Origin: Bradyrhizobium sp. CB82 | GTDB lineage: Bacteria; Pseudomonadota; Alphaproteobacteria; Rhizobiales; Xanthobacteraceae | Assembly (NCBI RefSeq): GCF_029714405.1 | Contig: NZ_CP121650.1 | Location: 4,779,001-4,843,000, forward strand | Direction of reading: 5' to 3' | DNA: 64,000 nucleotides | Part shown: piece after piece, positions 1-64,000 of the stretch | Position numbering within the stretch: the stretch's first letter is position 1 | How the letters are laid out: every line of letters begins with the position of its first letter | The notes under the pieces: generated by a model | Database searches by the model: none | Told to the model about the DNA's origin: nothing | The model's input: only the letters and a program-made list of their open reading frames with translations | Made by a program: the position numbers and the translations under genes

Positions 1-248
1 TCGAGGCGTGCCAGGCGCGCTTCCGCCCGATCCTGATGACGACGATGGCGGCGCTGTTCGCCGGCATTCCGCTCGTCATCGCGACGGGGCCCGGCACGGA
101 ACTGCGCCGTCCGCTCGGCATCACCATCATCGGCGGGCTGTTCGTGTCGCAGATCCTGACGCTCTACACGACGCCGGTGATCTATCTGCTGATCGATCGC
201 CTGCGCCGCCGCTCCGAGCCGGGCGCCGTTCATGCGCCAGCGGAATAA
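1..248 (+). CDS. RND-family efflux transporter permease, C-terminal end (partial)
   Basis: Only the last about 81 codons are in the window, read in the frame that starts at base 3. The segment ETELRRPLG is represented here as TELRRPLGI, followed by a hydrophobic helix and the motif [11 protein letters not shown]. This is the usual end of AcrB/MdtB/MdtC-type inner-membrane pumps, covering the last two transmembrane helices. The family exports drugs, metals or lipids by proton antiport in a tripartite complex with a periplasmic adaptor and a TolC-type channel. The substrate cannot be told from this fragment. The tail after the last helix is short and charged, ending at the TAA at 246-248. The family assignment is firm and the subtype open. 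Confidence 0.85.
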
Positions 249-286
249 CGGTTGTTGGAGCCCTGGGCCGAGCGTATAGCGGCTGG

Positions 287-1027
287 ATGTCGTACCCGTC
301 TGACGTCACCGCCGCAGCGCCCGAACCCGTCGCCGAATGTCCGCACTGCCAGAAGCCGATACCGCTGTGCATCTGCGACAGCGTCACGCCGCTCGACAGC
401 CGCGTCGCGCTCCTGATCCTTCAGCATCCGCAGGAGCAGGACAGGGCGCTCGGCACTGCGCGGCTGACGGCGCGGCATTTTACCGATGCGACGCTGCGGG
501 TCGGGCTGTCGTGGCCGAGCCTTGCCAAGGCGCTCGGGCGGCCGGTCGCGGATCCCGCCCGCTGGGCGGTGCTCTATCTCGGATCGGCGCGCGCCACCGA
601 TCTCGATAGCGACGCCGACATCATCGCGCTCACGCGCAAGGGCGAGATCGCCGACAATCAGCGCGCCATCCTGAACAGGATCGAGGGCGTGGTGCTGCTC
701 GACGGCACCTGGAGCCAGGCCAAGGCGCTCTGGTGGCGCAATCCATGGATGCTGAAGTGCCAGCGCGTGATTCTCAATCCCGCGAGGCCCTCGCGTTATG
801 GGCGCTTGCGCCGCGAGCCGCGCCGCGACGGGCTCGCCACCATCGAGGCGGCAGCCATGATGCTCGCGAGCCTCCAGCGGCGGCCCGACATCGCCGCGAC
901 GCTGCAAGCGAGTTTTGAACGGATGTTAACACGCTATCGCGAAGTGCTGGCCGAGACGCCCGAACTTGCACCAAAACCGGCAGGCCGTGGCCGCCGGCGC
1001 GATTTCCGCCGCAACCGCCGCGGCTGA
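287..1027 (+). CDS. DTW-domain protein, probable tRNA-uridine aminocarboxypropyltransferase
   Basis: A 246-residue protein. It starts with a zinc-ribbon-like cysteine pattern (CPHCQKPIPLCIC, about residues 15-27). The family signature follows as LLDGTWSQAK and a later REPRRDGLATIEA block. DTW proteins such as E. coli TapT (YfiP) transfer an aminocarboxypropyl group from S-adenosylmethionine to a uridine in tRNA. The ATG at 287 was chosen because the cysteine block begins shortly after it; the frame is open further upstream but there overlaps the RND gene. The C-terminus is an arginine-rich tail of about 15 residues. It lies 38 bp after the RND gene with no evident functional link. The family call is strong; the precise uridine target is not known from sequence. 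Confidence 0.85.
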   Translation: MSYPSDVTAAAPEPVAECPHCQKPIPLCICDSVTPLDSRVALLILQHPQEQDRALGTARLTARHFTDATLRVGLSWPSLAKALGRPVADPARWAVLYLGSARATDLDSDADIIALTRKGEIADNQRAILNRIEGVVLLDGTWSQAKALWWRNPWMLKCQRVILNPARPSRYGRLRREPRRDGLATIEAAAMMLASLQRRPDIAATLQASFERMLTRYREVLAETPELAPKPAGRGRRRDFRRNRRG

Positions 1028-1044
1028 CCTGACCGCCGAGGGCT

Positions 1045-1064
1045 TGCCCGCTGCGGAGCGGGCA
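1045..1064 (+). terminator. GC-rich hairpin after the DTW gene
   Basis: A perfect 8-bp stem (TGCCCGCT / AGCGGGCA) with a 4-base loop lies 17 bp after the stop codon. No T-run follows, so it is a weak terminator candidate or simply an RNA-stabilising hairpin. Confidence 0.3.
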
Positions 1065-1322
1065 GTACAGACCCGAGGGGATTTCGCCATCCCGTGATCG
1101 GGTCCAGGCACCAAGCTGGCGCATATGGTTGGATAGCGGCACCCCCGCCGCAATCTGAACGACCTTCCACAACCGATCGGGAAGTCGGATGAAGGCGGTT
1201 GCCTAAGTCCTTGATCCCCTATATCAGTCCGGCCGCAGCGAGGGAAAATGCCGGACCTTGTCGGAAATTTTCGGTCATCCGATCGGTGCTGGTGTCACCA
1301 GGATGAAGGTCTGCAACAATCC

Positions 1323-1351
1323 GTAGCCCGGCTGGAGCGAAGCGCAATCCA
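1323..1351. repeat. Dispersed intergenic repeat fragment
   Basis: The stretch GTAGCCCGGCTGGAGCGAAG and the following CGCAATCCAGG resembles a common Bradyrhizobium intergenic repeat. It abuts the ATPase remnant. The rest of 1065-1322 shows no convincing gene or signal. Confidence 0.35.
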
Positions 1352-1353
1352 GG

Positions 1354-1783
1354 ATGTTCGAGCGCCTCGCGAAGGATGCAGGGTTACCGATCTATCAGCG
1401 CCTCGTTGCCGGGCCACAAAGCCGGAAAGTAAGGACGAAACGCCCGCTCAGGAGCGGCGGAGAGGCTGACATCTATCAGGTGATGCTGCTCGCATTGGCC
1501 GAAACGGGACCGAAGCCTTCGATTTCCTACGAGGAATTGAGAACTAATCTTAATGCGCTGCTCGTCGAGATGATGCCCCAGAAACACGAAATTACCTCGG
1601 CGCTGAAACATATCGCTATAATTGCAATGAAGCCTGAGTTCTGAAGCGGCGATAGACTGGGATGACGATAAGCGTGAGGTTAACGTTAGCGATCCTTATT
1701 TGAGGTTCTATCTGCGATGGCAAGTCCGATCACGACGCAAGCGTGAAATCCCGCGCCTGTTGCCCGGCTCTGGGGACAGCTAG
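1354..1783 (+). pseudogene. Remnant of an ATPase-type protein C-terminus, frameshifted
   Basis: Frame 1 (1354-1644) carries a stretch with YEELRTNLNALL and PQKHEITSALKHIA. After a frame change near 1621-1645 the next frame reads AAIDWDDDKREVNVSDPYLRFYLRW (positions 1646-1720) and stops at 1781-1783. The 'DPY.RFYLRW' ending resembles the C-terminal part of a family of predicted STAND/archaeal-type ATPases, which suggests one gene broken by a frameshift and missing its N-terminal ATPase domain. The family assignment is from memory of the motif and is tentative. The remnant sits directly after an intergenic repeat and before nnrU, consistent with past rearrangement. Confidence 0.4.
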
Positions 1784-1914
1784 GCGCCGCTTCCGCAGCC
1801 CACTCTACGAGACCAGTGGCAATCGCGCCACACGCGGCTAAGCCGAAATCTCGCGCTCGGCCCGCCACCTTAGTCAATGGGGCCGGCCTGATTTGTTCGC
1901 CAACTATATCGGTC

Positions 1915-1997
1915 ACTTTGGTACCTCAAAGTTGTATGAGCCTTTAGCGAACACTATTCCCGCCCGTGAAAGTGTCGGTGTATTGTAAAGAACACCG
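1915..1997 (+). promoter_or_regulatory. Two inverted repeats upstream of the NnrU-like gene
   Basis: One dyad is ACTTTG-GTACCT-CAAAGT at 1915-1932. The second, CGGTGT-N10-ACACCG, lies at 1976-1997 and ends just before the G-rich region in front of the start codon. The second could be an operator or an mRNA hairpin affecting initiation. No FNR/NnrR-type TTGAT-N4-ATCAA box was seen. The rest of 1784-1914 is without a recognisable feature. Confidence 0.35.
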
Positions 1998-2006
1998 TTG
2001 GGGGGA

Positions 2007-2597
2007 ATGGGCATCGTGGCATTGTCGGTGATGATCCTGGGTCTGGTGCTGTTTCTCGGCGTTCACACCCTCACTGCGCAACGCAAACTGCGCGGTCGCC
2101 TGATCACCGCAATGGGCGAGGCGCGTTACAAGGGTGTCTATGTGCTGGTGTCTCTCGCAGGCATTGCTCTGATCGCTTGGGGCTTTGGGCATTACCGTGC
2201 GACCGGCTGGGTCCAGGTCTGGACGCCGCCAAGGTTCCTCAAACACCTGAACGTCGCGCTGATGCTGCCGGCGATAATCCTGGTGGCGGCGTCCTATATC
2301 CGCGGACGTATCTATGCGACGGTCAAGCATCCGATGCTGGCCGGCGTCAAATTGTGGGCGTTCGGGCATCTCTTGGCCAATGGTGATCTCGGCGGGATCA
2401 TTCTTTTTGGTTCGATCCTGGGCTGGGCCGTGTACGATCGGATTTCGCTCAAGCACCGCGCCGACCAAGGCAGCCCATCGATTCCGGTCGGAGGGATCGC
2501 CAAGGACCTGATCGCGGTTGCGGTCGGCGTTGCTGCCTATCTAGCGATCACCTTTGATTCCCATCCCGTACTGATCGGCGTTCCTGCGGTGAGTTAA
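2007..2597 (+). CDS. NnrU family integral membrane protein
   Basis: About 196 residues with five or six predicted hydrophobic helices. It has the family's N-terminal pattern LGLVLFLGVHTL and the block VKHPMLAGVKLWAFGHLLANGD. NnrU proteins were first noted beside nitrite/nitric-oxide reductase genes in denitrifiers. They are related to isoprenoid-metabolism membrane proteins, and their biochemical role is unsettled. No denitrification gene is nearby. The start is uncertain: ATG 2007 is used, but TTG 1998 and GTG 2016 are in frame, and the G-rich ribosome-binding sequence (about 2000-2005) would suit the GTG better. The gene ends only a few bases before an integrase remnant. Confidence 0.8.
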   Translation: MGIVALSVMILGLVLFLGVHTLTAQRKLRGRLITAMGEARYKGVYVLVSLAGIALIAWGFGHYRATGWVQVWTPPRFLKHLNVALMLPAIILVAASYIRGRIYATVKHPMLAGVKLWAFGHLLANGDLGGIILFGSILGWAVYDRISLKHRADQGSPSIPVGGIAKDLIAVAVGVAAYLAITFDSHPVLIGVPAVS

Positions 2598-2627
2598 AGG
2601 CATCGTGATCAGAAGCCGCCGAAGTCG

Positions 2628-2816
2628 GTGGCTACGATCTATCACAATCTGCGCCACACCCATGCGTCGCAGCTCATCGACGGGGATGTGGATATTGTCA
2701 CGATTTCTAAACGCCTCGGGCACGCCAGCCCGGCAATTACTCTTGCGGTCTACGCTCACATGTTTAAGAAGACCGACGCCAAGGCCGCCGCCGCTATCAA
2801 CGCGGCCCTGCGCTGA
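2628..2816 (+). pseudogene. Tyrosine recombinase (phage-type integrase) C-terminal fragment
   Basis: Only the last catalytic part of an integrase remains. It includes NLRHTHAS (the conserved H-x-x-R), RLGHASPAIT and VYAHMF with the nucleophilic tyrosine. The rest of the catalytic domain and the whole N-terminal DNA-binding part are missing, so it cannot be active. Homology starts about 30 bp after the nnrU stop and the fragment stops 85 bp before tRNA-Cys. Integrases often sit beside the tRNA used as the attachment site, so this is probably the scar of a lost genomic island or prophage. Confidence 0.75.
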
Positions 2817-2825
2817 CACTCGAAA

Positions 2826-2847
2826 GGGTGCCAATTGGGTGCCAATT
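2826..2847. repeat. Tandem 11-bp repeat between the integrase remnant and tRNA-Cys
   Basis: GGGTGCCAATT occurs twice back to back (2826-2836 and 2837-2847). It lies just after the integrase stop, and an inverted partial copy (TTGGCGCC) follows near 2867. Short direct repeats here are what one expects of recombinase arm-type binding sites. Confidence 0.45.
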
Positions 2848-2901
2848 TCATGGTTCGTTCTTTGAGATTGGCGCCATAAGTACTTGAAAACATTGCGTTG
2901 A

Positions 2902-2975
2902 GGCCACGTGGCGGAGTGGTTACGCAGCGGTCTGCAAAACCGTTTACTCCGGTTCAATTCCGGACGTGGCCTCCA
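2902..2975 (+). tRNA. tRNA-Cys (GCA)
   Basis: The acceptor stem GGCCACG pairs with CGTGGCC. The anticodon loop is CTGCAAA, with GCA anticodon at 2933-2935. The T-arm has GGTTCAATTCC and the 3' CCA is encoded (2973-2975). All four stems can be drawn. The neighbouring integrase fragment and repeats suggest it served as an integration site. Confidence 0.95.
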
Positions 2976-3161
2976 TCACAAACTCCTGATTTCCCAGCAT
3001 AATTACGCCAGCGCGCCGGTCTTTTTCCGCCGGAGGATGCGGCGCGTCCGGAACTCACCCGGATTTGTCCGGGGTTGGCGGCTAACCGCGATTCAGGTGC
3101 CTTGGCATGAAGATCGCATTACCCAGATGATGAATCCGAAGCCTCGAATCCTGGAGCGCAT

Positions 3162-3314
3162 GTGGGCGAGATTGTCCGATTTATTCCGAAGTCCGAGCTC
3201 GAGCGGGCCCGTCTGATACGAGAAGCCCGCGCAATCTACGAGAGCATCTTTCCGTCCGCAGAACCCGTCAAGGAGCCGCGCGCGTCGGAAGACCAGTCCG
3301 GGACTCGAAGCTGA
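3162..3314 (+). CDS. Small hypothetical protein (possible, GTG start)
   Basis: An open frame runs from 3111 to the TGA at 3312-3314. It has no ATG, and the GTG at 3162 would give 50 residues. The sequence is charged and helix-like, with VRFIPKSELERARLIREARA near the start and a P/E/S-rich tail. An ATG-started frame (3107) in another phase stops after seven codons, so this may be a frameshifted small gene. It resembles small proteins of unknown function in Bradyrhizobium, from memory only. Confidence 0.35.
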   Translation: MGEIVRFIPKSELERARLIREARAIYESIFPSAEPVKEPRASEDQSGTRS

Positions 3315-3380
3315 TTGCTTGTCTCCGCCGTTCTGGCTGGCGGACGTGGCGAAGCGGGAGAAGGGCGCGAGACGTTGCGC

Positions 3381-3560
3381 TCAGCTGGCGGCGTACCATC
3401 CATCCGGAAAAGGCAGCAGCGGCCAGGCGCCCTCGTTGTCGTTGGCGGCTTTGGGCGGCGCGTCGAATTTCCACGTGCGGGGCACGAATTCCTCCTCCGG
3501 CACGGGCTCGATCTCGGCCCGCACGGCATCCAGCAGCAAGTTGAATTCGGCTTCGCTCAT
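3381..3560 (-). CDS. Conserved small hypothetical protein
   Basis: A 59-residue acidic protein without signal peptide or membrane segment. Features seen are an N-terminal helix (AEFNLLLDAVRAEIEPV), an FVPRTWKF segment and an aromatic C-terminal end (FPDGWYAAS). The start ATG (3558-3560) has a good GGAG ribosome binding site 6-9 bp upstream (CCGGAGAG). It is convergent with the small open frame at 3162-3314. No function can be assigned. Confidence 0.6.
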   Translation of the reverse strand: MSEAEFNLLLDAVRAEIEPVPEEEFVPRTWKFDAPPKAANDNEGAWPLLPFPDGWYAAS

Positions 3561-3725
3561 CGCACTCTCCGGACCATTCCCGACGGCGCAAATTGGCAAA
3601 ACCGGCTTTTTTCCCAATTGAGCGGATCGGTCGAATTTTATCGATCCGGCGATCGGCGCTCGTTTGGTTAGTGATTCCCTAAGAAAATCCCGGACACAAC
3701 CTAGGCGGGTCCAGCGACCCGCCAG

Positions 3726-3741
3726 TGTGAAAGAGATCACA
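3726..3741. promoter_or_regulatory. Perfect CRP-type palindrome TGTGA-N6-TCACA
   Basis: TGTGAAAGAGATCACA matches the CRP/FNR-superfamily consensus exactly. It lies 84 bp upstream of the secreted Cys-rich protein gene at 3826, in the 265-bp gap 3561-3825, so that gene is the likely target. The rest of the gap shows no other feature. Confidence 0.55.
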
Positions 3742-3825
3742 TTCCCAAATGTTTCTTTCCCGTAGATCTGGTGTGACGGCCAACAAGAGGCCAGGGACGG
3801 GACGAGGCCGACGGGAGACGCACCT

Positions 3826-4086
3826 ATGAAGGCGAGGTTCCTGAGGTTCGCGGGCGTGAAGAACCGGGCTCGCCGGGCCTCGACTCTCGGACTATTCCTG
3901 ACGCTGTTTGCATCCGCCGCCTCCGCGCAAGGCACACCCGAGCAGCGCCGGGCCTGCACCCCAGACGTCTACCGCCTCTGCGCCGGCGAGATCCCCAACG
4001 TCCGCGCCATCACCGCCTGCCTGCGTCGCAACAAGGCGAGCCTGAGCGAGGCCTGCCGAGCCGTTTTCGAGCAGGCGGGCGGTTGA
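3826..4086 (+). CDS. Small secreted cysteine-rich-repeat protein
   Basis: 86 residues. A basic N-terminus and hydrophobic stretch end in ASAASAQG, a likely signal-peptidase site after about residue 35. The mature part has four cysteines in the pattern C-x8-C-x11-C-x11-C, within CTPDVYRLC and CLRRNKASLSEAC. This looks like the short cysteine-rich-repeat proteins common in Bradyrhizobium, whose role is unknown. GGGAG stands about 8 bp before the ATG. A perfect CRP-type palindrome lies upstream. Confidence 0.7.
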   Translation: MKARFLRFAGVKNRARRASTLGLFLTLFASAASAQGTPEQRRACTPDVYRLCAGEIPNVRAITACLRRNKASLSEACRAVFEQAGG

Positions 4087-4328
4087 GGCCGCGCCGCCCT
4101 GTGGGTTTGTGCGCAGCGAGTCGAGGGAATCGGCGCCGCCGGCCTGTGGATATGCTGCGGACAAAGATGTGTCTCGCCGCCCGTCGCGAGCCAACATCGT
4201 CCCGGATCCCCCTATTTCGATGAAAATTGCAAGCGGCGCCTGCAAGAAGTCTTGATCCGCGCGTCTTGAACGCCGCCCGCGTGCCGGCGGCGACTAATCG
4301 CTACCGTGCATAAGGATCTGGAACGTGA

Positions 4329-4676
4329 TTGCTCGGAGTCCCGGCCATGATCGGCGTCGCGCTGATCGTCGTCCTGGGCATCGTCTTCACCGTCCTGTAC
4401 AAGCGCGCCACGCGCGACGAGGCGTTCGTCCGCACTGGCCTCGGTGGCAAGAAGGTCGTACTCGACGGCGGCGCAATGAGACCCGCCGGCGCGACCGCAA
4501 CGCCATCGTGCGTGACAACGAGGTGGCGATCGCGCAAAAGGACCTCGAGGCGCGGCAGCAGGCCGGGTGAGGATCCCGTGAAGGCGCTGGTCGGCGCCGT
4601 CACCGGCAAGAGCAATGGCGTCGCACGCGAGGTTTCCGCGAGTGTGCCTGCGGCTCAAACCGACGCCGCAGAGTAG
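4329..4676 (+). pseudogene. Flotillin/YqiK-family gene with two internal deletions
   Basis: Three pieces of one flotillin-like protein can be read in order. The N-terminus (frame from 4329) has a membrane helix and YKRATRDEAFVRTGLGG up to LDGGAM. A middle piece in another frame, about 4475-4568, reads RRRDRNAIVRDNEVAIAQ and KDLEARQQAG. A C-terminal piece, back in the first frame (about 4570-4676), begins EDPVKALVGAVTGK. Intact flotillins have 450-600 residues with an SPFH domain after the N-terminal helix; here the SPFH domain and most of the coiled coil are gone. The order of the pieces argues for two deletions in a once complete gene, not for a short new gene. An ATG at 4347 could still give a truncated 109-residue membrane protein. 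Confidence 0.65.
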
Positions 4677-4893
4677 GCAACGAATGTGTCGGCTATGAAT
4701 GCCCATTCATTGCTGGCATGAGCCCTAGTCGATAAGAACAGGCCGTGCGCTTCTCGCGTGGCGCACCGTTCCGGAGCGCAGATCGATCGTGTTGTTGAAC
4801 CTCTCGATCGCGCTCCGGACGAACCTTGCCGGCAACGCCATTGGTTGCCCAGGGAGTTGCGGCGCCGGACGTTCTTTTGATCGGGGCTTTCTC

Positions 4894-5259
4894 ATGAAAT
4901 ATTTTCTTGCTGCACTCATTGCGTTCGGCCTCTCGATCGCAGCCGCGCCGTCGCAGGCCGCAGATTCCCGCAACGTCTCCGTCGTCAACGAGACCGGTTA
5001 CGCCATCAAGTTCCTCGGCTTCAATTCGCTGGACGATGGTCAGGACGAATGGGACAACGAACTCGACAAAGTCTTGCAGAACCAGGCAAGCACTTACGTC
5101 GAGTTCGACGACGACGATGAAGGATGCGTCTGGAACATTCGTGTCGACTGGCAGAACTACAACGAGGCCGTGCTGTGGAAGAACGTCAACCTCTGCAAGT
5201 TCGTGCTGAGCCTGCGCTACGACCCCGGCACCAAGACGACCTCCTTCGTCGCGGAGTGA
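4894..5259 (+). CDS. Small secreted hypothetical protein
   Basis: 121 residues. The signal peptide (LAALIAFGLSIAAAPSQA) is probably cleaved near residue 23. The mature domain is acidic, with an Asp-rich stretch (EFDDDDEG), two cysteines and several tryptophans, and predicted beta strands (VSVVNETGYAIKFLGFN). It resembles small periplasmic proteins of unknown function in Bradyrhizobium. The ATG at 4894 was chosen because it begins the signal peptide; an upstream GTG in frame would add 35 unlike residues. The next feature downstream is the IS1182-type element. Confidence 0.65.
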   Translation: MKYFLAALIAFGLSIAAAPSQAADSRNVSVVNETGYAIKFLGFNSLDDGQDEWDNELDKVLQNQASTYVEFDDDDEGCVWNIRVDWQNYNEAVLWKNVNLCKFVLSLRYDPGTKTTSFVAE

Positions 5260-5324
5260 GCGTCGGATCACGGCGTATGTGTGCCCGCGGCACGACCGGC
5301 GGGAAGGGGACGAGCGCCCTTCCT

Positions 5325-6865
5325 CCTGAGAGCTTGCCAATCTTTCTCGTTTTGCGTGGTCATCGAAGGATGTGGCAGTTCCTCGTCGTGGCAACGCGTG
5401 GGCTGGGCGGCTGTGGCGAGGTTGGGGGATGTCGATGAACGCTCCTCTATGCGCTAGCGAGGCGGTTGCCTTGCAGGATGTTGTTGGCGAGGGCGTACCA
5501 GAGCACGACGGCGCGGACCTTTTCGAAGCCGCGCACGGTCAATTGGCGCAGGTCCCAGTTGCGCCAGCGGGCATGTATGCACTCGCAAATCGACCGGGGC
5601 TTGTATCGGGCCTTGCCCTCTTCGCTCGCCATGCGCGCACGCCAGGCCAACACCCCCGGGCCGTCGCCGCGTCGCGGTAGATGGGGATCGGTGCCGTGCT
5701 TGGATTGAGTGGGCGGGCAAAAGATATCGATGCCCTCGGCGTGCGCCCACTCGATGTCCTCGGCACTGCCAAAGCCGCCATCGACGAGATGGTCCTTGGG
5801 CAACCCGCCAGGACGCGCGCGCTGCCGCTCCAGCATGGGCCGCATCAGGCCGCGGTCGGACCCGGTGTTGCAGACCTTGATGTCAACGACGATCGGCTGG
5901 CCGGCGGCACTCGTCACCTGCACGTTGTAGGCGGGGCGGAAGCCGCCGTCGGCCATCTTCATGACCCGTGCGTCGGCGTCCGTCGTGGAGGCCCGCGGCT
6001 CTTTCGGCTTCTTGCCGTTGCCGCGCTTTTCTTCGCGCTCCTTGCGCTGCTGCTTGATTTCGGCGAGCGCCGTCTGCGCCGCTTTGACGCGCGCTCTGCG
6101 CTCACGCGCGGCGCGCTCCTTGGCGGCCTTCATGCGCTGATTGCTAGCATCCGAACGAGCGTCAACCTCGCGTTTGAGGTCTTCCACCACCGCCTCAGCC
6201 AAGGCCAGGTGCCGATCGAGCGTCGCCTCCCGCCGGAACGAAGCGGCCCCGGCGCTGGCCCGGACCCGAACACCGTCCTGCGCCAGCGTTTCCAGATTGA
6301 CGAGGCCGACCTTCGCCAGCACCGCCAAATGCTCGCAAAGCAGCCGGTCGAGCAGGTCGGCGCAACCGACCCGGAAGTCCGCCAGCGTGTGATGGTTCAC
6401 CGACACCCCGCCACACAGCCAACGATAGGCGTCATGGCTCTCGCAAAGCCGCTCCAACGCGCGCGCGCTGCCGACGCCCTCGCTGGTGGCATAGAGCCAC
6501 AGCGCCAGCAAAAGCCGCGGCGATGTCGCGGGGTGACCAGGCCGATCGCCCCGCGCTTTGATCCGGCTCACTCAGGTCGAGTTCCTCGACATAGGACCAG
6601 ATCAGGCGCACCGGATGGTCTTCCCCGATCAGGCTCTCGATATCCACTGCTCGCAACTCGATTTGATCGCGTTGGGGCTCACGAAGTCGCGGCGCTGCGA
6701 GCGGCGCCGCACCGGCTTGCGGCTTTGCCTGCTCCGGCAGATCCCCAAACAATTCATCAGCGGCCATCATCCCTCCTGCGAATCCATCACCGCAAGAGAA
6801 TCACACAGCACCAGCTTTCGGCTATACCGCTTGCGACCAGTCAAAAAGATTCACAGCCTCTGAGG
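5325..6865 (-). mobile_element. IS1182-type insertion sequence, degenerate
   Basis: It encloses a frameshifted IS1182-family transposase on the minus strand. Imperfect terminal inverted repeats can be aligned: CCTGAGAGCTTGCCAATCTT at 5325 and, reversed, CCTCAGAGGCTGTGAATCTT ending at 6865, about 17 of 23 positions with two gaps. No clear target duplication was seen, so the ends are approximate. The right end is 82 bp from tRNA-Asn. Confidence 0.6.
5447..6770 (-). pseudogene. IS1182-family transposase, frameshifted
   Basis: The N-terminal part (6770 down to about 6570) reads in one frame, including QIELRAVDIESLIGEDHPVR and YVEELDLSE. The rest (about 6565 down to 5447) continues in another frame with RIKARGDRPGHPATSPRLLL, LAQDGVRVRASAG, VVDGGF-like VDGGFGSAEDIEW and a C-terminal DDE-type region. 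Family members carry a junction like 'LSE-LYxRIKARGDRPG', so a few bases were lost near 6565-6572. Neither half alone covers the N-terminal and catalytic regions, so the element is probably not autonomous. The total would be about 440 residues, normal for the family. Confidence 0.8.
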
Positions 6866-6947
6866 GCGAGGATATGACGAATTCGTCCTTTGCAAGCGCC
6901 GGAGGCTTTGTTATACGCAGCCGCGCGCGAACGCTGGTTCGCCCTTT

Positions 6948-7022
6948 TCCTCGGTAGCTCAGCGGTAGAGCATCCGACTGTTAATCGGATGGTCGCTGGT
7001 TCGAATCCAGCCCGGGGAGCCA
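6948..7022 (+). tRNA. tRNA-Asn (GTT)
   Basis: The acceptor TCCTCGG pairs with CCGGGGA. The D-arm has AGCTCAGCGGTAGAGC, the anticodon loop CTGTTAA has GTT, and the T-arm has GGTTCGAATCC. CCA is encoded at 7020-7022. The fold is complete. It stands 82 bp from the end of the IS1182-type element. Confidence 0.96.
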
Positions 7023-7186
7023 AATTCCTTATAAAATTCAGTATCTTGCGGCACACCTCTGCGCCGGCGCGCGAAGCCATTCACGCGGTCGTGCACGTTG
7101 TCTGGCGCGCGACATCGGAACGACGCCAAATCGACTCAATTCAAATCGAGGTTTCCTGACGCCGGGCTTACGCGGAGCTGATTCCG

Positions 7187-7366
7187 ATGCCGAACGTTCA
7201 GATCGACCATTCCCAGTTCGCCCCCTCGATTCCGCCCTCCGACATCCCCGAGCTCAGCGACGACGAATGTCTCGCGTTGCTCGCGCGCGCGGTGGAGACT
7301 CGCGATTCGGCCCGGCTGGACGAAGTTGCAGCCTTGATTGGCCGGCTCGCCGTCGCGATCGAATAG
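7187..7366 (+). CDS. Small hypothetical protein upstream of pcm
   Basis: 59 residues, acidic, with an ELSDDECLALLARAVETRD helix and a second helix LDEVAALIGRLAVAIE. It has no signal or membrane segment. GGAG is about 10 bp before the ATG. It precedes the PCMT gene on the same strand with a gap of 142 bp. It looks like a short two-helix cytoplasmic protein, and its function is unknown. Confidence 0.55.
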   Translation: MPNVQIDHSQFAPSIPPSDIPELSDDECLALLARAVETRDSARLDEVAALIGRLAVAIE

Positions 7367-7508
7367 GAGTGTAAGGCGCCAGGGCCTGTGGTGGACCGGG
7401 CCCGAGGCTGCTGCCTTCGGGCAATCGCCGTGTTGCGTTTTGGCGAGGCATGTTCCAAAGATGCCGCCACGTTTTCCCGCGGCGCCGTCCGCATTCCAGG
7501 GTTCCCCA

Positions 7509-8174
7509 ATGTCCGGTTTTGCGACCGCGCGCCAAAAGATGGTCGATGGCCAGGTGCGCACCAGTGACGTCACCGATCGCCGCATCCTCGATGCCATGCT
7601 CACGATTCCCCGCGAGATTTTCGTGCCCGCAAGCCGGCAGGCGCTGGCCTATCTCGACCTTGATCTCGATGTTGCCGAGGGCGGATCGGCCAAGCGCTAT
7701 CTGATCAAGCCGGCGCTAACCGCCAAGTTGCTGCAGGCGGCCGAGATTCGCGAGGCCGATCGTGTCCTGGTGGTCGGCTGCGCCACCGGTTACGTCGCCG
7801 CCCTTGCCGCCAGGCTCGCTGCGCAAGTCACGGCGACCGAAAGCGATTCAGCACTCGCGGCAAAAGCGAAGAGCAATCTAGCCGCCCTGGGATTTGCGAA
7901 TGTGGCGTGCGCAGCGGCGCCCAGCGGGGATGGGCATCCGGCCGCGGCTCCCTACGATGTGATCGTCCTGAATGGGGCGACCGAAGTGACGCCCAGCGCG
8001 CTTTTCGAGCAGCTCAAGGAGGGTGGGCGGCTGGTCGGCGTGTCAGCGGAGACGACGCCACAGCGGGCCATGATCGTGACCCGCGCCCACGGCGAATTCG
8101 GCCACCGGGCGCTGTTCGACGCAGCAGCCCCGGTCCTTCCCGGCCTCGCGCGGTCGCCCGCCTTCGTCTTTTGA
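7509..8174 (+). CDS. pcm: Protein-L-isoaspartate O-methyltransferase family protein
   Basis: 221 residues. The N-terminus (ARQKMVDGQVRTSDVTDRRI) and PREIFVP are typical of the alphaproteobacterial PCMT-like branch. The SAM-binding loop is degenerate, VLVVGCATGYVAA instead of VLEIGTGSGYQ. PCMT enzymes repair isoaspartyl residues in damaged proteins. This branch is found next to tolC in rhizobia, as here (tolC follows), and whether it has the repair activity is unproven. The ATG at 7509 fits the conserved N-terminus; upstream in-frame codons are unlike the family. Confidence 0.85.
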   Translation: MSGFATARQKMVDGQVRTSDVTDRRILDAMLTIPREIFVPASRQALAYLDLDLDVAEGGSAKRYLIKPALTAKLLQAAEIREADRVLVVGCATGYVAALAARLAAQVTATESDSALAAKAKSNLAALGFANVACAAAPSGDGHPAAAPYDVIVLNGATEVTPSALFEQLKEGGRLVGVSAETTPQRAMIVTRAHGEFGHRALFDAAAPVLPGLARSPAFVF

Positions 8175-8208
8175 CGAGGTGGAACCCGGATTTGACGTGG
8201 TGGAACCC
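8171..8208. repeat. Direct repeat with 21-bp period between pcm and tolC
   Basis: TTGACGAGGTGGAACCC (8171-8187) recurs as TTGACGTGGTGGAACCC (8192-8208), 16 of 17 bases identical. The spacing is 21 bp, two helical turns, as in direct-repeat operators. The first copy overlaps the pcm stop codon. An A/T-rich stretch follows (TTAAAAATACC), so this may be the tolC promoter region. The rest of 8209-8393 shows nothing else definite. Confidence 0.45.
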
Positions 8209-8393
8209 CTTAAAAATACCTTTCTAAATCAGAAGTGTGGCAGGGATGCTGCACGTGAAGACTTTCCGCTTCGAGCAACCCGCAGGTAGTTCCGTCGGGC
8301 TTGGCCCCGTCCTATGGTGCGCCGGGGGCAACGACTCTCGGTCACCCGGCTCGCGGGCACGAGCCGGCGATAAGAATGAACGGAATTTCTGGG

Positions 8394-9800
8394 ATGCATG
8401 GGGTGAAGCTCTTCACCGGAGCTGCGGTTTCGGTCCTCTTGATGGCGCTCGCCGGACAGTCGTCTGCCTTGGCGGAGACGATCGAAGGCGCGCTGGTGCG
8501 CGCTTATCAGGACAATCCGCAGCTCAACGCGCAGCGCGCATTTGTCCGCACGACAGACGAAAACGTGCCCCAAGCATTGTCGGGCTATCGGCCCAAAGTC
8601 TCGCTGAGTGCGAGCGTCGGCGTGCAATACTTACACACCGACTCGACGGCGGCCAGTGGTAATGGCCGCGTGATACACCAGATCCTAAGTGGCAATAATG
8701 CACCGCGTGCTGCCGGTCTCACCGTGTCCCAGACGCTGTTCAACGGCAACCAGACAGCTAACCGGACCCGGGCCGCGGAGAATCAGGTTTCCGGCGCTCG
8801 CGAGGGATTGCGCAATATCGAGCAGCAGGTGCTGTTCTTGGCGGCGCAGACCTACATGGACTATCTGCGCGATTCGGCGACGGTCGAGGTCAACAAGAGC
8901 AACGTGCGCGTGCTCGAACAAACGCTGAAGCAAACCCAGGATCGCTTCAACGTCGGCGAAGTCACCCGCACCGACGTGGCGCAGTCGGAAGCCCAACTGG
9001 CTGCGGGGCGAACCCTCGAACAGCAGTCCGAAGCCACGCTGACGGCGACGCGCGCGACCTATCGGCGCGTGATCGGCAACGATCCCGTCAATCTCGCGCC
9101 CGGCTCGCCGGTGGACCGCCTGCTGCCGCGATCGCTGCCAAAAGCGGTTGAGCTCACGCTCATCGAAAACCCGACGGTGACGGCGGCGATGTACGGGATC
9201 GATGTCGCTTTCATGAACCTGAAGGTGAATGAAGGCGCGCTGCTGCCGACGCTCTCGCTCCAAGCCTCGGTCAATCAAGCCTATGAGCAAACTCTGATCA
9301 CTCCAAGCCAGTTCAGCGCTGCCGCCATCGCGCAGGCCTCGATGCCGCTGTATCAAGGCGGCGCCGAATATTCGTTGATCCGGCAGTCCAAGGAGACGTT
9401 GGCGCAGCAGCGCCTCACGCTCGATCAAACGCGCGACCAGGCTCGCTCCGACACCGTATCCGCCTGGGGCCAGCTCGAAGCGTCCAAGGCGCAGGTGCAA
9501 TCGGCGCAGGCCCAGGTGACGGCATCCGAGATCGCGCTGAACGGTGTGCGCGAGGAGGCAAAGGCCGGCCAGCGCACCACGCTCGACGTCCTCAACGCTC
9601 AGCAGGCGCTGGTCAACGCCCGCATCAACCTTGTCAACGCGCAGCACGATCGCGTCGTGAACTCCTATCGCGTTCTCAGCTCGGTCGGCCGCCTGTCGCC
9701 AACCGTGCTCAGCCTGAAGACCAACGTCTACGATCCTAGCGTGCACTACCAGCAGGTGCGCGACAGCTGGGTTGGCGTGCGCACGCCCGACGGACGCTGA
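8394..9800 (+). CDS. tolC: TolC-family type I secretion/efflux outer membrane channel
   Basis: 468 residues with signal peptide (LFTGAAVSVLLMALAGQSSA then LAE). The mature N-terminus ETIEGALVRAYQDNPQLNAQ is characteristic of TolC. Two repeated coiled-coil halves are visible (RVLEQTLKQTQDRFNVGEVT and the later REEAKAGQRTTLDVLNAQQA). It forms a trimeric outer-membrane channel with a periplasmic alpha-barrel serving efflux pumps and type I secretion. An in-frame ATG at 8376 would add six residues; 8394 was preferred because the signal peptide begins there. Operon partners such as an adaptor protein are absent. Confidence 0.9.
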   Translation: MHGVKLFTGAAVSVLLMALAGQSSALAETIEGALVRAYQDNPQLNAQRAFVRTTDENVPQALSGYRPKVSLSASVGVQYLHTDSTAASGNGRVIHQILSGNNAPRAAGLTVSQTLFNGNQTANRTRAAENQVSGAREGLRNIEQQVLFLAAQTYMDYLRDSATVEVNKSNVRVLEQTLKQTQDRFNVGEVTRTDVAQSEAQLAAGRTLEQQSEATLTATRATYRRVIGNDPVNLAPGSPVDRLLPRSLPKAVELTLIENPTVTAAMYGIDVAFMNLKVNEGALLPTLSLQASVNQAYEQTLITPSQFSAAAIAQASMPLYQGGAEYSLIRQSKETLAQQRLTLDQTRDQARSDTVSAWGQLEASKAQVQSAQAQVTASEIALNGVREEAKAGQRTTLDVLNAQQALVNARINLVNAQHDRVVNSYRVLSSVGRLSPTVLSLKTNVYDPSVHYQQVRDSWVGVRTPDGR

Positions 9801-9815
9801 TCTCACCGACTAGGC

Positions 9816-9946
9816 TAGAGCATGATCCGGAAAAGTGTGAAGCGGTTTTCCCTCGCGACAAACGCGGAACGCGTTTGCGCGGAGATCATGCTCAAACAAC
9901 AACCTAAAGCGCGATGACGATTCATTCCAATCTCATCGCGCTTTAG
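9816..9946. repeat. Dispersed multi-hairpin intergenic repeat, copy A
   Basis: It has nested palindromes: GAGCATGATC ... GATCATGCTC (9818-9889), an inner GGAAAA ... TTTTCC, AAACGCG-GAA-CGCGTTT, then TAAAGCGCGATGA ... TCATCGCGCTTTA (9905-9945). The first about 107 bp recur at 33732-33838 with two mismatches. It follows the tolC stop by 15 bp and may fold in the transcript end. Confidence 0.85.
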
Positions 9947-10056
9947 GTCGGCGTCGCCTCATGGCGATGTCGACCTGCGGTTTGCTTGCAATCATCAAAT
10001 GCCCTGACATAGCCTTTCACTGAGGTGAGGACGCGATTCGCGTTCCCCTCATATTG

Positions 10057-10084
10057 TTTGCGTACGGTTTTGTTTTGCGTACGG
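10057..10084. promoter_or_regulatory. Direct repeat TTTGCGTACGG upstream of popZ
   Basis: Two exact 11-bp copies (10057-10067 and 10074-10084) stand 17 bp apart, each with a CGTACG core, in the 313-bp gap before popZ. Three GANTC (CcrM-type) sites also lie in the gap at 10035, 10122 and 10251. Both could bear on cell-cycle control, but this is inference. Nothing else was seen in 9947-10259. Confidence 0.35.
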
Positions 10085-10259
10085 CTTCGGCGACGTGGGC
10101 AGGGGCGCACCGCCGCGCGATGAGTCGCAATCGCCTTGACCTGGGGACAAGTCAGGCTGTCGCGGCGAAATTGTCGAACCACCCGTTCGGAACCGGCCAA
10201 TCCTGTCGTGCTTGGTGTAAAACAACGCATGCGAGGGCGTTGATGATGTGGAGTCGGAG

Positions 10260-11021
10260 ATGACGCAGCCTGCAAAGGTCCAAGAACCCTCGATGGAGGA
10301 GATTCTGGCCTCGATCCGGCGCATCATTGCCGACGATGAGGCCAAGCCGCCGCCGGCCGAGAAGGCCGCCGAACCTGCCAAGCCCACAGCCGCCCCGGCG
10401 CCCAAGCCGGCCGCGATGAATGACATTCCGCCGTCCAAGATCGCGCCGGCCAAGCCTGCCGCCGAAAAACCTGCTGTGCCGCCACCGCCCGCAAAGCCTG
10501 CGGCTCCGCCGCCGCCAGCGCCGGCCGCGAGCAACAACCAGGACGATATCGACGCGCTGCTGGCGGGGCTGGACGAGGCGACCCCCGCGCCCGAGATGCG
10601 GGCACCGGAACCCGAGCCCGACGTGCTCGAACTGACCGACGAGATGGCGGTGGAAACGCCTGCGCCGCCACCACCCAGCTTTCGCAAGGTCGACCCGGGC
10701 GACGATGTCGAATTCGCCGAAGCCGCGGCGCCGCCGTCCCGCCCGGCTCCTCCACCACCATCCTACCAACCGGTCGATTTCGACGCGCCACCGCTGCCGC
10801 CGCAGCAGCCGATCTTGGCGCAGACAACGGTCTCGGCCGTCGAATCCGCCTTCAATTCCCTGGCCCATACCGTTCTGAGCTCGAATGCGCGGACGCTGGA
10901 GGATCTGGTCAGGGAGATGCTGCGGCCGATGCTGAAATCCTGGCTCGACGACAACCTTCCGGGCCTCGTTGAACGCATCGTGAAGGCGGAAATCGAGCGG
11001 GTCTCGCGCGGCGGCCGGTAA
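10260..11021 (+). CDS. popZ: PopZ-type cell pole organising protein (DUF2497)
   Basis: 253 residues. The N-terminal family helix SMEEILASIRRIIADDE is at residues 10-26. A long disordered Pro/Ala/Glu-rich linker (about 27-170) follows, then conserved C-terminal helices with SNARTLEDLVREMLRPMLKS and WLDDNLPGLVERIVKAEIERV. PopZ self-assembles at the cell pole and tethers the origin-bound ParB complex and cell-cycle regulators. The ATG at 10260 begins the conserved segment; a GTG 12 bp upstream is also in frame. It is followed by valS on the same strand after 137 bp. Confidence 0.9.
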   Translation: MTQPAKVQEPSMEEILASIRRIIADDEAKPPPAEKAAEPAKPTAAPAPKPAAMNDIPPSKIAPAKPAAEKPAVPPPPAKPAAPPPPAPAASNNQDDIDALLAGLDEATPAPEMRAPEPEPDVLELTDEMAVETPAPPPPSFRKVDPGDDVEFAEAAAPPSRPAPPPPSYQPVDFDAPPLPPQQPILAQTTVSAVESAFNSLAHTVLSSNARTLEDLVREMLRPMLKSWLDDNLPGLVERIVKAEIERVSRGGR

Positions 11022-11158
11022 GTCCGGGCCGTGCAGTCCTGATAACGCCCTGCTTTCGGCCTGCGGACCGGGCCGGAAGGCCGCGTTGCCGTCGGGCTTT
11101 CCCTTGACATAGACCTTTCCGTTGACTTGACCCCCGCGCACGGCTTTTTAGCAGCCCC

Positions 11159-14032
11159 ATGATCGAGAAAAACTACCAGCCCGCCGATATCGAAACCCGC
11201 ATGTCCGTCGTCTGGGAGGACAGTCTTGCCTTCAAGGCAGGCCGACCCGACCGGCGCGACGCCACCCCCTTCACCATCGTGATCCCGCCGCCGAACGTGA
11301 CGGGCTCGCTGCACATGGGCCACGCGCTCAACAACACGCTTCAGGACGTGCTGTGCCGCTTCGAACGCATGCGCGGCCGCGACGTGCTGTGGCAGCCTGG
11401 TACCGACCACGCCGGTATCGCAACCCAGATGGTGGTCGAGCGGCAGCTGATGGAGCGTCAGCAGCCCAGCCGCCGCGAGATGGGCCGCGAGAAATTCCTG
11501 GAGCGGGTCTGGGAGTGGAAGGCCGAGAGCGGCGACACCATCATCAACCAGCTCAAGCGCCTCGGCGCCTCCTGCGACTGGTCGCGCGAGCGCTTCACCA
11601 TGGACGAGGGCCTGTCGAAGGCCGTCATCAAGGTGTTCGTCGAGTTGCACCGCGATGGCCTGATCTACAAGGACAAGCGGCTGGTCAATTGGGACCCGAA
11701 ACTGCTCACCGCGATATCCGATCTCGAGGTGCAGCAGGTCGAGGTCAAGGGCAGCCTCTGGTATCTGCGCTATCCGATCGAGGGCAAGAGCTTCAGCCCG
11801 GACGATCCCGCGAGCTTCATCGTCGTCGCGACGACGCGGCCCGAGACCATGTTGGGCGACACCGGTGTTGCCGTGCATCCAGAGGACGAGCGCTACCAGA
11901 AGCTCGTCGGCAAGCACGTGATCCTGCCGCTCGTCGGCCGCAAGGTGAAGATCGTCGCCGACGACTACTCCGACCCCGAAAAGGGCTCGGGCGCGGTGAA
12001 GGTGACGCCGGCGCACGACTTCAACGACTTCGAGGTCGGCAAGCGCCATGGCCTGCGCCAGATCAGCGTGCTCGACAAGGAGGGCTGCCTCGACCTCGTC
12101 GACAATGAGGATTACCTGCGCGACCTGCCGGAGGGTGCCTCGCAATTCGCCGAGGAATTCCACAACGTCGAGCGCTTCGCGGCGCGCAAGCGCATCGTCG
12201 AGCGGCTGGAGGCATTCGGCTTCATCGAGCGCATCGAGCCGCACACCCATATGGTGCCGCATGGCGACCGCTCCGGCGTCGTGATCGAGCCCTTCCTCAC
12301 CGACCAGTGGTACGTCGACGCCAAGACGCTGGCCAAGCCCGCCATTGCGGCGGTGCGGAGCGGCGAGACCGCGTTCGTGCCGAAGAACTGGGAAAAGACC
12401 TATTTCGAGTGGATGGAGAACATCCAGCCCTGGTGCATCTCGCGTCAGCTCTGGTGGGGCCATCAGATCCCGGCCTGGTACGGGCCGGACGGCAAGGTGT
12501 TCGTCGCCGAGACCGAGGAGGAGGCCGTCAGCCACGCGCTCGGCTACTACGTCGAGCAGGAGGTCATCACGCCGGAGCAGGGACATGAGATGGCGCTCGA
12601 CCGCAACAAGCGCGAGGGCTTCATCTCCCGCGACGAGGACGTGCTCGACACCTGGTTCTCCTCCGCGCTCTGGCCGTTCTCCACCCTCGGCTGGCCCGAC
12701 GATACGCCGGAGGTGAAGCGCTACTACCCGACCGACGTGCTGGTCACCGGCTTCGACATTATCTTCTTCTGGGTCGCCCGGATGATGATGATGGGGCTGC
12801 ACTTCATGAAGGAGGTGCCGTTCTCGACCGTCTACATCCACGCCCTCGTCCGTGACGAGAGGGGCGCCAAGATGTCGAAGTCGAAGGGCAACGTCATCGA
12901 TCCCCTGCACCTGATCGACGAATACGGCGCCGACGCGCTGCGCTTCACGCTGGCCGCGATGGCGGCACAAGGGCGCGACATCAAGCTCGCCACCAGCCGC
13001 GTCGAGGGCTATCGCAATTTCGCAACAAAGCTCTGGAATGCCTGCCGTTTCGCGGAAATGAACCATTGCCTCGTGCCGGAAGGTTTTGAGCCTGCGAAAG
13101 CGACGCAGACGCTGAACCGCTGGATTGCACACGAGACCGCGCACACCACCCGCGAGGTGACGGAAGCGATCGAAGCCTACCGGTTCAACGATGCAGCGGG
13201 CGCGATCTACCGCTTCGTTTGGAACGTCTATTGCGACTGGTATGTCGAGCTCGCAAAGCCCGTGCTGCTTGGTCCGGACGGTCCGGCCAAGGCCGAGACC
13301 CGCGCCATGGTCGCCTGGGCGCGGGACGAGATCCTCAAGCTGCTGCATCCCTTCATGCCCTTCATCACCGAGGAGCTGTGGGAGGTGACGGCCAAGCGCG
13401 AGGGACTGCTCACGCTGGCGCCCTGGCCGCTGAAGCCCGCCGAGCCGACGGCGGAAGAACTCGCGATGGTTGCGGCATCGATGCCGAATGACGGGGCCTT
13501 CATCTCCCCGATGGTGCTGCCGATCTTCGACCATGCCGACTTCACCGATCCTGCGGCGGAAGCCGAGATTGGCTGGGTGATCGATCTGGTGACGCAGATC
13601 CGTTCGGTACGTGCCGAGATGAACATTCCGCCGGCAACGCTGACCGCGCTGGTGCTGGCCGGCGCCTCCGCGGAGACCAGGGAGCGCGCGTCGCGCTGGG
13701 CCGATGTCATCAAGCGCATGGCACGGCTCTCGGACATCTCCTTCGCCGATCGCCCGCCCGACGGCGCCGTCCAGATCCTGGTGCGCGGCGAGGTCGCAGC
13801 GCTGCCGCTGAAGGGCGTGGTCGATCTCGCAGCCGAGCGCGTACGTCTCGACAAGGAGATCGCCAAGGCCGATGCCGACGTCAAGCGCGCCGAGGCCAAG
13901 CTGGCGAACGAGAAATTCGTCGCCAATGCGGCCGAAGAGGTCGTCGAGGAGGAGCGCGAAAAGCGCGAGGCCGCGCTGGCGCGAAAAGCCAAGCTGCTCG
14001 AAGCGGTGGAGCGGTTGAAGCAGGTCTCGTAG
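11159..14032 (+). CDS. valS: Valyl-tRNA synthetase
   Basis: 957 residues, a normal length for bacterial ValRS. The HIGH motif is at residues 52-55 ([15 protein letters not shown]) and KMSKS at 571-575 ([14 protein letters not shown]). The editing domain ([19 protein letters not shown]), the anticodon-binding region and the C-terminal coiled-coil arm (after about residue 885, [20 protein letters not shown]) are all present. It charges tRNA-Val with ATP and removes mischarged threonine. The intergenic region before it contains TTGACA-like boxes, but no convincing -10 was found. It converges on the glycosylase gene with 5 bp between the stops. Confidence 0.98.
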
Positions 14033-14037
14033 GCCGC

Positions 14038-14658
14038 TCAGTCGCTACGCGGAAACGGCTTGCTTAGGAATTTCGAGCCCTTGACGCCGTAGCGCCAGGG
14101 CAGCTCGACCGCCTTGGTGAGGCCGATCCGGATGCCGGTCGTGACCTCCATGTCGCCGGTGCGCGCATGCAATGCGATCGGCGGGCGATCGACGGGCAGG
14201 GCGTTGTGCGCAATCGTGATGCCGAGCGCCTCCGTCAGCTTGCCCGGGCCGGAGCACAGTGTATGCACGTCGATGAGATGCCGGCGTCGGCGCATCGAGG
14301 CAAGCCCATGCGTCGGCTCGAGCGCACGGATCAGGACGGCGCTGGCCGAGCCTTTCTCCTCGCAGACGAAATTCACGCACCAATGGATGCCGTAGGAGCG
14401 GTAGACATAGGCAAAGCCGGGCGGGCCGAACATCACCTGGTTCCGTGGCGTCGGTCCGCGGTAGGAATGCGCAGCCGGATCGGTATGATGATAGGCCTCG
14501 ACCTCGACGATGATCCCGCCGACGCCGTCAACCAGCAGCGTCGCGCCGATCAGGTCGGGGGCGACCTCGTGGACGCTGCGCGCGAAGAAGCCACGCTTCA
14601 GCGTCTTGCCCAAAGGGGGGCTCAGGCCGGGCCTGGAGGGCTTCGATTTTGGAGCCAT
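14038..14658 (-). CDS. DNA-3-methyladenine glycosylase (AAG/MPG family)
   Basis: 206 residues. Family landmarks are [17 protein letters not shown], the catalytic region [20 protein letters not shown] with the active-site glutamate, [14 protein letters not shown] and [14 protein letters not shown]. The enzyme flips out alkylated or deaminated purines and cleaves the glycosylic bond to begin base-excision repair. It is a single gene on the minus strand, convergent with valS and divergent from lipA. Length and motifs agree with bacterial Mpg proteins. Confidence 0.95.
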
Positions 14659-14788
14659 TCGAGGTGAGAATCGCTAGATGACAGAGCAGGATATTGCCCA
14701 TATCTGCCATGTTCCCTGAAGCGGCGCGAGCCGGGTTGCAGCTAACAGCGATACCGATTAGGTAGGACCAGAACAGACCGGACACCCC

Positions 14789-15745
14789 ATGGTCGTTATT
14801 GTCGATACCATCACGAACCCGCTGCGCCCGCGTCACCCGGAGAAAGTGAACCGGCCGGATGCCGCCTCGCCGCCGAAACCGGACTGGATCCGCGTGCGCG
14901 CGCCCAGCACCCGCAGCTATGCCGACACCCGCAACATCGTGCGGGCGAACGGCCTGCACACGGTGTGCGAGGAGGCGGGCTGCCCGAACATCGGCGAGTG
15001 CTGGGACAAGAAGCACGCCACTTTCATGATCATGGGCGACACCTGCACCCGCGCGTGCGCCTTCTGCAACGTCAAGACCGGCCTGCCCAATGCGCTCGAT
15101 GCGGCCGAGCCGGAACATGTGGCCGAGGCCACGGCCAAGCTGGGGCTCGCCCATGTCGTGATCACCTCGGTCGATCGCGACGATCTCGCCGATGGCGGCG
15201 CCGAGCATTTCGCCAGGACGATCCGCGCGATCCGCGCCGCCTGTCCCTCGACCACGATCGAGATCCTGACGCCCGATTTCCTGCGCAAAGAGGGGGCGCT
15301 CGAGGTGGTGGCAGCGGCCAAGCCCGACGTCTTCAACCACAACCTCGAAACCGTGCCGTCGCGTTACCTGACGGTGCGGCCCGGCGCGCGCTATTTCCAT
15401 TCGATCAGGCTGTTGCAGCGGGTCAAGGAGATCGATCCCGCCATCTTCACCAAGTCCGGCATCATGGTCGGCCTCGGCGAGGAGCGCCACGAGGTGCTCC
15501 AGGTGATGGACGATCTGCGCTCGGCCGAGGTCGACTTCCTGACCGTCGGCCAGTACCTCCAGCCGACCCGCAAGCACCACGCCGTGATGCGCTATGTGCC
15601 GCCGGCTGAGTTCTCCTCGTATGAAAAGGTCGCTTACACCAAGGGCTTTTTGATGGTGTCGGCGAGCCCGCTGACCCGCTCGTCGCATCACGCCGGCGAT
15701 GATTTCGCGAGACTGAAGGCCGCGCGGGCAGCGACCGCCCGCTGA
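14789..15745 (+). CDS. lipA: Lipoyl synthase
   Basis: 318 residues. Both iron-sulphur cluster motifs are present: the auxiliary [12 protein letters not shown] (C-x4-C-x5-C) and the radical-[11 protein letters not shown] (C-x3-C-x2-C). The C-terminal RSSHHA stands in place of the usual RSSYHA, whose serine binds the auxiliary cluster. The enzyme inserts two sulphurs into protein-bound octanoyl chains to make lipoate for pyruvate and 2-oxoglutarate dehydrogenases. It is followed 6 bp later by the COQ10-type gene, so the two are probably cotranscribed. Confidence 0.98.
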
Positions 15746-15751
15746 AGTCCT

Positions 15752-16222
15752 ATGCATCGAGTTTCGAGCAAGCACCGGGTCAACCACAGCGCGCCAGAGA
15801 TGTTTGATCTGGTGGCCGACGTCGAGCGCTATCCCGAATTCGTGCCGTTGTGCAGCGCCTTGAAGGTGCGGCAACGGATTGCAAAACCCGACGGCACCGA
15901 GGTGCTGGTCGCCGACATGACGGTGTCGTTCAAGCTGGTCAAGGAATCCTTCACGAGCCGGGTGACGCTCGACCGGGCCAATCTGAAAATCCTCGTCGAA
16001 TATCTTCAAGGGCCGTTCAGGAACCTGGAAAACCGCTGGACCTTCGAGCCGAAGGGCGAGGCCAACTGCGATGTCGGTTTCTTCCTCGCCTACGAATTCA
16101 AGAGCCGCATGCTCGCGATGCTGATGGGCTCGATGTTCGACGCCGCGTTTGCGCGCTTTTCCGCCGCGTTCGAGAAGCGGGCGGACGCGGTCTACGGTCG
16201 GCCGAAGCTCGCGTCGTCATAG
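15752..16222 (+). CDS. COQ10/RatA-type START-domain protein, probable coenzyme Q chaperone
   Basis: 156 residues with the polyketide-cyclase/START fold signature: APEMFDLVADVERYPEFVPLC near the start, then VADMTVSFKLVKESFTSRV and WTFEPKGEANCDVGFFLAYE. Family members bind ubiquinone (yeast COQ10). E. coli RatA has been described as a ribosome-association toxin, but no antitoxin partner is seen here. The lipA-COQ10 adjacency is common in alphaproteobacteria and favours the quinone-lipid role. Confidence 0.85.
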   Translation: MHRVSSKHRVNHSAPEMFDLVADVERYPEFVPLCSALKVRQRIAKPDGTEVLVADMTVSFKLVKESFTSRVTLDRANLKILVEYLQGPFRNLENRWTFEPKGEANCDVGFFLAYEFKSRMLAMLMGSMFDAAFARFSAAFEKRADAVYGRPKLASS

Positions 16223-16252
16223 CCGTTACGGCCAGGTGCGCGCGTGCCGCAC

Positions 16253-16294
16253 CGTCATTGCGAGGAGCGCTTGCGACGAAGCAATCCAGACTGG
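16253..16294. repeat. Dispersed intergenic repeat (CGTCATTGCGAGGAGCG type)
   Basis: CGTCATTGCGAGGAGCGCTT followed by GCGACGAAGCAATCCAGACTGG is the well-known rhizobial intergenic repeat type. It lies in the 170-bp gap between the COQ10 and PncC genes. Confidence 0.6.
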
Positions 16295-16392
16295 ATCCGC
16301 GGAGGCGGTTGCGCCGCGCTTCTTGCGTACAAAACGCGGGCGATTTGGACAAAAGTTCGAGATTTGAACGATGTTCGATCGGACAGCCGCCG

Positions 16393-16995
16393 TCATCCCC
16401 GCGGCGGCCTGCGCCGCTTCACTGCCCTCCGGCGCGGCGAGCGGGCGACGCGGGAACGCAGGCGGCTCGCCGCCTCGCGGCGCGGCTTTGCGGTAGCTTG
16501 CGGGCCGCGGGCGAGGTCCATCAGCATGCGCAGCGCCTCGACCACCGAGCGCTGCCGCACGGCGCTCCGGCCGATCGCGCCAAAACGGTGCTCGCGGTGG
16601 ATGATGCGGCCGTCGCGTGCGGCTGCAGCGAAGTGGACGAGCCCCACCGGCTTGCCGGGCGTGGCGCCGCCGGGGCCGGCGATGCCGGTGATGGAGACCG
16701 CGAGATCGACGCCGGCGCGCTCGAGCGCACCGACCGCCATCGCGGTCGCGGTCTCCTTGCTGACAGCGCCGAAGTTCAGCAGCGTGCTCGCCTCGACGCC
16801 GAGCATTGTGCGCTTGGCGTCATTGGAATAGGTGACGAAGCCGCGATCGATCACGTCGGAGGAGCCGGGGATGTCCGTCAGCGCGCCAGCCACAAGGCCG
16901 CCGGTGCAGGACTCGGCGGTCGCGATCGTCAGCTTGCGCATCCGGCACAAATCGAGCAGCGAGCGGGAGAGGGCGCGTGCGTCGCTGCCGCCCAT
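16393..16995 (-). CDS. pncC: CinA C-terminal-domain protein, nicotinamide-nucleotide amidase
   Basis: 200 residues. The family core is complete: TIATAESCTGGLVAGALTDI with the catalytic serine region, FVTYSNDAKRTMLGV, and VSITGIAGPGGATPGKPVGL. It hydrolyses NMN to nicotinate mononucleotide and ammonia in pyridine-nucleotide recycling. Only the amidase domain is present, as in PncC, without the N-terminal CinA domain. The last about 35 residues are unusually arginine-rich (ARSPRRRAVKRRRPPRG) and look like an unstructured nucleic-acid-binding tail. It lies 3 bp after ispDF, so they form an operon. Confidence 0.9.
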   Translation of the reverse strand: MGGSDARALSRSLLDLCRMRKLTIATAESCTGGLVAGALTDIPGSSDVIDRGFVTYSNDAKRTMLGVEASTLLNFGAVSKETATAMAVGALERAGVDLAVSITGIAGPGGATPGKPVGLVHFAAAARDGRIIHREHRFGAIGRSAVRQRSVVEALRMLMDLARGPQATAKPRREAASRLRSRVARSPRRRAVKRRRPPRG

Positions 16996-16998
16996 GGC

Positions 16999-18180
16999 CT
17001 AGACGCTCCAGGGTAGACGGATGGTGGCGCTCGCGGTCGCCGCGATGCCTTCCTCGCGGCCGGTGAAGCCGAGCCGCTCGCTGGTCGTTGCCTTCACCGC
17101 CACACGCGAGATGTCGACACCGGAAATTTCAGCGATCCGCGCGCGCATGGTGTCGCGCAAGGGGCCGATCTTCGGCCGCTCGCAGATCATCGTCACCTCG
17201 AGATTGGCGACGCGGCCGCCGCGCGCCGCGACGCGCTCGATCGCGTATTTCAGGAATTGATCGGAGGAGGCGCCCTTCCACTTGGGATCGCTCGGCGGAA
17301 AGTGCGAGCCGATGTCGCCGTCGGCGAGCGCGCCGAGGATGGCATCGACCAGCGCGTGCAGACCGACATCGCCGTCGGAATGGGCCAGGAAACCCTTGCT
17401 GTGCGGCACGCGCACGCCGCAGATCATGACGTGGTCGCCTTCGCCGAAGGCGTGCACATCGTAGCCGGTCCCGGTCCTGATGTCGCCGAGCTGGCTGGCG
17501 AGGCGCGCTTCCTCGCGGACGAAGTCTTCGGGGGTGGTGAGCTTCATGTTTGCAACATCGCCTTCAAAGGTTGCGACCGTCAATCCCGCCCATTCGGCGA
17601 TCGCCGCATCATCTGTGAAATCGGAGCGTCCCTCCTTCGCTGCGCGACGATGCGCGTCGAGGATGACGTCGAAACGAAAGGATTGCGGCGTCTGCGCGAT
17701 TCTGAGGCGCGCGCGGTCCGGCGTCGCCTCGATCTGCCCGGCCGCACCGATCAACTTGACGGTGTCGTTGACTGATATCGCGGGGATCGCGGCACCATGG
17801 AGGCTCGCGGCTTGGATCGCGCGGGAAATCAGGGCCAGCGAGACGAACGGCCGCGCCGCGTCGTGAATCAGCACGAGGTCCGGCTTGTGCGGAGCCAGCG
17901 CTTCGAGGCCGGCGAGCACGGAAGCCTGGCGCGTCGCGCCGCCGCTGGTCGGTGCCTCATGCCGCAGGCCTTTGACCGCCGCAGTGAACATCGCGCCGTC
18001 GTCGGGGTTCACGACCGGCTGTACAAGCGCGACGTCAGGGTGGTTGCTGAAGGATTCCATGGCGCGAAAGATCACTGGCACGCCGCCGACCGCGCGGTAT
18101 TGCTTCGGCCCACCCGCACCTGCGCGAAGCCCGCGCCCGGCCGCCACGAGAACAACTGCCGTCCGCTCTGATTTCGCCAT
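16999..18180 (-). CDS. ispDF: Bifunctional IspD/IspF enzyme of the MEP isoprenoid pathway
   Basis: 393 residues. The IspD part (about 1-230) has [20 protein letters not shown] and the cytidylyltransferase motifs [11 protein letters not shown] and TPQSFRFD. The IspF part (about 235-393) has [14 protein letters not shown], the zinc-binding [11 protein letters not shown] and [11 protein letters not shown]. It catalyses CDP-methylerythritol formation and then the cyclodiphosphate step. The fusion is typical of alphaproteobacteria. The ATG at 18178-18180 starts the conserved N-terminus. It is divergent from dusB. Confidence 0.97.
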
Positions 18181-18229
18181 AGCGCTGAAATACACAATTG
18201 ATAGTGATGATAGGGGCGAGGGGTGATCT

Positions 18230-18245
18230 TGGCATGCCTCTAGCA
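18230..18245 (+). promoter_or_regulatory. Sigma-54-like -24/-12 element upstream of dusB-ntrBC
   Basis: TGGCATGCCTCTAGCA matches the TGGCACG-N4-TTGCA consensus at 10 of its 12 defined positions, with GG and GC correctly spaced. It is 182 bp upstream of dusB. With two mismatches allowed, about five such matches are expected by chance in the window, so only its position makes it interesting. Confidence 0.3.
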
Positions 18246-18351
18246 CGGTCACCGCGGAAGAACAGCGGTGTTTGCCGGATTGTCAGCAACAGCTTTTTGC
18301 TGCACTGCACTTGAAAGATTGCGAGAACTGTCTAAACTGTAGGCATGACGC

Positions 18352-18380
18352 TTGACTGCACAAGAATTGTGCGCAAGATA
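18352..18380 (+). promoter_or_regulatory. dusB-ntrBC promoter with an NtrC-like dyad in the spacer
   Basis: A TTGACT -35 box (18352-18357) and an AAGATA -10-like box (18375-18380) are 17 bp apart. Between them lies TGCACAAGAATTGTGCG (18357-18373), a dyad GCACAA-GAA-TTGTGC. It agrees with the enteric NtrC consensus (TGCACCA-N3-TGGTGCA) at its half-site cores. An NtrC dimer bound here would block RNA polymerase, the classic autorepression arrangement. Confidence 0.5.
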
Positions 18381-18426
18381 GGTCTTGGCAGGCGCGATGA
18401 GGCGCCGCCTTTGAGACGAGACGTCC

Positions 18427-19461
18427 GTGACCGGCTCGGTAGGATTAGGCGCTAAGCCCTTGAGAATAGGCGATATTGATGTCGCCACCCCGGTCTTCCT
18501 GGCGCCCATGTCGGGGGTGACCGATTCCCCCTTCCGGCGGCTGGCCGCGGAACTTGGGGCGGGTCTCGTCGTGTCCGAAATGACCGCCAGCGACGAACTC
18601 GCCAATGGCCACAGGATGTCGCGACTGCGCTGCGAAGCGGCAGGCCTGGGGCCGCATGTGGTCCAGCTTGCCGGTTGCGAGGCGCACTGGATGGCGGAGG
18701 GCGCGCGGATCGCGGAAGCGGAAGGCGCCGACATCATCGACATCAACATGGGCTGCCCGGCTCGCCACGTCACCGGCGGCCAGTCCGGCTCGGCGCTGAT
18801 GCGCGACCTCGACCATGCCTTGCGCCTGATCGAGGCGACGATCGCGGCCGTGAAGGTTCCGGTCACGCTGAAGATGCGGCTCGGCTGGGACGATCGTAGC
18901 CGCAACGCGCCGGAGCTGGCGCAGCGGGCCGAGGCCGCCGGCGTCAAGCTTGTCACTGTGCATGGTCGCACGCGCTGCCAGTTCTACAAGGGCGAGGCCG
19001 ATTGGGATGCCGTGCGCGACGTTCGCGCGGCTATTTCGGTTCCGCTGGTCGTCAACGGCGACATCACCTCCTACGACAGGGCCATCGCGGCGCTCGAGGC
19101 CTCCGGCGCCGATGCCGTCATGATCGGGCGCGGCGCACAGGGCCGGCCCTGGCTGCCTGGTCAGATCGGCCGGCGCCTCCAGGGTGGAGCCGAGGAGGCC
19201 GCGCCCTCGCTCAGCGAGCAACTCCATTATGTCCGCACGCTCTATGAGGGCGTCTGCGATCTCTATGGCTTGCGCATCGGCCTCAGGCATGCGCGCAAAC
19301 ATCTCGGCTGGGCGCTCGACGCCGCAGCCAGTCTCAGCCGCGCGCCGACCGAAAAGCTGAAGGCCTGGCGCCAGAAGATCCTCACATCTGAGGATCCGCA
19401 CGCGGTTCATCGTTCACTGCAAGATGCCTTCGACGACTTCGCATGGAGCGCTGCTGCATGA
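18427..19461 (+). CDS. dusB: tRNA-dihydrouridine synthase (NifR3/DusB)
   Basis: 344 residues from a GTG start. The FMN-binding TIM barrel is shown by [18 protein letters not shown] and the catalytic-cysteine segment [28 protein letters not shown] and [11 protein letters not shown] are also present. It reduces uridines in the tRNA D-loop. In alphaproteobacteria it is the first gene of the nifR3-ntrB-ntrC operon, as here; its last codons overlap the ntrB start (ATGA). The 246 bp upstream carry the promoter elements listed separately. Confidence 0.95.
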
Positions 19462-20633
19462 GCTCAGCCGCTGAACATCGTCGACCGCTTTCCTCCGACA
19501 GCGATGCGATCCTGAACGCGCTGCCGAACCCCGTGCTGCTGATCGGCCCCGACGGCAAGATCATCGACGCCAATATTGCGACCGAGGCGTTCTTCGAGAT
19601 CTCGACGCAGTTCCTCAAGCGCCAATTCCTGCGGGAGCTGGTACCGTTCGGCAGCCCGCTACTGGCGCTGATCGACCAGGTGCGCTCGTTGAATTCGCCG
19701 GTCAACGAATACAAGGTCGATCTCGGCACGCCGCGCATGGGCGGCGACCGCCAGGTCGATCTGCATGTGGCCCCGCTCACCGAGCGGCCCGGCCACATCG
19801 TGGTGATGCTCCAGGAGCGCACCATCGCCGACAAGATGGATCGGCAGCTCACCCATCGCAGCGCCGCACGCTCGGTGATCGCACTCGCTGCGATGCTCGC
19901 GCATGAGATCAAGAACCCGCTCTCCGGCATCCGCGGCGCCGCCCAGCTCCTCGAGCAGCAGGCCTCCTCGGAAGACCGCATGCTGACGCGGCTGATCTGC
20001 GACGAGGCTGACCGCATCGTCACGCTGGTCGACCGCATGGAAGTGTTTGGCGACGAACGGCCCGTCGTGCGCGGTCCGGTCAACATCCATTCCGTGCTCG
20101 ACCACGTGAAGCGGCTCGCGCAATCCGGCTTTGCCCGCAACATCCGCTTCATCGAAGACTACGATCCCTCGCTGCCGCCGGTGCTCGCCAACCAGGATCA
20201 GCTCATACAGGTATTCCTCAATCTGGTGAAGAACGCCGCGGAAGCCCTGATCGACGTGCCCGACGCCGAGATCCAGCTCACCACCGCCTTCCGTCCCGGC
20301 GTGCGCCTGTCGGTGCCCGGTCAAAAATCCCGGGTATCACTACCGCTTGAATTCTGCGTCAAGGACAACGGACCGGGCGTGCCGGACGATCTTCTGCCCA
20401 ACCTGTTCGATCCCTTCGTGACCACCAAGCAGACCGGCAGCGGTCTTGGTCTTGCGCTGGTCGCCAAAATCATCGGGGATCACGGTGGCATCATCGAATG
20501 CGAGTCTCAGCCGCGCAAGACCACTTTCCGCGTACTGATGCCGATGTACTCGACCTCCATCAAACACACCGATCAAAGCAGTCGCGCCGACTCAGCCGGG
20601 AAGCCGTCGCCTGCGTCACAGGGGGCAAAATGA
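19458..20633 (+). CDS. ntrB: Nitrogen regulation sensor kinase NtrB
   Basis: 391 residues, cytoplasmic, no membrane segment. Domains are a PAS domain (about 15-115: [20 protein letters not shown]), the HisKA phosphoacceptor box ([19 protein letters not shown]) and the HATPase_c boxes ([29 protein letters not shown]). NtrB phosphorylates NtrC when nitrogen is short and is switched by the PII protein to phosphatase. The ATG at 19458 overlaps the dusB stop; an alternative ATG at 19443 is five codons earlier. ntrC follows after 9 bp. Confidence 0.97.
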
Positions 20634-20642
20634 GGATTAAAT

Positions 20643-22085
20643 ATGCCCGTAGGTAGCATTCTCGTTGCCGATGACGACACCGCCATCCGCACGGTTCTCA
20701 ATCAGGCACTTTCCCGGGCTGGCTATGAAGTCAGGCTGACCGGCAACGCCGCGACGCTATGGCGCTGGGTCAGCCAGGGCGAGGGCGATCTCGTCATCAC
20801 CGACGTGGTGATGCCGGATGAAAACGCCTTCGACCTTTTGCCGCGGATCAAGAAGATGCGGCCGAATCTGCCGGTCATCGTGATGAGCGCGCAGAACACG
20901 TTCATGACGGCGATCCGGGCCTCCGAGCGGGGGGCCTACGAATATCTGCCGAAGCCCTTCGACCTGAAGGAGCTGATCGCGATCGTCGGGCGGGCGCTGG
21001 CCGAGCCGAAGGAGCGGACGTCAAGCCCGGACGAAGACGCCGAGATGGAAGCGATCCCGCTCGTCGGCCGCTCGCCGGCGATGCAGGAGATCTACCGCGT
21101 GCTGGCGCGGCTGATGCAGACTGATCTGACCGTGATGATCACGGGCGAATCCGGCACCGGCAAGGAACTGGTGGCGCGCGCGCTGCACGACTACGGCAAG
21201 CGCCGCAACGGTCCGTTCGTCGCCGTCAACATGGCGGCGATCCCGCGCGACCTCATTGAATCCGAACTGTTCGGCCATGAGCGCGGTGCGTTCACCGGCG
21301 CCAACACCCGTGCCTCCGGCCGTTTCGAGCAGGCCGAGGGCGGTACGCTGTTCCTCGACGAGATCGGTGACATGCCGATGGAAGCACAGACGCGCCTGTT
21401 GCGCGTGCTCCAACAGGGCGAATACACCACCGTCGGCGGCCGCACTCCGATCAAGACCGATGTGCGGATCGTCGCCGCCTCCAACAAGGACCTGCGTGTC
21501 CTGATCCAGCAGGGGCTGTTCCGCGAGGACCTGTTCTTCCGTCTCAATGTCGTGCCGCTGCGGCTACCGCCGCTGCGCGAACGCATCGAGGATCTGCCCG
21601 ATCTGGTGCGTCACTTCTTTGCGCTCGCCGAGAAGGATGGCCTGCCGCCAAAGAAGCTCGATGCACTGGCCCTCGAACGGCTGAAGCAGCATCGCTGGCC
21701 CGGCAACGTCCGCGAGCTGGAAAACCTCGCACGACGTCTCGCCGCGCTCTATCCACAGGACGTGATCACCGCGTCCGTCATCGACGGCGAGCTCGCGCCG
21801 CCCTCGGTTAGCCCGGGAGCCGCCGTCCAGCAAGGCGTCGACAATCTCGGCGGAGCTGTGGAGGCGTATCTGTCCACGCACTTCCAGGGCTTCCCCAACG
21901 GCATGCCGCCGCCTGGCCTCTATCACCGCATCCTCAAGGAGATCGAGGTCCCGCTGCTCACTGCAGCCCTCGCCGCCACCCGCGGCAACCAGATCCGCGC
22001 TGCGGATCTGCTCGGTCTCAACCGCAATACGCTGCGCAAGAAGATCCGGGATCTGGACATCCAGGTCTATCGGAGCGGGGGATAG
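20643..22085 (+). CDS. ntrC: Nitrogen regulation response regulator NtrC (sigma-54 activator)
   Basis: 480 residues. The receiver domain has the acidic pocket DDD (10-12) and phosphoacceptor D54 ([10 protein letters not shown]). The AAA+ domain has Walker [12 protein letters not shown], the sigma-54-contacting loop GAFTGA and Walker [13 protein letters not shown]. The C-terminal Fis-type helix-turn-helix is [16 protein letters not shown]. It activates nitrogen-scavenging genes from -24/-12 promoters. The last 87 bp of the gene (21999-22085) are repeated in diverged form at 22598-22684. Confidence 0.97.
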
Positions 22086-22223
22086 GGTCCTCGGATGTCA
22101 CTCCGGGGGCGTCTCGTGAAGCGGCGCCCGCGGAATCTCGAAATTCCACTCGTCGAAAGGCCGCCCCAGCGTTGTTTGGGCAGGCCCATCCGCATGCGGT
22201 TCCGTCGGCGTGTCACAAGAATT

Positions 22224-22239
22224 TGGCACAGTTCGTGCA
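22224..22239 (+). promoter_or_regulatory. Candidate sigma-54 promoter just downstream of ntrC
   Basis: TGGCACAGTTCGTGCA has a perfect -24 half (TGGCAC), the right spacing and a -12 GC. It matches 10 of the 12 consensus positions. It lies 139 bp after the ntrC stop and points towards the terminator-like hairpin at 22276-22307 and the small gene at 22400. Transcription would begin near 22250. Confidence 0.5.
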
Positions 22240-22249
22240 AAACAATGCT

Positions 22250-22307
22250 AGCCCGGGATTTTGTTGTTTCCCTACCGGGGATGGAGCAGTGGCTCCCCGC
22301 ATTTTTT
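22250..22307 (+). ncRNA. Possible sigma-54-dependent small RNA downstream of ntrC
   Basis: The candidate promoter at 22224-22239 would start an RNA near 22250. A GC-rich hairpin followed by six T's would end it near 22307, giving about 58 nt. The first half contains an unstructured U-rich stretch (TTTTGTTGTTTCCCT), which would suit Hfq binding. The layout recalls nitrogen-controlled rhizobial sRNAs, but no homology was established. The RNA could also be the leader of the small gene at 22400 with attenuation at the hairpin. Confidence 0.35.
22276..22307 (+). terminator. Intrinsic-terminator-like hairpin with T6
   Basis: The stem CGGGGA/TCCCCG (22276-22281 with 22294-22299) has a 12-base loop and is followed by CATTTTTT. 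It could end transcription of ntrC or of the proposed small RNA. A further GC-rich hairpin (GGGCGCT ... AGGCGCCC) lies just after it. Confidence 0.5.
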
Positions 22308-22399
22308 CGGGCGGGGGGCGCTCTCGCTAGGCGCCCGAATTTCTCGTGCGCAAGCAGAATCTCGTTAGTCCCAGCCGCGTTCTCGTCGGAGCTAGCATC

Positions 22400-22594
22400 A
22401 TGACCGCAGAGGAATGCCAGGAACTCGCAAGCCACTATAAAAGCCTGTCGCGGGCCACCGATATTTCCAAGGACCGCGCTTTCCTAATGCAAAATATCGC
22501 GAGGAGCTTTTCCGGCTTGGCTACTCAATTGGACAGGCTTGCCGCACTCGTGAGAGACGAAGCTAGGTCACCCGAGAGGGACACGGCAAGATAA
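22400..22594 (+). CDS. Small helical hypothetical protein between ntrC and ntrY
   Basis: 64 residues. The sequence is all-helical in appearance and charged (CQELASHYKSLSRATD, then FSGLATQLDRLAALVRDEA). It has no signal peptide or membrane segment and one cysteine. Similar short proteins occur in Bradyrhizobium, from memory. It lies downstream of the candidate sigma-54 promoter, so nitrogen control is possible. Its stop codon is 3 bp before the duplicated ntrC tail, so the gene may have arrived with whatever event made the duplication. Function unknown. Confidence 0.6.
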   Translation: MTAEECQELASHYKSLSRATDISKDRAFLMQNIARSFSGLATQLDRLAALVRDEARSPERDTAR

Positions 22595-22597
22595 GCC

Positions 22598-22684
22598 GCC
22601 GCGGACCTGCTCGGTCTCAACCGCAATACGCTGCGCAAGAAGATCCGGGATCTGGGTATCCTGGTCGATCGGAGCGGAGGCTGA
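22598..22684 (+). repeat. Second, diverged copy of the ntrC 3' end
   Basis: These 87 bp align without gaps to 21999-22085 (ntrC C-terminus), 77 of 87 bases identical. The frame is kept: it reads [20 protein letters not shown] through RSGG and a TGA stop. Differences include synonymous ones in the first codons. No start or upstream coding part exists, so it is an orphan tail. It marks an ancient insertion, partial duplication or gene conversion at the end of ntrC. Confidence 0.9.
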
Positions 22685-22860
22685 TCAAAGTCGCAGCTGC
22701 GTACGCCAGATTGGCTTGAGGGCTTCAAGGCTCAACAGGACGGCTGCGGCCGCGGCAAGTGTCACGAGTACATCATCGCCATGGAACCTGCTGGGGCGGC
22801 GCTTGGCCGCGGGTGGCGACTGTTGTGGATGCGCGGCTCCGACGCGGTTGGGATGCCGCG

Positions 22861-22920
22861 GAATTGTCGCAATTCGGCAACAATGTGATATGAATGCATC
22901 AGTATCCGTGATCCACGGAT
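22861..22920. promoter_or_regulatory. Two perfect palindromes upstream of ntrY
   Basis: GAATTG-TCG-CAATTC (22861-22875) and ATCCGTG-ATC-CACGGAT (22904-22920) lie within 90 bp of the ntrY start. Either could be an operator. The preceding region 22685-22860 has no other recognisable feature. Confidence 0.4.
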
Positions 22921-22947
22921 CCCGTTTTCAGCATCACCATTGCCGGA

Positions 22948-25320
22948 ATGACCAGCGCAGACACTTCGGCTACCTCGGCCGCAGCCTTTGAGACGTCGCC
23001 AGCAGATGAGCCCAAGCGCGGCTTCTTGCGGCGCTGGCTGGCGCCGTTTGCGGTCGGCCTGGCGCTGCTGTCGGCCTTCCTGACCTTCGTGATCCTCACC
23101 GGCCTGACACGGATCGAGCCGACGCAGGATGTCGTCAGGTCGTTCCTGATGATCAACGCCGGCACCATCCTGCTCCTCGTCGGCATCATCGTCCACGAGA
23201 TCTGGCAGATGATCCAGGCGCGCCGGCGCGGGCGGGCGGCGGCGCGGCTGCACTTCCAGATCGTGGGGCTGTTTTCGGTGATCGCGGTACTGCCGGCGGT
23301 GCTGGTCGCGATCGTCGCCAACGTCACCATCGAACGCGGCCTCGACCGGCTGTTCTCCGGGCCGACCAAGGAGGTGATCCAGAACTCGCTGACGATTGCG
23401 CTCGCCTATATGCAGGACCACGCGCAGCTCATTCGCGGCGACATTCTGGGAATGGCGAACGACATCGCGCACGCCCGACCTCTCTACGACCAGGACCGGC
23501 GGTCGTTTCGCGAGCTGCTGACGGCGAGCGCAAGCTCCCGGAACCTGCCGGGGGCGATGATCATCGACAAGGATACCAACATCCTGGAATCGGCCGATAC
23601 CGGCATCCGGCTCGCCTATTCGCCTCCGGCGCCGGACTTCCTCAGCAATGTCGGTGAGAGCGAGCCGGAGATCGCCGTCCTGCCCGAAAACAACTACGTG
23701 GCGGCCGTGATCCGGCTCCGCGCCTTCAACGACACCTTCCTCTATGTCGCCCGTCAGCTCGACCCTCGCGTCGTGGCGCAGGTCAAGCAGACCCAGCTGG
23801 GCGTCGCCGAATATGCGCAGATCGAATCGCGCAGGCTGGGCATCCAGGTCGCGTTCGCGCTGATGTTCGCGGTCATCGCGCTGACCATCCTGATGGCCTC
23901 GGTGCTGATCGGGCTGAACTTCGCCAATTGGCTGGTGGCGCCGATCAGGCGGCTGATGAACGCAGCCCATACCGTTTCGACCGGCGACCTCCATGTCCAG
24001 GTCCCCGTGCACAAATCCGAAGGCGATCTTGCCCAGCTCGGCGAGACCTTCAACAAGATGACCCAGGAGCTGCGCAGCCAGCGCGACGAGCTGGTCAGCG
24101 CCAGCGACCTGATCGACAGCCGCCGCCGCTTTATCGAGGCCGTGCTGTCCTCGGCCTCCGCCGGCATCATCGGCGTCGATGCCTCCGGCAGCGTCGGCAT
24201 CCTGAACCGGTCTGCGGAGAAGCTGATCGGGCACGCCGAGTCCGAGACGCTCGGCCATCCCTTGTCGGAAGTGCTGCCCGAGCTCGACGACATGATGAAG
24301 ACCGCGCGGGAAGGCACCCAGCGGCTCGTGCAGGGCCAGATCACCATCATGCGCGACGCTCAGGAGCGCAACCTGTCGGTCCGCGTCAGCGCGGAGAAGA
24401 CCAGCCAGCCGCGCGACAGCTATATCATCACGCTCGACGACATCACCGAGCTCGTCTCGGCGCAGCGCACCTCGGCCTGGGGCGACGTGGCGCGCCGTAT
24501 TGCCCACGAGATCAAGAACCCGCTGACGCCGATCCAGCTCTCCGCCGAGCGCATCCGCCGCAAATTCGGCAAGACCATCACGGAAGAAAAGGACAAGTCG
24601 GTGTTCGACCAGTGCACCGACACCATCGTGCGCCAGGTCGACGACATCCGCCGCATGGTCGACGAGTTCTCGCGCTTTGCACGCATGCCAAAACCCGTGA
24701 TGGAAGGCGAGGACGTCGTCGATACCGTGCGGCAGGCTGTGTTCCTGATGAAGGTCGCGCATCCCGAGTTCGACATCGAGACGACATTCAAGGAAGACCC
24801 GCTGCGCGCGCAGTTCGACCGCCGGCTGATCTCGCAGGCCGTCACCAACATCGTCAAGAACGCGACGGAAGCAATCGAGCAGGTGCCACCGGAAGAGCTC
24901 GGCAAGGGCCGCATCGACGTCGTGGTCTCGCGTGAAGACCAGGACGTGCTGATCGACGTCGTCGACAACGGTATCGGCCTGCCCAAGGTCGCGCGCTCGC
25001 GGCTGCTCGAGCCCTACGTCACGACGCGGGCCAAGGGCACCGGCCTCGGGCTTGCGATCGTCGGCCGCGTCCTGGAGGACCATGGCGGGCGCATCGAATT
25101 GAAGGATGCCTCCGACTTCCGGGAAGGCCAGCGCGGCGCCTGGATGCGGATGCGTTTTGCCATCTCGGGCCATGCCAACACCATCGAGGTGAAAGCCGCG
25201 GCCCAAAATAACCAGGAAACAACCAAAGAACCGGACACAAAGGTGCCGGCCGCCGAAACCAAAGAGCCGGCAGAAAAGACTAATGATGCAACAAGAATCG
25301 AAGCCTCAACAGGCAACTGA
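22948..25320 (+). CDS. ntrY: Nitrogen regulation sensor kinase NtrY
   Basis: 790 residues, membrane-bound. Three N-terminal transmembrane helices lie within about residues 30-135. A periplasmic region of about 150 residues and a further helix (about 290-315) follow, then HAMP (WLVAPIRRLMNAAHTVSTGD), PAS (VLSSASAGIIGVDASGSVGI) and HisKA ([20 protein letters not shown]). HATPase_c boxes are VDNGIGLP and GTGLGLAIVGRVLEDHGG. The C-terminal tail of about 45 residues is Glu/Lys/Thr-rich and probably disordered. It pairs with NtrX, 17 bp downstream, in nitrogen and redox-linked control. Confidence 0.96.
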   Translation: MTSADTSATSAAAFETSPADEPKRGFLRRWLAPFAVGLALLSAFLTFVILTGLTRIEPTQDVVRSFLMINAGTILLLVGIIVHEIWQMIQARRRGRAAARLHFQIVGLFSVIAVLPAVLVAIVANVTIERGLDRLFSGPTKEVIQNSLTIALAYMQDHAQLIRGDILGMANDIAHARPLYDQDRRSFRELLTASASSRNLPGAMIIDKDTNILESADTGIRLAYSPPAPDFLSNVGESEPEIAVLPENNYVAAVIRLRAFNDTFLYVARQLDPRVVAQVKQTQLGVAEYAQIESRRLGIQVAFALMFAVIALTILMASVLIGLNFANWLVAPIRRLMNAAHTVSTGDLHVQVPVHKSEGDLAQLGETFNKMTQELRSQRDELVSASDLIDSRRRFIEAVLSSASAGIIGVDASGSVGILNRSAEKLIGHAESETLGHPLSEVLPELDDMMKTAREGTQRLVQGQITIMRDAQERNLSVRVSAEKTSQPRDSYIITLDDITELVSAQRTSAWGDVARRIAHEIKNPLTPIQLSAERIRRKFGKTITEEKDKSVFDQCTDTIVRQVDDIRRMVDEFSRFARMPKPVMEGEDVVDTVRQAVFLMKVAHPEFDIETTFKEDPLRAQFDRRLISQAVTNIVKNATEAIEQVPPEELGKGRIDVVVSREDQDVLIDVVDNGIGLPKVARSRLLEPYVTTRAKGTGLGLAIVGRVLEDHGGRIELKDASDFREGQRGAWMRMRFAISGHANTIEVKAAAQNNQETTKEPDTKVPAAETKEPAEKTNDATRIEASTGN

Positions 25321-25337
25321 CAGAGCGGGCGCGATCC

Positions 25338-26708
25338 ATGGCAAATGAAATTCTGATTGTCGATGATGAGGCCGATATTCGGGATCTCGTTGCGGGCATT
25401 CTCGAAGACGAGGGCTTCGTCACCAGAACCGCGCGGGACAGCGACTCTGCGCTCGCGGAGATTGCCAATCGCAGGCCGCACCTGGTGTTCCTCGACATCT
25501 GGCTGCAAGGCTCCAAGCTCGACGGCCTGCAGCTGCTCGAGCAGGTCAAGAAGGACAATGCCGACCTGCCGGTCGTCATGATCTCCGGCCACGGCAATAT
25601 CGAGACCGCGGTCGCCGCGATCAAGCGCGGTGCCTATGATTTCATCGAGAAGCCGTTCAAGGCGGACCGCCTGATCCTGGTGGCGACGCGCGCGCTGGAA
25701 AACTCGCGGCTCAAACGCGAGGTGAGGGAGCTCAAGCAGCTCGCCCCGACCGCGAGCCAGCTGGTCGGCCGTTCGCCCAGCATGAACCAGCTCCGCCAGA
25801 CCATCGAGCGCGCCGCCAAGGCCAACAGCCGCATCCTGATCGTCGGTCCCGCAGGCGCCGGCAAGGAATTGACCGCACGTACGCTGCATGCGGCCTCGGG
25901 CCGCGCCGACGGGCCTTTCGTCGTAATCAACGCGGCGGCGATCACGCCGGAGCGCATGGAGCACGAGCTGTTCGGCGTCGAGCAGTCCAATGGCGAGCAG
26001 CCGCGCAAGCCCGGCGCGCTCGAAGAAGCCCATGGCGGCACGCTGTTCATCGACGAGATCGCGGACATGCCGCGCGAGACCCAGAACAAGATCTTGCGCG
26101 TGCTGGTCGAACAGTCGTTCCAGCGCGTCGGCGGCACCGGCAAGGTGCAGGTCGACGTCCGCATCATCTCCTCGACTGCCCGCAACCTCGAGGAAGAGAT
26201 TGCCGCCGGCACTTTCCGCGAAGATCTCTATCACCGCCTCTCGGTGGTGCCGATCCGCGTGCCCGCGCTCTCCGAACGGCGCGAGGACATTCCGGAGCTG
26301 ATCGACTATTTCATGGACCAGATCTCGGCGGCCACGGGGCTGCCCAAGCGCCAGATCGGTCAGGACGCGATGGCGGTGCTCCAGTCCCATGTCTGGCCCG
26401 GTAACGTCCGTCAGCTCCGCAACAACGTTGAGAGAGTGATGATTCTCGCCGCCGGCGGACCGGAGGTGATCATCACCGCCGATATGCTGCCGCAGGACGT
26501 CGGCTCGATGGTCCCGGCAATGCCGACCAGCAACAATGGCGAGCACATCATGGGCTTGCCGCTGCGCGAAGCACGCGAGGTGTTCGAACGCGACTATCTG
26601 ATCGCCCAGATCAGCCGCTTTTCCGGCAATATCTCGCGCACTGCCGAATTCGTCGGCATGGAGCGATCGGCACTACACCGGAAGTTGAAGGCCTTGGGTG
26701 TCGGTTGA
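25338..26708 (+). CDS. ntrX: Response regulator NtrX
   Basis: 456 residues: receiver domain (VDDEADIRDLVAGILEDEG; phosphoacceptor in LVFLDIWLQGS), AAA+ domain and Fis-type helix-turn-helix (ISRTAEFVGMERSALHRKLK). The Walker A (GPAGAGKELTA) and Walker B (GGTLFIDEIADMP) are kept. The GAFTGA loop that contacts sigma-54 is absent; the corresponding stretch reads ELFGVEQSNGEQ. This is known for alphaproteobacterial NtrX, which therefore probably regulates without classical sigma-54 remodelling. A GGGCGCGAT-type weak ribosome binding site precedes the ATG. Confidence 0.96.
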   Translation: MANEILIVDDEADIRDLVAGILEDEGFVTRTARDSDSALAEIANRRPHLVFLDIWLQGSKLDGLQLLEQVKKDNADLPVVMISGHGNIETAVAAIKRGAYDFIEKPFKADRLILVATRALENSRLKREVRELKQLAPTASQLVGRSPSMNQLRQTIERAAKANSRILIVGPAGAGKELTARTLHAASGRADGPFVVINAAAITPERMEHELFGVEQSNGEQPRKPGALEEAHGGTLFIDEIADMPRETQNKILRVLVEQSFQRVGGTGKVQVDVRIISSTARNLEEEIAAGTFREDLYHRLSVVPIRVPALSERREDIPELIDYFMDQISAATGLPKRQIGQDAMAVLQSHVWPGNVRQLRNNVERVMILAAGGPEVIITADMLPQDVGSMVPAMPTSNNGEHIMGLPLREAREVFERDYLIAQISRFSGNISRTAEFVGMERSALHRKLKALGVG

Positions 26709-26866
26709 GCCTGGTCGGACCGGCCACACGTCCACAATATCAGAGGAAAATCATCGATTTCCGTAGTTTTTCGGAGGATTGGGATGCGGTCTCCCGCGTG
26801 AAGCAGCTTGCCTAATAAGCGTACCTGTCCTCTAATCGTACCGCCGACCCTCCGGAGGGGGATCTC

Positions 26867-26959
26867 ATGGGGGACGGCAACCGGGAGAGGCTCCGAACTG
26901 CAAAAGAGGGCAGCAACCGGTCGGACGATCCAAAGAACAAGAAACTCAAAGCGAGATAA
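26867..26959 (+). CDS. 30-residue leader-type reading frame upstream of hfq
   Basis: An ATG (26867) stands 6 bp after a very strong Shine-Dalgarno sequence (TCCGGAGGGGG). It opens 30 codons of basic, hydrophilic sequence (begins [15 protein letters not shown], ends in KNKKLKAR) ending at TAA 26957-26959, 5 bp before the hfq ATG. The hfq start itself has only a weak site (GCGAGAT). The arrangement suggests translational coupling or a regulatory upstream peptide. It could also be chance; conservation has not been checked. The remaining gap 26709-26866 shows no gene. Confidence 0.4.
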
Positions 26960-26964
26960 CAACA

Positions 26965-27213
26965 ATGGCGGCAGACCGCGCACAAAATCTACAAGACACC
27001 TTCCTCAACCACGTTCGCAAAACCAAGACGCCACTGACGATCTTTCTGGTCAACGGAGTGAAGCTCCAGGGCATCGTGACCTGGTTCGACAATTTCTGTC
27101 TGCTGCTTCGGCGCGACGGTCACTCGCAGCTCGTCTACAAGCATGCGATCTCGACCATCATGCCCGGCGCTCCGATCCAGCTGTTCGAAGGCGGCGAGGA
27201 TCAGCCGGCTTGA
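26965..27213 (+). CDS. hfq: RNA chaperone Hfq
   Basis: 82 residues, the short alphaproteobacterial form. The Sm1 motif ([20 protein letters not shown]) and Sm2 motif ([12 protein letters not shown]) are intact. The C-terminal tail is only about 12 residues. The ring-shaped hexamer pairs small RNAs with mRNAs; in rhizobia it also affects nifA translation and nitrogen fixation. It lies between ntrX and hflX, the usual rhizobial order, preceded by the small frame at 26867-26959. Confidence 0.98.
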
Positions 27214-27224
27214 GAGTGACCTGA

Positions 27225-28607
27225 TTGGAACCCCGGAATTTCGACGGGGGTGCTGACCGTCCGCGGTCGGCAGGGGCTGCACAGACGGGGCGGGTGATCG
27301 TCATCGGCCCCTATATGCGTATGCGCGGTGGCGGAGCCGACGCGCAAGCGGAGAGTTATGTCCTGCGCGATGTCGAGGCACGGCTCGAAGAGGCCGCAGG
27401 CCTAGCGCGCGCCATCGACCTCGTGGTTGCGGACGCGCTGGTCGCGCCGATCAGCCAGATCCGTCCCGCGACCTATCTCGGCAAGGGCAAGGTCGAGGAG
27501 GTCAGCGGGCTGATCAAGAGCCACGAGGTCGAGCTCGTGGTGATGGACTGTGCGCTGTCGCCGATCCAGCAGCGCAATCTCGAGAAGGCATGGAACGCCA
27601 AGGTGCTCGACCGCACCGGCCTGATCCTGGAGATCTTCGGCCGTCGCGCCAAGACCAAGGAGGGTTCGCTTCAGGTCGAGCTCGCACATCTCAACTATCA
27701 GCGCTCGCGCCTGGTGCGCTCCTGGACCCACCTCGAGCGCCAGCGCGGCGGCTTCGGCTTCATGGGCGGTCCGGGCGAGACGCAGATCGAGGCCGACCGT
27801 CGGCTGATCTCCGAGCGCATCTCGCGGCTCGAGAATGAATTGAAGAAGGTGCAGGCGACGCGGCGCTTGCACCGCGCCGGCCGCCAGCGCGTGCCCTACC
27901 GCGTCGTGGCGCTGGTCGGCTACACCAATGCCGGCAAGTCGACGCTGTTCAACCGCCTGACCCGCGCCGACGTGCAGGCCGCCGACATGCTATTCGCGAC
28001 GCTCGATCCGACCTTGCGTGCGCTCAACCTGCCGCATGGCGGCAAAGCCATGCTGTCGGACACCGTCGGGTTCATTTCCAATCTGCCGACCCAGCTCGTC
28101 GCCGCCTTCCGCGCCACGCTGGAGGAGGTGCTGGAGGCCGACGTGATCCTGCACGTTCGCGACATCTCGCATGAGGACGCCGAGGCGCAGCAGAGCGACG
28201 TCGACGCCGTGCTGCGCCAGCTCGGCATCAACCCCGACGACTCCGGGCGCATCATCGAAGTCTGGAACAAGGTCGACCGGTTCGAGCCTGAAAAGCGCGA
28301 AGAGCTGCTGAACATCACTGCGCGCAGGCCATCGGATCATCCCGCGATGCTGGTCTCGGCCGTGTCAGGTGAGGGGATTGACGCACTGCTTGCCGCGATC
28401 GAGCAGCGCCTTGCGGCAAAACGGACCACGCTCGATCTCTCCATCGACGCAGCAGACGGCGCCGGAATCTCGTGGCTGCATCGCAATTCCGAGGTGCTGG
28501 CGAAAGAGCTGCACGACGGCCGTTTCGACATGACTGTGCGGGTGGACGAAACCAAGCGGGATATCGTGGTGAACCGCTTCGACGCCGTGCCGCATCACGC
28601 CGCATGA
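27225..28607 (+). CDS. hflX: GTPase HflX
   Basis: 460 residues from a TTG start at 27225, 11 bp after hfq; the first conserved block RVIVIGPYM begins at about residue 23. The N-terminal HflX domain has ATYLGKGKVEEVSG, a coiled coil follows, and the G domain has GYTNAGKST (G1), DTVGF (G3), NKVD (G4) and SAVSGEG (G5). GGPGETQIEADRR is a family signature. HflX splits stalled 70S ribosomes after stress. No ATG occurs before the G-rich conserved region except internal methionines, so the TTG start is plausible. Confidence 0.95.
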   Translation: MEPRNFDGGADRPRSAGAAQTGRVIVIGPYMRMRGGGADAQAESYVLRDVEARLEEAAGLARAIDLVVADALVAPISQIRPATYLGKGKVEEVSGLIKSHEVELVVMDCALSPIQQRNLEKAWNAKVLDRTGLILEIFGRRAKTKEGSLQVELAHLNYQRSRLVRSWTHLERQRGGFGFMGGPGETQIEADRRLISERISRLENELKKVQATRRLHRAGRQRVPYRVVALVGYTNAGKSTLFNRLTRADVQAADMLFATLDPTLRALNLPHGGKAMLSDTVGFISNLPTQLVAAFRATLEEVLEADVILHVRDISHEDAEAQQSDVDAVLRQLGINPDDSGRIIEVWNKVDRFEPEKREELLNITARRPSDHPAMLVSAVSGEGIDALLAAIEQRLAAKRTTLDLSIDAADGAGISWLHRNSEVLAKELHDGRFDMTVRVDETKRDIVVNRFDAVPHHAA

Positions 28608-28612
28608 GAGCT

Positions 28613-28707
28613 GTCGTCCCGGGCAAGCGAAGCGCGAGCCGGGACCCATAACCACAGGGAGTGGTTTGGCGAAGACTGGTATGGGTCTCCGACTTCGCGG
28701 GGACGAC
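28613..28707. repeat. Intergenic palindromic repeat (GTCGTCCC type)
   Basis: It is bounded by GTCGTCCC and GGGACGAC. An inner inverted pair GGGACCCATAACC / GGTATGGGTC folds into a long hairpin. It fills the gap between the convergent hflX and mazG genes and could act as a shared terminator structure. Confidence 0.65.
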
Positions 28708-28714
28708 GCTTGAG

Positions 28715-29566
28715 TTAGCGCTGGGCTTTCTTGCGTCTCTCTGACGCCGGTTTTTCCTCCGCCTTCGCCGCGTTCCACAGCGCGTCCATCTCTTCCAGCG
28801 AGGCCTGCTCCAGCGTGCGTCCCTGCGCCTCCAGCGCGCGCTCGATGTAAGCGAAGCGGCGCTCGAATTTTGCGTTGGTCGCGCGCAGCGCAGTCTCCGG
28901 ATCGGCGTCGACATGGCGGGCGAGGTTGACGAGGGCGAACAGCAGATCGCCGGTTTCCTCGGCCAGCTCCTCTTTGTCGTTGCGGTCGAGCGCGGCCTCG
29001 ATCTCGTCGGCTTCCTCGCGGATCTTCTTCAGCACTGCGCGCGGATCGTTCCAGTCGAAGCCGACGGTGGAGGCCTTGCGCTGCAACGCCATCGCGCGCG
29101 TGAGCGCGGGCAGGCCGGCCTTGACGCTTGCCAGCAGTGACTTGTGCGACGTCTCCTCCGGCGGCCTGCCCGCGGCGCGCTCGGCCTTCTCCTCGGCCTT
29201 GATGCGCTCCCACGCGCTCTTGACGCCGGCGGGCTGGATGTTGCCGTCCTTGTCGGCAAAGACGTGCGGGTGGCGACGGATCATCTTCCGCGTGATCGCC
29301 TCGACCACATCGCCGAACGCAAACGCGTTCTCCTCCTCCGCCATGCGCGCGTGATAGACGACCTGGAGCAGGAGATCGCCGAGTTCCTCGCGAAGGTCGT
29401 CGAAATCGCCACGCGCGATCGCGTCGGCGACCTCATAGGCCTCCTCGATCGTGTAGGGCGCAATCGTCGCAAAATTCTGCTCGAGGTCCCAGGGACAGCC
29501 GGTGACCGGCGTGCGCAGCGTCGCCATGATCTCGATCAGGCGTGAAATGTCGCGGGAAGGGGTCAT
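28715..29566 (-). CDS. mazG: Nucleoside triphosphate pyrophosphohydrolase MazG
   Basis: 283 residues. The two tandem MazG domains carry the metal-binding E-x-x-E pattern: PYTIEEAYEVADAI with DLREELGDLLLQV, and IREEADEIEAALD with EELAEETGDLLFAL. It hydrolyses NTPs and dNTPs to monophosphates, cleansing the pool and damping the stringent response. The ATG at 29564-29566 starts TPSRDISRLIEIMATLR, the usual beginning. It is divergent from queC with 125 bp between. The C-terminal end is Lys/Arg-rich. Confidence 0.96.
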   Translation of the reverse strand: MTPSRDISRLIEIMATLRTPVTGCPWDLEQNFATIAPYTIEEAYEVADAIARGDFDDLREELGDLLLQVVYHARMAEEENAFAFGDVVEAITRKMIRRHPHVFADKDGNIQPAGVKSAWERIKAEEKAERAAGRPPEETSHKSLLASVKAGLPALTRAMALQRKASTVGFDWNDPRAVLKKIREEADEIEAALDRNDKEELAEETGDLLFALVNLARHVDADPETALRATNAKFERRFAYIERALEAQGRTLEQASLEEMDALWNAAKAEEKPASERRKKAQR

Positions 29567-29691
29567 TGCGGGCCAATTCTCCTCTAGGATCGCTTTATGC
29601 CGCAAGCGGCCCGGCGTTCCCAGCACAACGCCGTGAAACAGACCGATTTCCACCGATTGGCGGCGCCGCCACACGATGCTAAATCGCGGCC

Positions 29692-30405
29692 ATGAGCGAA
29701 CAATTTTCGTCCGAAACCGCCCTGGTGCTGTTCTCCGGCGGCCAGGATTCCACCACCTGCCTGGCCTGGGCGCTGAGCCGCTTTGCGCACGTGGAGACGC
29801 TGGGCTTCGACTACGGCCAGCGCCATGCCATCGAACTCACCTGCCGCGAGCGGCTCGTCGGTGGCCTGAAGCGCTTGCGTCCCGATTGGGCGGCAAGATT
29901 AGGGGAGAGCCACACGCTCTCGATCCCGACGCTGGCTGCGGTGTCCGAGACGGCGCTGACGCGCGACGTCGCGATCGCGATGGGCGCCGACGGCCTGCCC
30001 AACACCTTCGTGCCCGGCCGCAACCTGGTGTTCCTGACCTTTGCCGCCGCGCTCGCCTACCGGCGCGGCATCACGCATATCGTCGGCGGCATGTGCGAGA
30101 CGGATTACTCCGGCTATCCGGACTGCCGTGACGAGACCATCCGCGCGATGCAATCCGCGCTCTCGCTCGGCATGGCGCGGACATTCGAGCTGCATACGCC
30201 GCTGATGTGGATCGACAAGGCCGCGACCTGGCAGCTCGCGCATGAACTTGGCGGCGATGGTCTCGTCGACCTCATCCGCGCCCAATCGCACACCTGCTAT
30301 CTCGGCGAGCGCGGCGCGCCGCATGACTGGGGTTACGGCTGCGGCGAATGCCCGGCGTGCAGTCTGCGCGCGAAGGGATGGGCGGAGTACGTGGCGCGCA
30401 AATAG
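29692..30405 (+). CDS. queC: 7-cyano-7-deazaguanine synthase
   Basis: 237 residues. The PP-loop ATPase motif [17 protein letters not shown] and the zinc-binding cysteines at the C-terminus ([10 protein letters not shown] with C in THTCYLGE-like SHTCYLGE) are present. It converts carboxy-deazaguanine to preQ0 with ATP and ammonia in queuosine synthesis. It stands alone; queD, queE and queF are not in the window. No preQ1 riboswitch was recognised upstream. Confidence 0.95.
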
Positions 30406-30417
30406 CGCCCCCCACGG

Positions 30418-30798
30418 CTATCGCGCAAAATCCTCAGCCCGCAGCACGATCGGCTGGCCGTGCGGGGTGCGATCGGCGGCATGGTCCCAGGCGTCGCGGT
30501 AGCGGTGCAGCGTCTCTGTGGAGGTGACGCCCTTGGTGGCGACCAGTGTTTCCAGAGCGGCGAGCCAGTGCAGATAGTAGGTCTCGCCGGTGTCGGGATC
30601 GCCCGCTCCTTGCGCGCGCTTGATCTCCTCGGCGAGCGCGGCGGCCCATTCCGTCCAGGTGAAGACGCCGCGCTCGTGCAGCGTCAGCACCATGGCAAAG
30701 GCCTGCGCCTCCCAGGGCGCGCGGAACACCGGGCCGTCGTCATCGCGGGGAATGCTCGGGACGGCCGCGGTCGCCTTCGCTGCAGCAGCGGTGCTCAT
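30418..30798 (-). CDS. Nitrile hydratase accessory (activator-type) protein
   Basis: 126 residues, related to the beta-subunit N-terminus: VFRAPWEAQAFAMVLTLHER, VFTWTEWAAALAEEI and ETYYLHWLAALETLV. Such proteins (the '14K'/NhlE type) are needed to load cobalt into the alpha subunit by a self-subunit-swapping mechanism in characterised systems. Its ATG overlaps the beta-subunit stop (TGATG), which implies translational coupling. It converges on queC with 12 bp between the ends. Confidence 0.88.
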   Translation of the reverse strand: MSTAAAAKATAAVPSIPRDDDGPVFRAPWEAQAFAMVLTLHERGVFTWTEWAAALAEEIKRAQGAGDPDTGETYYLHWLAALETLVATKGVTSTETLHRYRDAWDHAADRTPHGQPIVLRAEDFAR

Positions 30799-31457
30799 CA
30801 CGCCGGGTCCAGATAGGGCTCGAAGGCATCGATGGAGATCTTCGACGTCGGATCACCATCCGCGCCCCAGAGATCCCGCCCTTCGAACACCACCGTGTAG
30901 AGCCACTGCGGATTCTCACCCAATTCCATCGCGGCTGAATCCGGAAAAACCTGGCAGCCATGGTTGCGCTCGACGACACCGACATGGCCGCGCACATAGC
31001 GCGGCAGCCGCGTATGCGTCGTCGGATGGATGTTCTTCGCGCGCACGCGATCGCCGATGTCAAAACGGGCCGGCGCCGGAGCAGGACGGGCGAACTTGCC
31101 GCGCACCATGATCCGCTCGATGTCGTCGACTCCAAACTTGCCGTGCCTGAGCGGCTTTGCCGGCGTCACCGCATGGCCGGCCACGACGTCCTCCTTCGCA
31201 ATGTAGCCCTTGTCGAGCAGCATCTCCTCGAGCCCAAGAAACCATATTTGGTAATAGGAGCTCGATAGATAGACGTCCGGCGGCAGCGTCTCGCGATAGA
31301 AGCGCGAAGTGTCGATGTTGAAGGCGCCGGCGCCGCCCATCGCGCGCACCATCGCCAGGACGCGGGCTTCCCAGTCCGCGTGGAACGTCGGCTCGTTCGG
31401 CTCGGGCTCGACCTTGCCGAACCCGTCCATGCCGCCCATGTCATGCACGCCGTTCAT
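30798..31457 (-). CDS. nthB: Nitrile hydratase beta subunit
   Basis: 219 residues. It begins with the hallmark [15 protein letters not shown] and contains [19 protein letters not shown] and [20 protein letters not shown]. It forms the heterodimeric active site with the alpha subunit. Its start overlaps the alpha stop by four bases (ATGA). The order alpha-beta-accessory is that of cobalt-type enzymes. Full-length, with no sign of damage. Confidence 0.95.
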
Positions 31458-32077
31458 GACAGCGCTCCCGGCGCCTTCGGAAAGCCGGTGCCGATCATGG
31501 AATCGCGCGTCACGAGCTCTGCGAGCTGCGCCTCGCTCCACCCTTCGGTGCCCTCGGGCCGCATCGGCAGTACCAGGAAGCGCGTCTCGGCGGTCGAGTC
31601 CCACACCCTGATTTCCGTGTCCTTCGGCACCGTCACGCCGAAATCGGCAAGCACGCCGCGCGGATCCTTCACCGCACGCGAACGATAGGGCGCGGCCTTG
31701 TACCAGACCGGCGGCAGCCCTAGCATTTCCCAGGGGTAGCAGGAGCACAGCGTGCACACGACCATATTGTGGCGGGCGGGCGTGTTCTCGACGACGACCA
31801 GATGATCGCCGACGCGGCTGACATGGCCGAGCGTACTGATCGCCCTGCTGCCGTCCTCCAGCAAGGCGTCTTTGAAGGTGGGATCGGTCCAGGCCTTGGC
31901 GACGACGCGCGCGCCATGATGCGGCCCGATCCGGGTCTCGAAGGCCTGAATGATCGCATCCAGCGCCGCCGGATCGACATAGCCCTTCTCGGTCAAGATG
32001 CTCTCGAGCGCGCGCACGCGCAGCTCGGTTTCGGAGAGTTCCGAATGGTCGTGATCGTGGTCGTGATCGCTGCTCAT
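31454..32077 (-). CDS. nthA: Nitrile hydratase alpha subunit, cobalt type
   Basis: 207 residues. The metal-binding loop reads [15 protein letters not shown] (Cys108, Thr109, Cys111, Ser112, Cys113). Threonine after the first cysteine marks the cobalt type; iron types have serine. The enzyme hydrates nitriles to amides in the cytoplasm. The N-terminus carries an Asp-His ladder (DHDHDHDH, residues 4-11) that may bind metal. The ATG at 32075-32077 was chosen to include it; upstream in-frame codons look unrelated. It is divergent from the DASS transporter, and the 178-bp gap shows no clear operator. Confidence 0.95.
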
Positions 32078-32255
32078 GCGGGGGCAAGATAGGCACATCG
32101 GTCCTGCCTGTCGAGGCCCCGCAACGTGCGCGAGTGACGTCCCTGCGCCAGCCTTGCAGCAGCCATTGATCACGGCGCGGACTGTCCGTATACGGCCCGC
32201 GGGGACGGCCGAGACTTGGTCAACGAGCCGGCAAGAGGAATTGAGGGGAGGGCCA

Positions 32256-33734
32256 ATGACTGCTAGCTCGCAGGCGCCGGAGGCGAAGGGATTTCGCTGG
32301 AAGCTGTTCGCCCCGCTCGCGGTGTGGCTTGCGATCTATTTGTGGCCAGTGCCTGCGGGCCTCAACGTCAATCAGTGGCACTATTTCGCGGTGTTCGCCG
32401 CCGTCATCACCGGTCTCATCCTGGAATCGATGCCGGTCGGCGCCGTCGGCCTGATCGGGCTGACGGTCGCCGGTATCAGCGGCTATATCGACCCCGATCC
32501 GACCAAATCGCTGCGCTGGATGCTGGCGGGCTTTGCCGAGAGCACGGTGTGGCTGATCGTCGGCGCCTTCGTGTTCTCGATCGGCTATCGCAAGAGCCAG
32601 CTTGGCCGGCGGATCGCGCTCGTACTGGTACGCAGCCTCGGGCGCAACACGCTTGGCCTTGGCTATGCGGTCGCGATTTCGGACTTCCTGCTGGCGCCGG
32701 CGACGCCCTCGAACACGGCGCGCAGCGGCGGCATCGTCTATCCCATCATCAGCAACATCCCGCGCATCTACGGCTCCGAGCCCGGGCCGACCGCCGGCAA
32801 GATCGGCACCTATGTGATGTGGACGGCGTTCGCGGCCACCGCAGTCACGAGCTCGCTGTTCTTCACCGCGCTTGCGCCCAATGCGGCGGCCCTCGCCATT
32901 GCCAAGAAGACCGCAAACATCGACATAAGCTGGGCGCAGTGGTTCATCGGCTTTGCGCCGCTCGGCATCCTCCTGATGCTGCTGGTGCCGCTCCTGAGCT
33001 ATGCAATCTGCCGTCCCGAGGTGAAGCGGAGCCCCGAGATTTCCGAATGGGCGAGCAGGGAACTGGCGACGATGGGGCCAATGTCGCGCCACGAATGGAT
33101 CATGCTGAGCCTGATCGTGCTCGCGATGTTCCTGTGGATCACAGGCTCGACCCCAGACATCAGCCTGCCCGTCCTCGGCTCGAACTTCATCAACGCCACC
33201 ACCGTCGTGTTCATCGTGATCTCCTTGATGCTGGTCACCGGCATCGTCGAATTCAACGATATCGTCAGCGAAAAGAGCGCCTGGGAGGTATTTTTCTATT
33301 TCACCTCGCTCTTGACGTTGGCCTCGGGCCTCAACGAAATCGGCTTCATCAAATGGTTCGCGAACGAATACGCCAAGCCGCTCGCCGGGCTGTCGCCGTC
33401 GACGGCGATGATCATGCTGGTCGCGCTGTTCTTCTGGATCCACTATTTCTTCTCGAGCATCACCTCGCATGCCGCAGCCATGCTGCCCGTGGTGCTCGCG
33501 GTCGGCTCCGGCATCGCCGGCCTTCCGGTCACGACGCTCGCGATGCTCTGCATGTATTCGCTGGGCCTGATGGGCGTGATCTCGCCTTACGCGACGGGGC
33601 CGGCGCCGATGTATTTCGGCAGCGGCTATATCGGCAAAGGCCAGTTCTGGAGCTTTGGCCTGATCTTCGGCCTGATCTATTTCGCCGGATTGCTCGTGAT
33701 CGTGCTGCCGTGGTTGCAGCTCCGCGGAGGCTAG
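32256..33734 (+). CDS. DASS (SLC13/CitT-type) anion transporter
   Basis: 492 residues with 11-13 hydrophobic segments. Family motifs include [13 protein letters not shown] (the first SNT substrate/sodium site region) and [13 protein letters not shown] (the second). It moves di- or tricarboxylates or related anions in symport with sodium or in exchange. The substrate is not evident from the sequence. GAGGGGAGG precedes the ATG. The stop TAG (33732-33734) is formed by the first bases of a dispersed repeat. It is divergent from the nitrile hydratase operon; a role in taking up carboxylates derived from nitriles is conceivable but unsupported. Confidence 0.88.
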
Positions 33735-33990
33735 AGCATGATCCGGAAAAGTGTGCAGCGGTTTTCCCTCGCGACAAACGCGGAACGCGTTTGCGCGGAG
33801 ATCATGCTCAAACAATAACCTAAAGCGCGATGACGATTTTAGCCTTACTGTGTCACTAACCCTCATGGTGAGGAGCGCGAAGCGCGTCTCGAACCATGAG
33901 GCCCCGCCTGTGGCCCACATCCTTCGAGACGCTTGCTTCGCAAGCTCCTCAGGATGAGGAGTTAGAGCGTTTATGACGCAGTAAGGTTAG
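33732..33990. repeat. Nested dispersed repeats, including copy B of the multi-hairpin repeat
   Basis: 33732-33838 repeats 9816-9922 with two mismatches (without the last hairpin half). Then comes a CCCTCATGGTGAGGAGCGCG-type repeat with ACCATGAGG and CCTCAGGATGAGG arms (about 33861-33960). TTAGCCTTACTGTGTCA (33840) and the reverse complement of TGACGCAGTAAGGTTAG (about 33973-33989) frame it as an outer inverted pair. No gene was seen; the next 215 bp up to metN are likewise empty. Confidence 0.75.
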
Positions 33991-34205
33991 GCCACGGGGC
34001 GAATTTTCTCTTGAGGCACCGAATCGGGAAAGCTTTGTCTAGCCCGGCCTGAATATCCGCGATTGCAAGACCGACCGGATCGGGCGATTGTGCATGCTGC
34101 AATGCAGCGCGCTGTCCGGCGTCCCGTGCGCCTGATGCCTTTCCATCGCTGCCACCTCGCTTGGCCGCTTGAGCCGGCGATGTCTTGCGAATGAGAGTTT
34201 ATCGA

Positions 34206-35327
34206 ATGAATGCACATCAAGCGCTCGTGGTCGGGGAGCCGATCGGGGCACAGGCCGCAATTTCGCAGGGCGATGCGCCCGACGCCATGGTCCGGTTCGA
34301 AACCATCTCGAAGATCTATCCGGCCTATCGCGACAAGTCCGGAGTCCATGCCTTGCAGGACATCGACTTTGCGATTGCGCGCGGATCGATCACCGGCGTG
34401 ATCGGCCGCTCGGGCGCGGGCAAGTCGAGCCTGGTGCGCCTGATCAACGGGTTGGAGAAGCCGACCACCGGCCGCGTCGTGGTCGATGGCCGCGACATCT
34501 CGGCGCTGTCCGGCCGCAACTTACGGCTCGCGCAGCGCTCGATCGGAATGATCTTCCAGCACTTCAACCTGCTGTCGTCGCGCACTGCAGCCGACAACGT
34601 CGCGCTGCCGCTGGAAATCGCCGGTTGGCCGAAAGCCGAGATCAGGACGCGCGTCGCCGAGCTGCTCGCACTCGTCGGAATTTCCGACAAGGCCGATCGT
34701 TATCCCTCAGAACTTTCCGGCGGCCAGAAGCAGCGCGTCGGCATTGCGCGGGCGCTGGCGACGCGTCCCAACGTGTTGCTGTCGGACGAGGCGACCTCGG
34801 CGCTCGATCCGCAGACCACGCGCGCGATCCTCGATCTGCTTGCGAGCATCAATCGCGAGCTCGGCGTGACCATCGTACTGATCACGCATGAGATGTCCGT
34901 GGTGCGGCAGCTCGCAAAGGAGGTCGTCGTGATCGATGCCGGTCACATCGTCGAGCGCGGCCACGTCGCTGACATCTTCACCAATCCGAGGCATCCCATC
35001 ACGCAATCCTTCATCGCGGAGGTCGTCGGCGACAGTCTGCCGGTGTCGCTGGCCTCCCGCCTCACGGCGCAGCCGGTTGCGGGCGGCCAGGCCGTGATCC
35101 GCGTTCAGGTGCGCGGCACGGGTGCGGGTGACACGCTCGTGGCGCGGCTCGCGCGCGAGGTCGGAATCGACGTGGCGCTGCTCGCCGCGCGCATCGACGA
35201 GATCGGCGGCCAGCACGTCGGCTCGCTGACGATCGGGATTCCCGGCGGGGAGGGGGCCGCACAGCAGGTGCTGGCCTGGCTCCTGCAACACCAATTCGCT
35301 TCGGAGCGTCTCGGCCATGTCGCCTGA
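34206..35327 (+). CDS. metN: Methionine ABC transporter ATP-binding protein
   Basis: 373 residues. Walker A GRSGAGKSSLVRL, Q-loop FQHFNLL, signature LSGGQKQR, Walker B VLLSDEATSALD and the H-loop LITHEMSVV are present. A C-terminal NIL domain (about 300-373) is the methionine-sensing regulatory domain of MetN. It powers uptake of D/L-methionine through MetI. The ATG at 34206 was preferred over an upstream in-frame ATG seven codons earlier. No SAM riboswitch was recognised upstream. The periplasmic binding protein metQ is not in the window. Confidence 0.93.
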   Translation: MNAHQALVVGEPIGAQAAISQGDAPDAMVRFETISKIYPAYRDKSGVHALQDIDFAIARGSITGVIGRSGAGKSSLVRLINGLEKPTTGRVVVDGRDISALSGRNLRLAQRSIGMIFQHFNLLSSRTAADNVALPLEIAGWPKAEIRTRVAELLALVGISDKADRYPSELSGGQKQRVGIARALATRPNVLLSDEATSALDPQTTRAILDLLASINRELGVTIVLITHEMSVVRQLAKEVVVIDAGHIVERGHVADIFTNPRHPITQSFIAEVVGDSLPVSLASRLTAQPVAGGQAVIRVQVRGTGAGDTLVARLAREVGIDVALLAARIDEIGGQHVGSLTIGIPGGEGAAQQVLAWLLQHQFASERLGHVA

Positions 35328-35982
35328 AATGATCAATCTCATCGTCCAGGCAACCGGCGAAAGCCTGTTCATGGTTTCAGTCGCCGCTCTGCTCGGCACC
35401 ATCTTCGGCCTGCCGATCGGGGTGTTCCTGGCAACCAGCCGCAAAGGCGAGCTGTTCGCCGCGCCCGCGGTCAACGCCGTGCTCGGCATGGTCGTCAACG
35501 CAACGCGCTCGACGCCGTTCATCATCCTGGTGGTCGCGATCATCCCGTTCACGCGGATGATCGCGGGCACGTCGATCGGATCGACGGCGGCGATCGTGCC
35601 GCTGACGATCGCCTCCACGCCCTTCATTGCGCGGCTCGTCGAAGCCGCGATCCGCGAGGTCGATGCCGGCCTGATCGAGACGGCATCCTCGTTCGGCGCC
35701 TCGCCGCTCCAGATCGTGCTCAAAGTGCTGATCCCCGAGGCGCTGCCCGGCCTTGTCCTCGCGCTCACGCTCGCGGTCGTCAGCCTGCTCGGCTATTCCG
35801 CGATGGTCGGCGCGGTCGGTGGCGGCGGGCTGGGCGACCTCGGCATCCGCTACGGCTACCAGCGCTTCATGCCGGAGATGATGCTCGCCGTCGTAGTCGT
35901 CCTGATCGCACTGGTGCAGGCGGTCCAGTCCGCGGGCGACTATCTGGCGCGCCGGGTCAACCGCCGGCTGCGGCATCGCTGA
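35317..35982 (+). CDS. metI: Methionine ABC transporter permease
   Basis: 221 residues, five or six membrane helices. The EAA loop is present (EAAIREVDAGLIETASSFGA), as are ATRSTPFIILVVAIIPFTR and VGAVGGGGLGDLGIRYGYQR, typical of MetI. It overlaps metN by 11 bp. MetQ would be expected next; instead a HAD phosphatase follows after 95 bp. Confidence 0.94.
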   Translation: MSPEMINLIVQATGESLFMVSVAALLGTIFGLPIGVFLATSRKGELFAAPAVNAVLGMVVNATRSTPFIILVVAIIPFTRMIAGTSIGSTAAIVPLTIASTPFIARLVEAAIREVDAGLIETASSFGASPLQIVLKVLIPEALPGLVLALTLAVVSLLGYSAMVGAVGGGGLGDLGIRYGYQRFMPEMMLAVVVVLIALVQAVQSAGDYLARRVNRRLRHR

Positions 35983-36077
35983 CGCCGAAAGGAACAAGCT
36001 GTTGACTTGATCGTATGCTTCCATGCCCCAGCAAGGCGAGGGCGCCTCGGGCCACAGCAATGTAACGGAGAGCTTGC

Positions 36078-36752
36078 ATGCGCATCGAACCGGTCTTCCT
36101 GTTTGACCTCGACGGTACGCTGGTCGACAGCGTCTATCAGCATGTGCTCGCCTGGAAGCACGCGCTCGACGCCGAGGGCTTCGAGCTCTCGGTCTGGCGC
36201 ATCCATCGCAAGATCGGCATGAGCGGCGGTCTCTTCACCAATCAGCTCCTGCGCGAGATCGGCGTCGAGATCAGCGAGGAGCGCATCGACCGGCTGCGCC
36301 GCGCGCACGCGGCGTCCTACCAGCAGCAGGCGGGCCAGATCCGCCCGCTTCCCGGTGCGCGCGAACTGCTGCAATGGCTGTCGGAGGCGAAAATCCCGTG
36401 GGCAATCGCCACCAGCGGCCGGATGGAGACCGCGGCCGTGAACCTCGCCTCGCTCGGCGTCGATCCCGCACGCACGCCCGTGGTGACGCGCGACCAGGTC
36501 AAATATGCAAAGCCCGACCCCGACCTGTTTCTCGCCGCAGCCGCGCGGCTGAACGCGCCGATCGAGACGGCCGTCGTGGTCGGCGACAGCGTCTGGGACA
36601 TGATGGCCGCCGTCCGCTGCCGCGCGTTTGGCGTCGGCCTCCTGAGCGGCGGCTACGGGCCGGACGAACTGCGCCAATCCGGCGCCTTCCGCGTCTACGA
36701 CGATCCGGCCGACATGCTGCGCCGGATCGACGAGGTCGGCGGCCGGCGATGA
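36078..36752 (+). CDS. HAD-superfamily hydrolase (phosphatase-like)
   Basis: 224 residues, class I HAD. Motif I is FLFDLDGTLVDS with the nucleophilic aspartate, motif II ATSGR, motif III KYAKPDPDLF and motif IV VVVGDSVWDMMAA. An alpha-helical cap (about 30-95) places it among beta-phosphoglucomutase/phosphoglycolate-phosphatase-like enzymes. The substrate is unknown. It follows metI on the same strand, but no connection with methionine uptake is implied by sequence. Confidence 0.9.
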   Translation: MRIEPVFLFDLDGTLVDSVYQHVLAWKHALDAEGFELSVWRIHRKIGMSGGLFTNQLLREIGVEISEERIDRLRRAHAASYQQQAGQIRPLPGARELLQWLSEAKIPWAIATSGRMETAAVNLASLGVDPARTPVVTRDQVKYAKPDPDLFLAAAARLNAPIETAVVVGDSVWDMMAAVRCRAFGVGLLSGGYGPDELRQSGAFRVYDDPADMLRRIDEVGGRR

Positions 36753-36915
36753 CGCGGAAGTCAGCTCAAGCGGCGAAAGTCAGCACGTGATCGTTTGACC
36801 TCCATGTGGGGTTTCCGGGACTCATAGTGAAGAGGTTCACACACGGTCCGTGACGAGGGCCGCTGTGCGCACGGAATTCGTGGCGGAAATATCTCTAATC
36901 GAAGAGGGTGCCCCC

Positions 36916-37191
36916 ATGAAAACCCGGTTCTTGATTGTGGCCGCCGTTGCTTGCCTCGTGGCGACCAATCACGCCGATGCCTGCACACCGCGTCCGAGTG
37001 CCGACAACGCCTGTGGACTTCGAGCGCGCGATGGCCGGCGCCTTCAACGTGGAAACCGAGTGGGTTTACGTGCCCGACGAGCCCGTCATCGACGAGTCGA
37101 ACAGGGCTAGTCTAACGTCTCGCTGGTCTGGCCGCTGTATGGCCCGATGGGTGTGGGTGTTCGCTGCTTCATGCCGGGAACGATGACGTGA
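36916..37191 (+). pseudogene. Degenerate small secreted-protein gene
   Basis: The first frame encodes a good signal peptide (KTRFLIVAAVACLVATNHAD followed by AC). A plausible mature sequence is then spread over the other two frames: VDFERAMAGAFNVETEWVYV in the second, and SNVSLVWPLYGPMGVGVRCF in the third, ending at TGA 37189-37191. This looks like one protein broken by two frameshifts. No family was recognised. The ribosome binding region (GAAGAGGGTG) stands 7 bp before the ATG. Confidence 0.4.
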
Positions 37192-37351
37192 GGCGCGTGG
37201 TGTGCGTTGCGATCCTGCAACGTTAATGAGCCCTGCGAGATGCTGGAGCCTGCCGGAACCCTGCCGCGTGAGTCTGGATTCCCGCGATGGTTGGGATAAG
37301 GTTACACTACCTGCGCAGAAAAAAATTGCAGACGACATCCGGGAGGAAGCG

Positions 37352-39148
37352 ATGCTCGACACCACGCTTAGCGCGCGCGTCCAAGTTATCCTCGACAAGT
37401 TTGAAGCCGCGCTTGCGGCGGGCGAACTCGACGCCGCCGCCGGAATGTTTGCTCCGGAATGCTACTGGCGCGACCTCGTTGCGTTCACCTGGAACATCAA
37501 GACAATGGAAGGCCGCGATCAGATCCGCGACATGCTCGCGCATTGCCTAGCGCATGTGAAGCCGCGCAACTGGAAAATCGCCGAAGGTGAAGCGCCAACC
37601 GAGGCTGGCGGCGTGACCGAGGCCTGGATCACGTTCGAGACCGAGGTCGCGCGCGGATATGGACTCATCCGCCTGCAGAACGGCCAGATCTGGACGCTCC
37701 TGACGACGACGGCCGAACTCAAGGGCCATGAGGAAAAGGCTGGCTTCAGCCGGCCGCTCGGAGCCAGGCACGGCGTCAATCCAGGCGCCAAGACCTGGAA
37801 GGAACTGCGTGACGAGGAAGCCGAGCACCTCGGCTTCAAGACCCAGCCCTACGTACTGATCATCGGCGGCGGGCAGGGCGGCATTGCGCTCGGGGCGCGG
37901 CTGCGACAGCTCGGTGTTCCGACGATCATCGTCGAAAAGAACGCACGCGCCGGCGATTCCTGGCGCAACCGCTACAAGTCGCTCTGTCTGCACGACCCCG
38001 TCTGGTACGATCACTTGCCCTACATCGATTTCCCCAAGAACTGGCCAGTGTTCTCGCCCAAGGACAAGATCGGCGATTGGCTGGAGATGTACGTCAAGGT
38101 CATGGAGTTGAACTACTGGACGAACAGCGCGGCCAAACACGCCAGCTGGGACGACACCAAGAAGGAATGGGCCGTCGTCGTTGAACGTGATGGCAAGGAG
38201 ATGACGCTACGGCCCAAGCAGCTTGTGTTCGCGACCGGCATGTCGGCCAAGCCGAACATGCCGAAAATCAAGGGCATGGAAACCTTCAAGGGCGAGCAGC
38301 ACCATTCCTCACGCCATCCCGGCTCCGACGCCTACAAGGGCAAGAAGGTGGTGGTGATCGGCTCGAACAATTCGGCCCATGACATCTGCGCTGCACTGTA
38401 CGAGACCGGCATCGACGTAACGATGGTGCAACGCTCGACGACGCACATCGTGCGCTCGGATTCGCTGATGGAGACCCTCGGCGATCTTTATTCCGAACGT
38501 GCCGTCCGCAGCGGAATGACGACGGCAAAGGCCGACCTGATCTTCGCCTCACTGCCCTACCGGATATTGAATCAGTTTCAAAAGCCGGTCTACGACAAGA
38601 TCCGCCAGGACGACGCCGCTTTCTACGCCGGGCTGGAGAAGGCCGGCTTCATGCTCGACTTCGGTGACGACGATTCCGGGCTATTCATGAAATATCTTCG
38701 CCGCGGCTCGGGCTATTACATCGACGTCGGCGCCTCACAGCTTATCATTGACGGCAAAATCAAACTGTTCACGGGTCAGGTCGAGGAGATCACCCCCAAC
38801 GGCGTCAGGCTTGACAACGGCAAGGAATTGCCAGCGGACGTGATCGTCTATGCCACCGGCTACAGCTCGATGAATGGCTTTGTCGCCGATCTCGTCAGTC
38901 GAGAAATGGCCGACAAAGTCGGCAAGGTCTGGGGCCTTGGCTCGAATACGACAAAAGACCCTGGGCCTTGGGAAGGTGAGCAGCGCAACATGTGGAAGCC
39001 GACGCAGCAGGAGGGCCTATGGTTCCACGGCGGCAATCTGCATCAGTCGCGACACTACTCGCAATTCCTTTCCCTGCAGCTGAAAGCTCGCTACGAGAGC
39101 ATCCCGACGCCGGTGTATGGCCTGCAGACTGTTCATCACAAGGCCTGA
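37352..39148 (+). CDS. Flavin-containing monooxygenase with N-terminal SnoaL-like domain
   Basis: 598 residues. About residues 1-120 resemble an NTF2/SnoaL fold (VILDKFEAALAAGELDAAAG, YWRDLVAFTWNIKTMEGRD). The flavoprotein part begins near residue 170 with the FAD-binding VLIIGGGQGGIALGARLRQL. It continues with a second Rossmann motif for NADPH (VVVIGSNNSAHDICAALYE) and ATGYSS near the C-terminus. This is the YUC/FMO or Baeyer-Villiger-like group, which oxygenates small organic substrates. A good GGGAGG site precedes the ATG. The substrate is unknown, and no operon partner is seen. Confidence 0.88.
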   Translation: MLDTTLSARVQVILDKFEAALAAGELDAAAGMFAPECYWRDLVAFTWNIKTMEGRDQIRDMLAHCLAHVKPRNWKIAEGEAPTEAGGVTEAWITFETEVARGYGLIRLQNGQIWTLLTTTAELKGHEEKAGFSRPLGARHGVNPGAKTWKELRDEEAEHLGFKTQPYVLIIGGGQGGIALGARLRQLGVPTIIVEKNARAGDSWRNRYKSLCLHDPVWYDHLPYIDFPKNWPVFSPKDKIGDWLEMYVKVMELNYWTNSAAKHASWDDTKKEWAVVVERDGKEMTLRPKQLVFATGMSAKPNMPKIKGMETFKGEQHHSSRHPGSDAYKGKKVVVIGSNNSAHDICAALYETGIDVTMVQRSTTHIVRSDSLMETLGDLYSERAVRSGMTTAKADLIFASLPYRILNQFQKPVYDKIRQDDAAFYAGLEKAGFMLDFGDDDSGLFMKYLRRGSGYYIDVGASQLIIDGKIKLFTGQVEEITPNGVRLDNGKELPADVIVYATGYSSMNGFVADLVSREMADKVGKVWGLGSNTTKDPGPWEGEQRNMWKPTQQEGLWFHGGNLHQSRHYSQFLSLQLKARYESIPTPVYGLQTVHHKA

Positions 39149-39428
39149 AGTTACCGAGTGCGCAGCAGAGCTCGCCGATTGCGAGCTCCATGCGATTTGC
39201 CGGATCCCCGCACTCGCCAGCACAATGTCCACTTTAATCTCGCTGAGATGACATCGCTGACCAGATCCGACACGCGGGAAAAGGGTCAATTCGCCCCTGA
39301 AAATGCCGGACTGCACCACCCGGCGCCCGCAATGCCACCAATGTGACCAATCGTGAAGCCGCGATTTGTTGGGACGGCGCGGCCTGAGCCTTACCTAAGC
39401 AGGCGGCTGGTCGATTGGAGAAAAAGCG

Positions 39429-39710
39429 ATGCGTTCTATTTTTGCCTTGAGCCTTTTGATCGCCCTCTATGGCTCTGCGAACGCGGCTACAGTGCATCAC
39501 GCACATCAGCGGCACGCTATCGTTCGTCCCAACCAGGGCATGATCGCCTCAGACCCCGCTTCGGGTTTTGCCTACGTGCCGCCTGGGCCGTCAATCCGCT
39601 ACCGGCAGGCACCGTACGATGATTACGATGCGCCGTATCCGGGAGCTTCGCAGGGCTACGCGCCTGGCGAACGCGAGCGATTTCTCGACAGTGTGAGACG
39701 AGGCGGTTAG
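39429..39710 (+). CDS. Small secreted hypothetical protein
   Basis: 93 residues. The signal peptide (RSIFALSLLIALYGSANA) is probably cut after residue 19. The mature part is rich in His, Pro, Tyr and Gly (HHAHQRH; YRQAPYDDYDAPYPGASQGY), a composition often seen in small rhizobial envelope proteins. No domain is recognised. GGAGAAAAAGCG precedes the ATG. The gap 39149-39428 holds no identifiable feature. Confidence 0.65.
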   Translation: MRSIFALSLLIALYGSANAATVHHAHQRHAIVRPNQGMIASDPASGFAYVPPGPSIRYRQAPYDDYDAPYPGASQGYAPGERERFLDSVRRGG

Positions 39711-39855
39711 ACCGCCCAAACATATCGGACGAGGGCGATCGCCAAGGTGCAAACGCGCGCCTCACCGAGGTCAGCAGCGGGTCTGCAATGCCGGAAACGC
39801 GGATTCCGCGCTCCTCACCATGAGGGTCCTATGGCGCGCGCGGAGCAGGACCAAA

Positions 39856-41052
39856 TTAGAGCGCACGCCCGCCAATATTCCAGTCGCGGCCGCCCCCGCC
39901 GAAAATCTCATACCCCGTCGGCGTCACCGCAACCGTATCCTCGAGCTTGATGAAGCCGCGCTTGGGATGCTTCATCGTGGTCTCGATCGACACCACCATG
40001 CCGGGCTCCAGCGGCAGCCGCGCGTCCGGATCGTCATAGGGAACCGGACCATTGGCGGTCAGGCGAGGGGCCTCGTGGCTGACGAGGCCCATGCCATGGG
40101 CCAGGAAGTCCGTGCAGTCGCGCTGGCCGATACCGGCGAGTTCTTTCTCGGCAGCGGCATAGATCGCACCGCCCAGCGCCCCCGGCCGCACGGCCGCAAA
40201 GGCGGCGCGCTGGACGGCCTCGATCGCGGCGAGCAGGTCCTTCAGTTCGCCGTCCGGCTCGCCCAGCACGGCCATGCGGGCGAGATCGCCGATATAGCCG
40301 TGATAGTTGCCGCCGGAATCGAGCGACAGCACGTCGCCTTGCTCCCAGCGCTGCGGCGACGGCGCCCGGTTGTGGCTGTTGCCGCAAGCAAGCAGGCAAT
40401 ATTCAAAGGTCAGCCCACGCTGCGCCTCGGCGATGCGCAGGGCGTCCGACAGCTCCTGCTTGGTCGTGCCCGGACCATGCTTCGCAATCACCTCCAGCAT
40501 GGACGCGACCACGCGCTCCGAGGCCGCCTTGAGCTTGGCGAGCTCGGCCGCCGACTTCACCGCGCGCAGACGCTCCAACGTCAGCAGCGCATCCTTCAGC
40601 TCGGCGCCGGGCAGGGCGTCGGCCAGCGCCCTGCCTGCATCCATCGGCAGAAACGCCATCTCGACCCCGACCCGCTTCATCGGCACGGCCGCGTGCTTCA
40701 GGAGCTCAACCGCCCGTGTGACGGCGTCGACCGAGCCGTTGGATTCGGTCCGGACCTGCGGCACCCAGGGCGGCGCCACGGCGCGCTGATGGGTCTCCAG
40801 GCGATGCCCGATATAGATGGCCTTGCCGGGCGCACCCATGGGATAGACCAGGACCGGCAGGTACCGGCTGACACCCATCGCATCCATGTAATCGAAGAAG
40901 ATCGCGCGCTCCGCGCCCAGCAGGTACTGCACATTGTGCTTGGAGGTCGCGATCAGAACGTCGAGGCCGGCAGCCTCCATCAGCCTGTCGAGCTTGGCGG
41001 CATCGAATGGAGTCGCAGGGGACTGAGGCCCGCGGGCGACGTGGTCCTGCAT
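39856..41052 (-). CDS. M24-family metallopeptidase (Xaa-Pro dipeptidase/aminopeptidase P type)
   Basis: 398 residues. The C-terminal pita-bread domain has its five metal ligands in order: LDSGGNYHGYIGD (two Asp), LAHGMGLVSHEAP (His), VVSIETT (Glu) and FIKLEDTV (Glu). The N-terminal creatinase-like domain (about 1-165) includes IATSKHNVQYLLG. It would cleave an N-terminal residue before proline or a related amide such as creatine-like compounds. It is divergent from the TRAP operon, so it may process an imported substrate. The ATG at 41050-41052 follows a GGGAGGTC ribosome binding site. Confidence 0.9.
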   Translation of the reverse strand: MQDHVARGPQSPATPFDAAKLDRLMEAAGLDVLIATSKHNVQYLLGAERAIFFDYMDAMGVSRYLPVLVYPMGAPGKAIYIGHRLETHQRAVAPPWVPQVRTESNGSVDAVTRAVELLKHAAVPMKRVGVEMAFLPMDAGRALADALPGAELKDALLTLERLRAVKSAAELAKLKAASERVVASMLEVIAKHGPGTTKQELSDALRIAEAQRGLTFEYCLLACGNSHNRAPSPQRWEQGDVLSLDSGGNYHGYIGDLARMAVLGEPDGELKDLLAAIEAVQRAAFAAVRPGALGGAIYAAAEKELAGIGQRDCTDFLAHGMGLVSHEAPRLTANGPVPYDDPDARLPLEPGMVVSIETTMKHPKRGFIKLEDTVAVTPTGYEIFGGGGRDWNIGGRAL

Positions 41053-41200
41053 GATGGACCTCCCATGAACGGCGGTCTTTGCTGCCTGTGCAGAGATCGG
41101 CTTTGGACTTCGTTTCGAGATCAATTCTGAGCCGGGAACAGGGTTCTGGGTAGCTGCGGAATTGTCCGGCCTGATCTGCAAGGCCATATCCGCAATTCGC

Positions 41201-41250
41201 ATAAGGTATATTATGGAATATTTTTATATCCAATTAGATCAAATATTTAG
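41201..41250. promoter_or_regulatory. A/T-rich dyad region between the peptidase and TRAP genes
   Basis: In otherwise GC-rich DNA this 50 bp is about 80% A+T. It contains an imperfect palindrome GGAATATTTTTATATCC (41214-41230) and a nearby ATCAAATATTTAGA. It lies in the 463-bp divergent gap and is a good candidate for an operator/promoter of the peptidase gene or the TRAP operon. Confidence 0.4.
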
Positions 41251-41327
41251 ACGAAATTCCTGACAACGCGGATTCGGTCGAGCCCACCAATCGTCACAGC
41301 CATTGAGCTTGGCATGATCTGCCAGGC

Positions 41328-41350
41328 GCTCCTTTGCATGGGGTTGTTTT
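41328..41350 (-). repeat. Dispersed 23-bp repeat, copy in the peptidase-TRAP gap
   Basis: The reverse complement of these 23 bp, AAAACAACCCCATGCAAAGG plus AGC, is identical to 63622-63644. It belongs to a longer, more diverged dispersed element. Confidence 0.6.
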
Positions 41351-41515
41351 GCGGATTTTGGTGGCGAGCCGGTGCCTTGCGAAAGCCGATATTGCCGCGG
41401 CTCGGCTCCGCTGCAATAAGCAACACCTCGCGAGATCGCAGATGACCTCATGGCGTTCCGTCCGTATAGGTTTGCATCTCAGAACAACAACAAACCTTTT
41501 TGGGAGCAAACCCCG

Positions 41516-42535
41516 ATGAGCTTTTCCCGACGCACGCTTCTCAAGGCCTCCGCCGCGACCGCGGTCCTCGGCGGCCTCAGTGCCCCCCATGTGGCGCGCG
41601 CCCAGACGGCCGAGTTTTCGTACAAGTACGCCAACAACCTGCCGGACAGCCATCCGCTGAACATCCGCGCCAAGGAGATGGCCGCGGCGATCAAGAGCGA
41701 GACCAACGGCAAGTTCGACCTCCAGATCTTCCCGAACAACCAGCTCGGCTCCGACACCGACATGCTGAGCCAGATCCGCTCTGGTGGAGTCGAGTTCTTC
41801 ACGCTGTCGGGCCTGATCCTGGCAACGCTGGTGCCGGCGGCTTCGATCAATGGCATCGGCTTCGCGTTTCCGGACTACGACACGGTCTGGAAGGCCATGG
41901 ACGGCGACCTCGGCGCTCACGTGCGCGGCGAGATCAAGAAGGCCGGCCTCGAGGTCATGGACAAGATCTGGGACAATGGCTTCCGCCAGACCACGTCCTC
42001 GACCAGGCCGGTCAACGGCCCGGACGACCTGAAGGGTTTCAAGATCCGCGTGCCGGTGTCGCCGCTGTGGACCTCGATGTTCAAGGCGTTCGATGCGGCG
42101 CCCGCCTCGATCAACTTCAGCGAGGTCTATTCCGCGCTCCAGACCAAGGTCGTCGAAGGCCAGGAGAACCCGCTGGCGATCATCTCGACCGCCAAGCTCT
42201 ATGAGGTGCAGAAGTACTGCTCACTGACCAACCACATGTGGGATGGCTTCTGGTTCCTGGCCAACCGCCGCGCCTGGGAGAAATTGCCGGCGGATGTCCG
42301 CGCGATCGTTGCCAAGAACATCAACGCGGCCGCTGTGAAGGAACGCGAGGATACGGCCAAGCTCAACGCCAACCTCCAGCAGGAGCTGGCCGGCAAGGGC
42401 CTGACCTTCAACCAGCCGGCAACCGCGCCGTTCCGCGACAAGCTGCGCAGCGCCGGCTTCTATGCCGAGTGGAAGGGCAAGTATGGCGACCAGGCCTGGG
42501 ACCTCCTGGAAAAGGCCGTCGGCAAACTCTCGTAA
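41516..42535 (+). CDS. dctP: TRAP transporter substrate-binding protein (DctP family), Tat-exported
   Basis: 339 residues. A twin-arginine signal (FSRRTLLKASAATAVLGGLS, cleavage after ARAQ) sends it folded to the periplasm. The mature domain shows the DctP pattern: YKYANNLPDSHPLNIRAKEM, IFPNNQLGSDTDMLSQIRSG and FSEVYSALQTKVVEGQENPL, with the conserved arginine in DLKGFKIRVP. It delivers a carboxylate-type ligand to the membrane partner encoded next. GGGAG precedes the ATG at good spacing. Confidence 0.94.
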   Translation: MSFSRRTLLKASAATAVLGGLSAPHVARAQTAEFSYKYANNLPDSHPLNIRAKEMAAAIKSETNGKFDLQIFPNNQLGSDTDMLSQIRSGGVEFFTLSGLILATLVPAASINGIGFAFPDYDTVWKAMDGDLGAHVRGEIKKAGLEVMDKIWDNGFRQTTSSTRPVNGPDDLKGFKIRVPVSPLWTSMFKAFDAAPASINFSEVYSALQTKVVEGQENPLAIISTAKLYEVQKYCSLTNHMWDGFWFLANRRAWEKLPADVRAIVAKNINAAAVKEREDTAKLNANLQQELAGKGLTFNQPATAPFRDKLRSAGFYAEWKGKYGDQAWDLLEKAVGKLS

Positions 42536-42550
42536 CGCGTCAAGGCCGTC

Positions 42551-44443
42551 ATGGCTCATATCGAGGTTCAGGTGACCGAGGTGGTGGGCGAGGTGACCGG
42601 GCAGTCCCCTCGCCGGCGACCTTCGTTTCTGGCTTCGCTGGAGCGCGTGCTCGGCTTCATCGTCGAGATCCCGGCGGCGATCCTGGTCGTCGCCGAGATC
42701 GTCATCCTGTTCGCCGGCGTGGTCGCACGCTACGGCTTTCACCGGCCGCTGGTCTGGTCGGACGAACTCGCATCCATTCTGTTCCTGTGGCTCGCGATGC
42801 TCGGCGCGGCGGTGGCCTTCCGCCGTTCCGAGCACATGCGCATGACGGCGTTCGTCGCGAGGGCGAGCCCAGCGATGCGGGTCTATCTCGATCTCGTGGC
42901 GGTCTGCGCCGCGCTGGCGTTCCTCGTGATGATCGTATGGCCGTCCTACGACTACGCCTATGAGGAAAGCTTCATCACCACGCCGGCGCTCCAGATCTCG
43001 AACATGTGGCGCGCCGCTGCGCTGCCGGTCGGCATCTGCCTGATGGCGGCGTTTGCGGTGCTGCGCCTGCTGCGCGCGGCCGACTATCGGACCGTGCTGA
43101 CGGCCGCCGTGACCGTCGCCGTCGTCGTCGGCTTGTTCTGGCTCGCCGAGCCCCATCTGCGGCCGCTCGGCAATCTCAACCTGGTGATCTTCTTCGTCGG
43201 CGTCGCCGGCTTCTGCGTCTTTGCCGGCGTTCCCATTGCGTTCGGCTTCGGCCTTGCCATCTTCGGCTATCTCGCGCTGACCACACGCACGCCAGTGATG
43301 GTGCTGGTCGGCCGAATGGACGAGGGCATGAGCCATCTGATCCTGCTCTCGGTGCCGCTGTTCGTGTTCCTGGGGCTTTTGATAGAAATGACCGGCATGG
43401 CGCGGGCCATGGTGGCGTTCCTGGCGAGCCTGCTCGGGCATGTCCGCGGCGGGCTGCACTACGTGCTGGTCGGCGCCATGTACCTGGTCTCCGGCATCTC
43501 CGGCGCCAAGGCGGCCGACATGGCCGCGGTCGCGCCGGTCTTGTTCCCCGAGATGAAGCAGCGCGGCGCCAAACCCGGCGATCTGGTCGCCCTGCTCGCG
43601 GCCACCGGCGCGCAGACCGAAACCATTCCGCCGAGCCTCGTGCTCATCACCATCGGCTCGGTCACGGGCGTCTCGATCGCAGCACTGTTCACCGGCGGCC
43701 TGTTGCCCGGCGTGGTGCTGGCGCTGACGCTCTGCATGCTGGTCTGGTGGCGCTACCGACACGAGGACATGAGCCATGTTAGCCGCGCCACGGCCGGCCA
43801 GATCGGCAAGACCTTCGTCATCGCCCTGCCCGCGCTCGCCCTTCCCTTCGTGATCCGCTACTCGGTGGTCGAGGGCATCGCCACCGCGACCGAGGTCTCG
43901 ACCATCGGCATTGTCTATAGCGTCCTGGTCGGACTCTTGATCTACCGCCGCTTCAACTGGCGACGGCTGTTGCCGATGCTGGTCGAGACCGCGGCGCTGT
44001 CGGGGGCGATCCTCCTGATCATCGGCACCGCCACGGGCATGGCCTGGGGCCTGACACAGTCCGGCTTCTCGCGCTCGCTTGCATCAGCCATGACCGGGCT
44101 GCCCGGCGGCTCGGCCTCCTTCATCGCGGTCTCGATCCTGGCCTTCACCATCCTTGGCAGCGTACTGGAGGGTATTCCGGCGATCGTGCTGTTCGGGCCT
44201 CTTTTGTTTCCGATCGCGCGGGCCGTCGGCGTCCACGAGGTGCACTATGCCGTGGTCATCATCCTTGCCATGGGCATCGGCCTGTTCGCCCCGCCTTTCG
44301 GCGTCGGCTATTATGCCGCCTGCGCGATCGGCCGCGTTGACCCCGCCGAGGGCATCAGGCCAATCTGGGGCTATCTGCTGGCGTTGCTCGTAGGATTGAT
44401 TATCGTGGCGATATTCCCGTGGATTTCGATCGGATTCCTTTGA
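42551..44443 (+). CDS. Fused TRAP transporter DctQM membrane protein
   Basis: 630 residues. Residues about 30-190 are the small four-helix DctQ domain (WSDELASILFLWLAMLGAAV, RRSEHMRM). From about 200 on lies the large DctM domain with about 12 helices (PIAFGFGLAIFGYLALTT, LLVALLAATGAQTETIPPS represented as LVALLAATGAQTETIPPS). Fusion of Q and M is well known in the TRAP family. It uses a sodium or proton gradient to import the ligand bound by DctP. It begins 15 bp after dctP; the acyl-CoA synthetase follows 20 bp later, so all three form one operon. Confidence 0.94.
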   Translation: MAHIEVQVTEVVGEVTGQSPRRRPSFLASLERVLGFIVEIPAAILVVAEIVILFAGVVARYGFHRPLVWSDELASILFLWLAMLGAAVAFRRSEHMRMTAFVARASPAMRVYLDLVAVCAALAFLVMIVWPSYDYAYEESFITTPALQISNMWRAAALPVGICLMAAFAVLRLLRAADYRTVLTAAVTVAVVVGLFWLAEPHLRPLGNLNLVIFFVGVAGFCVFAGVPIAFGFGLAIFGYLALTTRTPVMVLVGRMDEGMSHLILLSVPLFVFLGLLIEMTGMARAMVAFLASLLGHVRGGLHYVLVGAMYLVSGISGAKAADMAAVAPVLFPEMKQRGAKPGDLVALLAATGAQTETIPPSLVLITIGSVTGVSIAALFTGGLLPGVVLALTLCMLVWWRYRHEDMSHVSRATAGQIGKTFVIALPALALPFVIRYSVVEGIATATEVSTIGIVYSVLVGLLIYRRFNWRRLLPMLVETAALSGAILLIIGTATGMAWGLTQSGFSRSLASAMTGLPGGSASFIAVSILAFTILGSVLEGIPAIVLFGPLLFPIARAVGVHEVHYAVVIILAMGIGLFAPPFGVGYYAACAIGRVDPAEGIRPIWGYLLALLVGLIIVAIFPWISIGFL

Positions 44444-44463
44444 AGCGTTGAGGGAGGGTGGCG

Positions 44464-46113
<1,650 letters not shown>

Positions 46114-46181
46114 CGCTTACCGAGACCGAATTCCTGAGAGCGCCTCGGGCATCTTCAAGACGTTGGTACTGCTTACGAGCG

Positions 46182-46649
46182 TTACTGCTTACCGAGCGCT
46201 TCCCCCGCGGTCGGCGACACCAAGTCCGCGACCGCCTCCTCCAGAATTGTGGCCACTTCCAATAGTGAAATAACCAAGCGCGGCATCCGCCTCAGCCTTT
46301 CATCGACGGCGACAGCCGAAACATCGTTTCGCGTCCGGCCGCCGAGCAATCGCCATCGCCCGAAGGTGATCTTGTGGACATTGCCGGAGACGTATCCGAC
46401 CGACGCCCACGATTGCCTCGACTCCAGCAAGAGCTCGTCGGCCATCTTGTCCATCACCTTGACGATCGCGATCATATCCCGCGTGGCGCCCGCAAGCCCG
46501 TGCCCGCTGCGATCCGGGTTGCAATCACCGGCACGCCTGGCGCTGGCCGATGGCTTGTCCTGCAATTCGGCGAGTTTGCACAGCAGCGCTGCGAAGCGGG
46601 AATGTGCTGCGCGAACGAGATCCTCAAGTAAAGATAGATTGGTCCTCAT
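46182..46649 (-). CDS. Hypothetical protein, uncertain
   Basis: 155 residues if started at the ATG 46647-46649. The sequence has amphipathic helices (LEDLVRAAHSRFAALLCKLA; DMIAIVKVMDKMADELLLES) but no recognised domain, signal or membrane segment. No clear ribosome binding site was seen. The third-position GC bias is weaker than in neighbouring genes, which may mean transferred DNA or a spurious frame. It lies between the acyl-CoA synthetase and the AraC regulator on the other strand. The flanks 46114-46181 and 46650-46989 show nothing definite. Confidence 0.35.
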   Translation of the reverse strand: MRTNLSLLEDLVRAAHSRFAALLCKLAELQDKPSASARRAGDCNPDRSGHGLAGATRDMIAIVKVMDKMADELLLESRQSWASVGYVSGNVHKITFGRWRLLGGRTRNDVSAVAVDERLRRMPRLVISLLEVATILEEAVADLVSPTAGEALGKQ

Positions 46650-46989
46650 GGACGCCGACGTGGCGTGCGGTTTGATCAATGTAAAATGCATCAAATACTC
46701 CAAGGGCAACCCAAGCGAAGGCTGCCGCATTGCAGAACCCTAGAGGCGCGCAATCGCAAAGGCTTGAACGTCTCAAGCCACGATTGATCAAAACAAGCCC
46801 GCAAAGAAATCCGGGCAGCGGCAATAGAACGCGCTCGCTCGAATGTGATCAAAAAAGCTTCGTGCATGGGTGTAGGTGAAGTGCCCGACAACCCAGGGTT
46901 CCCGCCAGCCAGCGAGCGGGAGGATGGGAATATTCATTTTGAATGCTGCGTCCGCCGATCGTTTCCCACGGCGGATTGGAGAATAGATA

Positions 46990-47907
46990 ATGACCGATGA
47001 TGGCCTCTACGGCGATCGGCTTGCAAAATTGTTTCCAATGATCCAAAGCCCAAACTCGGGAATAGTTAAATCGCTCCAAAGAGGCAAATTCGCCGCGGTT
47101 CGGATGGCCTATTCCGGACCTGTCCACGACCCGACACTGCCGTCACCTCCGGATGAGGCATTTGCACTCTGTCTTCGCCTGCGACATCAAAGAGCAGAGT
47201 CATGGATAGATGGCCGTCATGCGCGTAAGGGCGCCCAGAAGGATGAGACAAGCGTCTATGATCTTCGATGCGAAACCGTCGTTCGCTTCCAGGATCCGTT
47301 CGACTTTCTCTATCTTTATCTGCCGCACAATGCGTTGAGCGAGTTGGCGGCGGAGCTGGGCGTTGGTCACATTCAGTACGATATTGCAAGTGGTACAAAC
47401 ATCTTCGACCCCGTCGTAGCTCACTTGGGGGCCTGCCTGCTGCCGGCTCTCGAGAAACCTCATGAAGCCAACGAACTGTTCGTGGGCCATGTCGCGATGG
47501 CGCTCAATGCACATTTTCTCAGAGAGTACTCAAGCAGCCGACCAGAAACACGCGCTCAACGCAGCGGATTGGCCCCATGGCAACTTCGGACTGCGAAAGA
47601 GCTGATGCGTGCGAATCTCGACGGAGCACTCCCGCTGGCACGCATCGCGAGCGAATGCGGCTTATCGGCCGCCCACTTTGCCCGCGCGTTCAGGGTAAGT
47701 ACGGGAACGCCACCGCACCGTTGGCTGATGGATCAACGTATCGAGCAAAGCAAATGCCTGCTCGTGGACTCCACATTGTCGCTCACTGAAATTGCGATCA
47801 AATGCGGTTTCTCCGACCAAAGTCACTTCACCAGGGCCTTCTCGTCTGCGGTGGGCGCTACTCCTGGCCGCTGGCGGCTGAGTCGGAAGGGCCAGCCCCA
47901 ATTCTAG
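46990..47907 (+). CDS. AraC-family transcriptional regulator
   Basis: 305 residues. The C-terminal 100 residues contain the double helix-turn-helix: LPLARIASECGLSAAHFARA and LSLTEIAIKCGFSDQSHFTR, followed by the family GATPGRWR. The N-terminal half has a ligand-sensing type domain (LRCETVVRFQDPFDFLYLYL). Its target is unknown: the neighbours are a hypothetical frame and an autotransporter remnant. Its codon use is less GC-biased than the housekeeping genes here. GGAG stands about 10 bp before the ATG. Confidence 0.88.
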   Translation: MTDDGLYGDRLAKLFPMIQSPNSGIVKSLQRGKFAAVRMAYSGPVHDPTLPSPPDEAFALCLRLRHQRAESWIDGRHARKGAQKDETSVYDLRCETVVRFQDPFDFLYLYLPHNALSELAAELGVGHIQYDIASGTNIFDPVVAHLGACLLPALEKPHEANELFVGHVAMALNAHFLREYSSSRPETRAQRSGLAPWQLRTAKELMRANLDGALPLARIASECGLSAAHFARAFRVSTGTPPHRWLMDQRIEQSKCLLVDSTLSLTEIAIKCGFSDQSHFTRAFSSAVGATPGRWRLSRKGQPQF

Positions 47908-48243
47908 CAGCGACAATCCGGAGATGTCGGCCGGCCGAGCTGGGCCCGGGCTCATCGAGCCGGATTTTTGCAACCCTGGTCGGCGCTGATTATTCGCTAT
48001 CGCCGCAAACGCGGCCTGGCGTCGCGATGGCCGACGGCACCAATTTCGCCGGTAGCGTCGGCAGCAGCCGCTCCGATCTGTTTCAGGCCGGCGCCTTCGT
48101 CAGGCATACGGTCGGGCAGGCCCATGTCGCCACCGCGCTCGCCTCTGGCCGGCAGGCGATCACCAGCGATCATCCCGGCATCGATGTATCCGTCCGGTGA
48201 AGGCCGCCTTGCCGAATGAGGCGTGTTGTTGAGTACTGTCCTT

Positions 48244-48654
48244 ATGGACAGTGATAGGCGCAGTGCCCAAGTCGAACGGCTCGAAGTAGTGGACACAGGC
48301 CGGCGGCGACGCTGGTCCGAGGATGAGAAGCTCAGGATCGTCCTGGAGAGCTTACAGGCGCCGCGCCAGGTCGCGGCAACAGCGCGGCGGTATGGTGTTT
48401 CGCGCTCATTGCTGCTGCGATGGCGACGGTCGTTTCGGCCTGAGCCGAAGGATGCGGTCCATCGACCTGGCTTCGTACCGGCGATGGTGGTCGCGGAAGC
48501 AGGGCCGGCGCCTTGTCCAGTCGCGCCGGCCAACAGCGGCGGGTCGATCGAGATCGAGTTTGTTGCCGGGGCTCGGATGCGGATCACGGGCACGGTCGAC
48601 GCGGCGACGCTGAAGGCTGCGGTCGCGGCACTGGCAGATGGACGGCCGCAGTGA
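48244..48654 (+). CDS. tnpA: IS66 accessory protein TnpA
   Basis: 136 residues. The N-terminal helix-turn-helix of the IS3/IS66 orfA type is clear: RRRRWSEDEKLRIVLESLQA and VAATARRYGVSRSLLLRWRR. The C-terminal half has VDAATLKAAVAAL. It is needed for IS66 transposition together with TnpB and TnpC. The stop overlaps the tnpB start (GTGA), implying coupling. ATG 48244 was preferred over weaker upstream starts. Confidence 0.9.
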   Translation: MDSDRRSAQVERLEVVDTGRRRRWSEDEKLRIVLESLQAPRQVAATARRYGVSRSLLLRWRRSFRPEPKDAVHRPGFVPAMVVAEAGPAPCPVAPANSGGSIEIEFVAGARMRITGTVDAATLKAAVAALADGRPQ

Positions 48655-48998
48655 TCCCCATTCCGTCGGGCGTCCGGGTGTGGATTGCGACCGGCCATAC
48701 AGACATGCGCCGCGGCATGAACTCGCTGGCCTTGCTGGTGCAGGAAGCCTTCAAGCGAGACCCGCACGGCGGCGATCTCTATGTGTTCCGTGGCAGGAGC
48801 GGCAAGCTGATCAAGATCCTCTGGCACGATGGGCTTGGGATGTCGCTCTACGCCAAGCGGCTGGAGCGCGGTCGCTTCTTGTGGCCGTCGTCGGCTGATG
48901 GCGTGGTGACAATCACCCCAGCCCAGCTTGGCTACCTGCTGGAGGGCATCGACTGGCGGATGCCGCAACAGACCTGGCGACCGCGGGCGGCGGGCTGA
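48651..48998 (+). CDS. tnpB: IS66 Orf2-family protein TnpB
   Basis: 115 residues from a GTG start overlapping the tnpA stop. The family sequence is complete: PSGVRVWIATGHTDMRRGMN, LYVFRGRSGKLIKILWHDG, LYAKRLERGRFLWP and the end region GIDWR. TnpB is a required partner of the transposase, and its biochemical role is unknown. tnpC follows 73 bp later. Confidence 0.92.
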   Translation: MIPIPSGVRVWIATGHTDMRRGMNSLALLVQEAFKRDPHGGDLYVFRGRSGKLIKILWHDGLGMSLYAKRLERGRFLWPSSADGVVTITPAQLGYLLEGIDWRMPQQTWRPRAAG

Positions 48999-49071
48999 TC
49001 GCTGGGATTTGAATCGGTGGCACGATCAGCGGTTCGGACAGAGACCGCGTCTTGTGATTCTCTGGTCGGCG

Positions 49072-50649
49072 ATGGGCGCTGATGATTCTCTTCCCGACGA
49101 TGTGACCACGCTGCAGGCGATGCTGCGCGCCGAACGAGCGGCCCGGTTGGCCGCGGAAGCCGAGGCCCAGGCGGGGAGCTTGCTGATCGAGAAGCTCAAA
49201 CTCACGATCAAGAAGCTCCGGCACGAGCAGTTCGGACAGTCCTCCGAGCGCGGCGCATTGCTGGACCAGCTCGAGCTACAGCTCGCCGACCTCGAGGAGA
49301 ACGCGGCGCAAGCTGAGACCGCGGCGCAAATGGCATCCGAGAAGATTGCGGTGCCATCGTTCGAGCGCCGCAAGCCAGCCCGCCGGCCGCTGCCGGAGCA
49401 TCTGCCGCGGGAGCGCATTGTCTATCCGGTGCCGGCGACCTGCCCATGCTGCGGCGACAGCCGGTTGCGCAAGATCGGCGAGGACGTGACCGAGACGCTG
49501 GAGCTCGTTCCGCGCCAGTGGAAAGTGATCCAGCACGTGCGCGAGAAGCTCGTCTGCCGGGCCTGCGAAGCGATCACCCAGCCGCCAGCTCCCTCGCACG
49601 CAATCGCGCGCGGGCGTGCAGGGCCCAAGCTGCTGGCCCATGTCCTGTTCGCCAAGTACGGCCTGCACCTGCCGCTCCATCGTCAGAGCGACGTCTACCA
49701 GCGTGAAGGCATCGACCTCGACGTGTCGACGCTCGCGGACTGGGTGGGCGCCTCCGCTGCAACCCTGATGCCGCTGGTCGATGCGATCCGGAGCCATGTC
49801 TTTGCGGCCGAACGCATCCACGCGGACGACACCACGGTGCCGGTCCTGGCCAAGGGCAAGACCCGCACCGGCCGGCTCTGGACCTACGTGCGCGACGACC
49901 GTCCGTTTGCCGGCCCAGATCCGCCGGCGGCCGTGTTCTTCTACTCGCCGGATCGTGGCGGTGCGCATCCGGAGCAGCATCTGGCGGGCTATGCCGGACT
50001 GATGCAGGCCGACGCCTACGCCGGCTTTGGCAGGCTCTACGAGGCCAATCGCAAGGGCGGCCCGATCATCGAGGCCGCGTGCTGGGCGCACGGCAGGCGC
50101 AAGTTCTTTGATCTGGCACGGCTCACCAAGGCGCCGATCGCGGCCGAGGCGGTCAAGCGCATCGACGTTCTGTTCGCCATCGAGCGCGAGATCAACGGCC
50201 TTGCTCCGCAGGAACGCCTGCGTGTGCGCCAGGAACGTAGCCGTCCCTTAATCGTCGAGCTGGAGGCGTGGTTGCGCGAGCAGCGCGCCAAGCTCTCCAG
50301 GAACAACGACACGACCAAGGCGATCAATTACTGCCTCAGCCGCTGGGACGCATTTACCCGCTTCCTTGATGACGGACGGCTTTGCATGTCGAACAATGCC
50401 GCCGAGCGCGAGCTTCGGGCTGTCGCCGTGGGCAGAAGAAATTGGACCTTCGCCGGCTCCGATGAGGGCGGCCGGCGTGCGGCTGCGATCTACACCCTCA
50501 TCGCCACCGCCAAGCTCAACGACATCGATCCACAGGCTTGGCTCGCCGACGTGCTGGCGCGCATCAACGATCATGCTATCCAGAGGCTGGCTGAGCTTCT
50601 GCCCTGGAACTGGCAAAAGCCCGTGCCGAGCCATGTCGAAGCGGCGTGA
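49072..50649 (+). CDS. tnpC: IS66 transposase TnpC
   Basis: 525 residues. A leucine-rich N-terminal coiled coil (about 10-95) is followed by a zinc-finger region (PATCPCCGDSRLRKIGEDV; KLVCRACEAI). The DDE catalytic core includes IHADDTTVPVL with the first aspartate, LMQADAYAGF with the second, and SNNAAERELRAVAVGRRNW with the glutamate. No frameshift or stop interrupts it. ATG 49072 begins the coiled-coil region. Confidence 0.95.
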   Translation: MGADDSLPDDVTTLQAMLRAERAARLAAEAEAQAGSLLIEKLKLTIKKLRHEQFGQSSERGALLDQLELQLADLEENAAQAETAAQMASEKIAVPSFERRKPARRPLPEHLPRERIVYPVPATCPCCGDSRLRKIGEDVTETLELVPRQWKVIQHVREKLVCRACEAITQPPAPSHAIARGRAGPKLLAHVLFAKYGLHLPLHRQSDVYQREGIDLDVSTLADWVGASAATLMPLVDAIRSHVFAAERIHADDTTVPVLAKGKTRTGRLWTYVRDDRPFAGPDPPAAVFFYSPDRGGAHPEQHLAGYAGLMQADAYAGFGRLYEANRKGGPIIEAACWAHGRRKFFDLARLTKAPIAAEAVKRIDVLFAIEREINGLAPQERLRVRQERSRPLIVELEAWLREQRAKLSRNNDTTKAINYCLSRWDAFTRFLDDGRLCMSNNAAERELRAVAVGRRNWTFAGSDEGGRRAAAIYTLIATAKLNDIDPQAWLADVLARINDHAIQRLAELLPWNWQKPVPSHVEAA

Positions 50650-50662
50650 GCCAAGAGGACAC

Positions 50663-51034
50663 ATGAGAGCGAGCGGTCTGTCCGCGGCAGATAAATCGGC
50701 GGTGGCGGCCGCCTGCCAGCAACTGATCGACGACTTCCTGAAGCCCCGCTTCCTGCCCACGATCCGGCCAACGCAGTTCAACTACCCCGTCGATATCCTG
50801 GGAAAGTGGCACGGCACCAAATATCGCTTCATTCAACGCTACCGCTCCGGCTTCCCGGAGAATCTCGGCGAAGAGTTCGACGCCCCGTTCGCCCGTCTCG
50901 ACTGGATTAGCCGCAATCGCTTCGACATCCAGTGGCATCGTCACACCGGAGAATGGTTCTGCCGGCATCGCGGCCTGACCCTCGCCGAAGCGATTGACAC
51001 GCTAAAATCCGACGGATTGCTCCATCCACCTTAA
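50663..51034 (+). CDS. DUF3024 passenger protein carried by IS66
   Basis: 123 residues. No transposase feature is present. The compact domain with PVDILGKWHGTKYRFIQRYR, RLDWISRNRFDIQWHRHTGE and WFCRHRGLTLAEAID resembles DUF3024. It starts 13 bp after tnpC and ends 51 bp before the right inverted repeat, so it is inside the element. Passenger genes occur in some IS66 members. The function is unknown; the many Trp, His and Arg residues suggest nucleic-acid or metal contact, which is inference only. Confidence 0.75.
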   Translation: MRASGLSAADKSAVAAACQQLIDDFLKPRFLPTIRPTQFNYPVDILGKWHGTKYRFIQRYRSGFPENLGEEFDAPFARLDWISRNRFDIQWHRHTGEWFCRHRGLTLAEAIDTLKSDGLLHPP

Positions 51035-51212
51035 ACACTGGAACTCCGCAAGGTCAGGTCCCCCGGGTCCTCACCGGACGGATACGCATCGATCAGCTCA
51101 ACGCGGCTTAACAGCTGGGCGGCGGCCGCAAGCTTCGACGGCGAATTCTCCAGCCAGGTGCGGTTCTATACCGGCAAGGCTGTCATGCGCTGTGCTTGGT
51201 AGGACGCGCGCT

Positions 51213-52163
51213 TTAGAGCGTTAGCCGATCAGATTGCAAATAGCCGGCGGCGGCGGAGTAGTTCCTAGACTCTGCGGGCGTGTAGGTGTCGACGATGCGC
51301 CCGATCGCATCCCAAAGGCCGCCGATGGTCCGTTCGGCGGCCTTTCGCAAGTGTGCTTTGAGCTTGGCGAAGGCGTTCTCAATCGGATTGAGGTCGGGGC
51401 TGTAGGGCGGGAGATAGAGGAGCGTGGCGCCGGCCGCCTCGATCATCTTGCGTATGCGTGGTCCTTTGTGGCTGGACAGGTTGTCCATGATGACGATGGC
51501 GTGTTCCGGCAGCTCGGGGACGAGCACTTTTTCGACATAGGTCTCAAAGGCGTCGCGGTTGATGGGGCCATCGAGCACCCATGGAGCGATGATGCCGTTC
51601 GTGGTGAGGGCGGCTACGCAGGTTGTCGTTTTCCAGTGACCGTGAGGAATGCTGGCCACCGCGCCGGCAGCGGCCGTGTGTTCGCGCCATGTTGGTCGAT
51701 GCCCAAGTCTCATCAATGAAGACGAGGCGATCCCGGTCGAGCTTGTCCTGGCTCTCGCGCCAAGCCTCGCGGTCCTTCAAAACGTCCGGACGGTTCTGCT
51801 CTGCGGCATGGGCAGTCTTTTTTTGCGCGTGATCTTGTGACGTTCGAAGAAGCGGCGGATCGTGCCATAGCCAAAGGATAGGCCTTGTTTGCTCAAGCTG
51901 TGCCGCAATTCCTCAATGGTGATATCGGGCGACGCCTCGAGCAAAGCTATGATCGCCGCCTGGTGAGCATCGATCCGGTGCGATTTGCGATCACCGCCTT
52001 GAGCCTTTGGCAGAGCATCGCCTTGCTCCCGCTCGCGCGTTCGCCAACGGCTTACGCTGGCCGGGCTCACTCCAAATCGCTCAGCAGCCTGCCGGCCTGA
52101 AACGCCGCTCTCAATACAGCTAAGAACACGTTCGCGAAGATCCATCGACAACGGTTTCGCCAT
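51213..52163 (-). pseudogene. IS630-family transposase, split in three frames
   Basis: The N-terminal helix-turn-helix part (52163 down to about 51800) reads SMDLRERVLSCIESGVSGRQ. It ends in a run of seven A's (CGCAAAAAAAGACTG), where a -1 shift continues into TAHAAEQNRPDVLKDREAW and DRLVFIDETWASTNMARTHG. Such A-runs are sites of programmed -1 frameshifting in this family. A second break near 51660 separates THGRCRRG from IPHGHWKTTT and has no slippery run, so it is probably an inactivating mutation. The last part has IVIMDNLSSHKG, YLPPYSPDLNPIEN (DDE residues). Its TAA stop is completed by the target-site TA. Confidence 0.85.
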
Positions 52164-52254
52164 GCTCGCCGGCCTCCGGTCCCGGCCAACAGCTTGAATC
52201 AGGAAACCGCTGATTTGGGAATCCCCAACGATTCAGTAAGATGGGCTACCGCTC
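51216..52254 (-). mobile_element. IS630-family insertion sequence
   Basis: 1,039 bp flanked by TA on both sides (51214-51215; 52255-52256). The ends share imperfect inverted repeats: GAGCGTTAGCCGATC at the left and, reversed, GAGCGGTAGCCCATC at the right (12 of 15). It carries one damaged transposase gene on the minus strand. It is inserted exactly at the stop codon of the MBL hydrolase gene. Confidence 0.85.
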
Positions 52255-53051
52255 TAGCGCGTTTCCAATCGCAGGCCGTCATAGGCCGGCACCACGCCCG
52301 CCGGCAGCGACTGCCTGACCACCTCGTAATCGACGTCAGCGGTCATGTTGGTGATGACGGCGCGCTTCGGCTTGAAGCGCTCGATCCAGGACAGCGCATC
52401 GTTGATGCTGAAATGGCTGACGTGGCTGGTGTAACGCAGGCCGTCGACGATCCAGAGATCGAGATTTTCCAGTGCGCCCCAGCTCTCGCGCGGAATGTCG
52501 TTGAGGTCGGGCGTGTAGGCAACATCGCCAATCCGATAGCCGAGTGCGGGAATCTGGCCGTGCTGCACCAGGAAGGCCGCCATCTTGACCGCACCGCCCT
52601 TCCCCAAGATGGTCTGAGTCTCGCCCGCCTCGATGGAATGCCGCGTCAGGATCGGCGGATAGTCGCTGCCCTCCGGTGAGATGAAGCAATAGGAGAATCG
52701 CGCCATGATGTCCTTGGCGGTCGACTGATTGAAATAGGTCGGAATGCGCTTGCGCATATGCAGAACGACCGAACGCAGATCGTCCATGCCGTGAGTCTGA
52801 TCGGCATGCTCGTGAGTCAGGAACACCGCATCGATGTGGTCGACATTGGCATCGATGAGCTGCTCGCGCAGGTCGGGCGAGGTGTCGATGACGATCCGCG
52901 TGGTGCCGTGCTCGCCGGTCTGCTCGACCAGCAGCGAGCAGCGACGACGGCGGTTCTTTGGATTGTTGGGGTCGCAGGCGCCCCAGCCGAGTGCCGGGCG
53001 CGGCACGCCGGCGGAAGAGCCGCAGCCCAGAATCGTCAGCGTCAGTGTCAT
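52254..53051 (-). CDS. MBL-fold metal-dependent hydrolase (PhnP/RNase Z-like)
   Basis: 265 residues. The metallo-beta-lactamase signature THEHADQTHGMDDLR is complete. The N-terminus LTILGCGSSAGVPRPALGWG and RCSLLVEQ are typical of the PhnP-like phosphodiesterase group. The role in this chromosomal context (tatD-MBL after metG) is not established; a cyclic-phosphate or nucleotide phosphodiesterase activity is likely. Its stop TAG is made by the last base of the adjoining IS630 plus the target TA. Without the IS the same codon would be TAA, so the protein is unchanged. Confidence 0.9.
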   Translation of the reverse strand: MTLTLTILGCGSSAGVPRPALGWGACDPNNPKNRRRRCSLLVEQTGEHGTTRIVIDTSPDLREQLIDANVDHIDAVFLTHEHADQTHGMDDLRSVVLHMRKRIPTYFNQSTAKDIMARFSYCFISPEGSDYPPILTRHSIEAGETQTILGKGGAVKMAAFLVQHGQIPALGYRIGDVAYTPDLNDIPRESWGALENLDLWIVDGLRYTSHVSHFSINDALSWIERFKPKRAVITNMTADVDYEVVRQSLPAGVVPAYDGLRLETR

Positions 53052-53066
53052 GCGGCGTCCCTGGTT

Positions 53067-53843
53067 TCAGGCTTTCGCCCTGGAGAACAGGCGGAAGAAG
53101 TTTTCGGTGGTCTGGCGCGAGATCTCCGGAAGCGATACGCCGCGCGTCTCGGCGAGCACCTTTGCCACTTCCACTACGTAGGCCGGCTCGTTGCGCTTGC
53201 CTCGGAATTTGCCCGGCGCGAGATAGGGCGAATCCGTTTCCACGAGGATGCGGTCGGCCGGCAGCTCGGCAGCGAGTGCGCGCAAGGCCTCCGACTTCTT
53301 GAAGGTCAGGATGCCGGTGAAGCCGATGTACAGCCCGAGCGAGATGGCCTTCACCGCAAGCTCGCGTCCGCCCGTGTAACAATGCAGCACGGCGGCAAAT
53401 GGTCCTTTCGCGACTTCCTCCTCCAGGATGCGCCCACAATCCTCGTCCGCCGCGCGGGTGTGGATCACGAGCGGCAGGCCTGTCGCACGTGCCGCCGCGA
53501 TATGGGCGCGAAAGCCCCTCGCCTGCGCCTCAGGCGAACCGTTGTCGTAGAAGTAGTCGAGCCCCGCCTCCCCGAGCGCAACCACTTTGGGATGCTTCGT
53601 CAGCGCGATCAATTCGTCCGGCGAGATGCCGTCCTCCTCATCCGCATGATGCGGATGGGTACCGACCGAGCAATAGACGTTGTCGTAGCGCTCCGCGATG
53701 GCGATGAGCCGGTCGAGCTTGCGCACCCGCGTCGAGATCGTGACCATGCGGCCAACGCCTGCGGCAGCCGCACGCGACACGATCCCGTCGAGATCGTCCG
53801 AGAAATCCGGAAAATCCAGATGGCAGTGGCTGTCGACGAGCAT
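53067..53843 (-). CDS. tatD: TatD-family metal-dependent deoxyribonuclease
   Basis: 258 residues. The amidohydrolase-type metal motif VDSHCHLDF is at the N-terminus. Further ligands are in VGTHPHHA, ALGEAGLDYFY, LPLVIHTR, VLHCYTGG and VETDSPYLAP. TatD proteins are 3'-5' exonucleases acting in DNA repair or RNA quality control. It lies 10 bp after metG and 15 bp before the MBL gene, in the conserved rhizobial run. The ATG at 53841-53843 begins the metal motif. Confidence 0.95.
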   Translation of the reverse strand: MLVDSHCHLDFPDFSDDLDGIVSRAAAAGVGRMVTISTRVRKLDRLIAIAERYDNVYCSVGTHPHHADEEDGISPDELIALTKHPKVVALGEAGLDYFYDNGSPEAQARGFRAHIAAARATGLPLVIHTRAADEDCGRILEEEVAKGPFAAVLHCYTGGRELAVKAISLGLYIGFTGILTFKKSEALRALAAELPADRILVETDSPYLAPGKFRGKRNEPAYVVEVAKVLAETRGVSLPEISRQTTENFFRLFSRAKA

Positions 53844-53853
53844 TGTCCGGCCC

Positions 53854-55815
53854 CTAGGCCGCCGGCTCGACGTAGCGCGGGAACGCCGGCGTCGGCGCAG
53901 GCAGCGTCGAGCCGGGCGCGATCCGCTTCTTGCCGCCGAGCATCGCGAAGGTGCGTTCGCCTTCGGGGACGCCAAGGCTGTCGAGCAGCTTCGCCGAGGC
54001 ACGGGGCATCGCAGGCTGGGTTAGGACCGCGATCTGGCGCACGACTTCTGCGGTCACGTACAGGACCGTTTTCTGCCGCGCCGGATCGGTCTTCGCCAGC
54101 GCCCAAGGCGCCTCGCCCGCAAAATACCGGTTGGCTTCGGCGACCACGGCCCACACCGTATTGAGCCATTGATGGATCTGCTGCGTCGCCATCGCTTCAC
54201 GGGCAGCCGCGATCATGCCGTCAGCCTGCACCAGGATCGCCTTGTCGTTGTCGCTGAACTCGCCCGGCTCCGGCAACACGCCGCCGAGCTGCTTTGCAAT
54301 CATCGACAGCGAGCGCTGCGCGAGATTGCCGAGGTCGTTGGCAAGGTCCGCGTTGATGCGCGCGACGATGGCCTCATGGTTGTAGTTGCCGTCCTGGCCA
54401 TACGGCACCTCGCGCAGGAAGAAATAGCGCATCTGATCGACGCCATACTGGTCCGCGAGATTGAAGGGATCGACGACATTGCCGACCGACTTCGACATCT
54501 TCTCGCCCCTGTTGAACAGGAAGCCGTGGGCATAGACCCGCTTCGGCACGGGAATGCCGGCCGACATCAGGAACGCAGGCCAGTAGACGGCATGGAAGCG
54601 GATGATGTCCTTGCCTATGATGTGCACGTCGGCCGGCCAATAGCGCCAATTGCCATCGCTCTCGTCGGGGAATCCAACGCCGGTGATGTAGTTGGTCAGC
54701 GCGTCGACCCAGACATACATCACGTGTTCTTCGTCGCCGGGCACCTTCACGCCCCAATCGAACGTGGTGCGCGAAATCGAGAGATCGCGCAGGCCGCTCC
54801 TGACGAAGCTCACCACCTCGTTCTTGCGCGCATCCGGGCCGATGAACTCGGGATTGCCTTCATAGAGCCTCAGGAGCCTGTCCTGATAGGCTGACAGGCG
54901 GAAGAAATAACTCTTCTCCTCCACCCACTCGACGGGGGTGCCCTGCGGGCCGAGCCGCACGCCGTCATCGTTCAGGCGCGTCTCGTCCTCGGCGTAGTAG
55001 GCTTCGTCGCGGACGGAGTACCAGCCGGCATAGGTGTCGACATAGATGTCGCCGCTCTCGGCCATCCGCCGCCAGATCTCCTTGCTGGAGCGATGGTGCT
55101 GCTCCTCCGTGGTGCGGATGAACCGATCGAACGACACGTCGAGCCGCTGATCCATCTCCCTGAAGCGGTTGGCGTTGCGCGTCGCCAGCGCCGACGGCGT
55201 CAGCCCCTCGTTCTGCGCGGTCTGGATCATCTTCAGCCCGTGCTCGTCAGTACCGGTCAGGAAGAACACGTCCTTGCCGTCGAGCCGCGCAAAGCGCGCG
55301 AGGACATCAGCCGAGATCGCCTCGTAGGCGTGGCCGATATGGGGCTGGCCATTCGGATAGGCGATCGCGGTCGTGATGTAGAAGGCGTTGCCGCGCGCAG
55401 GCACCGTGACGGGAGCTTGGGCTTGCGGAGCAACCACTCGCTTCACGGGCGCACGCGCCTTCGGCTTCGCGACTTTCGGAGGCACTGCAACGGGAGCCAG
55501 CGCTGCCGGAGGCGCAGCCACCACAGTCTTGCGAGTTTTCGTTGCGGGAGCCTTCGCCGACTTGCCGGCGGCCGTCTTCTTGGCAACGACCTGCTTATTA
55601 GCGCTCGTCTTGCCGGCCTTCTTCGCCTTCTTGGTCACGCGACTCCTGGATTTCGTCGCTTTCCTGGCCACGCCCCTCTTGGGCTTCTTGGCAGCGTTGC
55701 GAGCGCGCGACTTGGCGGACCGCTTCGCGGCCTTCTTGGCAGCTTGCTTCGCGACCTTCTTCGCAGCCTTCTTGCCGCTCTTGCGCTTGACGGTTTTCTT
55801 AGCTCGCGTTGCCAC
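53854..55815 (-). CDS. metG: Methionyl-tRNA synthetase with histone-H1-like N-terminal extension
   Basis: 653 residues from GTG 55815. The catalytic core begins near residue 142: [20 protein letters not shown] with the HIGH motif at 159-162, and [10 protein letters not shown] (KMSKS). In front of it, residues 1-95 are almost only Lys, Ala, Arg, Thr and Ser ([20 protein letters not shown]), then a Pro/Ala/Val linker. The extension is in frame and has the codon bias of real genes here; AAAGGAATTC gives a ribosome binding site for GTG 55818 or 55815. It resembles the C-terminal tail of histone H1 and may bind RNA or DNA. The usual bacterial enzyme is about 515 residues. Confidence 0.9.
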
Positions 55816-55862
55816 CACGAATTCCTTTACCGGCTTCTCGAAATTTGGAATCGAACCTGCGC

Positions 55863-56909
55863 CTAGCGCGTTGCGTCCGCCAGCCAGCCGAACACCGAGA
55901 AAACCAAGGGCTTTCGCTCCAGATTGTAAATTTCGGTGTCGCGCGCGGCGCGGACGATCTTTTCCCATACCTCCGCAAGGCGCGCAAGGCGCGGCAGGTT
56001 CTGGTTGGCGCTCGCCTCGTCGGCATGCAGCCGCTCGGCGATCCAGCGGTCAATGCCGTCGATGAAGGCGGCGAGCGCCACCCGGTCGCTGGTGCCGAGC
56101 GAATCGCCAAGCGTGTGTAATTCCCTTGGATCGACTTGCGGCAGGCGTGCGAGCAGCGCCGCAGTGCGTTGCTGGAGCTTCAGCGCGTCGCCGCCGAGCA
56201 GCGTCAGCGCCCGTGCGACGCTGCCCTCGGCGGCGTCTGCGGCCTCACGCAGCGCCGGATCGGCCTCCTCGACATCGGCGGCGATCGCAGCAGCGCCGAT
56301 CACCTCGTCGGTCGCAAGCGATCGCAGCCGCAGCTTGCGGCAGCGCGACTGGATCGTCGCCAGCACCCGCGCCGGCGCGTGGCTGACCAGCAGGAACAGC
56401 GATTGCTGTGGCGGCTCCTCGAGGATCTTCAACAATGCGTTCGCCGCGTTCGGGTTGAGCTCGTCGACGGTGTCGACGATGCAGACGCGCCAGCCTTCGG
56501 CGGCCGCCGTCGAGCCAAAGAACGCGATCGTCTCGCGCGTCTCGTCGACGGTGATGACCGTGCGCATCACGCCGCGGTCGTTTGCCGTGCGCTCCAGCGT
56601 CAACAGCCCGCCATGCGAGCCGGCGGCGACCTGACGCGCCACAGGGTCGTTCGGATCAATCGACAAATCCTCGGCCCGCTGCACGGCAGGCGCGAGCGGA
56701 TGGCTGTGCGCGAGCACGAAGCGTGCCATCCGGTACGCCAGCGTCGCCTTGCCGACGCCTTGCGGTCCGCCGATCAGCCAGGCATGCGGTATGCGCCCGC
56801 TGCGATAGGCGGTAAGCAGCGCCGCTTCGGCCTCACGATGGCCGAAAAAGCGACTGGTCTCGCGCGGATGCGGAATCGCGGTCTCCCGCTCGGTCTGGCG
56901 AGGACTCAT
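55863..56909 (-). CDS. holB: DNA polymerase III subunit delta'
   Basis: 348 residues. AAA+ clamp-loader features: [20 protein letters not shown] (Walker-A-like), [20 protein letters not shown] and [15 protein letters not shown] with the SRC motif. It is part of the clamp loader that places the beta clamp on DNA. It overlaps the tmk stop by four bases (ATGA), the widespread tmk-holB pair. metG begins 47 bp after its end. Confidence 0.94.
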
Positions 56910-57592
56910 GCGGACGCCGCCCTCGTCGGTGTGCTGAACACGCGATCGCGCAACGCAGCCCAGATTCGCGCGGCGACAGTATCGGGATCGCCGCTGGCGT
57001 CGATCAGCACGCAGCGCCCGGGATCGCCGGCTGCGATCTTGCGATAGGCCTCGCGCAGATCCTGGTGGAATTTGAGGTTTTCGCCCTCGAAGCGATCCGG
57101 TGTGCCGCTGCCTCGCCGCGCGGCCGCGCGCTGCAGACCAATCTCGACCGGAAGATCGAGGATGATGGTGGCGTCCGGCTTGAGATCACCGATCGTGACC
57201 CGCTGCATCGCGTTGATGACGCCTTCAGGCACGCTGCCGAGGCTTCCCTGATAGGCCCGGGTCGAATCGGCGAAGCGGTCGCACAGGACCCAGATGCCTT
57301 GATTGAGTGCCGGCTCGATCACGGTGCGGACATGATCGTCGCGGGCAGCCGCAAACAGCAGCGTCTCGGCATCCGGCCCGAGCAGCTTGCCCATCCCCGA
57401 CAGCACGAGGTGGCGCATGATCTCCGCACCCGGCGAGCCGCCGGGCTCGCGGGTAACGATGGTCTTCAGCTTCGTGGCGTTGAGCCGGTCGGCGAGCCGC
57501 TTGATCTGGGTCGACTTGCCGGAGCCCTCGCCGCCTTCAAAGGTGATGAATCGCCCGCGCCCGGACGGCGGCTTCACTGCGATCTCGGTCAT
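56906..57592 (-). CDS. tmk: Thymidylate kinase
   Basis: 228 residues. The P-loop FEGGEGSGKSTQIKRLADRL, the DR(F/Y) motif CDRFADSTRAYQG and the lid region (AARRGSGTPDRFE) are present. It phosphorylates dTMP to dTDP for DNA synthesis. It lies 2 bp after the carboxypeptidase gene and overlaps holB, so it is inside one operon. Confidence 0.96.
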   Translation of the reverse strand: MTEIAVKPPSGRGRFITFEGGEGSGKSTQIKRLADRLNATKLKTIVTREPGGSPGAEIMRHLVLSGMGKLLGPDAETLLFAAARDDHVRTVIEPALNQGIWVLCDRFADSTRAYQGSLGSVPEGVINAMQRVTIGDLKPDATIILDLPVEIGLQRAAARRGSGTPDRFEGENLKFHQDLREAYRKIAAGDPGRCVLIDASGDPDTVAARIWAALRDRVFSTPTRAASA

Positions 57593-57594
57593 AG

Positions 57595-58854
57595 TCAGAG
57601 CTTCTCGGCGCCCGCGCGGAACATGCCGATCACGAGCTCGCTCGCGCCGTCGATCGCGCGCCGCATGGTTGAGCCGGTGCCGATGGCCTCGGCCGCATAG
57701 ACCGGTGTCTCCACCGCGATTTGCCCACTGCGCCAGACCCGCACCACGCCGACCGGCTGCCCTTCCTGGACCGGCGCGCGCACCGGGCCGCTATAGACGA
57801 TGCGCGCGATCAGCTTGTCGCCGCCGTTCTTGTGCACCATCACCTTCACGGGGGTTTTGGCGACGAGCTTGACCGAGCGGCTTTCGCCGCCGAACACCTT
57901 TGCGTAACCCACCGGCTGATCGGCCGCGATCAGGATCCGGGTCTCGAAGTTGCGAAACCCCCATTCCAGCATTTTCTTGGCTTCGGTGGCGCGATCCTCG
58001 GAGTCTTCAAGGCCGTTGACGACGACGATCAGCCGCGTGCCGTCCTGCACGGCCGAGCCTACCATGCCGTAACCGCCCTCCTTGGTGAAGCCGGTCTTCA
58101 GGCCGTCAGCGCCGGGCATGGTGTTGAGCAGCGGGTTGCGGTTGGGCTGGCGGATCTTGTTCCAGGTGAATTCCTTTTCACCGAACAGTTTGTAGAATTC
58201 CGGATAGTCCAGGATGACGTGGCGCGCGAGGATGCCGAGCTCGCGCACGGTCATCTTGTTGCCAGGGTCTGGCAGCCCGTTCGAATTGGCGAAGGTCGAT
58301 TTGGTAAGGCCGAGTTCGCGGGCGCGTTTGGTCATGAAATCGGAGGCGAAGAGGCGCTCGTTGCCCGCCATCCCTTCGGCAAGCGCAATGCAGGCGTCGT
58401 TGCCGCTCTGGATAATCGCGCCATGCAGGAGATCATCGACCGACACCTTGCTGTTGATTGCGGCGAACATGGTCGAACTGCCGGAGGGCGCACCGCCCTT
58501 TCTCCAGGCATTCTCGCTGATCCGGTACTCGTCGGTCAGCTTGATGTCGCCCTTCTTGACCGCGTTGAAGACGACCTCCGCAGTCATCAGCTTCATCATG
58601 CTGGAGGGCGCGCGCAGCTCGTCGGCGTTCTTCTCGAACAGGACGCTGCCGCTGGACGCCTCGATCAGGATCGCGGTGGGCGCGTCGCCGTCAAAGCCGG
58701 CCTCTTCCTTCTTGGCGCCCTGCACGCTCTGATTGGCGGCGTAGAGCACGCCGCCCCAAGCGAGGCTCAGCGCCACGCCCGCCGCGAGGAGCCCGCGCGC
58801 GAGCCACCCGGCAGTGAACCGGGATGGGCGGGTCGAAGGAAAGCGAAATGCCAT
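57595..58854 (-). CDS. D-alanyl-D-alanine carboxypeptidase (PBP5/6 type)
   Basis: 419 residues. The signal sequence lies about residues 20-42 (LLAAGVALSLAWGGVLYAAN). The serine peptidase S11 motifs are SSMMK (S-x-x-K), SGN (IIQSGNDACIALAE) and KTG (GLKTGFTKEGG). A C-terminal beta-sandwich domain of the PBP5 type follows. It trims the terminal D-Ala from peptidoglycan stems in the periplasm. A C-terminal amphipathic anchor may be present at the last 20 residues. RlpA, another cell-wall protein, is upstream on the same strand beyond the hydrolase gene. Confidence 0.95.
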   Translation of the reverse strand: MAFRFPSTRPSRFTAGWLARGLLAAGVALSLAWGGVLYAANQSVQGAKKEEAGFDGDAPTAILIEASSGSVLFEKNADELRAPSSMMKLMTAEVVFNAVKKGDIKLTDEYRISENAWRKGGAPSGSSTMFAAINSKVSVDDLLHGAIIQSGNDACIALAEGMAGNERLFASDFMTKRARELGLTKSTFANSNGLPDPGNKMTVRELGILARHVILDYPEFYKLFGEKEFTWNKIRQPNRNPLLNTMPGADGLKTGFTKEGGYGMVGSAVQDGTRLIVVVNGLEDSEDRATEAKKMLEWGFRNFETRILIAADQPVGYAKVFGGESRSVKLVAKTPVKVMVHKNGGDKLIARIVYSGPVRAPVQEGQPVGVVRVWRSGQIAVETPVYAAEAIGTGSTMRRAIDGASELVIGMFRAGAEKL

Positions 58855-59008
58855 GGCGAAGCCCTGAGAGCGGCGTTCTAACAGTTGGGCCCTGCGCAAA
58901 CAACACGAGGAACCGGATCATCACCCGAAGATTGCACAGGTGGGCTGGCGTCCTTATCGTGGCGCCTCACGATTTCCGACCAAACCTCTGAAAGAAGGCG
59001 GAAAAGCG

Positions 59009-59965
59009 ATGTCGTCCTCCCGCGTGATCCCGGCCAATGGGATCGACCTTTTCGTCCGGGAGCAGGGTCAGGGGCCGCTGGTGGTGCTGTGCCACGGCTG
59101 GCCGGAACTGTCCTACTCCTGGCGTCACCAGATCCCGGCGCTGGCGGCGGCCGGTTTCCGTGTCGTCGCTCCGGATATGCGGGGCTACGGCCGGACCACA
59201 GCGCCGTCGGACGTTACCGCCTACTCCATCTTCGACACTGTCGGTGACGTCGTTGCTCTGGTGCAGGCGCTTGGCGAGACCAAGGCCATGGTCATCGGTC
59301 ACGATTGGGGCGCACCAGTGGCCTGGCATGCGGCCCTGTTCCGGCCGGACATGTTCACGGCAGTGGCGGGCTTAAGCGTTCCTCCGCCGTTCCGCGGCCG
59401 CGGCAAGCCGCTCGACCTATTGCGTGAGAACGGCATCACCAATTTCTACTGGCAGTACTTTCAGACGCCCGGCGTTGCCGAGGCGGAGCTTGAGCGCGAT
59501 GTTGCCCACACCATGCGCATCGTGCTGGGTGGGCGCGGGCTGTCCGACCCGACGGCGGCGATGTTCGTTCAGGACGACAAGGGCTTTCTCGGCCACGCCA
59601 GCGGCTCGGAGCCGCTGCCGGGCTGGCTGACGGAGGCAGACCTCGCCTATTTCACGGAGACCTATCGCAAGTCCGGCTTCCGCGGCGGCCTCAACTGGTA
59701 CCGCAACCTGGACCGCAATTGGGAGCTGACCGCGCCCTGGCAGGATGCGCAGATCCATCAGCCCTCGCTGTTCATCGCCGGCTCCAAGGATGCCGTCATC
59801 ACAGGCCTGATCGGCGCCAAGCGCGTCAACGAGCTCGAGCACGTGCTGCCCAACCTGAAGCGCAAGCTGATCATCGAGGGCGCCGGTCACTGGGTGCAGC
59901 AGGAGCGACCCGACGAGGTCAACACAGCGCTGGTGGAGTTCCTGAAGGAGAGTGCGGCTCAGTAG
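59009..59965 (+). CDS. Alpha/beta hydrolase, probable epoxide hydrolase
   Basis: 318 residues. The soluble epoxide hydrolase pattern is present: oxyanion motif HGWPE, nucleophile elbow GHDWGA with aspartate, acid in GSKDAVI and catalytic histidine in GAGHWVQQE. The cap-domain tyrosine is probably in LNWYRNLDRN. It opens epoxides (or dehalogenates) via an aspartyl ester. ATG 59009 is preceded by AAGAAGGCGG. The gene is alone on the plus strand; its end overlaps the convergent rlpA end by 7 bp. Confidence 0.92.
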   Translation: MSSSRVIPANGIDLFVREQGQGPLVVLCHGWPELSYSWRHQIPALAAAGFRVVAPDMRGYGRTTAPSDVTAYSIFDTVGDVVALVQALGETKAMVIGHDWGAPVAWHAALFRPDMFTAVAGLSVPPPFRGRGKPLDLLRENGITNFYWQYFQTPGVAEAELERDVAHTMRIVLGGRGLSDPTAAMFVQDDKGFLGHASGSEPLPGWLTEADLAYFTETYRKSGFRGGLNWYRNLDRNWELTAPWQDAQIHQPSLFIAGSKDAVITGLIGAKRVNELEHVLPNLKRKLIIEGAGHWVQQERPDEVNTALVEFLKESAAQ

Positions 59966-60897
59966 AGCCCGCGGCCGCTCAGGATGTTGCGCGCCTCTGC
60001 CGCGCCGTCGTCGGAGGCATAGGCCGCCGATGGCGCCGTATCCGACACATAGCGGCCGTCCTGGTCATAGGACACAGCGCGCGCGTTCTGGAGCCCCCGG
60101 CCGCGGCTGCGGCTCGAAGCCGACAATTCCGAGGTCGCGTTGATCGAGGTCACATCGGCCGAAGTATTGCCGAGGCTGTAGGGCCGCCCCTCTGGCACCG
60201 GAACCTCGCCACGGATCGCGCCATGGCTGGAGGCCGACAGTTCCGGGACGAACGGCCTGGCCGATGCGACGCGGACCATCGAGGGGGTCGGCGCCGGAAT
60301 GCCGGTGCGCAAGGTGGCCATCAGCTGGCGGTCGTCGGAGCCCTCAAGGGGCGCCCGGCCGACATATTCGACGCGGACCCTGGCGACGCCATTGCCTTTG
60401 AATTCAAGCAGTTCAGCGGCCTTGTTCGAGACGTCGATGAGGCGGTTACCGTGATAGGGCCCACGGTCATTGACCCTGACGATCAGCGATTTGCCGTTGA
60501 AAAGATTGGTCACCCGCGCGTAGCACGGCATCGGCAAGGTCGGGTGCGCCGCGGTCAGCGAGCCCATGTCGAAGATTTCGCCATTGGCAGTCAGGCGGCC
60601 GTGGAAGTCGTCGCCGTACCAGGAAGCCAGTCCCTCGGCGCGGTAGTGGGCATCCTCCTCCGGGACGTATGTCCTGCCGGCCACGACATAGGGCTTGCCG
60701 ACGCGGTAGGTGCCGCCGCCCTTGGGCACCGGATCGCCCCAGGCCACGACGCGCGGGCTGGAGGATACGCCGTATTTCGGATCGACGCGGCTGGCGAATT
60801 TGCCAGATGAGGCGCAATTGGCGAGCGCGAGGCAGGTCGCGGCAGCCGCAACACCACGTGCGGCCCGCATCATCGAATCTGACCGTCGGATCCCCAT
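59959..60897 (-). CDS. rlpA: Septal-ring lytic transglycosylase RlpA family lipoprotein
   Basis: 312 residues. A lipobox (LALANC) lies about 30 residues from the chosen ATG 60897; alternative starts are 60912 and 60873. The double-psi beta-barrel domain has GLASWYGDDFHGRLTANGEI, MPCYARVTNLFNGKSLIVRV and NDRGPYHGNRLIDVS, including the catalytic aspartate region. It cleaves naked glycan strands at the division site. The C-terminal 100 residues are Ser/Arg-rich and low-complexity, without a recognised SPOR domain. Confidence 0.9.
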   Translation of the reverse strand: MGIRRSDSMMRAARGVAAAATCLALANCASSGKFASRVDPKYGVSSSPRVVAWGDPVPKGGGTYRVGKPYVVAGRTYVPEEDAHYRAEGLASWYGDDFHGRLTANGEIFDMGSLTAAHPTLPMPCYARVTNLFNGKSLIVRVNDRGPYHGNRLIDVSNKAAELLEFKGNGVARVRVEYVGRAPLEGSDDRQLMATLRTGIPAPTPSMVRVASARPFVPELSASSHGAIRGEVPVPEGRPYSLGNTSADVTSINATSELSASSRSRGRGLQNARAVSYDQDGRYVSDTAPSAAYASDDGAAEARNILSGRGLY

Positions 60898-61268
60898 TCG
60901 CCCCAATACCATCTCGCCGGATGTGTGCCCAAGCCCACGACTGCGTGCAAGCAAGGCCTTCTGCCGGACTTTGCCCGAAACGGCCCACCACCGGCTCGGA
61001 AGTAGTGACGATATCGCAACGCGATCACGGCGGAAATGGGGAGCGCGCGGCTCTCGCACCGAGATGGTAAACCAGAGGTTGGCATTTCCTCCGTTGATCT
61101 ACGGAGCGCCGGCGCGCGAAGCATCCTAATCCCGTCCCGGTCCTGGACAAACTGTTGCGGCGAATCCTCACTGCTTCCCGATTGCAAGTGCGCACATTGG
61201 AATCCTTTTGACTGTGCAGGGCGGTACGCGTTTTGTCGCGTGTGCGAGGGGCGCAACGGAAGTTTGCG

Positions 61269-61358
61269 ATGATTGAGACGGTTTCAGCATTGATGGGTCT
61301 GGTAAGCGCGGGAATTTTCCTGGCCCATGCATTCGAAGGATACCGCACGAGGGCATAA
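61269..61358 (+). CDS. 29-residue small membrane protein
   Basis: One hydrophobic helix (VSALMGLVSAGIFLAHAFEG) with a basic C-terminus (YRTRA) is seen. GGAAG stands 7 bp before the ATG. Very similar mini-proteins occur in Bradyrhizobium, from memory. No function is known. The long gap 60898-61268 shows no other gene. Confidence 0.6.
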   Translation: MIETVSALMGLVSAGIFLAHAFEGYRTRA

Positions 61359-61454
61359 TGCCTCGCGCGGAAGCATCACCTCTTTCAATTGAGCGCGTTC
61401 GGAAAGTTTTAATCAATCCGGTCGAGCATCGAGTACGAGAGTGGCAGGTGGCCT

Positions 61455-61553
61455 ATGCGCAACCATGATCTGGTGTCGGACGGTTTTCTGGCGTTGACCG
61501 CAGGCGGCTTGGTTCTGCTCTGCTCGAGTCTGATGGCCCTGGCGTTCGCCTGA
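61455..61553 (+). CDS. 32-residue small membrane protein
   Basis: It starts MRNHDLVSDGFLAL and continues into one hydrophobic helix (TAGGLVLLCSSLMALAFA) that ends the protein. GGCAGGTGG precedes the ATG. Size, single helix and position next to the 29-residue gene suggest both are real, small inner-membrane proteins. Function unknown. Confidence 0.5.
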   Translation: MRNHDLVSDGFLALTAGGLVLLCSSLMALAFA

Positions 61554-61675
61554 GGCGCGCCAACTTTTCCCTTATTCCAACGCTTGCAATGTTGCGGCGC
61601 AAAAGCCTGCCGGTCGTGCGTCCAGTTTTTTCGGCCCGCCTGCCTCCGTTTTAGTTGATTGAATTTCCCTCCCTC

Positions 61676-61852
61676 ATGCCTCGACTCAAATTTGAAGAGG
61701 CCATCACCGATGAGGGAGACATGCTTGCCGAGAAATTCTTCCTGGTCCTGGAATCCCTGATCCGCACGGACCGCACCCATCCGGACGGAAGTCCCCGCGT
61801 CGTCAGCACGTCCCCGCACGTGCCGGTCAAGCTCCCGAGCCAGAGCAAATAG
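61676..61852 (+). CDS. Small hypothetical protein (58 residues)
   Basis: Hydrophilic, with an N-terminal helix (FEEAITDEGDMLAEKFFLVL) and a Pro/Ser-rich tail (STSPHVPVKLPSQSK). There is no signal or membrane segment. It resembles small Bradyrhizobium proteins, from memory. No clear Shine-Dalgarno sequence precedes ATG 61676; TTG 61655 is also in frame. Confidence 0.5.
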   Translation: MPRLKFEEAITDEGDMLAEKFFLVLESLIRTDRTHPDGSPRVVSTSPHVPVKLPSQSK

Positions 61853-61879
61853 CCCGCGCACCACCCAGACTGTGCGAAC

Positions 61880-62146
61880 TTAGCGCAGGCCAAGCACCGC
61901 ACGGCGATAGCCGCTGCTCTTGGCTTCGTTCAGGCAGACGAAGCTGCCATCGAAGCCCTGCCCGTAGAGTTTCTGCCCCTTGCCGTAGTAGCGGCCCTTC
62001 TTGAAATCCAGCCATACCACCTTGTCGGTCGGACAATAGCGTTGCGCCTGGTCCGCGTAGCGAAATGGCGTCAGCGGCAGCGCGGCTGCTTCGCTGATCA
62101 CGGCTCCGCAGAGCACGATGGTTGCAACAACCGCAATCGTCCGCAC
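61880..62146 (-). CDS. Small secreted hypothetical protein
   Basis: 88 residues. The signal peptide (RTIAVVATIVLCGAVISEAA) is probably cut after AAALP-like ISEAAA. The mature part has two cysteines (RYCPTDKVVWLDFKKGRYYG; FVCLNEAKSSGYRRAV) that could form a disulphide. The pattern 'YCP.D.VVWLD...G.YY..G...YG......C' occurs in many small periplasmic proteins of rhizobia. Function unknown. It is convergent with the 58-residue gene. Confidence 0.65.
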   Translation of the reverse strand: MRTIAVVATIVLCGAVISEAAALPLTPFRYADQAQRYCPTDKVVWLDFKKGRYYGKGQKLYGQGFDGSFVCLNEAKSSGYRRAVLGLR

Positions 62147-62300
62147 GATGTCTCCAATGATGTCAGCCGAAAATCAGCGCCGCCCGGAGGTCAGGATAGC
62201 ATCATGCCGCAGGCGGCGCACGATCCTGACGTCGCGTCTTCCGCAAGCCATCGCGTCGGGCTACATCTGATCACTGTGTCTCGGCTCGGGTCGCGCCGGC

Positions 62301-62412
62301 TATACCGAGCAGGGCGTGATGTGGCAGGTCCTGATCCACGTCACCTTCGTGGCATCGGCGATCGGGATTGCCTTCGTCGATCGCCAGAGCGACGCGGCCT
62401 CGCAGCCACGAA
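62301..62412 (+). pseudogene. UPF0114 (YqhA-like) membrane protein, C-terminal remnant
   Basis: The frame reads YTEQGVMWQVLIHVTFVASA and continues IGIAFVDRQSDAASQ. This resembles the last helix of YqhA/UPF0114 proteins (…WQVxIHxxFVxSAxxxAxxDR). Nothing else of that protein is upstream, so only the tail survives. The identification rests on one helix. Confidence 0.4.
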
Positions 62413-62417
62413 TAACT

Positions 62418-62735
62418 CTATTCGGGCCCCTTCAGCTGCTGCACGGCCTGGTGCAGGAATTCCTGAAGCTTCTGCGCGACCTGCTCGGGTGAGATCCCCT
62501 TGCCAGAGAGGTCAGTCGAGACTTTTCCCAGGACGTGATCGACCGTCTTGTTTTCGAGATTGGCGGTCACGAGCTCCGTCGAGTAGCGGGTGGCAGCATC
62601 GCCGCTCAGCCCGAGCTGCCCCGCGGCCCATATGCCGAGCATCTTGTTGGACCGGGCCGTGGCTTTGAACATGAGCTCCTCGTCGTGAACGAATTTGGCC
62701 TCAAAGCCCTGCTCGCGCTTGTCGAACGTGGTCAT
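62418..62735 (-). CDS. DUF1476 protein, ATPase-inhibitor zeta subunit type
   Basis: 105 residues, all helical: FDKREQGFEAKFVHDEELMF, KMLGIWAAGQLGLSGDAATR and QVAQKLQEFLHQAVQQL. Alphaproteobacterial DUF1476 proteins were shown in Paracoccus to be the zeta subunit that inhibits the F1-ATPase. The N-terminal inhibitory segment is present, with the usual FDxRE start. It is a single gene on the minus strand; the region 62736-63007 holds its promoter but no motif was recognised. Confidence 0.92.
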   Translation of the reverse strand: MTTFDKREQGFEAKFVHDEELMFKATARSNKMLGIWAAGQLGLSGDAATRYSTELVTANLENKTVDHVLGKVSTDLSGKGISPEQVAQKLQEFLHQAVQQLKGPE

Positions 62736-63007
62736 GGTCAGGCTCCCTCCCGTTACGATCGTCTCCGCTGTCGCTTTGCCATCTGCGACGAACTGCCTGG
62801 TCGAATAGCCGACCGAGCGGCGGAACCGCCGGTTGTCGACCGTTGGGGATCAGATCACGCATCGGACTATAGCACAGGCGCGGTGACCAGCCTGAGGCCA
62901 GCCTGCCTGATTTACTACTCATCAGGAAGAATCGCGATTGGCTCGTCCCCAACCACCGGGAGACAGCGCATGAACCGAGAGCTGCCTCAGATCGAGTCCA
63001 CGCAAAA

Positions 63008-63037
63008 ACACCCCCGGCATGCGACTGCCGGGGGTGT
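63008..63037 (-). terminator. Strong hairpin terminator (minus strand)
   Basis: A perfect 12-bp inverted repeat ACACCCCCGGCA ... TGCCGGGGGTGT has a 6-base loop. On the minus strand it is followed by TTTTTGCG, a proper U-run; on the plus strand by GTTCTAAAAAA. No minus-strand gene of normal size precedes it. Confidence 0.7.
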
Positions 63038-63170
63038 GTTCTAAAAAATGGACAGGTAAAGCAATGCGTCATCTGTAGCAGGCGGTCGGCATTTCCGGAT
63101 GTGACGCGGTTCACAAATGGAGAGAAAAAAGGCCCTGGGTGGACCGGCGGGCCTCCTGGCCTGATCTGCA
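63038..63170 (-). ncRNA. Possible small RNA ending at the 63008 terminator
   Basis: The terminator must serve a minus-strand transcript beginning somewhere left of the DUF3551 gene (before about 63250). Only very short frames exist there. A small RNA, or a minute leader, is therefore possible; no convincing promoter was found, so the start is a guess. Confidence 0.25.
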
Positions 63171-63255
63171 ACGTGCTTGATCGCGTTGAAGCGGCATGTG
63201 CAATGTTTTCGAGGTCTTGCCGGCCGCTAAGGATCTTACGACAGGAGATATGATC

Positions 63256-63534
63256 ATGCGCACGACGCTAGCCATCTTGGCCCTGCTCGCCGCGGCAACA
63301 GCCGCCCTCGCGGGCCCCGCCTCTCCCGTCTCTCAAGATTACCCCTGGTGCGTCTTTGGCGGGCAGCTCGGCTGGTCCGGCGACTGCTCATATGAGACGA
63401 AGGCGCAGTGCCTGGCGTCCGCTTCCGGCCGCTGGAACACCTATTGCGATCTGAACCCGCGCGTCCTGTTCAGGCAGCAGCAGTCCGGACAGCAGCCGGG
63501 CGTACCGCAGCCCAGGGTTTACCGCAGGCAATGA
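63256..63534 (+). CDS. DUF3551 small secreted protein
   Basis: 92 residues. The signal peptide (RTTLAILALLAAATAALAGP) ends after about residue 21. The DUF3551 core is present: DYPWCVFGGQLGWSGDCSYE and QCLASASGRWNTYCDLNP with four cysteines that probably pair. AGGAGATATG places the ribosome binding site at good distance from ATG 63256 rather than ATG 63250. These proteins are abundant in Bradyrhizobium; function unknown. Confidence 0.85.
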   Translation: MRTTLAILALLAAATAALAGPASPVSQDYPWCVFGGQLGWSGDCSYETKAQCLASASGRWNTYCDLNPRVLFRQQQSGQQPGVPQPRVYRRQ

Positions 63535-63621
63535 AGCTTCCGCCCGGCGCATGTGGACCAGGTCATCTGCGTCAGAAACCGCCGTGTAACCGACACAGGT
63601 CACGCCCAAACGAAAATATCG

Positions 63622-63644
63622 AAAACAACCCCATGCAAAGGAGC
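63622..63644 (+). repeat. Dispersed 23-bp repeat, second copy
   Basis: Identical to the reverse complement of 41328-41350. The surrounding sequence (for example TCACGTCGGGCAAATCACCG, about 63691) looks like the rest of a longer dispersed rhizobial element. In 63535-64000 no gene is supported. Confidence 0.6.
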
Positions 63645-64000
63645 CGGTGCCCCATCTGTGCGACGCCTTACGGATTTTACGAAATCGTTTGTCACGTCGG
63701 GCAAATCACCGGCACAATGTCATCATCGCCGTCTGTCGTTGCAGCCCAAACATCAAGTTGGAACCGACAGGACGGCCGGTGCGGCTATCCGCAAGACCCG
63801 GTGTGTGGCACGGCAGGATCCTGCAGCGATCGATGCCCTGATCTAGTGGGATGCTCTCTCTCGCACAGCATTCAGATCCGCTTTGATTCCTGGGACCGCC
63901 GCGGCGTTGGCGGGCTCTCGATTTGGGGGCGGCTCGTTGAGGTCGCGGGCCCAAGACGCGCCCTGTCGAGACGCGCCCGATCGAACTGTCGGCGTCGCAC

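Follow-up and report, generated by a model that had tools for sequence, protein, structure and literature searches.

We found that the 3' end of ntrC occurs twice in Bradyrhizobium sp. CB82, once as the proper end of the intact gene (tail 1) and once further downstream as a decayed copy (tail 2), which abuts the relic of a convergent cation-transporting ATPase gene just ahead of the ntrY leader. This structure was probably produced by the tandem merger of two ntrC 3' neighbourhoods through one homologous and one non-homologous joint, and tail 2 is most likely the relic of an ntrC end from a different version of the neighbourhood. The window analysed here is a stretch of 64,000 nucleotides (contig NZ_CP121650.1, positions 4,779,001 to 4,843,000) of a 10.1-Mb genome labelled G000; other genomes carry G-numbers and loci L-numbers. 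The features between ntrC and ntrY, in window positions, are as follows.

20643-22085, plus strand: ntrC, intact, 480 codons, ending in tail 1 (TAG); matches to TIGR01818, PF00158 and PF02954
21999-22085, plus strand: tail 1, the last 29 ntrC codons including the stop, 77/87 identical to tail 2
22094-22149, unstranded: Br-REP-type repeat (REP) after tail 1, with dispersed similar copies in many genomes of the genus
22223-22239, plus strand: sigma-54-type -24/-12 motif, TTGGCAC-N5-GTGCA, with comparative support
22253-22321, plus strand: two-hairpin RNA-like element (hairpin 1, 22253-22280; hairpin 2, 22289-22321), some pairs being broken in the G000 copy
22400-22594, plus strand: p64, a 64-codon open reading frame (22400-22591 plus stop) of a small Bradyrhizobium protein family with dispersed paralogues
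22598-22684, plus strand: tail 2, a decayed, start-less copy of the ntrC 3' end with a TGA stop, from alignment with tail 1
22685-22820 (upstream end approximate), minus strand: relic, 3' end of a convergent cation-transporting P-type ATPase gene, from protein and nucleotide alignment with G030
22824-22947, unstranded: ntrY leader, native to this clade (compared as segment 22815-22947)
22948-25320, plus strand: ntrY, with PF19312 (NtrY_N) and histidine-kinase domains

The two tails align without gaps and are identical at 77 of 87 positions, which reproduces the repeat reported in a preliminary description of this DNA; an 84-nt core has 92% identity at a spacing of 599. Since the runner-up ungapped match to tail 1 on the plus strand of the window reaches only 42/87, a chance match is excluded. 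Both translations end in RSGG, and the downstream copy has, as first described, a stop of its own (TGA, as against TAG in tail 1). The upstream gene scores 746.7 bits against the ntrC model TIGR01818 (cut-off 558.6), and its normal C-terminus is supplied by tail 1, which encodes the usual residue wherever the tails differ; the NtrC protein is not altered by the duplication. A narrow literature search on ntrC/ntrY duplication and insertion retrieved no report of a duplicated ntrC end in Bradyrhizobium among the partial texts it covered.

Tail 2 is in frame with p64 and positioned behind the TAA stop of that frame. Three of its changes, D20G, Q22L and Y24D, fall on residues that are kept in 118/120, 120/120 and 115/120 of the other tails, respectively; among these 120 distinct comparison tails are the decayed second tail of G158 and six from loci of other families in the order. 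Because of these three changes at near-invariant residues, and because it has no start of its own, tail 2 is, judging from its sequence, a drifted non-coding relic. The remaining differing codons, the stop apart, are synonymous, an observation from which the preliminary description had suggested coding evolution of one or both tails; the observation stands for those codons, while the three non-synonymous changes indicate drift in tail 2. Tail 2 is 10 bases away from tail 1 and likewise 10 from several other tails, and is no closer to that of G030 than to those of other species.

The sequences downstream of the two tails are unrelated, tail 1 being followed by the REP and tail 2 by the ATPase 3' end. 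The ATPase relic is identical in 24 of 31 residues to the C-terminus of the ATPase of G030, whose gene belongs to Cation_ATPase_C (PF00689). In G030 the stop codons of the convergent ATPase and ntrC genes are 4 nt apart; in G000 the stop of the relic abuts that of tail 2. The REP matches the published Br-REP1 core at 16 of 20 bases (22130-22149). In published work on Bradyrhizobium, Br-REP1 and Br-REP2 repeats are described, and in B. japonicum USDA 110 both a sense and an antisense RNA come from the 3' region of ntrC (PMC5082802, PMC4842269). G000 resembles these descriptions in having a REP directly after ntrC, and differs from many genomes of the genus in lacking the hairpin segment that follows ntrC there. 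At many loci (e.g. L012 1737-2243) the ntrC-ntrY interval is about 500 bp long and holds a conserved hairpin downstream of ntrC, together with a short minus-strand frame picked out by eye; this interval may correspond to the 3'-seR/3'-asR ntrC RNA region of USDA 110.

Comparison with the closest relatives delimits the additional DNA. Two genomes, G017 and G214, group with G000 at support 100/100 on both the left-flank tree (dusB-ntrB-ntrC, 14 rows) and the right-flank tree (ntrY-ntrX, 13 rows; G315 dropped for too little sequence). Both have a single tail, a REP 11-12 nt past the stop, nearly the same distance as in G000, and then the ntrY leader; p64, the ATPase relic and the RNA-like element are absent from their ntrC-ntrY interval. 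The extra DNA of G000 relative to these two genomes therefore extends from about 22150 to about 22823, tail 2 included, so that the 513-bp insert first proposed between the tails was correct as DNA added relative to single-tail relatives but not in its limits. Identity over segment 22815-22947 is 94% with G017, 90% with G214 and 79-85% with other genomes (those matching over at least about 70% of its length). The ntrY leader is 81% G030-like across 70% of its length, and the sequence on either side of the added segment is most similar to that of G017.

Which tail is the newcomer is less simple than initially described. The preliminary model in its simple form took tail 1 as the replacement; the arrangement of tail 1 and REP kept in G017 and G214 speaks against this but does not refute it, since G030, a more distant relative, shows the tail-2 arrangement, and repeats scattered as widely through the genus as the REPs say little about common descent. 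We had also considered tail 2 and the ATPase end as the certainly native side, a view made uncertain by the REP that both sister species have behind ntrC. Of 45 clade-diagnostic sites in ntrB-ntrC, 23 place G000 beside the sister pair, 20 beside the other clade and 2 beside neither; they reveal no clear crossover point along the two genes.

A survey of the genus, scoring three candidates per genome, found an ntrC-tail match in 258 of 265 genomes, with two matches in eight of them, G000 included. A second tail close to ntrC is present only in G000, G158 and G297 (on the same strand in the latter two). Since single-tail relatives, whose existence in the ntrC-ntrY interval had been posed as a check, are common and the second copy is confined to these three genomes, the DNA was added in G000. 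The remaining double matches are of other kinds: those of G174, G196 and G267 are 31-33 bases long and lie elsewhere; in G160 the tail is repeated at both ends of one contig, which we read as contig overlap because ntrX and hfq are repeated there too; and the two tails of G014, both at contig ends, are probably an assembly fault. In G080, 22 bases resembling the tail turned out to be a REP.

The two parallel cases differ from G000 in size and content. In G158 the tails are 663 bp apart and the repeat is about 146 bp long (89%), with a frame-shifted second tail. Tail 1 is followed there by a 490-bp segment that is 78% identical to the segment at the same place after ntrC in G080, and the second tail is continued by the hairpin found after ntrC in many species. 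In G297 the tails are 8.85 kb apart and the repeat is 216 bp long (97%); 8.6 kb with dehydrogenase, MFS, amidohydrolase and gluconolactonase-like genes follow tail 1, and the 250 bp after the second tail are 88% identical to the sequence downstream of ntrC in G065. Singly, then, both neighbourhoods are known for G158, the tail-2 side is known for G297 (G065), and for G000 the tail-2 side (G030) and, up to the REP, the tail-1 side. No similarity was found between the G000 spacer and the spacers of G158, G080 and G297, compared on the same strand. In its ntrC-ntrY interval G158 also carries a second insertion, bordered on both sides by a direct repeat (60 bp, 92%) of the ntrC 3' hairpin (L190, oriented 2747-2805 / 3943-4002) and holding a 354-codon frame with a SEC-C match below the curated cut-off. 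A second insertion zone, about 3-26 kb long and with a gene content known from lists of open reading frames, separates the hairpin segment from the ntrY leader in G067, G005, G063, G084, G058, G068, G007 and G047.

Two other gene ends served as controls. The ntrX 3' end was matched in 198/265 genomes by a probe less sensitive than that for ntrC; besides G160, a second match occurred only in G184 (30 bases, on another contig), so that no adjacent duplicate was found in the 198 matching genomes, the contig overlap of G160 aside. The hfq 3' end was matched in 260/265, with weak second matches in many. Duplication of the ntrC end thus recurs in the genus; with three cases and a less sensitive ntrX control, we do not claim an excess as proven.

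The spacer between the tails holds an RNA-like element and a single plausible protein gene. The two-hairpin pattern was found, at two mismatches or fewer, in 26 copies in 21 of 265 genomes, and the reversed pattern in none. Twenty-two of the 26 copies were aligned, L217, L218 and L219 being omitted for an unlike downstream part and L238 for repeating L232; in this alignment 4 of 17 predicted pairs are changed on both sides with pairing kept. Neither the window copy nor the loci tried matched Rfam 15. The family is seen also at L176, L220, L223, L231, L232 and L238. A sigma-54-like promoter had been noted here, and the -24/-12 motif is backed by comparison: a matching motif stands 28-30 nt upstream of the first hairpin in 7/26 copies, of which L232 and L238 look identical, the pattern having been written after some copies had been seen. 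USDA 110 has multi-copy small RNAs, BjsR5 and BjsR6, one copy with a predicted RpoN-type promoter (PMC5082802). The terminator noted at 22283-22296 is about at shuffle level (1 found, 0.6 expected), yet overlaps the two-hairpin element found in other genomes.

The 64-residue gene noted earlier was found as described and is, by the list of open reading frames, the only plausible protein gene in the spacer. It has 6 homologous proteins (best 83% across the full length) and 8 named Bradyrhizobium loci; NCBIfam gave no match, and the one to Pfam stayed below threshold. Flanking direct repeats were seen at 4 of 27 p64-family loci (L153, L156, L171 and L174), some of the 27 being the same place fetched twice. 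They bracket p64 in L153 (506-631 / 1863-1988; 126 bp, 71%), L171 (2825-2931 / 4568-4674; 107 bp, 93%) and L174 (358-584 / 7374-7598; 227 bp, 89%). Scoring the best two candidates per genome, we found neither the RNA-like element nor p64 beside ntrC in the other 264 genomes.

We favour a merger of two versions of the region, since tail 2 is followed by an ATPase end as in G030 and tail 1 by a REP as in G017 and G214. Alternative ntrC 3' neighbourhoods circulate in the genus, with ntrC next to a REP in one of them and against a convergent cation ATPase gene in another. Version A would comprise ntrC with tail 1, the REP, the RNA-like element and p64, and version B tail 2 with the ATPase 3' end, placed just ahead of the ntrY leader. 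Incoming DNA with one version may have recombined by homology within ntrC at its left end, while its right end would have been attached, through a non-homologous (short-homology) event, within the final stretch of the other ntrC copy, a route of homology-facilitated illegitimate recombination; the remainder of the ATPase gene would have been lost or never have arrived. The structure is consistent with this, one end being anchored in ntrC (continuous with tail 1) and the joint of spacer and tail 2 lying inside ntrC sequence, with unrelated sequences after the tails. CGGCAA and AGAT, seen by eye to be shared near that joint, are candidate microhomologies. A merger is further favoured by the parallel cases, where neighbourhoods known elsewhere meet on both sides in G158 and on the tail-2 side in G297, and by the ntrX end, which is without adjacent duplicates in the 198 genomes where it matched, G160 aside. 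Against it, the tail-1 side is known from other genomes no further than the REP (best two candidates in each of the other 264 genomes), tail 2 shows no special closeness to G030, ntrB-ntrC holds no clear crossover and the cases number just three.

The G017-like flanks fit equally well a ready-made piece of RNA element, p64, tail 2 and ATPase end inserted at a G017-like site. Here tail 1 and the REP would be native, and a chimeric piece of about 675 bp (about 22150-22823), comprising the RNA element, p64 and a foreign ntrC end with the ATPase 3' end, would have entered in a single step, landing between REP and ntrY leader, e.g. by end-joining of captured fragments. The ntrC-REP-ntrY order of G017 and G214, with nothing else between, and the ntrY leader next to the relic, 94% G017-like and less G030-like, speak for such an event. 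It requires, however, that p64, the ntrC fragment and the ATPase end were joined beforehand or that several fragments were caught together; the shared REP counts for little given its dispersal, and the ntrC-end duplications in G158 and G297 suggest a role for ntrC homology. We consider this one-step insertion unlikely. A local partial duplication of the gene's own end, with unrelated DNA acquired between the copies, had been the second option of the preliminary description. It would agree with the distance between the tails, which is no larger than that between tail 2 and the tails of other species, and with the 97% identity of the copies in G297. However, the same sequence was not seen after both copies, and what follows tail 2 matches the ntrC-ATPase junction of another species; such a junction would not result from copying a gene end of the REP type locally, and we regard this origin as very improbable.

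Integrative elements that insert at gene 3' ends bring a replacement tail, and the preliminary description had proposed such an element at the end of ntrC. On this reading, only an internal remnant would now be left. The resemblance lies in the direct repeat of a gene end flanking the added DNA, in the gene left intact and in the single-tail sites of relatives. The likeness does not extend further: no match to the phage-integrase family PF00589 was found in the ntrC-ntrY interval of the five genomes with added DNA (G000, G158, G297, G068 and G080), which favours the merger, and Pfam scans of chosen frames in the added DNA of G297, G080 and G158 revealed no other recombinase or transposase. The only integrase found between ntrC and ntrY, in G011, belongs to DNA that splits the ntrY leader and not the ntrC end. 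Repeat lengths before the stop are unequal (87 bp in G000, about 146 in G158, 216 in G297), though a common attachment core may lie inside the 87 bp common to all three, and the spacers are unrelated on the strand compared. An integrase-brought replacement tail was accordingly rejected as first choice, and we hold a site-specific recombinase with its attachment site at the ntrC 3' end to be quite improbable. Elsewhere in the window, a fragment of a phage-integrase-family gene (2643-2768, profile positions 130-170) lies just before tRNA-Cys (2902-2975) and is perhaps the trace of an island.

The merger that we favour has partial counterparts in other bacteria. For the Vibrio cholerae T6SS effector-immunity arrays and orphan Rhs 3' regions, the authors propose that 3' ends were displaced by homology-facilitated illegitimate recombination (PMC5361080). 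Shared features are an upstream homology anchor, new DNA joined non-homologously and an old 3' part orphaned downstream; ntrC differs in being a housekeeping regulator with a conserved tail, a decaying orphan and no evident benefit from its retention. Many gene-gain hotspots have no integrases and show signs of recombination in the core genes beside them (PMC5635113). The variable DNA between the conserved ntrC and ntrY, with no recognised integrase in the five genomes checked, is similar, whereas the model given there is a double crossover with no duplicated gene end and in G000 one joint is non-homologous.

The region thus offers a natural case, with two more in the genus, of accessory DNA placed beside a core regulator, apparently free of an integrase and leaving a decaying scar. 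By analogy with the RNAs of USDA 110 (PMC5082802, PMC4842269), a swap of the ntrC 3' region may alter ntrC regulation. More tentatively, the ntrC 3' end might be a recurrent integrase-free docking site, at which cargo travelling on a donor ntrC end is added by homology, an idea that we think rather doubtful. If true, the cargo would range from an RNA-like element with a sigma-54-type motif and a small gene to an 8.6-kb catabolic cluster, and the regulator would stay intact while its 3' regulatory RNAs and neighbours are swapped.
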